Part shown: positions 1-28,217 of the stretch, in pieces
How the letters are laid out: every line of letters starts with the position of its first letter
Position numbering within the stretch: position 1 is the stretch's first letter
Origin: a virus
Virus record (IMG/VR): IMGVR_UViG_3300042465_002759
Span: 1-28,217 of that record
Direction: 5' to 3' (one strand)
DNA: 28,217 nucleotides
The notes under the pieces: generated by a model
Database searches by the model: none
Seen by the model: the letters and a program-made list of their open reading frames with translations, nothing else
What the model was told of the DNA's origin: nothing
Translations under genes and position numbers: made by a program

Positions 1-582
1 TACATGAATACCGTGAGATGCAAAACCAACCCATACGTTGTAACCGTCGCTTGTCATTGAACTAACATTGCCAGCAGGTTCAGAAGTACACGATGTAGGA
101 CTAGCGGTAAGGCTCGTATAGAACGTCACGTTGCCGCCAGAAGCCACATACAGGCGTGTGCCAGCAACAATAGATTTTAGTGTTGCAGCAGCATCAGACA
201 GGATTTGTGTGGTGTCTTTCAACAACGACAACTTGCCACGATCCCAAACATTCACACCCTTGTTAGAACGAAACCGGTACACCTCAGCATCAGCAGTATC
301 CGAATAATCCTGACCCGCACCATAATGCCAAGACGACTGTGAACGCCTCCACAAACCCTGTGGGTTGATAGCAGCCTCACCAGGTTCAGCCGACTGGTCA
401 ACGGAGTCACGCACACGCGCATCAAACTGTCGTGTGAAATCATTAGATTTAATATCAATCAAATATGGTCGACCGTTAATGGCAACAGGGAAAACATACG
501 GAACAAGTTGTGTTGTACCTGTACCCGTATAAAACGCTGCACCACCAAGAAAAGGGCTACTAAAATCTAAAACGTACGCCAC
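1..582 (-). CDS. Virion/tail protein, 5' part (cut by window edge)
   Basis: An uninterrupted reading frame starts at a GTG at 582..580, directly after the TAA of the upstream gene (586..584), and stays open to base 1, giving 194 residues with the C-terminus missing. The GTG start is supported by homology inside the window: residues 6-19 (DFSSPFLGGAAFYT) closely match the N-terminus of the 251-aa protein at 3703..4458 (DFSSPFTGGTAFYL). The rest is rich in beta-prone stretches such as RLYVASGGNVTFYT and YNVWVGFASHG, which resemble the blades of beta-propeller-like phage tail proteins. It follows the 294-aa structural gene and is probably co-transcribed with it. A tail or receptor-side role is inferred. 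The frame has no ATG near its beginning. Confidence 0.7.
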   Translation of the reverse strand, partial: MAYVLDFSSPFLGGAAFYTGTGTTQLVPYVFPVAINGRPYLIDIKSNDFTRQFDARVRDSVDQSAEPGEAAINPQGLWRRSQSSWHYGAGQDYSDTADAEVYRFRSNKGVNVWDRGKLSLLKDTTQILSDAAATLKSIVAGTRLYVASGGNVTFYTSLTASPTSCTSEPAGNVSSMTSDGYNVWVGFASHGIHV

Positions 583-583
583 G

Positions 584-1468
584 TTAAACCCTAATGGTTA
601 ACGGATATTGTCGAGCCAGTTTAGAAGCCTCAGCAATAATGCGATCACGACGCAACCTCAAAATGTTTGTAACCGAATTAGACATAGAACCAGCAGGAAC
701 CTCATCCGATCTACGAGTATCACCTTGTGATTCAATGAAGTTGCGTTTTACTTCACGCACAGCCAACATGCGAGCCATCACACCCATCTCGATAATGTCT
801 TCCATAGTCAAAGGCAACAAACAAACCGACTGAATATCTGACGCAGTAGTAGAAGCACGAACAAACGGTGCCTTATATCGAACACGCAAAGTACCTGCCA
901 TAGACAACTCATCAAACGTCAAAGCAAACCCTGACGCAAAATCGGCTGTAGGCAAATCCCTTGACAACCTCACCCCACGCAACACCGGATAATCGGAAGC
1001 CAAATACTTTAGACGCACATCAATCAAATCAATCACCGTAGAAGCAGACGTAATGTTAAGTTGACGGTCAGAACCGTTGTAACTCAGGTCAGCGTTCACC
1101 ACCCGAAACAAACCGTTAGATGGGCTAGACAAATCATCAAGTTCCTGGTTGAACGAATCCAACAGTTGTTGCTGTGGGAAACGTGGATTCAAAATGGCAA
1201 GTGCGCCAGCCGTGTGTGCGGCTGCTGTAGTGCCTAAATAGCCTCGCTCAACAGTCAAAGTTTTAGAACCTGACTCAGCAACCCAGATATACATGAGTTC
1301 CGAATCAATCTCAAACACCGATCCAGCGCGCAAACCAGCCAAGTCATAAGACATGACAATAGAAGTATCTGCCGATGTAACGGTTGTTGCTAACTTGTTC
1401 CGTTCCTCAATCGTTCCAGATAACAGTTGCCGTGACACCCTGTTAATGAGCGCACCAGCGGTAGACAT
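584..1468 (-). CDS. Probable head-tail/virion structural protein (294 aa)
   Basis: The ATG at 1468 directly follows the TAA of the 38-aa gene upstream, so translation is probably coupled. The protein has 294 residues. Residues 50-90 carry a beta-rich segment ending in VERGYLGTTAAAHTAG, a motif I associate with phage structural proteins in which a strand and turn precede an Ala/His loop. The C-terminal third is helical and basic (REVKRNF, RLRRDRIIAEASKLARQY). Its place after the capsid block and before a tail-like gene suggests a connector, adaptor or minor virion protein. I recognise no enzymatic motif, and the precise role is unknown. Confidence 0.7.
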   Translation of the reverse strand: MSTAGALINRVSRQLLSGTIEERNKLATTVTSADTSIVMSYDLAGLRAGSVFEIDSELMYIWVAESGSKTLTVERGYLGTTAAAHTAGALAILNPRFPQQQLLDSFNQELDDLSSPSNGLFRVVNADLSYNGSDRQLNITSASTVIDLIDVRLKYLASDYPVLRGVRLSRDLPTADFASGFALTFDELSMAGTLRVRYKAPFVRASTTASDIQSVCLLPLTMEDIIEMGVMARMLAVREVKRNFIESQGDTRRSDEVPAGSMSNSVTNILRLRRDRIIAEASKLARQYPLTIRV

Positions 1469-1585
1469 TTACTTCTTTTTCTTAGCCTTTGCCTTCATCT
1501 TCATGCCGGTCTTCTTGGCCATTTTCTTTGCGTCAGCCTTACCTTTGGCAGTGTAAGGGAACTCCATTTTTCCTACTTTGGGCAT
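1469..1585 (-). CDS. Small Lys-rich protein (38 aa)
   Basis: The ATG at 1585..1583 is preceded by AAAGGAACGATT, a good Shine-Dalgarno, and the frame ends in TAA at 1471..1469, immediately before the next gene's ATG. The 38-residue product begins MPKVGKMEFPYTAKGKADAK and continues as an alternating Lys/Ala/Met tail ending in four lysines. Very short basic proteins beginning MPKVG...FPYT are, to my knowledge, common beside structural genes in marine and freshwater phages. Charge suggests nucleic-acid or capsid-interior binding, but this is not shown. Confidence 0.75.
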   Translation of the reverse strand: MPKVGKMEFPYTAKGKADAKKMAKKTGMKMKAKAKKKK

Positions 1586-1626
1586 AATCGTTCCTTTCAG
1601 GGATTAGAAAAACAGATTACCACACA

Positions 1627-1887
1627 TCAACAATCCCATTTGCGTAACGCCAAAGCCTTCCGAGTTGGGCGACCCTTGCTATCTTTTAACGGTCCTGGCA
1701 TACCACCCATACGCGCACAAAACGATTTACGTCGAGCAGCCGCTTTAGGTGACTTTGCTGCTTGCTTCGCTGACACAGGTGGTTTCAGATTCATACCTTG
1801 CGCTTTGGCAGATGCACGACCTTTAGCGTTCAAACCGCCAGCAGGGTTCTTACCTTCTTTGCGTTGCCAAGCGGCAGTCTTAGCCAC
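1627..1887 (-). CDS. DUF6321-like small basic protein (86 aa)
   Basis: The 86-residue basic protein starts at ATG 1887, overlapping the end of the 53-aa gene by 8 bases. The pattern AWQRKEGKNPAGGLNAKGRA near the N-terminus, then RRKSFCARMGGMPGPLKD and RKALALRKW near the C-terminus, matches my memory of the DUF6321 family, which recurs in aquatic phages and has no known function. The single Cys-Ala-Arg-Met-Gly-Gly block is the most distinctive part. It lies in a run of three small Lys/Ala-rich genes between the glycosyltransferase and structural genes. Family assignment is from memory; the CDS itself is well supported. Confidence 0.8.
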   Translation of the reverse strand: MAKTAAWQRKEGKNPAGGLNAKGRASAKAQGMNLKPPVSAKQAAKSPKAAARRKSFCARMGGMPGPLKDSKGRPTRKALALRKWDC

Positions 1888-2041
1888 GCTTCTTGGCTGC
1901 TTTCATGTTGTCAATCAAATTCGGGTACGGGCGACCAGCCGCTTTAGCCGAAGCCTTCGCAGCAGCCTTCTTCTTTGGGGACAGTTTCTTAGATTTCTTC
2001 TTAGGGTTTGGTGTATCCCAAACTGGTCTAGGTTTCATCAT
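1880..2041 (-). CDS. Small Lys/Ala-rich protein (53 aa)
   Basis: The first ATG of an ATGATG pair (2041..2039) overlaps the TGA of the glycosyltransferase gene (2040..2038). The frame ends in TAA at 1882..1880, giving 53 residues. The protein begins MMKPRPVWDTPNPKKKSKK, continues as Lys/Ala repeats, and has a C-terminal segment GRPYPNLIDNMKAAKKRG. It resembles the neighbouring 86-aa and 38-aa proteins in composition but not in alignable sequence. The start choice rests on the ATGA coupling; the second ATG at 2038 is equally possible. Function unknown; a DNA- or scaffold-interacting virion protein would fit its charge. Confidence 0.72.
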   Translation of the reverse strand: MMKPRPVWDTPNPKKKSKKLSPKKKAAAKASAKAAGRPYPNLIDNMKAAKKRG

Positions 2042-3162
2042 TTGAGTAATCCTGCCTTAAATAGAACGTCACGTACATTCAACACTACACGATGTTTCAC
2101 ACCAGGTAACAGCACCACCCGATGCTTACCAATGTCAGCCTGCACCCGTTTAGTCACCTCGATTTCGCATGTTGGTTCAAACGGTTTCCACGCGCCAGTA
2201 GACCTGTTGGTGGTTGGTTGCACGATCTGCAACAACTGATCGGCGGCTGTATCCCAGTTGAACGCTGCTGTTTGTGGGGCTGTCAGGGTTGCCTGACGAC
2301 GATACTTGTCACGCTTGTTATACAAGTCTTTGATGGCTTCAGCCAACGCTTCACGGTCAGGTTCATCCCAGTCACCCATGTTCTGCCATTCACCTTCGTT
2401 TGTGGGAACGCTTGTTGTTGGTATGCGATGGGTGGCAAGATCAGCGAACTCTCGATGCCCATGAGCGTTAGACAGAATCGTAGGGACACCTGCTGAGACA
2501 GCCTGCAACGGCATGAGACCAAACCCTTCGCCACGGGACACCGACACAAACCCATCCATAGATCGCACCAAGTCACGTTCTTGTTCGACAGTTAACCATT
2601 CACGATGAATCACCACATTCGGGTAATCCAAGTTCTTTGGTGCAGACAGGTGAGGTGGCACAATCTTGATGTGTAGTTCTGCGTCAGGTAACTGCAACTT
2701 GTTGAACACCTCTAGCACCACATCTAAGCCTTTGCGATACCACTCTGAACCACCGCACATGAGCCGGAACTTGCCATCAGGTTTGTCCTCAGATGGACAC
2801 CAAACTGTACGATCAACACCCAACGGAATCATGTGAACATCATCATGGAATTGGGAGAACAGTTCCCAGTTGTGCAGCGAAGGAACAATCACTTTGCTAA
2901 ACGGTTGCAGATACTCGGAGAACGCTGGTGGCAACCAGTTTGTTTCCCACATAGTCAACAAATGCGGTACCTGATCCTGCTTCCAACCTTTAATCATGTT
3001 TGGTCGTAACGCAAAAACCGTATGTTCGGCATCATCAGCAAGTGTTACCTTTTCCGATAACGCACCACGCAACCCTGCAACCATTTTGCCGTAACCGATA
3101 TTTTCGATGTTGACACCAACAAGATTTAGAAGTCTGGAAGTATCCCTGTTTCGACTTGCCAT
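2038..3162 (-). CDS. GT4-type glycosyltransferase (374 aa)
   Basis: This looks like a GT-B fold, family-4 retaining glycosyltransferase that transfers sugar from a nucleotide-sugar donor. The N-terminal domain has GVNIENIGYGKMVAGL and a helical region ending in VHMIPLGVDRTVW. The C-terminal domain begins with the donor-site pattern CGGSEWYRKGLDVVLEVF (residues 136-153) and has SRGEGFGLMPLQAVSAGVPT (209-228), the counterpart of the EX7E motif. The second acidic residue is Gln220 instead of Glu. Lying among virion genes, it could glycosylate a capsid or tail protein, or host surface or phage DNA; the target is not visible. The start overlaps the 94-aa gene by 37 bases and has only a weak Shine-Dalgarno. 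Confidence 0.88.
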   Translation of the reverse strand: MASRNRDTSRLLNLVGVNIENIGYGKMVAGLRGALSEKVTLADDAEHTVFALRPNMIKGWKQDQVPHLLTMWETNWLPPAFSEYLQPFSKVIVPSLHNWELFSQFHDDVHMIPLGVDRTVWCPSEDKPDGKFRLMCGGSEWYRKGLDVVLEVFNKLQLPDAELHIKIVPPHLSAPKNLDYPNVVIHREWLTVEQERDLVRSMDGFVSVSRGEGFGLMPLQAVSAGVPTILSNAHGHREFADLATHRIPTTSVPTNEGEWQNMGDWDEPDREALAEAIKDLYNKRDKYRRQATLTAPQTAAFNWDTAADQLLQIVQPTTNRSTGAWKPFEPTCEIEVTKRVQADIGKHRVVLLPGVKHRVVLNVRDVLFKAGLLK

Positions 3163-3410
3163 TTTTCGTTTGCTCTCGCTTCCACAGTTGCCGAACCATC
3201 AATGTTTTTTGGTTGCAAACCATCGTCACGTAAACGCTTGTATGCTGCCAAGTCCTTGTCTAGCACACGATCTTTCTGTGCGATCACAGCCGACCGTGAA
3301 GAACCAGTACGGGTAGGCATAAGTTCTGCGCTGAATCCGACTGCTGACACTTTGCATCCGAAACAACCCTCAACATCCAGGTTTGGATGTGTCTCTTGAT
3401 GTTTGATCAC
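3126..3410 (-). CDS. Conserved phage protein with GCFGCK motif (94 aa)
   Basis: The ATG at 3410 overlaps the preceding TGA in an ATGA junction. Residues 8-20 (HPNLDVEGCFGCK) form a compact His/Cys segment, with Cys16 and Cys19 in CxxC spacing, and are followed by a Ser/Arg-rich stretch and a charged helix (DKDLAAYKRLRDDGLQP). I have seen the HPN...GCFGCK start in many actinophage hypothetical proteins near virion genes. Two cysteines plus nearby histidines could bind a metal, but only one CxxC is present. The C-terminal segment NIDGSATVEARAN suggests a short beta hairpin. Function unknown. Confidence 0.75.
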   Translation of the reverse strand: MIKHQETHPNLDVEGCFGCKVSAVGFSAELMPTRTGSSRSAVIAQKDRVLDKDLAAYKRLRDDGLQPKNIDGSATVEARANEKWQVETGILPDF

Positions 3411-3703
3411 GTTATGTAACTCCCGTATCCTGCTGCTGTTAACGATGCTACCTCAGTAGCATCCACCTCAATGTCGTGTCCACCAAGATAAGTCTTGATG
3501 ACCGTAGACATGTCTGACGGTTGGTTCTCTGTGTAAGACAGGTTAGTTAACTGGAACACGTTACGGCCTCTAGGGGTGGCCGCGTAATGTACGGCAAGCC
3601 TGTTAGCGAGGCGTTGTTCTTGGGATAGGCGATCACCTTTAATGTTGAACTCTGCTAACCGTGGGGTCACAAAGTTGTCGCTTGGTGTACGAAAAATTGC
3701 CAT
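3407..3703 (-). CDS. Small virion-associated protein, paralogue of neighbour's C-terminus (98 aa)
   Basis: The ATG at 3703 overlaps the previous gene's stop by one base (TGATG). From ANRL (33-36) to the C-terminus the 98-residue protein aligns with the last 66 residues of the 251-aa protein encoded just upstream. Shared elements are ANRL, LT..SYT, DM..V.K, GGHD, EV..LT.AG.G and terminal IT. This is a tandem duplication of one domain. The GGHD...LT.AGYG signature is familiar from small phage structural proteins. A virion decoration or adaptor role is inferred from context. No enzymatic motif is visible. Confidence 0.78.
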   Translation of the reverse strand: MAIFRTPSDNFVTPRLAEFNIKGDRLSQEQRLANRLAVHYAATPRGRNVFQLTNLSYTENQPSDMSTVIKTYLGGHDIEVDATEVASLTAAGYGSYIT

Positions 3704-4458
3704 CAGGTGATACTAGCCCCAAAGCCTGCTGAGGTCAATTCTGTTACTTCGGCATCAGTCAAAAAGTGGTCGTGACCACCATGCCACAGTTTCAATACCT
3801 GCCCCATGTCTCGTTGTTCAACAGTGGTGTAACTGTCATCTGTGAGGTGATACAAGTTTAACGCTCGAACACCACTCCGGTTGTAGGACTGCAAACGGTT
3901 CGCTGTGCCTTCACCACGGATCGTTCCTTGCGAATAAGAGATTGTAAATGGCACACGGAAAATATGTGACTTCACCCAACTGGCTGATTGTGTACCTAAT
4001 CCCGAACCTGTGGCATCACGGAAATATAGGACCCCGCCGAGCGCAACCGATGTTCCCGTTCCCGCACCCGACGCAGTACGAATAGCCGTGACGACTGGTA
4101 TCGCTGACGAGTCTCCCGTTCCTGATCCCGTAGCAGTTTTAGACCTAACACAAAGAGATACGGTACTAGAAGAACCTGTACCTGCACCGCTTGCAAAAAC
4201 AATTTTTTGTAAGACTTGTGACACAGCAGAAGAACCCGTACCAGCAGAATCGGCACCAACCCTGACCACAACCTTTGCTTGAACAACGCTGCTTGAACCT
4301 GTGCCACCGCCCGTAGCAGTGCGAGGTAATGTGATCAACCTGATGGCTGTTTGGGTGCCTGTGCCACTACCTGTAGCGGTACGAGCCAGTGTGGTTACAC
4401 CAAGATAGAACGCTGTTCCGCCCGTGAACGGGCTACTGAAATCAAGTGGGACAGCCAT
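3703..4458 (-). CDS. Repeat-containing virion protein, seven 20-residue Gly-rich repeats (251 aa)
   Basis: Three parts are visible. Residues 1-20 (DFSSPFTGGTAFYLG) match the N-terminus of the left-edge tail-like gene. Residues about 25-165 hold seven repeats centred on G-T-G triplets at 32, 52, 73, 93, 113, 133 and a GLG at 153, a period of almost exactly 20, each followed by a hydrophobic stretch such as AIRLITLP or VVQAKVVV. Residues 186-251 are a domain shared with the next gene. Such regularity suggests a beta-solenoid or stacked fibre. Location after the capsid block points to a virion surface or tail-fibre component. AGCGGGG near the ATG may serve as Shine-Dalgarno. Confidence 0.78.
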   Translation of the reverse strand: MAVPLDFSSPFTGGTAFYLGVTTLARTATGSGTGTQTAIRLITLPRTATGGGTGSSSVVQAKVVVRVGADSAGTGSSAVSQVLQKIVFASGAGTGSSSTVSLCVRSKTATGSGTGDSSAIPVVTAIRTASGAGTGTSVALGGVLYFRDATGSGLGTQSASWVKSHIFRVPFTISYSQGTIRGEGTANRLQSYNRSGVRALNLYHLTDDSYTTVEQRDMGQVLKLWHGGHDHFLTDAEVTELTSAGFGASIT

Positions 4459-4471
4459 ACGGCCCCGCTAC

Positions 4472-4840
4472 TTAATCGAGAGACAGGGTAAGGGTAGTGA
4501 TCTGGAAAGTGTCGCCAGCAGTAACAGCCGCAGACGTAGACAAAGCACCAGTCCACAAAGCATTACCTGCTGTTACGTCATCCCACAACGACCAATGCGA
4601 ATATGTTTCTGTAGTAGAAACGTTGGTCCACTCCAAAGTTGCCGAAGTAGCAATCGCACCCGAAGCAGCAGTAGCCCAAGCAGCAACCTTACGAGTTGTT
4701 TCTGAAGCCGCATTAGAAGTAGCAGCCTCACCAGGATCGCCTGTATGCAACTTCACATACACGTTCGTAGGGATAGTCCACGCTGCTCTACCAGTTGTAT
4801 GATCCAAGATTTTCAACTCGGCATAATTAGAAATAGACAT
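4472..4840 (-). CDS. Phage tail-fibre/decoration protein, Gp80-like (122 aa)
   Basis: The 122-residue protein has the layout of a common small virion family: YVKLHTGDPGEAAT near residue 27, a variable Ser/Thr/Ala strand region, SHWSLWDDVTAGNALWTGAL, then AVTAGDTFQITTLTLSLD at the C-terminus. This matches proteins I know from many phages as Gp80-like or tail-fibre-associated, with a small beta-sandwich expected. The ATG at 4840 has AAAGG about 6 bases upstream. The gene is the first after the capsid terminator and is preceded at 4861-4870 by GGTGTATGAT, a motif also found before the terminase gene, so it may have its own promoter. Confidence 0.8.
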   Translation of the reverse strand: MSISNYAELKILDHTTGRAAWTIPTNVYVKLHTGDPGEAATSNAASETTRKVAAWATAASGAIATSATLEWTNVSTTETYSHWSLWDDVTAGNALWTGALSTSAAVTAGDTFQITTLTLSLD

Positions 4841-4860
4841 ACAAACCTTTCGACAAAAAC

Positions 4861-4870
4861 ATCATACACC
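4861..4870 (-). promoter_or_regulatory. GGTGTATGAT motif upstream of Gp80-like gene
   Basis: Second exact copy of the 10-mer found before the terminase gene, here 20 bases ahead of the ATG at 4840 and just after the capsid terminator. It could restart transcription of the downstream virion genes. No -35 consensus is visible. Confidence 0.4.
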
Positions 4871-4876
4871 AAACAC

Positions 4877-4920
4877 AAAATGGGGTGGCCGCAAGGTCGA
4901 GGGGAACCTGGGCCACCCCA
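4877..4920 (-). terminator. Intrinsic terminator after the major capsid gene
   Basis: TGGGGTGGCC (4881-4890) and GGCCACCCCA (4911-4920) form a perfect 10-bp stem, and AGGT/ACCT inside the 20-nt loop can extend it. On the minus strand TTTTGTGTTT follows directly. It lies 26 bp after the MCP stop and separates the highly expressed capsid unit from downstream genes. Confidence 0.85.
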
Positions 4921-4945
4921 CAATGTGAGGGACTAACGCAACTTA

Positions 4946-5914
4946 TTAGGCTGCGTTTGAACCAATGCTTGACGACGAATCAATACGACGCAAGGAGGCT
5001 TCACGGAAACGACCGTAGCCACCAAGCCAGTACCAACCAATCGGATTGAAACGCATGAGCGAGTCAACCACAGGACCGCGAACGACCTTTGGAACAACGC
5101 CGTTGCCATCAACCTGTGAGTACGCCTTAGCCAAAGCCTGACGACCCATGATGATTGTGCCGTACACGTCAATCGTTCCAGTTGTGCTGGTACCGTTCGA
5201 TGCGTTGGCAGCCAATGGTGCGCGAGGTGTCTCAATGAAACGAACCGACTCAAAAGTGCCGATTTCGCCATTGTAGATGTTCGCTGTGTCCACAGCCACG
5301 TGAGGTGCATTCCAAGATGCGTTGCCGGTCTCACGACGAAGATCGTACGAAACGTCTGGATGAATGTAGCCCATGTAGTAGCCGTTAAAGGTTGCTACGT
5401 TTGCTCCACGAAGTGCTGCTGTAACTTGACGGACATCGTTTGCTTCGATGATGTCTTCAGCCTGAATGGTCACAGTGCTTGTTGGAGTTGACGAACCGCC
5501 ACCACCGTAAACAACGTTTGTTCCACCAGCCAAAACTGCTGACACAACTTGATCAATGCTGTTACCAGCGTTGTAACCAATCAAGTTTGCTGCAACAGCA
5601 TCAACATCAAGGAACGAGGTTCCACGAAGTTTTGCAGTGGTGTTAACCGTGTTGCCATATTCGGCAAGGGTTACAGTCACTTGGCTGTCTGCCATTGTTA
5701 CTGGGGTGAGGTCAGATGTTTCGCTGATTGGTGATGTTGCCGCAGCCATTTCCGAGAAAATGGTGAAGATAACCGAAGAACCAGGCATCGCCTGATTGGT
5801 TGCTTGCACATCTGCTGCTTGGTCGAACAACAGTTCTGAACGGAGAGCGAAATACGCCAACCGATCATACGCCGCCTGATCAACACTGAGTGAACTTGCT
5901 TGTGTAATTGCCAC
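4946..5914 (-). CDS. Major capsid protein, N4-gp56-like (322 aa)
   Basis: The 322-residue product has the expected MCP features: an N-terminal helical region, TPVTMADSQVTVTLAEYGN around residues 70-90, ANLIGYNAG and DQVVSAVLAGG (E-loop/spine region), YYMGYIHPDVSYDLR around 180, and IMGRQALAKAY with VRGPVVDSLMRFNPIGWYWLGGYG near the C-terminus. I recognise this as the N4-gp56/P22-coat type of HK97-fold capsid proteins. The start is GTG at 5914, with AAAGGAAACATA as Shine-Dalgarno. It follows the scaffold gene by 51 bp and is followed by a strong hairpin terminator at 4877-4920, so scaffold and MCP form a discrete unit that can be expressed at high level. Confidence 0.92.
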   Translation of the reverse strand: MAITQASSLSVDQAAYDRLAYFALRSELLFDQAADVQATNQAMPGSSVIFTIFSEMAAATSPISETSDLTPVTMADSQVTVTLAEYGNTVNTTAKLRGTSFLDVDAVAANLIGYNAGNSIDQVVSAVLAGGTNVVYGGGGSSTPTSTVTIQAEDIIEANDVRQVTAALRGANVATFNGYYMGYIHPDVSYDLRRETGNASWNAPHVAVDTANIYNGEIGTFESVRFIETPRAPLAANASNGTSTTGTIDVYGTIIMGRQALAKAYSQVDGNGVVPKVVRGPVVDSLMRFNPIGWYWLGGYGRFREASLRRIDSSSSIGSNAA

Positions 5915-5965
5915 TATGTTTCCTTTGGGGTAGCCCCAGAAGGTAGTGCGCCTACTGGAGAGTGA

Positions 5966-6415
5966 TTAATACTTTTCTGCTTCTGCTCTTGCCTGAGCCA
6001 GTAAAGCCATCACTTCATCCGAAGATTTTGCAGCATTAATACGTTGCGAATAGTCAACCGGTGCATCGCTTGTCTCGCCTGCACGACTGGCCTGAGCCAC
6101 CCGATTCCATGCCTGCTGTTCGGCAGCCACTTCCTTTTTTTGTGAAGGTATGAGATTTGCTTCTTCGGCTGCTGCACGGATTGCTTCGGCTGTGAACTCA
6201 CCGTCGTAGCCTTTAACGAACCATTTGGCACCTGCCGCATCAGGATCAACTCCTGCTTTGACAAACGCTAATTCTCGTTTGGCTGCTTCGGCTTCTTTGG
6301 CTTGCGCCTCTAGAGCCTTGTTCCGATCTTCCAATTCACGCATTCTGGCGCGTACTGGATTCCGTGTCGCTTGGTCTTGTGCTTCATCCTCAAACTCGAA
6401 GTCTGACTCTGACAT
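5966..6415 (-). CDS. Capsid scaffolding protein (149 aa)
   Basis: A short, highly charged helical protein directly upstream of the major capsid gene is the standard scaffold arrangement. The N-terminus is acidic (SDFEFEDEAQDQ) and is followed by a predicted coiled coil (RMRELEDRNKALEAQAKEAE, about residues 24-50). The segment AGVDPDAAGAKWFVKGYDGE is typical of tailed-phage scaffolds, and the C-terminus is helical and ends in EVMALLAQARAEAEKY. The ATG at 6415 has AGAAGGAG, a near-perfect Shine-Dalgarno. Transcription probably starts at the TTGACA promoter at 6531-6561, leaving a roughly 110-nt structured leader. Confidence 0.9.
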   Translation of the reverse strand: MSESDFEFEDEAQDQATRNPVRARMRELEDRNKALEAQAKEAEAAKRELAFVKAGVDPDAAGAKWFVKGYDGEFTAEAIRAAAEEANLIPSQKKEVAAEQQAWNRVAQASRAGETSDAPVDYSQRINAAKSSDEVMALLAQARAEAEKY

Positions 6416-6510
6416 GACCCACTCCTTCTGCCCACACTCTGACCGGAGGGTTCAGAATGGCTGCAAATCTCACCCCTTTTAACACATCGAAGACGGGGGG
6501 CTTCCGATGG

Positions 6511-6526
6511 GTGTTCTGTTGAACAC
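6511..6526. repeat. 16-bp palindrome at the capsid transcription start
   Basis: GTGTTC (6511-6516), TGTT, GAACAC (6521-6526) is a perfect inverted repeat with a 4-nt centre. It begins about five bases after the -10 at 6531-6536, so it lies on the expected start of the capsid transcript, as an operator or a 5'-end hairpin would. Confidence 0.6.
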
Positions 6527-6530
6527 TCTC

Positions 6531-6561
6531 AGTATACACACACCCACTGTCGGCGTGTCAA
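6531..6561 (-). promoter_or_regulatory. Capsid-unit promoter (TTGACA, 19-bp spacer, TATACT)
   Basis: TTGACA (6556-6561) and TATACT (6531-6536) are separated by 19 bp on the minus strand, in the gap between the 378-aa gene and the scaffold gene. The spacer is slightly long for an ideal sigma-70 promoter, but both boxes are strong. The leader to the scaffold ATG is about 110 nt and contains a 16-bp palindrome at 6511-6526 and a second hairpin. This gives scaffold and MCP a dedicated promoter. Confidence 0.6.
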
Positions 6562-6566
6562 GTACC

Positions 6567-7703
6567 CTATTCGGCTTTGCCAACCGACAGTCTTGTTGCA
6601 CCAGATGTTTCACCTTGTGTGCGAGCAAACGATCCACCACCAGCGAACTCACCTACACGGCGACGACGACGCTTCTCTAACTCTTGTGCGGCTGCTGTGT
6701 CTGTACCGAATTGTTGACCAATGATCTGTTCTTGACTGAGGGCTGTTTCGCCACTGAGTTGTGTTGTCAGTTCGCCAAGTTTACCAATCTCGGTAAACCC
6801 TGCCTGGGCTTGTGTTTCGGTGATGCCTCGACGAGCCAGGTCTTCTGCAAGGCCACCTGTGAGTTGTATGCCTGCCGACTCAGAAGCCCTAGCAGCGATC
6901 TTGGCTGCTTCGGCTTGACGTTTGTAGTCGGCTGCCACAAGCAACGGTTTCATACGGTTTGGGTCAATAAAGTATGCGGCAAGATCACCTTCGGCAACCC
7001 CGTACAGTTCACGCATTTGGCGTTTCACTTCAGGATCAGCGTCTTGCACAGCACGGTATCCGTCTTGGATGCGACCTTGTAGTTCTGCTGGCGAAACCGA
7101 TCCACCGATCATCGCATCAAAGTCATCTTTAGAATCATAGAAAGATACGGGCATACCGTTAGCCGACAAGGTTGCTCGATACTGGTCTTCCAACGCGATA
7201 TATGAAGCAGGGTCTAATTCATCAAACCCATTCTTGACTCGTTCTTTGTTGGCAGAAAACCGTTTCTGATACGCAGGCTGTTCACGGATAGCAAAGATAA
7301 TTGCGTCAGGGTTGTTGATGTTTACCGTTTCTTTAACAATGATTTCGTTGTAAACATATTCGGATAGATCGCCCAACCCGTAAGTTGACAACACGGCGTT
7401 CATGGATGATCGTGCGTCTTTGCGCCTATCGAGTCGTGCTGTTTCAGCCTGTACTGCTTCGCGTTCGTTGGCTTCCCGTATCCGTCTATCTTCATCTGAT
7501 TCCGTTGGCTTGGCAATAGGGGCTTCACCGCCAGCAGTTGGTCGATCCAAAGCCCCACCCGCAAACACCGGAGAAGAAGCAGCCGCTTCATCGGTTCCGT
7601 AACCTGGGTCCATAGGGTAACGACCCTGCGAGTCGCGCAGATCACCAAGATTGAGATTGGCAAGACCAGTAAAATCAACACCACTAAAATTCAAATCCGA
7701 CAT
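6567..7703 (-). CDS. Putative virion protein (378 aa)
   Basis: The ATG at 7703 overlaps the previous TAA by one base (TAATG). The 378-residue protein has a disordered acidic N-terminus (about 1-80), a helical charged section (EDRRIREANEREAVQ), a core with repeated short helices (SPAELQGRIQDGYRAVQ, RQMRELYGVAEGDLAAYFID), and a basic Gly-rich tail with RRRRRVGEFAGGGSFART. Proteins of this plan occur between portal and scaffold genes in actinophages and are probably minor or internal virion components. The Arg5 run and Gly/Ser tail could touch packaged DNA. No catalytic motif is visible. Confidence 0.75.
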   Translation of the reverse strand: MSDLNFSGVDFTGLANLNLGDLRDSQGRYPMDPGYGTDEAAASSPVFAGGALDRPTAGGEAPIAKPTESDEDRRIREANEREAVQAETARLDRRKDARSSMNAVLSTYGLGDLSEYVYNEIIVKETVNINNPDAIIFAIREQPAYQKRFSANKERVKNGFDELDPASYIALEDQYRATLSANGMPVSFYDSKDDFDAMIGGSVSPAELQGRIQDGYRAVQDADPEVKRQMRELYGVAEGDLAAYFIDPNRMKPLLVAADYKRQAEAAKIAARASESAGIQLTGGLAEDLARRGITETQAQAGFTEIGKLGELTTQLSGETALSQEQIIGQQFGTDTAAAQELEKRRRRRVGEFAGGGSFARTQGETSGATRLSVGKAE

Positions 7704-9382
7704 TACTTAACCTTCCCAAACGCCCGTGCCAAAGTCAAACCAATATCCGTAGCCTGCTGATTAGCCTGCTTCGTAAACTGCCAACCAAACGACTCATCCG
7801 ACTTCAACTTCGTAACCCAATCGCCCAAACCCATCTGACCCGACTCCTTCGTACCAAAAGCAGACTGCCACTTAGGGTCTTTCGTAAAATCTATTTGCGA
7901 CTCATCCAACTCCAACACATTCGCCGCATACCGCTTATAGTTCTCAAAAATATCTGACAAAGACAAACCGGCATCAATCTGATCCGACAAATGACCATAC
8001 GCACCCTTCGCTGCTTTCTGTGCTTTCTGCAAAATAGACTCAGATGAAACAGCCACACCGTTATACATCCCGCCAGTCAAAGCAGCCTGAACCTCAGCAT
8101 CCGACACCGCATACCCGTACGCACGGGCAGACTGACGGATCGCATCAGCATCAGCACCCTGCAACACGTTAGTCACCATCTTCGTATCTGTAGCCATAGG
8201 AGCAGCAGCCGCACGACGAAACGCATACTGATAAACAGCCTGCTTTAACCCTGTGCCAGTTAACCCTGATCGAGCAACCGTCTTTGACAGGTCGGCTAAA
8301 TCGGTTTCAGACAAACCAATATCTGCGTAGTCCGTGGTGATCGCCCTACGCGCAGTAGCAATAAGTTCTTGTTGTACGCCTGTGCGCTCGGTGTCAAACG
8401 AATACTGTTTGTCGGTTACAGCAGTGAAGTATTTGGTGTTTCTGAGCAACGCCTTTAATTCTTCATCAGAGTATTCGATGGTTCCCTGAGCGACAGTGTT
8501 CAAAATGTCAATAAAGTCTTGACCAAAATGTTCTGTAACAGCCGTTGTAGTCCAATCAGAATACGAAGGATAGTCCTTGCGAAATATCTCCATCCATGCC
8601 ATATCGTCGGCTGGTTTAGCAGTTTTCTGATATTCGGCACGAAGCAGTTTACGGTTCGCTGGTGTGTCCTTCAGTTTCCGTGCAGTTATCTGTGCATCAA
8701 CAAACGTCTTTTGATCTGCTGCCAACTTCTTGACATTGACCGTGGTATCCGTGGTTGCCGTATCTGGCGTGTCCACAGCCGTTGACGCAGGAAGTGTCCG
8801 ACCTGTAGCGAGGGCTTTTGATTCTGCCGCAGTTAGAACACGGGGTGCAGTAACCGTTGGTGTAGCCGCAGTTTCAACAACAGCAGCGGGGGCAGCCGCA
8901 GCATTAACTAACCCGAAACCTCCACCATCAATCGGCGCAATAATGCGAGGCAACACGACACCTGAAGCATCGGCTTTGTCATACAAATCGTTCAATGTTT
9001 GGTATGCGGCATCCTTGTTGTTCTTTTTGTTTTTATCGTTTGGGTCGTCTTTGAAAATGTTTGCCGACCTAATTGCCGCAGTTTCGGCAAGTTTGATTTT
9101 GTCTTTTGTGGCTGTGTCTTTGATGCCTTGTTGATATGCCGAACCCTTAGATGCAACTCCTGCTTTTTTCTCGGCTTTTTCTGCTTTGCCGTATAGGTCA
9201 TCCAACAGGTTGTATTGCTTTTTGGCTGCGGTGTATTGCGTTTGAATCGCAGCATATTCTGCGTCAGTCAAACCTTCTTGACCCAACGCAGTTTTAAGAT
9301 CATCACGAACCTTTTTTGCCGCCTCTCGACGAGGACCAATCTCTGCTGTTGTCTTAGGTGGTTGAATCTCACGTGGTGCCAT
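7703..9382 (-). CDS. Putative internal virion protein (559 aa)
   Basis: The 559-residue protein starts at ATG 9382, one base after the preceding TGA. Its first 100 residues are Lys/Ala-rich helices, then comes a low-complexity Ala/Thr/Pro linker (about 165-215), then a long helical region. The C-terminal part (SLSDIFENYKRYAANVLELD, DWVTKLKSDESFGW, ATDIGLTLARAFGKVK) recalls a domain I have seen in large internal or minor virion proteins of actinophages. With the adjacent 257-, 378- and 1664-aa products it probably forms an ejection or internal core complex. That role is inferred from position and composition only. Confidence 0.75.
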   Translation of the reverse strand: MAPREIQPPKTTAEIGPRREAAKKVRDDLKTALGQEGLTDAEYAAIQTQYTAAKKQYNLLDDLYGKAEKAEKKAGVASKGSAYQQGIKDTATKDKIKLAETAAIRSANIFKDDPNDKNKKNNKDAAYQTLNDLYDKADASGVVLPRIIAPIDGGGFGLVNAAAAPAAVVETAATPTVTAPRVLTAAESKALATGRTLPASTAVDTPDTATTDTTVNVKKLAADQKTFVDAQITARKLKDTPANRKLLRAEYQKTAKPADDMAWMEIFRKDYPSYSDWTTTAVTEHFGQDFIDILNTVAQGTIEYSDEELKALLRNTKYFTAVTDKQYSFDTERTGVQQELIATARRAITTDYADIGLSETDLADLSKTVARSGLTGTGLKQAVYQYAFRRAAAAPMATDTKMVTNVLQGADADAIRQSARAYGYAVSDAEVQAALTGGMYNGVAVSSESILQKAQKAAKGAYGHLSDQIDAGLSLSDIFENYKRYAANVLELDESQIDFTKDPKWQSAFGTKESGQMGLGDWVTKLKSDESFGWQFTKQANQQATDIGLTLARAFGKVK

Positions 9383-9383
9383 A

Positions 9384-10157
9384 TCAGCCTCCCAATAAAT
9401 TCATAGCAATATCAATCCCACGACGGAACCGAACAGATTTCTCACGGTCAGGATCAGCAGCAGAAACCTGCTGTGCGGCAGCCACAGACATCGCAGGCGC
9501 ATCAGGACCCTTCGTACGTTCAACCTGCTGAATAGCAGCAATCGCTTTATCCACATCTGCTTTGGACATTGTGCGACCCAACTTCTCCAACGAAGCCTGA
9601 CGCAAATACTCGGTAATGTCTTCCGGCGCAGAAACACGATACTTTGTGGTGCCACCCATACCTTTTACCATTGGCATAGCAGCAATTTCGGGTATCAATG
9701 CTTGCCACGTGTAGCCACGACTGTTCGCATACACCAAAAATTCCTTGAACGCCGATCTGTCGGCAGACAAAGTACCCGTCAGGGATGGTTTGTTTTTGCC
9801 GTAGAAACCTCTCGAATATAGCAACGACTGGTATGCCCGCAAAGTTGTGATGTCCTTAACGGAATACATTTCTGTGTAAACATCTTTGTTCGGGTTGTAC
9901 GGTTTCTTGTCAATCAAACCTGATTCATTAACCAAATACGAACCTTTGTAAACTTGCTGTGGACCAAACCGTGACAACTTTTTACTCAAAGTTGATTGTT
10001 CTGTGGCGGTCACATTCCCACTGAAACCCTTAAATGCGCGAGCAGGAAGATCATAGTCAACAGAAACACCAGCAAAATCTAAGCCGCCTTCAGCACCCAC
10101 AAACTCTTCAAAGGAAGTTGCACCAGAATCAGTTGTTTCTCCATCACCTTCAGCCAC
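9384..10157 (-). CDS. Putative virion protein (257 aa)
   Basis: The start is a GTG at 10157, placed 2 bases after the TAA of the 1664-aa gene; GGAA lies upstream. After an acidic 25-residue N-terminus, the middle carries MYSVKDITTLRAYQSLLYSRGFYGKNK followed by SADRSAFKEFLVYANSRGYTWQALIPEI, a helical pattern I have seen in actinophage proteins encoded beside portal and internal virion genes. The C-terminus (VRFRRGIDIAMNLLGG) is short and basic. It lies in a continuous series of nearly overlapping genes running from terminase to scaffold. No enzyme motif is visible. Confidence 0.72.
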   Translation of the reverse strand: MAEGDGETTDSGATSFEEFVGAEGGLDFAGVSVDYDLPARAFKGFSGNVTATEQSTLSKKLSRFGPQQVYKGSYLVNESGLIDKKPYNPNKDVYTEMYSVKDITTLRAYQSLLYSRGFYGKNKPSLTGTLSADRSAFKEFLVYANSRGYTWQALIPEIAAMPMVKGMGGTTKYRVSAPEDITEYLRQASLEKLGRTMSKADVDKAIAAIQQVERTKGPDAPAMSVAAAQQVSAADPDREKSVRFRRGIDIAMNLLGG

Positions 10158-10159
10158 GA

Positions 10160-13100
10160 TTATTCCACTTCCGATGCCAACAGGCGATCATAGATTCGAG
10201 CAAAGTTTGGTTCACTCTCAGATAATACCAAACCAATACTAGCCAACTTGTCCCTCAACGCTTCAGCAGACTTCGCAGAACGGAAACCCGACTCAGAAAC
10301 ACCCGAAGCAGCAATAGCCTGCTCACGTGCCAACAAATACTGTCGGATAGAAGTGACAGTACCATCCACGGTCACACGCTTATCAAACACCAGTTGCTTC
10401 AACTCCAAAATGTCGTTGTAATACTTACCCACCTGAAACTCTGCAACAGCAGGAAACCCAGGATACTTCTTAGACAAAAATGCTCGATACCGTTTCAACA
10501 AATCTTTTGCCTCATCACTCGGATACGGACCAACCTGCTGACGCGCAGCACGGAAATTGGCTGAACCAATACGAATCTGTGCCAACTCAATAATCTGATC
10601 ATCAGTCAACTTCACACGCTCACCCGAACGCACCTGACGGTCATACACGGCAAAGTTGAAATCCGAACCAGCAGGAGCCAAATACCTTGACACCTCCGGA
10701 TACAAGGAAATCAAATCCCCGTTGCGTCGTTCCCAGTCGTTGAACTCTGTTGTTGCTTCCAAACCTTCAACAGCAGCGCGACTCTTGGAAGACACATATA
10801 GTGCTACTTCGTCGCCGTATTTAGCCAAAAACTGTGGCACCGCTTTGTCGTAGCCGATAGCAGGATCAGCCTGCATATCATAAAACTCTTTGATCAAAGC
10901 CGAAATGAACTGGTCGCCTTCGGTGGTAGGGATTTTGAACTCTATAGTTCCCGCTGTTGGGCCAGTAAACTGTGATACAGCCCTGAACGTGGTCAAGATT
11001 CGCGCAGCAAACTTTGAGTCTTTTTCTAGTTGCAACACATCATCTTTGCTTGACAGGTCGTAATCCCCTGAAGCAGATTTTGCTCGCAAAGTTTCTGCGT
11101 ATGTGTTGAAATAGATGCTTGTAACGTCATCTTCGTCTGATGTCCATGCCGACGCAAGTTTCTGTAAATAGCCCAAAGGCAACAAAGCCTCTGTTCCTTT
11201 TCTTCCGTATGGCAACAGGATGCCGACCATCGCATTTGTTTCAGGGACATCAGGCATCCATGTGGACACAGCAATCTGGGCCATTGGTCCGAGCGCAGGG
11301 AACGCTTGAATGCCTTGCGACAAACGGGCTACTGGTGCCTCAATGGTTGCATCTAAACCTAGCAACACTTTGGACACGGTTCCTGAACCTGGGAACGTAA
11401 ACATGGTTTGACCTGTGGTTGGGTCTTTGTAGAAGAACCCTCGACCGTCATTGTCTGGGTCGGCGTTGCCGATACCGGTGTATATGCGTTGAAAGGATCG
11501 TGATGCTCCGACTGGGTTTGATTTGAAGAACCCTGCGTATGTACCGAGAACTTCTTTCCATGCTGGCGCAAACGGCATGATGATGCGTAGCGCGTCTTGC
11601 AGGTTGGTTCGTTCTGAGGCATCGTACAAAAGTTCTTTCATCCGTGTGACCGCTTGAACTTTGGCAAACTCATCTAATTCGTCAATGGTCACATCGCCAG
11701 CAGTTTTCGTTGATGCTCGCATACGGGCAATAATTTCTTTGTCGCCAACATATTTTTCAGGAGTAATGCCGGCTTCTTTGGCATATTTTTCTACTTTTGT
11801 TAAAAACTTTTGTGCTTCGGCAGGGTCAAGACGATCAACGAGTGCGCCTACTTCCTGGTAGTAGTATTCACGAAACACAGGGGATCGTTCAAGTTTGCGC
11901 GTGATGGTATTTACAACACGGTTAAAAAACCAGTCGGTGCTGCTATCCATTGTTCTTTGAAAAGCACTTAATTCGCCTTTGTCTTTTGCTTCAAATTGAC
12001 TCAACTCACGCTTCAATGTTTGGGGTAATCCTTTTTTGCCATCCCAAAGAGGGGTCCTGTCAATTATTCGACGTGCAAAAACTGTTCCATTACCGCTTTT
12101 ACCAAAAGCGTCAGTGTTCTCTACTGGTTGGACTATTGCAATAGCGTCATCTCCGTAACCTGTCGCCTCAACCACACCGCCTGTGTACGGGTCAATAACC
12201 ATTTGCCTTGAAACAGAATCTTTGAAACTGGTGATTACGCCAACTTCATTATCTGCCAACTGAACAACTGACCCAACACGCAAAATGCCACCTTCGGCAG
12301 CGACCAAATCTGACGTGGCACTCTCAAATGCCGGAACCGTTGTCTTGCCAATGGTTTTTGGCACACGATTAAAAGCGTACATAAAGTCTATTTCGTAAAC
12401 TCCACCCGTAAGAGTTTGTGCGTTTCCAACAGGAATGTCGTACGCATACTGCAAAAGAACCTGAACCATCTCGTCTTCTGGCAAGGCAGCCAAATCTACG
12501 GCCCCTGTGGTAGTTTTTTTGCCAAAAGCAGATTCCGTTACCTGAAAACCTTTAAGGTGCATATCAAAAACATCTTTTTTAAGTCCTGGGTTGCTTCTAA
12601 TCAGGTTAACAATTCGTCTTGCCGCAGCATCACGGGATGCCTGTGACACCCCACCAAACTCCACAAAGGTTTGTACTGCTATCCGGCGCAAAGCATCATT
12701 GAATGTTCTATATCCGTTTTGTGCCACAGCGTCAGTGTGGCGAACTGCGCCTTCTGCGCTTCCTCTTTCAACGTTCGCAAACACACCCGTTTTAATCATG
12801 TTGTCTTCAAGGTCCAACGCACCAAGACCCTGTTTGTCTAAACCAAAACCTAATTCTTTAGCCAAATCCTGTAATGCTTCATCCAACAACCCTTCATTGG
12901 TGAGCATCATTTCTTCTTGCTTGGTTAAAAGTTTGGCTAGTTTCGCTTCCTGTTTCGGTGTGCGAACCGTGATCGCTCGAAGTTCATCAATCTGGGTTCC
13001 AAGTTTGCTAATTTTTTCCTGGCTTGCTTTTGTGCCAAGTCCGGCAAGGTTTTCAAATTTGAGACTCATCTTTTTTGATGTGCCAGTCACAAGACTGATG

Positions 13101-15154
13101 TATTGCATCGGGTGTATGAGCGCACTTGGTAGTTCGCTGAAAGCCATACGTATTTGTGCGTCAAGCGAGTTGCGAACAACATACCCGCCTGAAGCCAAAG
13201 CCAAAGGTTTCCACAAACTGTTTTGCACATAGTCGATAACGTCAAGTAGTCCTTTTTCTTCTGCGGTAACAACCTTTACGCTTCTAGTAATTTTCAAATC
13301 ATTCCGTTGTTTTTTTAACTCATTTATTTGATCAAACGTGTCTTTTGTTTTTTGGGGTTTAATTACCAACGCATCTATTTCTTTGCCTAAACGGTCAAAC
13401 TCTTTTTGATCAGTAATAAAAACAATATTTTTTCTAACCTTTTTAGCGGTGATAGCCATTTTGCCGAACTTGTCTTGTTTCCCCAAAACTTCACGGAACA
13501 GTTTGTTTCTTGTGATGCGTCGAACATCACGCAAATCCGGCAACACCTGAACACGGTTTAGCATTTCAACCAATTCGGTTGGTGACGTAATCGCCATTTC
13601 GTTGGTACCTCGATAGCCCAACTCAGACAGCATCATTTCAAACTGTTGTTCTGGGATAAGGCTTCGGTTTTGGTTCATCAAATATGCCAGATACCCGTTG
13701 TCTGTTGGGCTGCCATCCCTGTCCTGCAAATAGATACGAGCCTTTTCCACGCCGCTTCTTGCCCTGGTAAACAGTTCGTTAATCACTTCGTCTTTGATTC
13801 CGTCTTGTTTCATTACGGATTTTAGTGTTGCCTCAAAGACTTCCACCGTGGATTTTCGGGCAGCATCGGAATTTGATGGAACAAAAGACCTAACCGCCAT
13901 ATTCGCAATCTCGTCAACTGTGTCGGTGTCCACGCCGGCTGTACGCAAATACGAAATAATTGTTTTTACCGCCCTACGGTTGTCGTTTGTGTCTCCAGCA
14001 ACAACAATCGAACCTTTTGCCATTGTGGTGAAATATCGTGATTTGCGAATACCCTCGACCAACGGCATGCGTTCGTGAATGATGTCGCCAATAGCGGTAC
14101 CCATAATAGTGCTTGAACCCAACAACGTTTTTTGGATGTTGCGAATATCTTGTGGTAACGCCTGATCCGAAATACCCCAACCAGTTGCCAGGATTGCTCG
14201 CACCACTTCAGGGTCTTTTGCATCTGCCAAAGCCGCAACAACTTCGTTTGGTAGTTTGTGGTCAAAGATGTCTTCTGCTATTCGAGCAGCACTTTTTTCT
14301 TCAGTAAGACGATCAATCAATGTCACGAAACGGCGATTGGTGCGCGTGAACGTGTCGTATGCCGTACCGTCTAAACCGTATTCGGCAAGACCTTTGGTTA
14401 AACCTACACCCGAAGCAAGTTCTTCTCGGAGTGTTTTTAGGGCTGCTGCTGACAGTCGTGGCACGTTGCTTTTGCCTGCTGTAAGAATTTTTGCTCCCTT
14501 AGTGACCGGAGTAACAGGATCAAACCTGATCATCACTGCTGCATCTATCAGACCAGACATGACATTGAACGGCTTTGATTTTGGTTTGAACACTAGGTTT
14601 GCCGCACCACGGCCAACAGTCCACGCCGAACCGTCAATCGTGCCACGATAGCGACGTGCGCGTTCAGCCTGCTTTTCCATCAGTTTGTCGCCAGCAAAAA
14701 ATCCTTCACCCTGTAGTTCGGGGTTTTCCAGCAACGAACCAAGTGTGGTCGAAATTATGAATCCATCAGCATCTTTGTTGTCATCAAAAAATCCTGCAAT
14801 ACCACCTTGCACAAATTCGGGGACAAAGTTTAATCCCGCAAATGTGTACCGTGTTGTTGCTTTAAGTTTGTCGTATACGTTGCGTCGCGCCCAACTACCT
14901 TCAGGTTGGTCTGATCCTTGATCGTCAATGATCTGTTTTGCTTTCATTGTCGCAACAGCATCAATAGCCTGCGTGGTGGCATCACCTTTAGCCAAAGCAG
15001 TCACTTCGCTTGGCGACAACCATCCCGCACGGGTTTTGATTTCGGTAAGTTTTTGTAGTTGCTGTGGTGTCATCGCCGCAGGAGGAGGCGGGGCAGCAGG
15101 CTTGTTTATTTCGTTAAGAACATTTATTGCTGGAATCTGTTGGCTGAGTTTCAC
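10160..15154 (-). CDS. Giant internal virion/DNA-ejection-type protein (1664 aa)
   Basis: At 1664 residues this is the largest gene in the window, immediately downstream of the portal and a small linker gene. The start is a GTG at 15154 forming a GTGA overlap with the preceding stop. The N-terminus has a Pro/Ala stretch (KPAAPPPPAA). Most of the rest is helical with coiled-coil-like charged sections (about residues 595-650 and 720-770). One region (RIIMPFAPAWKEVLGTYAGFF, about 1200-1220, then FPALGPMAQIAVSTW) is hydrophobic enough to touch a membrane. Very large proteins encoded near the portal in short-tailed phages are often ejected with the DNA. I see no polymerase or lytic catalytic motif. 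Role inferred. Confidence 0.8.
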   Translation of the reverse strand: MKLSQQIPAINVLNEINKPAAPPPPAAMTPQQLQKLTEIKTRAGWLSPSEVTALAKGDATTQAIDAVATMKAKQIIDDQGSDQPEGSWARRNVYDKLKATTRYTFAGLNFVPEFVQGGIAGFFDDNKDADGFIISTTLGSLLENPELQGEGFFAGDKLMEKQAERARRYRGTIDGSAWTVGRGAANLVFKPKSKPFNVMSGLIDAAVMIRFDPVTPVTKGAKILTAGKSNVPRLSAAALKTLREELASGVGLTKGLAEYGLDGTAYDTFTRTNRRFVTLIDRLTEEKSAARIAEDIFDHKLPNEVVAALADAKDPEVVRAILATGWGISDQALPQDIRNIQKTLLGSSTIMGTAIGDIIHERMPLVEGIRKSRYFTTMAKGSIVVAGDTNDNRRAVKTIISYLRTAGVDTDTVDEIANMAVRSFVPSNSDAARKSTVEVFEATLKSVMKQDGIKDEVINELFTRARSGVEKARIYLQDRDGSPTDNGYLAYLMNQNRSLIPEQQFEMMLSELGYRGTNEMAITSPTELVEMLNRVQVLPDLRDVRRITRNKLFREVLGKQDKFGKMAITAKKVRKNIVFITDQKEFDRLGKEIDALVIKPQKTKDTFDQINELKKQRNDLKITRSVKVVTAEEKGLLDVIDYVQNSLWKPLALASGGYVVRNSLDAQIRMAFSELPSALIHPMQYISLVTGTSKKMSLKFENLAGLGTKASQEKISKLGTQIDELRAITVRTPKQEAKLAKLLTKQEEMMLTNEGLLDEALQDLAKELGFGLDKQGLGALDLEDNMIKTGVFANVERGSAEGAVRHTDAVAQNGYRTFNDALRRIAVQTFVEFGGVSQASRDAAARRIVNLIRSNPGLKKDVFDMHLKGFQVTESAFGKKTTTGAVDLAALPEDEMVQVLLQYAYDIPVGNAQTLTGGVYEIDFMYAFNRVPKTIGKTTVPAFESATSDLVAAEGGILRVGSVVQLADNEVGVITSFKDSVSRQMVIDPYTGGVVEATGYGDDAIAIVQPVENTDAFGKSGNGTVFARRIIDRTPLWDGKKGLPQTLKRELSQFEAKDKGELSAFQRTMDSSTDWFFNRVVNTITRKLERSPVFREYYYQEVGALVDRLDPAEAQKFLTKVEKYAKEAGITPEKYVGDKEIIARMRASTKTAGDVTIDELDEFAKVQAVTRMKELLYDASERTNLQDALRIIMPFAPAWKEVLGTYAGFFKSNPVGASRSFQRIYTGIGNADPDNDGRGFFYKDPTTGQTMFTFPGSGTVSKVLLGLDATIEAPVARLSQGIQAFPALGPMAQIAVSTWMPDVPETNAMVGILLPYGRKGTEALLPLGYLQKLASAWTSDEDDVTSIYFNTYAETLRAKSASGDYDLSSKDDVLQLEKDSKFAARILTTFRAVSQFTGPTAGTIEFKIPTTEGDQFISALIKEFYDMQADPAIGYDKAVPQFLAKYGDEVALYVSSKSRAAVEGLEATTEFNDWERRNGDLISLYPEVSRYLAPAGSDFNFAVYDRQVRSGERVKLTDDQIIELAQIRIGSANFRAARQQVGPYPSDEAKDLLKRYRAFLSKKYPGFPAVAEFQVGKYYNDILELKQLVFDKRVTVDGTVTSIRQYLLAREQAIAASGVSESGFRSAKSAEALRDKLASIGLVLSESEPNFARIYDRLLASEVE

Positions 15155-15516
15155 TGAACATCATTTCCATACGCATCCAGTAAGTCGAGCAGGTCATCCG
15201 AAGCATACATTTGTGCGATAGCGCGTAGTTCTTCGATAGCAACAACATTGGATGAACGTGGCATAGGGATGCCTGCTTGCATAGCGTTGGGTCCTGGACC
15301 GAAGTTTGCGCCAGCAGTAACAGGTTCTAGTGGTCGTTCTGTTGGGCGTGTCAACGATCCTGCTGCTCCAGGCACAGGGCGTTGGATTTGTGGTGCGGCT
15401 GCTGGTGATACACCCATTGGTACCGCTTTTTGTGCGTCAGCCAACGCTTTGATACCACCGTATTCGGGTGTCATCGCAGATGAGTTCAGATCGGTTCGGT
15501 TTGCGTATGCAGCCAT
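15151..15516 (-). CDS. Small Pro/Ala-rich protein downstream of portal (121 aa)
   Basis: The 121-residue product begins at ATG 15516, overlapping the portal TAA by one base, and its stop overlaps the GTG of the giant gene. The first two thirds are low complexity and probably unstructured (Pro/Ala/Gly-rich, for example PQIQRPVPGAAG). The last 35 residues form an amphipathic helix (AIEELRAIAQMYASDDLLDL). It could be a flexible linker, chaperone or minor head component that binds portal or internal proteins through the C-terminal helix. No family recognised. Confidence 0.72.
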   Translation of the reverse strand: MAAYANRTDLNSSAMTPEYGGIKALADAQKAVPMGVSPAAAPQIQRPVPGAAGSLTRPTERPLEPVTAGANFGPGPNAMQAGIPMPRSSNVVAIEELRAIAQMYASDDLLDLLDAYGNDVQ

Positions 15517-17276
15517 TATCTACCCCCTAGTTGTGCTAACAGTCCTTCTATGCCTGCTGGTCCTGCTGGTGCTTCGGCTGGTTGTTCTTGACCCATTCCT
15601 GGCATCGCTAGTCCTGGCATTGTTTCTGGTGCGCCTGCTGGTGCTTGTGCTGCTTGGCGGTCTTTGGCCCGCTGGTCTGTCCGTTTAACAGCGTCGAATA
15701 GGGGTACGTCTTGTTCGACGACGAGTTTGGTGAGGTATGCCAAATCTTCTGGCTGATACGGGCCTTCAGGATTCGCAGCCTGCTGTTGTATGGATGATAG
15801 TAGGGCAGATTCCACTCCTTCTGCGATGATGCGATCATGTTCTAGGTCAGGGTCGGAAATGAGTGGGTCCGCTTCACGCGCTGATTCTTTACTCATTAAG
15901 CCCGTTCCGAGCCGCTGACCTAAACCTACGATCAAACTGTTTACGTCTGATCCTGCTGCCGAATATGCGACATAGTGAAAGTCGGTTTGCCAAATCTTGT
16001 TTGGTTGATATGACTCCATGCCAGCCGACTGTTTGGCACCCATATAGAATGTTTTGGTGGTGTTACCCCAATACGCTTTTTCGATTGCAATAGCGATCTT
16101 GTCTTCTGCGAACAGTGATTGTTCAAAAGTTGCTTGTGCTTCTTGAACACGGAAATCTACGGTTGCTGAAAGGACTGATTCTCCGCGACGACCAGTTCGG
16201 ATATTGGATGCTGATTCACCGCCGAACTCTGCGGGAATTGCACCCTCTAAACGTTCTTGACGTTCCAACCGATCTAATGCGGTATCGGTCTTATAGCCTG
16301 GGTTGAGTTGCAACTGTTGAATGTCGCCACCTTTGACAATACCCAACTGTCCTTGTTTGCCGTTTGCTACTTGCATGATTTCAGGGTTTTCGCCTGGTCG
16401 TGCAATCAGATATTCTTCAGGGAAGATGCCTCGCTCGATAGCGATTTCGGTTAATGCTTGCAGTCGTGCGCGTGTGTAGTACATGCCCATCACACCGTCA
16501 AACTGGCCGCGAGGCTTGTCTAGGGTTATGCGGTTCGCTACAACAGCCAACGGCATGTTGGTGCGGTTTGGGATCATCTCGATAGTGAGTGCTTCGATAC
16601 CGGCACGTTCTGATGCGTTTAAGGTTGGATTGTCTTCTGCACCCAAAACGACAAGGTACATGTAGTCGGGTGCCACATATTCGAGCATCGTGTATTTGGT
16701 TGATCCATCAACTTTGCCCATACGCAGTTTGCCAATGACCAGATCACCATAATTTTGTAGAAGGTAACTTGCTGTGGCTTTGAACGTAAAGATGCAGTCT
16801 TCTGGGACTGGATTATCTGGGTCATCGGTGAACGCAGGGTAAGTATCTAGCGGGTTGCGTACAGTCCATGTTGGCATCAAAGTTTTGAAGTCAGGTTTAA
16901 GCACTACAGCCGACTGTGAGTAGCCGAGAAGGTGTCGTGCGCGGCGACGCATCTTCATCTGCATACGGTTGTGATCCCAAATGGACAGCATCGCCCGTTT
17001 ACGCATTTTGGCTGTGGACTTTGAACGGTCCGAGCCTTCTTTAACTGGCGGAAAATATGGGGATGGCATGGTTGACGCGACACGCATCGACATCTGATCC
17101 AAGCCCTGCACCAACAGGTTTGCTACAGACGCTTTAGCGTTTTTATCTAGTTCGTTTAGTGGAACGATCACATCACCGTTGGCGAGGTCGCGTACACGGC
17201 GCATTTGTTCCTGCAAAGGACCCTGCGCTCTGCGCCTCTGCTCATAGAGAGCAACGATTTCTTCAGTGGTAAGCAA
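15516..17276 (-). CDS. Portal protein (about 586 aa)
   Basis: Position after the terminase and content identify the portal: the dodecameric ring at the capsid vertex through which DNA is packaged. Diagnostic stretches include the N-terminal charged helix (YEQRRRAQGPLQEQMRRVRD), VANLLVQGLDQMSMRVASTMPSP, RRRARHLLGYSQSAVVLKPD, WTVRNPLDTYPAF, the RFDG-like RGQFDGVMGMY, and ASNIRTGRRGESVLSATVDF followed by the long helix QEAQATFEQSLFAEDKIAIAI. The tail is Pro/Ala/Gly-rich. A GTG lies at 17282, but AGGAG abuts it directly. The TTG two codons later (17276) has AGGAG at normal spacing, so I chose it. Confidence 0.9.
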   Translation of the reverse strand: MLTTEEIVALYEQRRRAQGPLQEQMRRVRDLANGDVIVPLNELDKNAKASVANLLVQGLDQMSMRVASTMPSPYFPPVKEGSDRSKSTAKMRKRAMLSIWDHNRMQMKMRRRARHLLGYSQSAVVLKPDFKTLMPTWTVRNPLDTYPAFTDDPDNPVPEDCIFTFKATASYLLQNYGDLVIGKLRMGKVDGSTKYTMLEYVAPDYMYLVVLGAEDNPTLNASERAGIEALTIEMIPNRTNMPLAVVANRITLDKPRGQFDGVMGMYYTRARLQALTEIAIERGIFPEEYLIARPGENPEIMQVANGKQGQLGIVKGGDIQQLQLNPGYKTDTALDRLERQERLEGAIPAEFGGESASNIRTGRRGESVLSATVDFRVQEAQATFEQSLFAEDKIAIAIEKAYWGNTTKTFYMGAKQSAGMESYQPNKIWQTDFHYVAYSAAGSDVNSLIVGLGQRLGTGLMSKESAREADPLISDPDLEHDRIIAEGVESALLSSIQQQAANPEGPYQPEDLAYLTKLVVEQDVPLFDAVKRTDQRAKDRQAAQAPAGAPETMPGLAMPGMGQEQPAEAPAGPAGIEGLLAQLGGR

Positions 17277-17316
17277 ACGCACTCCTAAATATGAGAATTA
17301 GAACAAAGATACCATA

Positions 17317-19293
17317 CTAAATCCAAGAAGGTCGCCACTGTTTCGGTGGGGCAACACCCTGTCGTAGTTTCGGTGCATGTAATTCAGCAAACCAGTGTGC
17401 CATCACAAGGTCAGTACCCGCTTTTTTGTCTCTAGTCCACGAAGACATCTCCTCAATGAACGCCAAAGTCTTCCAGTTCTCACGCATAGTAGGCAAACGC
17501 ACCTGACCGGAACGCCACAAGTTAGGCAGCAACGCTTCGACACCCAAGTTTTCATCCAACTTGTTGCGGCTAGTGGTGTGAGGTATCACGTTCACGGTAT
17601 GTAATGCCTGCCATTTGCGAACAAAGTCGTGTGCTAACAAGAATCGTTGTGCTGCGTTCACTTCCACAATCCAATGCGAGATTGGATACCCGTACTCAAA
17701 CGACCTGTTCTGCCAATCTTCCATGATCCCTGAATATGTACGCCCAGAAATGTCGTATCCCAACAATCCCTCGGCAGTAAGTTTGACGCGCTCACAATCA
17801 ATCAAAAACCGCAGGTTGGTTTCAGGTTGATATATCCACCATTGGATAGCCCAAAACATTGTTGGTGACGGGTCAACTGAAGCAATCGAAATGAGTGGTG
17901 GCTGCAAGTTTTGTGGAATATGCCCTGGTCTACGATCATTGTCAATACACCCTGGATACATCACACCATCAGCACCCACACCGCCAGTCGCCCACACCCG
18001 TTCAATTAGGTAGTTGCCTTCAGCCTGATCTTCTTGCTGATACACCACAGCAAACTTCGCAGGATTGGAGTGCTTGACATACGACAAGTCTTTCCACGAC
18101 AGACGATACGGGTCAAGCAACGGTCCAACAGGCCATGCGGCGGCTGTGTTCCGTTTAGAAAGTTTACCTGTGTCTAGTTCTTCGTAATACGCTTTGTAGA
18201 TGAGGTGATGGTACTTGTGCTTTTTTAGGGGTTCTTTGTCTTCGGAGATGTCTGTGGTATCGGATCCGTCGTAAGTGTCTTCAAAATCTTCATACGTAAT
18301 TTTGGAGAGACAGTGGGCATACAAATCGAGCGGGCCAAGTCTCTGTCCGATGACTGCGAGAAGGCCGCCTGGATCAACGCGGGCCTCAGCCATAGAGTCC
18401 CACCTCTCAATAAGTTTATCTCGCGCAGCACTTTCTTTCGCATTCTCCGGACTCGCAACGTCGTCAAACAAACACAAATCAGCACGATGACCAATGAACT
18501 CAGACTCAATACCATAAGCACTAACAGTAGGTTCTTTGTTGTCCAGTCCACCCATGTCCTCCTGTTCGACAATAAATTCTTCGGCTCGCCACAAACTACC
18601 ACTCGTTGAAGGCTTAAACCTACCAAAATCTATAGCCAAACATGCTTCGGCTTTGATGGCTAACCCTTTGTCTATCAGGATCGGGTCAGGGTCTAACGGG
18701 AACTGGCGTTCCAATGTTTCACGGATACGACGCGAATACATCTTTGCCAAAGCCTGTGACACGGAACCGATCATCACACGAATCTTGCGGTTCTTAACAA
18801 TCTGCCACACAGCCACATCATGGAACAGGGTGGATTTACCTGCACCTGGAGGACAGTTCAACACCACAAACTCTTTATCATCATTCAACAGCCATGCTTC
18901 GATCTGATATGCGGCATCAACCTGCCACGGGGAAGGCACACGACCCAAATAGCGTCTACGGAAATAATCGAAATCGGTTAACGCCCGTTGCGCTTCAGGT
19001 TTTAGACGGTCATACGGGATTACCGGTGGCAGATCGGACACATCCATAACTTTTTGCCATGCGTCTGCTTGTACGCCACCTTCTTTTTTGCGTACTTTAG
19101 CCCCATCAAGGTTCGCTAACTCTAACTCTGCCTTTACTTTACGTTTCTTGGAGTCCCATTTTTGTGCGGTGTTGATATGCACACCAGCAATTTTCGCTGC
19201 ATCTTTGATTGACATACCTGATGCTCGTGCCTGCCAAAACCTTGCTACATCTTGTGGCGGTATTTGTCGTCGCCCTGATCTTCCAGCAGTCAT
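17317..19293 (-). CDS. terL: Terminase large subunit with N-terminal helix-turn-helix (658 aa)
   Basis: This is the ATP-driven packaging motor and nuclease. Counting from the GTG at 19311, residues 20-52 form a helix-turn-helix (DVARFWQARASGMSIKDAAK, then GVHINTAQKWDSKKR). The ATPase follows, with Walker A CPPGAGKST at 153-161 and Walker B-like LCLFDDV at 279-285. The C-terminal RNase H-like nuclease shows candidate acidic sites in SIASVDPSP, HWIVEVNAAQ and GTDLVMAHW. I start at the ATG at 19293: it lies 9 bases after TATGAT, which could be the -10 of a short-leader transcript; neither start has a Shine-Dalgarno. No separate small terminase gene is seen nearby, so the HTH may recognise DNA itself. 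Confidence 0.93.
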   Translation of the reverse strand: MTAGRSGRRQIPPQDVARFWQARASGMSIKDAAKIAGVHINTAQKWDSKKRKVKAELELANLDGAKVRKKEGGVQADAWQKVMDVSDLPPVIPYDRLKPEAQRALTDFDYFRRRYLGRVPSPWQVDAAYQIEAWLLNDDKEFVVLNCPPGAGKSTLFHDVAVWQIVKNRKIRVMIGSVSQALAKMYSRRIRETLERQFPLDPDPILIDKGLAIKAEACLAIDFGRFKPSTSGSLWRAEEFIVEQEDMGGLDNKEPTVSAYGIESEFIGHRADLCLFDDVASPENAKESAARDKLIERWDSMAEARVDPGGLLAVIGQRLGPLDLYAHCLSKITYEDFEDTYDGSDTTDISEDKEPLKKHKYHHLIYKAYYEELDTGKLSKRNTAAAWPVGPLLDPYRLSWKDLSYVKHSNPAKFAVVYQQEDQAEGNYLIERVWATGGVGADGVMYPGCIDNDRRPGHIPQNLQPPLISIASVDPSPTMFWAIQWWIYQPETNLRFLIDCERVKLTAEGLLGYDISGRTYSGIMEDWQNRSFEYGYPISHWIVEVNAAQRFLLAHDFVRKWQALHTVNVIPHTTSRNKLDENLGVEALLPNLWRSGQVRLPTMRENWKTLAFIEEMSSWTRDKKAGTDLVMAHWFAELHAPKLRQGVAPPKQWRPSWI

Positions 19294-19302
19294 TGTGGTG
19301 CT

Positions 19303-19312
19303 ATCATACACC
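19303..19312 (-). promoter_or_regulatory. GGTGTATGAT motif upstream of terminase (possible -10 region)
   Basis: The minus strand reads GGTGTATGAT with TATGAT nine bases before the terminase ATG. The same 10-mer occurs before the gene at 4840 (4861-4870). There is no recognisable -35, and the initiation point would be very close to the start codon, giving a leaderless or nearly leaderless mRNA as is frequent in Actinobacteria. Confidence 0.4.
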
Positions 19313-19383
19313 TGTTGGTGGGTGTGTCCGTAGAGATAGTTTCGTCGGGTTACTAACTCCGGTTCTCCCCTCGCCCACCAACA
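19313..19383. repeat. 10-bp inverted repeat bracketing the terminase upstream region
   Basis: TGTTGGTGGG (19313-19322) and CCCACCAACA (19374-19383) are perfect inverted repeats 51 bp apart. One arm abuts the GGTGTATGAT motif of terminase; the other abuts the T tract of the UUCG terminator. Either two binding sites for one protein or the ends of a long hairpin are possible. Confidence 0.6.
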
Positions 19384-19385
19384 TT

Positions 19386-19412
19386 AAAAAACCCCCACCC
19401 GAAGGCAGGGGT
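19386..19412 (-). terminator. Intrinsic terminator with UUCG loop after the 111-aa gene
   Basis: Read on the minus strand, ACCCCTGCC, TTCG, GGTGGGGGT form a nine-pair stem (two G-T wobbles) capped by a UUCG tetraloop and followed by six T. This is a textbook rho-independent terminator. It ends the 111-aa unit before the terminase gene. Confidence 0.9.
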
Positions 19413-19439
19413 TCCGATTAACAGTGACTAAATTTTTAT

Positions 19440-19775
19440 TTATCTGGTCATTGTACGTTTTGCAGGTGAACCTTTTGACGGTCCTTTAGGCTTGTATTTA
19501 GAAACTGTTGTTACTGTTGTTCCCTTTTTTTCTTTGCTTGTTGCAAAAGTTCCAGTAATACCCTTTGGTTTAACCACTTTGGTTGACTGAACTTGACCTT
19601 CTTTGTAAGGCAAGTTTGCTTTTCCCATGAACTTTCCACGGTTAACAACTTGTTGAATTTTTTGCAAACCACTACGGGTGTCTTGCGTAATTGGCTTACG
19701 ACGCGCAGCAGTAAGTTTTGCTTTGGCAATCTCTTCTTTTGTTGGATAATCCTTTGAAGGTTTCTTAGCAGCCAT
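19440..19775 (-). CDS. Basic Lys/Thr-rich protein (111 aa)
   Basis: The ATG at 19775 has AAAGGAATATTT upstream, a clear Shine-Dalgarno. An upstream in-frame ATG at 19835 has no such signal and would add an unconvincing 20-residue N-terminus. The protein is strongly basic (AAKKPSKDYPTKEEIAKAKL at the N-terminus, PKGPSKGSPAKRTMTR at the C-terminus) with few hydrophobic residues and is probably disordered or DNA-binding. It sits alone between a promoter-like extended -10 (19807-19815) and an intrinsic terminator with a UUCG loop (19386-19412), so it is probably a monocistronic unit. A histone-like or DNA-condensing role is possible but unproven. Confidence 0.78.
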   Translation of the reverse strand: MAAKKPSKDYPTKEEIAKAKLTAARRKPITQDTRSGLQKIQQVVNRGKFMGKANLPYKEGQVQSTKVVKPKGITGTFATSKEKKGTTVTTVSKYKPKGPSKGSPAKRTMTR

Positions 19776-19806
19776 AAATATTCCTTTGTTGTAGGTACCT
19801 GCCGAA

Positions 19807-19815
19807 ACTGTACCA
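19807..19815 (-). promoter_or_regulatory. Extended -10-like element (TGGTACAGT) before the 111-aa gene
   Basis: On the minus strand TGG-TACAGT has the TGn extension of an extended -10, about 30 bases before the ATG at 19775. A possible -35 (TTGAGT, 19827-19832) is only 14 bp away, too close to be convincing. Confidence 0.35.
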
Positions 19816-20473
19816 CAGTCTGCTACACTCAACATTCACACTCGTCGGGATGACGACAAACCATTACTTTCACGGTCGTACCCTCGTTGCACAGGGCGGG
19901 ACAATCATCCACGGAAACGTGGTTCGATGAACTATTAACATGGTTCAAGCAGCGTGATGAACGTCAACTCATTAAAATACTGGTGTCGGCTAAAACTCTT
20001 GGCTACGGCGACCTGCTCCCAGGAGCGAACCGTGGGGGGAGCAAACACCATCACTCTTTGGCCGCCATCACCCAAACAGATACACACAAGTGTATATATC
20101 TCCCAACACGATACAAACCCGAAACCACACACAGTAGTCAACCCACCACCCACCTCCCAAGTGCAAGGGTCAACCACTCAGAGTGACCAACAAAACCAAA
20201 TATCGACACAAGAGATTATAGATATATAGGGGGGGCGGCTGGCTCGGCATACCCCTAGTCGAGATATTAGGTGCTGGGTGCTTGGTGTGAGTGTTTGCGG
20301 TCTGCCGGCGTTGCGGTTGTTGTTTGGTTTGGCCGGTCTAATGGGTGGGGGCTACCCGATACGGCGCGGCAAGTGGCCTATGGGCTGCGGAATTGGTAAA
20401 GATCGTGAGTGATCGCCTAGACGTGGCTCTAGTTTGTGGTTGGTTTGGTGTTTGACTTGCGGCTAGATAGCAC

Positions 20474-20506
20474 AATGCCCGCCGGCGGGGGGTGCGGGCG
20501 GGCATT
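20474..20506 (-). terminator. GC-rich hairpin after the clamp-like gene (possible terminator)
   Basis: AATGCCCGCC (20474-20483) and GGCGGGCATT (20497-20506) make a perfect 10-bp stem with a 13-nt loop, 35 bp after the stop of the clamp-like gene. There is no T tract on the minus strand, but stems of this kind without a U tail are thought to act as terminators in Actinobacteria. It could also be a protein-binding site. Confidence 0.55.
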
Positions 20507-20541
20507 GGTGGCCGGTGTTCCGGCGTTGGTGGTGTCTGGTG

Positions 20542-21168
20542 TTACTGGGTGCGTGTTGGCATTACTAGCACTTGGGTTGTGCTGTTGGGTGTTGTGATCG
20601 TGTATATGATCGGCTTGGTGCTGGTGCTGTAGTTGGTGAGTGTTGCGGGTTGGTCGTTGTTGGCGGCCTGTTTGGTGGTTTTGGCTATGCGTTCGATTTG
20701 CCATTGGGCGAGGCTGAACGGTTCGAACGTGTCCGGCGTTGTGTTTTGTGCTGCTGTCCAGATTGCGCCGGTGTTGGGTGTTTCGTGTTGTGGGTTGTTG
20801 CCAGCGTAGGTTTGGCCTTCGTCGGTGATGAGTGTCCACACTTCCGAGACAATGTTTGCGCTAAGTGTGGCGGTTATTTGTCCCGCACGTTTTCCGGCTA
20901 GTTTGGCTGCTGCTGTGAGTGCTTTTGACACTTCGCTCGCGGGTAGTGTGAACGGTAGCGGGGTGTTGTTGTTGGTGTTTGTGCTGATGTGTCTAATCGC
21001 TGCGTAACTGTCGCAACACTCAACTACTCCGCCGGTGATCGTGGCCAGTTGTAGTGCTGGTCTGGTTGGTTCGGTGCTGGCGTACGGTGTGACGATTGCG
21101 AACACTTGCGCGAGGTCTTTTAGTGTGCCGGTGATCTGTCCTAGTTGGGTTTTTTGGTCGTTGCTCAT
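20542..21168 (-). CDS. Possible compact sliding-clamp-like (DnaN-like) protein (208 aa)
   Basis: The ATG at 21168 overlaps the upstream TGA and has AAGGAGAG as Shine-Dalgarno. Several stretches resemble domains II and III of bacterial DNA polymerase beta clamps in order: RPALQLATITGGVVECCDSYAAIRH (like the ...TDxxR.A strand; only the order matters), PFTLPASEVSKAL, EVWTLITDEGQTYAG, FSLAQWQIERIA, and a C-terminal KPIIYTI ... QVLVMPTR (about 185-206), similar to the YxxMPxR end of beta clamps. At 208 aa it is about half the usual 370. If it is a clamp it would have two domains per subunit and would tether a polymerase to DNA. It is the last gene of the early cassette. The assignment rests on pattern reading. 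Confidence 0.55.
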   Translation of the reverse strand: MSNDQKTQLGQITGTLKDLAQVFAIVTPYASTEPTRPALQLATITGGVVECCDSYAAIRHISTNTNNNTPLPFTLPASEVSKALTAAAKLAGKRAGQITATLSANIVSEVWTLITDEGQTYAGNNPQHETPNTGAIWTAAQNTTPDTFEPFSLAQWQIERIAKTTKQAANNDQPATLTNYSTSTKPIIYTITTPNSTTQVLVMPTRTQ

Positions 21169-21371
21169 TGTGCTGCTCTCCTTGTTTGTTGGGTTGTTGT
21201 TTTTCGTGCGCTGTTGCGCTCGATCTGTGCCCGCCGGCGGGCGATTAGTTCGGCGTTTGGTGTTCGTGTGCGGGGTTTGCGGTGGCTCATTAGTTCGCCA
21301 ATTATGCCGCCAATGATGAACGGCGACGCCATAACTAGCGCGGTGAGTGGGATTGCTTCGAGTTCGGTCAT
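21165..21371 (-). CDS. Small single-pass membrane protein (68 aa)
   Basis: The ATG at 21371 overlaps the preceding stop (ATGA), and its own TGA overlaps the next ATG. Residues about 5-27 (EAIPLTALVMASPFIIGGII) form one hydrophobic helix. The remaining 40 residues are very basic (RKPRTRTPNAELIARRRAQ), so the C-terminus is expected in the cytoplasm. A helix with a basic tail is seen in small phage holins or membrane anchors, but nothing specific identifies a holin here. Its position between replication-type genes suggests a membrane-associated early function instead. Confidence 0.7.
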   Translation of the reverse strand: MTELEAIPLTALVMASPFIIGGIIGELMSHRKPRTRTPNAELIARRRAQIERNSARKTTTQQTRRAAQ

Positions 21372-21979
21372 TGGTTGATCGTTTCTGCTATTTGTGCGCG
21401 GGTTTCTTGGTGGCGGGTTTGTTGATATTCGCGTGACCAACTTCCCCAGTTGGCGCGGCCTGCGTCGGTTTCGTCGGCTACGCCGGCGGCCATAACTTTT
21501 CTGGTGCGCTCGGTGATCAGTTCGGCTAGTGTTCTTTCGCCGGTTTCGCAGGATTGGTACTCGAAACAAGCCAACGCGCCGAACACGTGACCAAAATCTG
21601 CGAACCTGTCGCGGCATATTCTGCGGTAGGTGTAGTCAGCCGGCAGATATGAGATCATCCCGCCAATTTGCTGTGCGTTGGTGTCGCTGTATCGTGCCGC
21701 AAGGCTCGCACAGTTGGCCGCGATTAGTTCGCGCCCAATTAGCGTTTCACGGTCTGCGCGGTTTCCCAAGTGTGCTAGGGGTTGTCCGTTGGGCAATGTT
21801 ATTACCGCGTAGCCGTTTCGACGTTCGATGAGTTCGTTTATTTCGGCGGTGTATATGGTCGGCTGGTTGGCTGGTAGGTATATATAGAGCGGGTTTATGT
21901 GGTCGCGGTTGTAGTCGCGTTCGGTGGTGGCCGATACGATTAGGTCAATTAGATCGGTGTCTACTTGGTATGCGCTCAT
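21368..21979 (-). CDS. Conserved hypothetical protein (203 aa)
   Basis: An ATG at 21979 overlaps the previous TGA in an ATGA junction. An in-frame ATG five codons earlier (21994) is also possible, and neither has a strong Shine-Dalgarno. The protein is mixed alpha/beta: an acidic N-terminus, IYLPANQPTIYTAEINELIE, AVITLPNGQPLAHLGNR, a helical centre (ETLIGRELIAANCASLAARY), YRRICRDRFADFGHVFGALACFEYQSC, and a polar C-terminal helix. The regular Arg/Asp spacing in the centre looks structural. I recognise no family or catalytic motif. It is part of the coupled early cassette downstream of the 22280 promoter. Confidence 0.68.
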   Translation of the reverse strand: MSAYQVDTDLIDLIVSATTERDYNRDHINPLYIYLPANQPTIYTAEINELIERRNGYAVITLPNGQPLAHLGNRADRETLIGRELIAANCASLAARYSDTNAQQIGGMISYLPADYTYRRICRDRFADFGHVFGALACFEYQSCETGERTLAELITERTRKVMAAGVADETDAGRANWGSWSREYQQTRHQETRAQIAETINQ

Positions 21980-22215
21980 TGTGTCACAGTCCATTTCGTT
22001 ATTTCTCTAATGACTTTGGCTAATTCTTTTTCAATCCGGCTTAGTTCGTTTAGTAGGTAGTCGGTGTAGTCGCTGGTTGGTGCGTGGCTGGTGCTGGTGG
22101 TGTCGTTGTTGTCGTTTCTGATCGCGTCTAGAAGTAGATCGCTGGCGCGGTGGTGGTCTCCGCCACATATAAGCCGGTTCATTTGTAGCGCGATTTCTTT
22201 ATAGTTTATTGGCAT
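21976..22215 (-). CDS. Small hypothetical protein, first gene after the iteron-associated promoter (79 aa)
   Basis: The ATG at 22215 follows a leader in which GGGAG (Shine-Dalgarno) sits in the loop of the palindrome at 22222-22237. The 79-residue product has an N-terminal helix (INYKEIALQMNRLICGGDHH), a short polar Asn/Thr linker, and a C-terminal amphipathic helix (LLNELSRIEKELAKVIREIT) that could form a coiled coil. It is the promoter-proximal gene of the unit made of this gene and those ending at 20542. A regulator that binds the repeats upstream would be a reasonable guess, but no DNA-binding motif is visible. Function unknown. Confidence 0.68.
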   Translation of the reverse strand: MPINYKEIALQMNRLICGGDHHRASDLLLDAIRNDNNDTTSTSHAPTSDYTDYLLNELSRIEKELAKVIREITKWTVTQ

Positions 22216-22221
22216 AATTTG

Positions 22222-22237
22222 ACAGTCTCCCAACTGT
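22222..22237. repeat. 16-bp palindrome containing the Shine-Dalgarno (copy 1)
   Basis: ACAGTCTCCCAACTGT on the plus strand is ACAGTTGGGAGACTGT in the transcript, a 5-bp stem with GGGAG in the loop. It ends 6 bases before the ATG at 22215. An identical copy precedes the ATG at 24004. Confidence 0.8.
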
Positions 22238-22267
22238 GGCGCGCTCGTTGTTTTCGTGCGCTTTATG

Positions 22268-22296
22268 ATTAGATCATATTTGTGGCACGTTGTCAA
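22268..22296 (-). promoter_or_regulatory. Consensus-type promoter with TTGACA and TCTAAT
   Basis: On the minus strand TTGACA (22291-22296) is separated by exactly 17 bp from TCTAAT (22268-22273), one mismatch to each of the sigma-70-type -10 and none to -35. It faces the 79-aa gene at 22215, giving a leader of about 45 nt. The -10 is part of GATCTAAT, a sequence that recurs twice in the repeat array just upstream (22357-22364 and 22390-22397), so a protein that binds those repeats could also cover the -10. Confidence 0.75.
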
Positions 22297-22347
22297 GTCT
22301 TTTTATTATTTATTTTTGGCGGGGTGTGCTGGTGTGATCGTTGGCCA

Positions 22348-22435
22348 TAGATCGACATTAGATCGGCGGCTAGTTGTGACTAGATCGGAATTAGATCACT
22401 CTGCCGGCACGGTCACTAGATCGGCACCAGATCGA
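22348..22435. repeat. Iteron-like array: three 19-bp repeats with paired GATC
   Basis: Three direct repeats lie at 22348-22366, 22381-22399 and 22417-22435, reading TAGATCGACATTAGATCGG, TAGATCGGAATTAGATCAC and TAGATCGGCACCAGATCGA on the plus strand. Each contains two AGATC boxes whose GATC cores are exactly 11 bp apart (22350/22361, 22383/22394, 22419/22430), about one helical turn. Spacers are 14 and 17 bp. A further half-site, ATTAGATC (22268-22275), overlaps the -10 of the adjacent promoter. The array is in noncoding DNA. It could be an origin iteron set or an operator array. Confidence 0.75.
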
Positions 22436-22502
22436 ACACGGGCGGGCATTGGTGACGCGGTGTCGGGTTTGTCGGCGGTGTAGTCGGTTGTGGTGCCGGT
22501 AG

Positions 22503-22540
22503 CGGTAGTGGTAGCCGTTGGGAGTGGTCTGCCACTACCG
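22503..22540 (-). terminator. Hairpin after the 56-aa membrane gene (weak terminator)
   Basis: CGGTAGTGG (22503-22511) and CCACTACCG (22532-22540) are a perfect 9-bp inverted repeat with a 20-nt loop, starting 7 bp past the stop of the membrane gene. A competing stem AGTGG/CCACT (22523-22536) has a 4-nt loop. No T tract follows, so termination is only possible. Confidence 0.35.
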
Positions 22541-22547
22541 GTACTTG

Positions 22548-22718
22548 TTAGCGGCGGTTTTGTTGGTGTCGGTAGGCGAGATGTACGAACGGGTAGATCG
22601 AGATGAGCATTGTTGCCCACCAGATGTAGCCGGCGTCGGCACCTACTGTCGCGGCACATATAAGTGCTGTGATTATGGTGGTGGTAGTGGTAGCGCGAAA
22701 TATGATGCTGTCGGTCAT
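22548..22718 (-). CDS. Small two-helix membrane protein (56 aa)
   Basis: An ATG at 22718..22716 overlaps the TGA of the Cys-rich gene upstream (ATGA), and the frame ends in TAA at 22550..22548, giving 56 residues. Residues about 12-28 (TTTIITALICAATVGADAG) and 31-49 (YIWWATMLISIYPFVHLAY) are two hydrophobic helices separated by a short turn, with a basic end (HQQNRR). The arrangement resembles a hairpin membrane protein with both termini on the same side. It is the last gene before the noncoding iteron region. Function unknown. Confidence 0.65.
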   Translation of the reverse strand: MTDSIIFRATTTTTIITALICAATVGADAGYIWWATMLISIYPFVHLAYRHQQNRR

Positions 22719-22948
22719 TGTGCCGGACAGTCAGAATACGGGTTTTCGTTACCTTCGTTGTCCTCGCACGAACACCAACTGAATATCGCTACTTGTCGTT
22801 CGTGGGTGAGATCGACCATATCGCCCCAGTCGTATGATCGTTGTGACGGGTCAGTTAGACAGTCTGCGCATAGTTCGCTTAGCCCAACTCTAGGCACATC
22901 AAAGTGCGGGCAGAACCCCCATTGTGCTACGAATTGTTTTGTTTTCAT
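22715..22948 (-). CDS. Cys-rich hypothetical protein (77 aa)
   Basis: The ATG at 22948 overlaps the previous TGA and is preceded by AAGGACAACC, a clear Shine-Dalgarno. Six cysteines lie at 13, 27, 30, 59, 61 and 74, with His15 near the first; the pairs C27-x2-C30 and C59-x-C61 could bind zinc. The rest is acidic and aromatic (SYDWGDMVDLTHE). It is one of at least four Cys-containing small proteins in this cassette. A structural zinc site in a small protein-protein adaptor is plausible, but no family is recognised. Confidence 0.68.
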   Translation of the reverse strand: MKTKQFVAQWGFCPHFDVPRVGLSELCADCLTDPSQRSYDWGDMVDLTHERQVAIFSWCSCEDNEGNENPYSDCPAQ

Positions 22949-23244
22949 TGGTTGTCCTTTATGTATTGCCAGAATGCCGGCGTGGTTGTGTCTTGTGGTT
23001 GGTAGGCGTTGTTGTTTTCATCGGCGTATTGGCTGCGCTCGCTGTCTGTCATTGTTTCCCAAGTGTCACAGTCATCTTGTGTCCAGTCGGTTGTGCTGAT
23101 CAGTGCTATGCGTGTCGCGTCGCCATACGTGCCTTGTTCGGTATCTAGGTACAAGGTATGCGGGTAGTAGTCGTTCATACTGTCGGTATGCCGGTTTTGC
23201 CCAAGTATGTCGTCGGTGAATTGTTGTAATGCGCGTAAGTTCAT
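22945..23244 (-). CDS. Acidic hypothetical protein (99 aa)
   Basis: The ATG at 23244 is preceded by ATGGAGACAGCACA, with GGAGA as Shine-Dalgarno, and overlaps the TGA of the 52-aa gene. The protein is acidic and rich in Asp, Thr and Gln. A central beta segment (HTLYLDTEQGTYGDATRIAL) is followed by DWTQDDCDTWETMTDSERSQ, an acidic helix. The pattern LDTEQGTYGDA...TTDW is familiar to me from small actinophage proteins of unknown function. Acidic small early proteins can mimic DNA and inhibit host enzymes; that is speculation here. Confidence 0.7.
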   Translation of the reverse strand: MNLRALQQFTDDILGQNRHTDSMNDYYPHTLYLDTEQGTYGDATRIALISTTDWTQDDCDTWETMTDSERSQYADENNNAYQPQDTTTPAFWQYIKDNQ

Positions 23245-23399
23245 TGTGCTGTCTCCATTTCGTGTAGTTGAGTGTGATATTCCAAGTCATCGGTTTCCCA
23301 ATAGACGTAGATCGTGCCGCAAGTTTGGCATTGGGCGCAAGGCGTACCGGCTAGTTGTGATCGGTAGTAATGCCAAGCGGGTGCTGTAGTGGTGGCCAT
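23241..23399 (-). CDS. Small zinc-finger-like protein (52 aa)
   Basis: The ATG at 23399..23397 overlaps the preceding TAA (TAATG), and the TGA at 23243..23241 overlaps the next ATG (ATGA), giving 52 residues. Cys21, Cys24 and Cys27 (CAQCQTC) are followed by a Tyr/Trp-rich strand and His42 and His46 (YHTQLHEM). This arrangement can form a small treble-clef or C2H2-like zinc site. A basic N-terminal YYRSQLAG could contact nucleic acid. Both coupled junctions and the intact zinc ligands favour a real gene over other frames in the same stretch. Confidence 0.68.
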   Translation of the reverse strand: MATTTAPAWHYYRSQLAGTPCAQCQTCGTIYVYWETDDLEYHTQLHEMETAQ

Positions 23400-24004
23400 T
23401 ATTCCCCCCAGAACTCTGTCGGGGCATACGTGCCGTTTTCGTTGAACCGGCGCGGCAGGTTGTTGTCAAGGTATTCTACTGCTGCGTCAATGCTGGTTAG
23501 GTTTTCGATCTCCGCGTAACCTGATCGTGCTAGTTCGCGGCATAGATCACGGAATTGTTTGCCAAACAATTCGGTGGTGGCCTTGTCTGCGTCTACCTCG
23601 TATCCGCCTTCGTCATAACTGAACAATGAGACAGTCATACAGTGTTCGTGGCTGTAGTGGTTGCCGTGACTATTGCGCGTAAACGTGGCGGTGCTTGCGC
23701 CGTGCCAGTTCACGTTGGGCGCGTCATCGCTGTTGAGTGTGCCGTAGATCGCAACCCCGTCTCCTTGACAGTTTGACAGTGACCATTCGATAGTAAGACC
23801 AACACGCTTGGTCAATTCTTTTTTGCTGATCTCTCCGTCGTATGTGCCAGTGAGCGCGGAATACAGTTCGCCGTTCAGATGATCGGTGATCTGGCTGCTG
23901 TCAATGTAATCGTAAAGATCGGTGCGTACTTGTTCTAACGCGCCCGCCTTATCGGGTAATTCACGTATCGTAAATACGTTACGGGTAACGGTTATTGGTT
24001 TCAT
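23399..24004 (-). CDS. Conserved hypothetical early protein (201 aa)
   Basis: The ATG at 24004 directly follows the palindrome ACAGTTGGGAGACTGT, which contains the Shine-Dalgarno GGGAGA. An in-frame upstream codon at 24016 lies inside that palindrome and is rejected. The protein has an N-terminal strand-helix section (VTRNVFTIRELPDKAGALEQ), a basic helix (SKKELTKRVGLTIEWSL), CQGDGVAIYGTL, a His-rich strand (NSHGNHYSHEHCMTVSLF) and a C-terminal helical region. Clustered histidines plus Cys in NHYSHEHC could bind a metal, but I know no matching enzyme. It is first in its unit after the 24060 promoter. Confidence 0.72.
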   Translation of the reverse strand: MKPITVTRNVFTIRELPDKAGALEQVRTDLYDYIDSSQITDHLNGELYSALTGTYDGEISKKELTKRVGLTIEWSLSNCQGDGVAIYGTLNSDDAPNVNWHGASTATFTRNSHGNHYSHEHCMTVSLFSYDEGGYEVDADKATTELFGKQFRDLCRELARSGYAEIENLTSIDAAVEYLDNNLPRRFNENGTYAPTEFWGE

Positions 24005-24020
24005 ACAGTCTCCCAACTGT
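24005..24020. repeat. 16-bp palindrome containing the Shine-Dalgarno (copy 2)
   Basis: Exact second copy of ACAGTCTCCCAACTGT, here directly against the ATG at 24004. It follows a CCCCG/CGGGG hairpin (24023-24037) in the leader of the 24060 promoter. Confidence 0.8.
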
Positions 24021-24045
24021 TCCCCCGTTATGCGGGGCTGGTAAG

Positions 24046-24074
24046 AGTATGACCTATTGCCGGCACAATGTCAA
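24046..24074 (-). promoter_or_regulatory. Promoter with TTGACA and CATACT
   Basis: TTGACA (24069-24074) and CATACT (24046-24051) lie 17 bp apart on the minus strand, three bases after the stop of the 42-aa gene. Like the promoter near 22280, the -35 is followed by NNGTGCC. The transcript's leader would hold a CCCCG/CGGGG hairpin (24023-24037) and then the palindrome at 24005-24020 just before the ATG at 24004. Confidence 0.65.
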
Positions 24075-24077
24075 GGA

Positions 24078-24206
24078 TTATTTTAGATAATTTTTTGCCC
24101 ACATAGATAACAAGTGTTCGATCTGGTCATCAGTCCAGTCGGCCAACGGATTATCGCCGGCACGGTACGGATCAGTGATGTCAAACAATGACGGTTGATC
24201 GTTCAT
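24078..24206 (-). CDS. Very small acidic protein (42 aa)
   Basis: An ATG at 24206 overlaps the previous TGA (ATGA), and the frame ends in TAA at 24080..24078, only three bases before the -35 of the 24060 promoter. The 42-residue product is MNDQPSLFDITDPYRAGDNP then a helix with WTDDQIEHLLSMWAKNYL. The QPSLFD segment resembles the short QxxLF/QLSLF clamp-binding peptides used by proteins that dock on beta sliding clamps. This is a striking similarity given the clamp-like gene in the same cassette. Function otherwise unknown. Confidence 0.6.
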   Translation of the reverse strand: MNDQPSLFDITDPYRAGDNPLADWTDDQIEHLLSMWAKNYLK

Positions 24207-24526
24207 GCGCGCCGCCAAACACGAACAGGTCGAGAGTGACACGCTACACGCGCCGACGGTTGGTAAGTGTCGGTAGGGCAGATCAGTCCGTCGGCAGCAA
24301 CTTGTCGAAGTACGCCACCTATCGCACGGGGTTCGTGTGGTGTCGGTAGTGCCGCGTTTTCGAGTGCCTGCCAAATGTCATCGGTAGTGAATGTGTCGGT
24401 AGTGGTAGCGATTTGTACGATGACGCTGTAACACGATGTGAGCCATGTTTGGTCAGCGTTGTTGGTAACGGTAGCGATTGCCTGGTTTTTGGCTTCGGTA
24501 GCGGCGATGATGTCGAGTAGGTTCAT
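24203..24526 (-). CDS. Winged-helix-like hypothetical protein (107 aa)
   Basis: An ATG at 24526 overlaps the upstream TGA (ATGA). An in-frame ATG three codons earlier is also possible. The first half is a helical region (AATEAKNQAIATVTNNADQT). The second half, TDDIWQALENAALPTPHEPRAIGGVLRQVAADGLI followed by PTDTYQPSARVACHSRPVRVWRR, has helix-turn-helix-wing spacing and a basic C-terminus. I recognise the pattern PHEPRA...VLR...DG.I.PT..Y..S.R...H.RPVRVW as a recurring hypothetical protein of actinophages. DNA binding is inferred from the fold pattern, not known. Confidence 0.7.
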   Translation of the reverse strand: MNLLDIIAATEAKNQAIATVTNNADQTWLTSCYSVIVQIATTTDTFTTDDIWQALENAALPTPHEPRAIGGVLRQVAADGLICPTDTYQPSARVACHSRPVRVWRRA

Positions 24527-24759
24527 TTCTGCCATCCAAGTTCGATTGCTCGCCATACTGCTTGTGATGAGTTGGCTTCGCATCCGTTGCGCATTTGTAG
24601 GTCGTTGTATAGTCGGACACCGTGGAAGCAAGGGTCGTAGCCTTCATCAAACTCTTCGTCTTCGAGGGCGGTGGTTGGGATTCCGTCGTGGGTTACGCAC
24701 ACTGGTGGTGAGCAGAAGCCTTTGTCGTATCCATGTTTAATCCATTCGTCGAATGTCAT
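24523..24759 (-). CDS. Conserved acidic hypothetical protein (78 aa)
   Basis: The ATG at 24759 overlaps the upstream TGA (ATGA) and has GGAGA 5 bases upstream. The product begins MTFDEWIKHGYDKGFCSPPV, contains an acidic stretch (EDEEFDEGYDPCFHGVRLY) and ends in AVWRAIELGWQK. I know this MTFDEW...GFCSPPVC pattern as a recurring small protein of actinobacterial phages with no assigned function. Cys and His residues (C16, C21, C44, H46) could bind metal. It sits amid other small Cys-bearing proteins of the cassette. Confidence 0.75.
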   Translation of the reverse strand: MTFDEWIKHGYDKGFCSPPVCVTHDGIPTTALEDEEFDEGYDPCFHGVRLYNDLQMRNGCEANSSQAVWRAIELGWQK

Positions 24760-24872
24760 TTGTTCTCCATTGTTTGTGGTCGGTGTTTGTTTTCGCATAC
24801 TGGTGGTTCAGCAAGTTTGATGTAGGTGGTGATTTCTTGTTTGCACTGTGGACACGACCAGGTTTGTTTCAT
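24756..24872 (-). CDS. Zinc-ribbon-like micro-protein (38 aa)
   Basis: The ATG at 24872 overlaps the upstream TGA (24871..24869), and the stop overlaps the next ATG, so both junctions are ATGA. The product has 38 residues. SCPQC (Cys7, Cys10) and PPVCENKH (Cys26, His30) form a four-ligand set consistent with a small zinc ribbon. Nothing else is present outside the finger. It may be an accessory nucleic-acid or protein binder. The length is below many gene callers' cutoffs, but two coupled junctions and the metal ligands support it. Confidence 0.66.
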   Translation of the reverse strand: MKQTWSCPQCKQEITTYIKLAEPPVCENKHRPQTMENK

Positions 24873-25273
24873 GCTGCTTGCCTGCATTGGCATGGTTTTA
24901 CATAACCGTATGTGCCGCCCATAAATTCCATTGTGTAAAACGTTTCGCAACCTGGGTAGCAGTCTGTTTGGTCGGGGTTGTGATGTTCTTGTCTACCAAT
25001 ATCCCATCCTGTGTAGTCGCAGAGTTCGCATCCGAATGTGCCGCCGATGTGACCGCCGACTTGTCGAAACATGTGGCGTACTTCCCCGATTGATGCAGGG
25101 AATTTGGATAATGATTCACACATTTTGAGTACGGCTTTACCGTCTTCTTCTGATGCGTCAAGCATGATGTCGTCACGTGTCCACGCAGATTTGAGTGTGT
25201 TTCGTGCGATGTTCGTTGTCGGGAACAGACCGCACAAACGGTCAATAAATAGTTCAATGTGTATTGGTTTCAT
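24869..25273 (-). CDS. Possible helicase-loader-like protein with C-terminal zinc ligands (134 aa)
   Basis: The ATG at 25273 has GAGGGG closely upstream. The N-terminal 70 residues (IDRLCGLFPTTNIARNTLKS, AWTRDDIMLDASEEDGKAVL, LSKFPASIGEVRHMFRQVGG) follow the helical pattern of phage helicase loader/replisome organizer proteins such as G39P, with a FP..IGE.R helix at the end. The second half has Cys82, Cys85, Cys105, Cys109, Cys128 and Cys130, with GCELCDYTGW as the first knuckle, and probably binds zinc. A role in loading replicative helicase is inferred. It precedes the zinc-ribbon micro-gene and shares its transcript. Confidence 0.68.
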   Translation of the reverse strand: MKPIHIELFIDRLCGLFPTTNIARNTLKSAWTRDDIMLDASEEDGKAVLKMCESLSKFPASIGEVRHMFRQVGGHIGGTFGCELCDYTGWDIGRQEHHNPDQTDCYPGCETFYTMEFMGGTYGYVKPCQCRQAA

Positions 25274-25291
25274 GTTGCCCCTCGGCGTTGC

Positions 25292-25507
25292 TTAAAGTTC
25301 GATGCCTTGTGCGATGTGAGTTCGTAGCCGTGAGATTACCGACTCTGCTTGTTTCATTGTTGCTTTAAGTGCGTCAAGTTCTTTGGCTAGTGATTCGGCT
25401 GCATCCATGTAGCGGTCACGTTCTTCTTGTAACGCTTGGTTTGTGACAGCGAGTGCGTCTACTCGATCCTGCCAGTATTCCAGTTCAAACTCTGTGTCGT
25501 TGCTCAC
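25292..25507 (-). CDS. Small coiled-coil protein (71 aa)
   Basis: The start chosen is a GTG at 25507, with AGAGGA 7 bases upstream, the best Shine-Dalgarno in the region. An in-frame ATG at 25555 would overlap the WhiB-like gene by much more. The product is almost wholly helical and charged (YWQDRVDALAVTNQALQEER, then MDAAESLAKELDALKATMKQ), with heptad-like Leu/Ala spacing typical of a coiled coil. It overlaps the end of the WhiB-like gene by 23 bases. It might dimerise or serve as an adaptor. Function unknown. Confidence 0.7.
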   Translation of the reverse strand: MSNDTEFELEYWQDRVDALAVTNQALQEERDRYMDAAESLAKELDALKATMKQAESVISRLRTHIAQGIEL

Positions 25508-25787
25508 TGCGTATTCCTCTCCGTTGGTGTGGCGATGTGCTTCCCCATACCCCATAATCTATGTTGTTTGTTAGGGCAAAGTCAAGGCATTCTTTTTTTA
25601 CTTGGCATCGGTCGCAGATTGCGCGGGCTTCACGCATCTTGATGTGGTTGATAGATATTTCTTCGATGTCCATAAAAAACAGTTCGGTTATTTCGCCTCG
25701 GCATTCTGCTTTGTTTTGCCAACCGAAGTCGTTGTCTTTGAGTTCAAGGATGAAGTTGTCTAGCAGGCTCATTTCTGTGGATTCCAT
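25485..25787 (-). CDS. WhiB-like Fe-S transcriptional regulator (100 aa)
   Basis: The four conserved cysteines of WhiB family proteins are present: Cys29 (AEC), Cys58 and Cys61 (ICDRC) and Cys67 (KKEC). They are followed by the GVWGS turn (79-83, family consensus G[VI]WGG) and a basic C-terminus (HQRRGIRSEQRHR). Such proteins bind a [4Fe-4S] cluster, pair with the sigma factor, and act as regulators in Actinobacteria; some phage versions interfere with host WhiB proteins. ATGs at 25787 and 25772 are in frame; GGAG upstream of 25787 favours that start, giving a short overlap with the lysin gene. It is the strongest host marker in the window. Confidence 0.9.
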   Translation of the reverse strand: MESTEMSLLDNFILELKDNDFGWQNKAECRGEITELFFMDIEEISINHIKMREARAICDRCQVKKECLDFALTNNIDYGVWGSTSPHQRRGIRSEQRHRV

Positions 25788-26290
25788 GGACTCCAGCCTG
25801 CCACATCGAACAGTAGTTTGCCAGCACGTAGGTTTGTTATCGGGTCCATCAGTTCCTCCTGGGTGCATACTTTCATACGGACACAGACGATTGCAAGTTT
25901 GGTTCGCTCAATGTCCCAATTTATTCCATTGACCTGTAGAAGTCCTGTATCTGATGGATGCGACATGGTTGCCATGCGGATGAAGTTGCAATCTTTGTCC
26001 ACCACAGACCCGCCGATACGGGTAGGGCATCCGCCGGACTCGCGCAAGATGATCTGCCCTAGTTTCTTCCATGTTTTAGGTGGCCAGCCTGCTTTGGCAG
26101 CCAGTTCTGGTAGCCATGAGATGTCACCGTGGCGGAACACGATGTCAGGTTCAGATGCCTTCTCAGACGCACGGACAGCCACGCTAAGAGGTTCAAGGGT
26201 TGGCAAAGGGGCTTTGGCTGCTGAAACGATGCTGCCGAAGGTGATAATCCCTACCATAGAAACGGCAAATAGCCGTACAAGGTTTCGCAT
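25769..26290 (-). CDS. Secreted lysozyme/transglycosylase-like protein (173 aa)
   Basis: An ATG at 26290 follows TTGGAGACACTA, a good Shine-Dalgarno; the TTG four codons earlier lies within that signal and is rejected. Residues 1-27 form a signal peptide or anchor (basic start, hydrophobic LFAVSMVGIITFGSIV, then SAAKA). The rest has the SLT/lysozyme-like pattern: catalytic Glu84 in IILRESGG, SDTGLLQVNG at 113-122, DPITNLRAGKLLFD and GWSPW near the C-terminus. Cys88, Cys101, Cys136 and Cys142 may form two disulfides, fitting export. It probably cleaves peptidoglycan as an endolysin or cell-wall remodeller. Between the recombination genes and the WhiB gene, its position is unusual for a classical lysis cassette. 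Confidence 0.85.
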   Translation of the reverse strand: MRNLVRLFAVSMVGIITFGSIVSAAKAPLPTLEPLSVAVRASEKASEPDIVFRHGDISWLPELAAKAGWPPKTWKKLGQIILRESGGCPTRIGGSVVDKDCNFIRMATMSHPSDTGLLQVNGINWDIERTKLAIVCVRMKVCTQEELMDPITNLRAGKLLFDVAGWSPWNPQK

Positions 26291-26344
26291 TAGTGTCTCC
26301 AATCATAGCAAAAAGGTCGGGTCCCATACAGGTAAAGGGTTTTA

Positions 26345-26379
26345 CCCCTAGTCCACCGCGATCAGACAATGGCTAGGGG
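26345..26379. repeat. 7-bp inverted repeat upstream of the lysin gene
   Basis: CCCCTAG (26345-26351) and CTAGGGG (26373-26379) are inverted with a 21-bp centre, about 55 bp upstream of the lysin start. The 11-mer TACCCCTAGTC (26343-26353), which includes the left arm, also occurs at 20250-20260 in the control region. It could be an operator. Chance is not excluded. Confidence 0.4.
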
Positions 26380-26387
26380 ACAACTAC

Positions 26388-26410
26388 ACGCTCCGGTTAT
26401 GAGGGAGCGT
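26388..26410 (-). terminator. Hairpin after the resolvase-like gene (possible terminator)
   Basis: ACGCTCC (26388-26394) and GGAGCGT (26404-26410) form a 7-bp stem with a 9-nt loop, 21 bp after the stop of the resolvase-like gene. The minus strand continues GTAGTTGTCC, with only scattered T, so termination efficiency is uncertain. Confidence 0.4.
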
Positions 26411-26431
26411 ACCCTTTATGTTGTTGTTACA

Positions 26432-26767
26432 TCAGTATTCAGTAATGTTTAACAGTTTGATCAAATCTTTTACGGTGAGTACCACGTACTGATCTTCGGC
26501 TTTACCATAGCCTCGACGTTTGGCAACCACAACCCCAACTTCTGCGCCTGCGTTTATCCGTTCCGTTTCGGCTTCGGTTAACCAACCAGAGAAGTTGAGG
26601 GTGGCATGTGATTTACATTCAAAGACCAAGCGGTTGTCTACACCTGTTATGTCACCTTTGTCTAGCGCACCTTGTAGGGCGCGTCGTTCACAGTTTGGAT
26701 AAAACTGTTTGAGGTAGTCAACGATCAGTGTTTCAAACGCTGTGCCTTTAGATTTGTTTTTGCTCAC
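26432..26767 (-). CDS. Holliday-junction-resolvase-like PD-(D/E)xK nuclease (111 aa)
   Basis: Restriction-endonuclease-fold motifs are intact: Glu12 in KGTAFETLIVDYL, Asp39 in KGDITGV, and Glu50-x-Lys52 in VFECKSH, the usual order of catalytic residues in Hjc-type resolvases and related phage nucleases. A basic VVVAKRRGYGKAEDQYVVL follows. At 111 residues it is a minimal nuclease of this class. Its ATG overlaps the TGA of the annealing-protein gene, which puts it in the recombination operon, where it could resolve branched DNA before packaging. Exact substrate unknown. Confidence 0.85.
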   Translation of the reverse strand: MSKNKSKGTAFETLIVDYLKQFYPNCERRALQGALDKGDITGVDNRLVFECKSHATLNFSGWLTEAETERINAGAEVGVVVAKRRGYGKAEDQYVVLTVKDLIKLLNITEY

Positions 26768-27738
26768 GGGGCGAGGATGCCGATGAGTTCTGATGCCTCT
26801 TTTTTGGTTAGATCATTGAACGATGTGATGGTTCGTTTCGTGTGATCTGATGCCATTGAGAGTTGGTCTTCTTTGCTGGTGATACCTGCTCCACCACATA
26901 ACGCACGAAGTTTGCCTAACTGTGGTGCTGTGGCTGGTGCGCCAGGTTCTTTGATTTGTGGTGTGCCGTTGGCAGGGTGGTTGTTGCGTGATTCTTCGAT
27001 CACTTCGGCTCCGGCGAACAGGTCAACCACTTTGGCTAACACGTCACCTACATCCAAGATTTGTTCGTTTGGATTAATTTGGAATGAGTCCACAATTTCG
27101 GCTTTGACCACAGGTTTTGGTCTGGCTTTGGCTTTAGTGTACGCGGCACGTAGTAAATCCATGTCGGATTCGTGCATGTTGTCCAAGTTAACACCAGCAG
27201 TGTTGGCAATCTCACGCCAATCTAATGCTGCGTCAGCACAGGCACCTTTGAACCGTTCAATGTTTTCTGATGACACGGGTGGATTGCTGTCTAGTGCCAC
27301 TTGACCCAACGCTGTTTGAAGATCATCACGTTTCGGTGCAGGTTTGGTTGTGGCGTGAGGGTTGTCATCCCATTCTTGTTTAGTCCACAACGCGAGACAG
27401 ATACCAAAACGCATAGCCGAGTTGCGGATGAAGTCGGAGATGAGTTCTTTCAACAGGTCAGGTTTGTTGTGCATGACTGAGCCGATACCGAGTCGGCGTA
27501 CACCTTGCACGGTGAGCCAGCCTGCCATGTGTGCCATACCGTTCTCGACACGGTACGCAGGTAGACCGTTGGTGTCAAACGCGGTTGGTTCCCAAGTCCA
27601 TTCAGGGTCAATCTCGATCAACATTTTGGTGACATCTGCGTGACCTACGAAGTCAAGTTGCATTCCTGCTTTGGGTAGTTTGCCTACGATCTTCGGATCG
27701 GGGACACCGTACTTGCCGAGGATTTCTTCCAGTTTCAT
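26764..27738 (-). CDS. Putative single-strand annealing recombinase, Sak/Rad52-like (324 aa)
   Basis: The ATG at 27738 overlaps the exonuclease TGA. Residues 28-130 (LDFVGHADVTKMLIEIDPEW, AYRVENGMAHMAGWLTVQGV, KELISDFIRNSAMRFGICLAL) show the beta-beta-beta-alpha pattern of phage Rad52-like annealing proteins, with the closing AMRFG helix. The middle is a helical linker, and the last 50 residues (QLGKLRALCGGAGITSKEDQ, FNDLTKKEASELIGIL) form a helical module often fused to phage recombination proteins. Paired with an upstream exonuclease and a downstream resolvase, it likely mediates strand annealing. I cannot exclude an ERF- or RecT-type member. Confidence 0.78.
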   Translation of the reverse strand: MKLEEILGKYGVPDPKIVGKLPKAGMQLDFVGHADVTKMLIEIDPEWTWEPTAFDTNGLPAYRVENGMAHMAGWLTVQGVRRLGIGSVMHNKPDLLKELISDFIRNSAMRFGICLALWTKQEWDDNPHATTKPAPKRDDLQTALGQVALDSNPPVSSENIERFKGACADAALDWREIANTAGVNLDNMHESDMDLLRAAYTKAKARPKPVVKAEIVDSFQINPNEQILDVGDVLAKVVDLFAGAEVIEESRNNHPANGTPQIKEPGAPATAPQLGKLRALCGGAGITSKEDQLSMASDHTKRTITSFNDLTKKEASELIGILAP

Positions 27739-28217
27739 TTGCTCTCCTTTGCTGTGATCCGCATAGTGCGGAAGGTTGATGTTTTCTTAAACTTTGCGTG
27801 TAACGCTGGATGTTCTTTCTCAAACTGTTTCGCATCAAACGAGGTACGTGACGAGTTCTTCCAGGTAATCACTTGCACCCCGTCAATCGAACCGTACTCT
27901 GCGTCACCGAGCAGCATCCCCAGTTCACCTTGCAACTGGTCACGTACTGCTTCAGCAGATTTGATTTGTTCTTTGGCGATAGACAGACGCTCTAAAGTGT
28001 TGTATACCTCATGGCCCAAGACAACAGTGTTCTCATATCCTTCGGGGTACAAAGCCGAAGCATTGTCGTAGGTGGGGTCAGCACCTTCCGGCATCATCCC
28101 CATGTCAATGAACCCCAAGAATTTGCGTACTGCGTCTATGTGTTGTTGGCGTTCGTCGGATGTGACGGTTTGTGTGTGGAATTGCAGTTGAAGATCGGAG
28201 TCAAAAACGATCCATAC
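27735..28217 (-). CDS. YqaJ-type exonuclease, C-terminal part (cut by window edge)
   Basis: A frame open from base 28217 to the TGA at 27737..27735 encodes 160 residues; the N-terminus with the nuclease active site is outside the window. The visible part resembles the C-terminus of YqaJ/lambda-exonuclease-like recombinases: a strand (VWIVFDSDLQLQFHT), a helix ending in FLGFIDMGMMPEG, then a charged helix (ERLSIAKEQIKSAEAVRDQL) and GDAEYGSIDGVQVITWK with SRTSFDAKQFEKEHPALHAK near the end. It would resect double-strand ends and pair with the annealing protein downstream. Internal start codons such as TTG at 28118 are not believed, since the frame stays open upstream. Confidence 0.78.
   Translation of the reverse strand, partial: VWIVFDSDLQLQFHTQTVTSDERQQHIDAVRKFLGFIDMGMMPEGADPTYDNASALYPEGYENTVVLGHEVYNTLERLSIAKEQIKSAEAVRDQLQGELGMLLGDAEYGSIDGVQVITWKNSSRTSFDAKQFEKEHPALHAKFKKTSTFRTMRITAKESK

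Follow-up and report, generated by a model that had tools for sequence, protein, structure and literature searches.

An optional array of 11-bp GATC repeats upstream of a conserved phage promoter and hairpin-bearing leader

Phage promoters with a switch that senses GATC methylation include that of Mu mom. In the gtr system of P22, which relies on OxyR and Dam, two GATC pairs lie 13 bp apart (PMC2909390). Streptomyces PhoP, a regulator of the OmpR family, binds two to six tandem 11-nt direct repeats consisting of core and weaker units (PMC7866108). Repeated sites are also found in mycobacteriophages as stoperators, which are dispersed over the genome (PMC9283540). The array studied here shares with the PHO-box arrays of actinobacterial response regulators of the OmpR/PhoB family, such as PhoP, its tandem 11-nt direct repeats, variable copy number, strong and weak units and position upstream of a promoter, but its unit, GATCTARTNCC, is another sequence and its promoter is a phage promoter.

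The array was found in a virus record of 28,217 bases (the window, meaning the whole stretch of DNA that was analysed), in which the main genes are on the minus strand in the order RecE-like exonuclease, single-strand annealing protein, RusA-like resolvase, WhiB, a block of small genes, terminase, portal and tail genes. The WhiB gene (PF02467) indicates an actinobacterial host, and the closest annotated terminases are those of Streptomyces phages, with only about 26% identity. The protein encoded at 20542-21168 matched a phage DNA polymerase processivity factor family weakly (phrog_947, E 0.03). Megablast and blastn searches against 50,697 phage records detected no relative, and GTDB genomes scanned by terminase yielded neither a prophage nor a host link. 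Relatives were gathered via the terminase, resulting in 80 IMG/VR loci, about 10 of which belong to the same close clade as the window. A PF00589 (tyrosine) integrase was not found in 12 records of the family, and the phages therefore look lytic. When IMG/VR was scanned with the exact repeat unit, 11 matches were obtained, which is by estimate about chance level, except for the match in a true relative (L007, identical to L051 and L094 and called L051 below).

The array is situated in a gap of 332 bp between a gene ending at 22548 and a gene starting at 22215. Within the gap follow, in the order of the coding (minus) strand, a hairpin (22499-22544), the GATC array, an A-rich stretch, the promoter P2, a leader of about 50 nt with two hairpins and the ATG at 22215. 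The array itself (22334-22435, minus strand) consists of degenerate 11-bp direct repeats with the coding-strand unit GATCTA(A/G)TNCC and harbours seven GATC cores in 98 bp (22336, 22350, 22361, 22383, 22394, 22419 and 22430). The core at 22336, which is conserved in L051 and L111, was absent from the preliminary description, while the three GATC pairs 11 bp apart reported there were confirmed: the window has exactly three copies of GATC-N7-GATC, all of them in the array (22350-22364, 22383-22397 and 22419-22433). It had been considered that such repeats might often arise by chance, and here the array held up. Shuffled windows contained on average 0.19 such pairs and none of 100 reached three, and none of 600 Markov-simulated genomes (order 2-4) matched the density of seven GATCs or had three such pairs within 80 bp. 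The array is the most 6-mer-repetitive 102 bp of the window, and no other stretch of this length has five copies of one 6-mer. The motif GATCTARTNNCC is confined to one locus of the window, and the genome-wide number of GATC is ordinary (141 observed vs 151 expected). Judged against local composition alone, the repetitiveness stands out clearly for the window and L051 and only weakly for L018 and L111.

The spacings between successive GATCs are 11, 25, 11, 22, 11 and 14 bp. Four of the six are multiples of 11, with a random-placement probability of about 6e-5 in a post hoc test, and in our reading of the sequence the unit missing from the 22-bp gap is present in degenerate form (AACTAGCCGCC). 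A spacing fixed at 11 bp holds for the three pairs of the window, but relatives also show spacings of 12, 20 and 25-29 bp. The pairs had been called helically phased as well. With the promoter GATC as reference and 10.5 bp per turn, the computed helix phase bears this out for the two proximal pairs, which are on one face (phase 0.43-0.62), but not for the third pair, which is opposite (0.0-0.05). The array as single-stranded DNA gave no folding signal (z -0.9), and no terminator-like site was found. One weak promoter-like site was seen on the plus strand.

P2 (22268-22296, minus strand) has the form TTGACA-N14-TGATCTAAT, with TTGACA at 22291-22296, a 17-bp spacer and the extended -10 TGA-TCTAAT at 22268-22276; the array lies 40-140 bp upstream of the -35. 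Directly upstream of the -35, an A-rich stretch (22300-22317, minus strand) was found, which might be UP-element-like judging from its sequence; relatives have a similar AT-rich stretch whether or not they carry the array. The sequence TTGACA-N14-TGATCTA[AC]TCA is present in nine relatives, and the homologous place carries TTGACA-N14-TGATCTAATCA in L014, L015, L016, L018, L020, L051, L098 and L103. The counterpart in L111 is TGATCTACTCA, and L017 has a different -10. As described before, the ATTAGATC at 22268-22275 and the -10 of the minus-strand TTGACA promoter overlap. The proposal that the array and the promoter share this half-site could not be upheld, as TGATCTAAT is P2's own extended -10 and is kept in L015, L016, L020, L098 and L103, all of which are without the array.

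The P2 leader was found in 11 phages, namely the window, L051, L018, L111, L014, L015, L016, L017, L020, L098 and L103. In these phages P2 and the leader are conserved and the distance from P2 through the leader to the ATG is nearly fixed (48-60 nt), the first gene being variable. Four of them have the array, namely the window, L051 (8 GATC), L018 (5) and L111 (5). L014 retains a remnant (2), and a scan for the conserved array-promoter junction gave no further carriers. The other six (L015, L016, L017, L020, L098 and L103) harbour a small ORF, M2 (MTYLIQIQTAAGQ...), at the position of the array. The array is missing even from phages whose terminase is 97-99% identical. It is thus optional, and P2 with its hairpin-bearing leader is the conserved part. 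Relatives of M2 are also found directly upstream of P2-like promoters in L033, L046, L047, L048 and L050, with terminase identities down to about 80%, suggesting that M2 is probably ancestral and the array derived; this would mean that the array replaced M2, rather than that parallel losses took place. Upstream of M2 (L015:7475-7550, L016:7370-7430 and L103) we observed a perfect CGAAC-N4-GTTCG, which is the form of actinobacterial LexA boxes. Next to it are promoter-like sequences that diverge and overlap, and an ATG that looks leaderless.

Behind P2, the window and L051 encode a protein of 79-84 aa (21976-22215, minus strand, 79 aa in the window). This slot is occupied by ArdA, a type I anti-restriction protein, in L018 and L015, by a 203-aa protein (MSAYQ) in L016, L098, L103 and L111, by a 135-aa protein in L014 and L017 and by a 91-aa protein in L020. 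The ArdA of L018 (G005:27394-27993) matched PF07275 over the cut-off (E 3.6e-20; 73.6 bits vs a cut-off of 27), and ArdA relatives were found in L015, L026, L034, L038, L048, L050 and L068. For the 79-aa, 135-aa, 203-aa and M2 proteins, none of the libraries tried gave a family match over the cut-off. As in T7 ocr and the ardA of conjugative elements, ArdA in L018 and L015 is directly behind a strong promoter; unlike at these early anti-restriction loci, the promoter and hairpin leader here are fixed and the gene behind them can be swapped, and in the window this slot holds the 79-aa gene. That this gene also counters restriction is a guess from its position.

In addition, the sequence AGCT is absent from the window (0 vs 83 expected) and occurs 0-1 times in L015, L018, L020, L051 and L111, while it is present in L014, L016 and L017, which suggests an AluI-type restriction pressure on part of the clade. 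L089 (12,339 bases) has no GATC, AGCT, CCGG or CGCG, and other relatives are without TTAA or CCGG, the avoided sites differing by sub-lineage. A C5-cytosine DNA methyltransferase (PF00145) is encoded in L111 (10024-11622), with homologues in L015, L016, L019 and L051 but not in the window or L018. Together, the absence of AGCT and of other sites and the C5-methyltransferases indicate that restriction is plainly a force on these phages.

The preliminary description proposed that a cooperative DNA-binding protein occupies the array and blocks its own promoter, and named relatives that keep promoter and gene without the repeats as evidence against this. Such relatives exist: ArdA follows P2 in L018 with the array and in L015 without it, and MSAYQ does so in L111 with the array and in L016, L098 and L103 without it. 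Autoregulation is not supported, since the first gene differs among the array phages (79-84 aa in the window and L051, ArdA in L018 and MSAYQ in L111) and its product is therefore not a common array-binding repressor. The idea of a cooperative protein-binding array, on the other hand, remains the best available reading. We tentatively propose, at a confidence a little short of calling it probable, an accessory, fast-changing operator array for one, probably host-encoded, regulator acting at P2 on the interchangeable first gene. Several copies of the regulator would bind head-to-tail in 11-bp steps and adjust the output of P2, and in this sub-lineage the array would have taken the place of M2. 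Protein binding, the type of regulator and the direction of its effect are what we infer; the array with its conservation and turnover, the conserved promoter and leader, the swapped genes and ArdA in two relatives are what was observed. Tandem 11-nt direct repeats near a promoter, as found here, are the arrangement of PHO-box-like operators, and the geometry resembles that of the sites of OmpR/PhoB-type response regulators.

A host origin of the regulator is probable because no phage gene tracks the array. We found no gene confined to the array-bearing phages and no OmpR-type domain in the phages; WhiB is the only transcription factor recognised in all of them, in 12 of 12 regardless of the array. 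Known boxes (OxyR, LexA, DnaA and, with an assumed consensus, PhoP) were not matched above chance. For PhoP we scored GTTCA-N6-GTTCA, which we assume to be the consensus unit, and obtained a best match of 7/10 (p=0.44). Several further observations weigh against an operator: relatives that have no array retain P2 together with the same genes, the third pair faces the opposite side of the helix, repetitiveness relative to local composition is weak in two of the array phages (L018 and L111), and the cores are conserved only modestly above background. In the comparisons of L111 with the window and L051, 20 of 20 aligned positions of the GATC cores were identical, compared to 81-83% elsewhere. In most comparisons with L018 the cores were not better conserved than the rest, partly because the L018 alignment is poor. 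The L111 comparisons are modest evidence for selection on the core.

The operator is only moderately ahead of a reading in which the array is a functionless, turning-over repeat that fills the gap left by the loss of M2, so that only promoter and leader matter. We consider this less probable but a serious possibility. Copy number and spacing are variable, with duplications of 11 bp and 47 bp: exactly one 11-bp unit is missing in L111 compared to the window, and L051 has a duplication spaced by 47 bp, which shows that the array turns over. It is nearly completely lost in L014, other short repeats are found at the same position in L038 and L014, and promoter and genes persist without it. On the other hand, such a neutral repeat would not be expected to keep its GATC cores intact in the aligned L111 units, nor the proximal spacings of 22 and 14 bp, which are the same in the window, L051 and L111.

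A switch in which adenine methylation of the GATC pairs blocks a regulator, as in P22 gtr, seems unlikely. The arrangement is reminiscent of one, with three GATC pairs upstream of a phage promoter and one GATC in its -10 region. Moreover, P2 drives an anti-restriction gene in some relatives, mom counters restriction like ArdA does, and the restriction pressure is plain from the missing AGCT. However, the pairs are 11 bp and not 13 bp apart, a Dam-type enzyme (PF02086) was not found in the phage records and an OxyR site over the GATCs was not above chance (best 7/10, p=0.29). GATC is also neither avoided nor enriched genome-wide, and the conserved core reaches beyond it to GATCTA. If a host regulator or DNA methylation does gate the expression of an anti-restriction gene, the array would matter for that reason.

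It had also been suggested that the repeats are iterons of a replication origin. Direct repeats beside an A-rich stretch, which would serve as unwinding element, and a GC-skew minimum within about 2-3 kb fit such an origin, which we nevertheless regard as very improbable: none of the proteins examined was recognised as a replication initiator, DnaA boxes were at chance level (p=0.55) and the array is absent from close relatives as judged by terminase. GC skew was rejected as evidence for an origin, because the skew turns at the terminase in all the complete-length genomes that were examined, whether or not they have the array. The flip in sign lies just upstream of the terminase (20000-21000 in the window and at homologous places), although the main genes run in one direction. 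Operators of an immunity repressor, like the stoperators of L5-type mycobacteriophages, are the least credible explanation. Repeated asymmetric sites with one overlapping a promoter are indeed found here in an actinophage, but they are direct repeats at 11 bp with GATCTARTNNCC at a single locus instead of dispersed, the 12 records have no tyrosine integrase, no HTH_3 protein was over the cut-off and no repressor was recognised.

The result obtained for the leader is stronger than that for the array, and the promoter and leader deserve more attention than the array. The P2 leader contains hairpin 1 (22241-22261, minus strand; GCGC-A-CG...CG-A-GCGC) and hairpin 2 (22222-22237, minus strand; ACAGU-UGGGAG-ACUGU), which ends the 50-nt leader just before the start codon and has a covarying stem and an invariant UGGGAG loop holding the Shine-Dalgarno sequence. 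This hairpin occurs twice in the window. The second copy (24005-24020) belongs to P1, a promoter and leader of the same build (24002-24055, minus strand) before the gene at 23399-24004 (phrog_5162). This family, of unknown function, was the sole match of a 205-aa protein. The hairpin was also found in L014-L020, L033, L038, L046-L050, L054, L103 and L111, and Rfam had no family match at 21900-24400. Among the 11 leaders of the clade, three of the five stem pairs were changed on both sides, with a covariation score of 0.649 compared to 0.162 after shuffling (0 of 500 shuffles reached it). When P1 and P2 leaders from across the wider family were included, giving 14 distinct stems, changes on both sides were seen at each of the five pairs, and 94% of the cells pair, compared to 56% when shuffled and at most 46% when slid. 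Part of this set was collected by searching for stems around a UGGGAG loop, and the unbiased evidence is therefore the gene-anchored listing. There, the hairpin precedes MSAYQ in L016, L098, L103 and L111, where this gene comes first, and is missing from it in the window, where MSAYQ comes second. Similarly, the 135-aa protein has it in L014, L017, L046 and L047 but not in L020 and L051. These results indicate that the hairpin belongs to the promoter and leader and not to the gene.

The locus is thus better seen as a conserved platform of promoter and leader than as a self-repressing array. Genes are exchanged behind this platform at the start codon, and at least some of them serve counter-defence. 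New anti-restriction genes can be sought by taking whichever gene comes first after such a leader, and the Shine-Dalgarno hairpin with its covariation lends itself to clean tests as an RNA element. T4 RegB was considered as a model for the hairpin. It cleaves GGAG where translation is initiated, but such sites are usually protected by structure (PMC3014915), and RegB is kept as a lead only. One could imagine a standard expression socket in one lineage of lytic actinophages, consisting of a strong promoter and a double-hairpin leader that offers the Shine-Dalgarno sequence in a fixed UGGGAG loop on a freely changing stem, behind which anti-restriction genes are swapped. A dedicated factor would read the loop and make translation of early counter-defence genes switchable, and the GATC array would add a methylation-responsive or host-signal input in one sub-lineage. 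We put this forward as a speculative and rather improbable scheme.

A further hairpin follows the upstream gene (22548-22718) at 22499-22544 on the minus strand (MFE z -3.9). Its loop, CUCCCAAC, is complementary to the Shine-Dalgarno loop of hairpin 2 and reads CUCCCAA(CGG/GCU) in the window and its homologues. The complementarity to the Shine-Dalgarno hairpin extends over 10-11 nt in six of the 11 phages and over 6-8 nt in the other five, including the window, so that on a read-through transcript this loop could mask translation.
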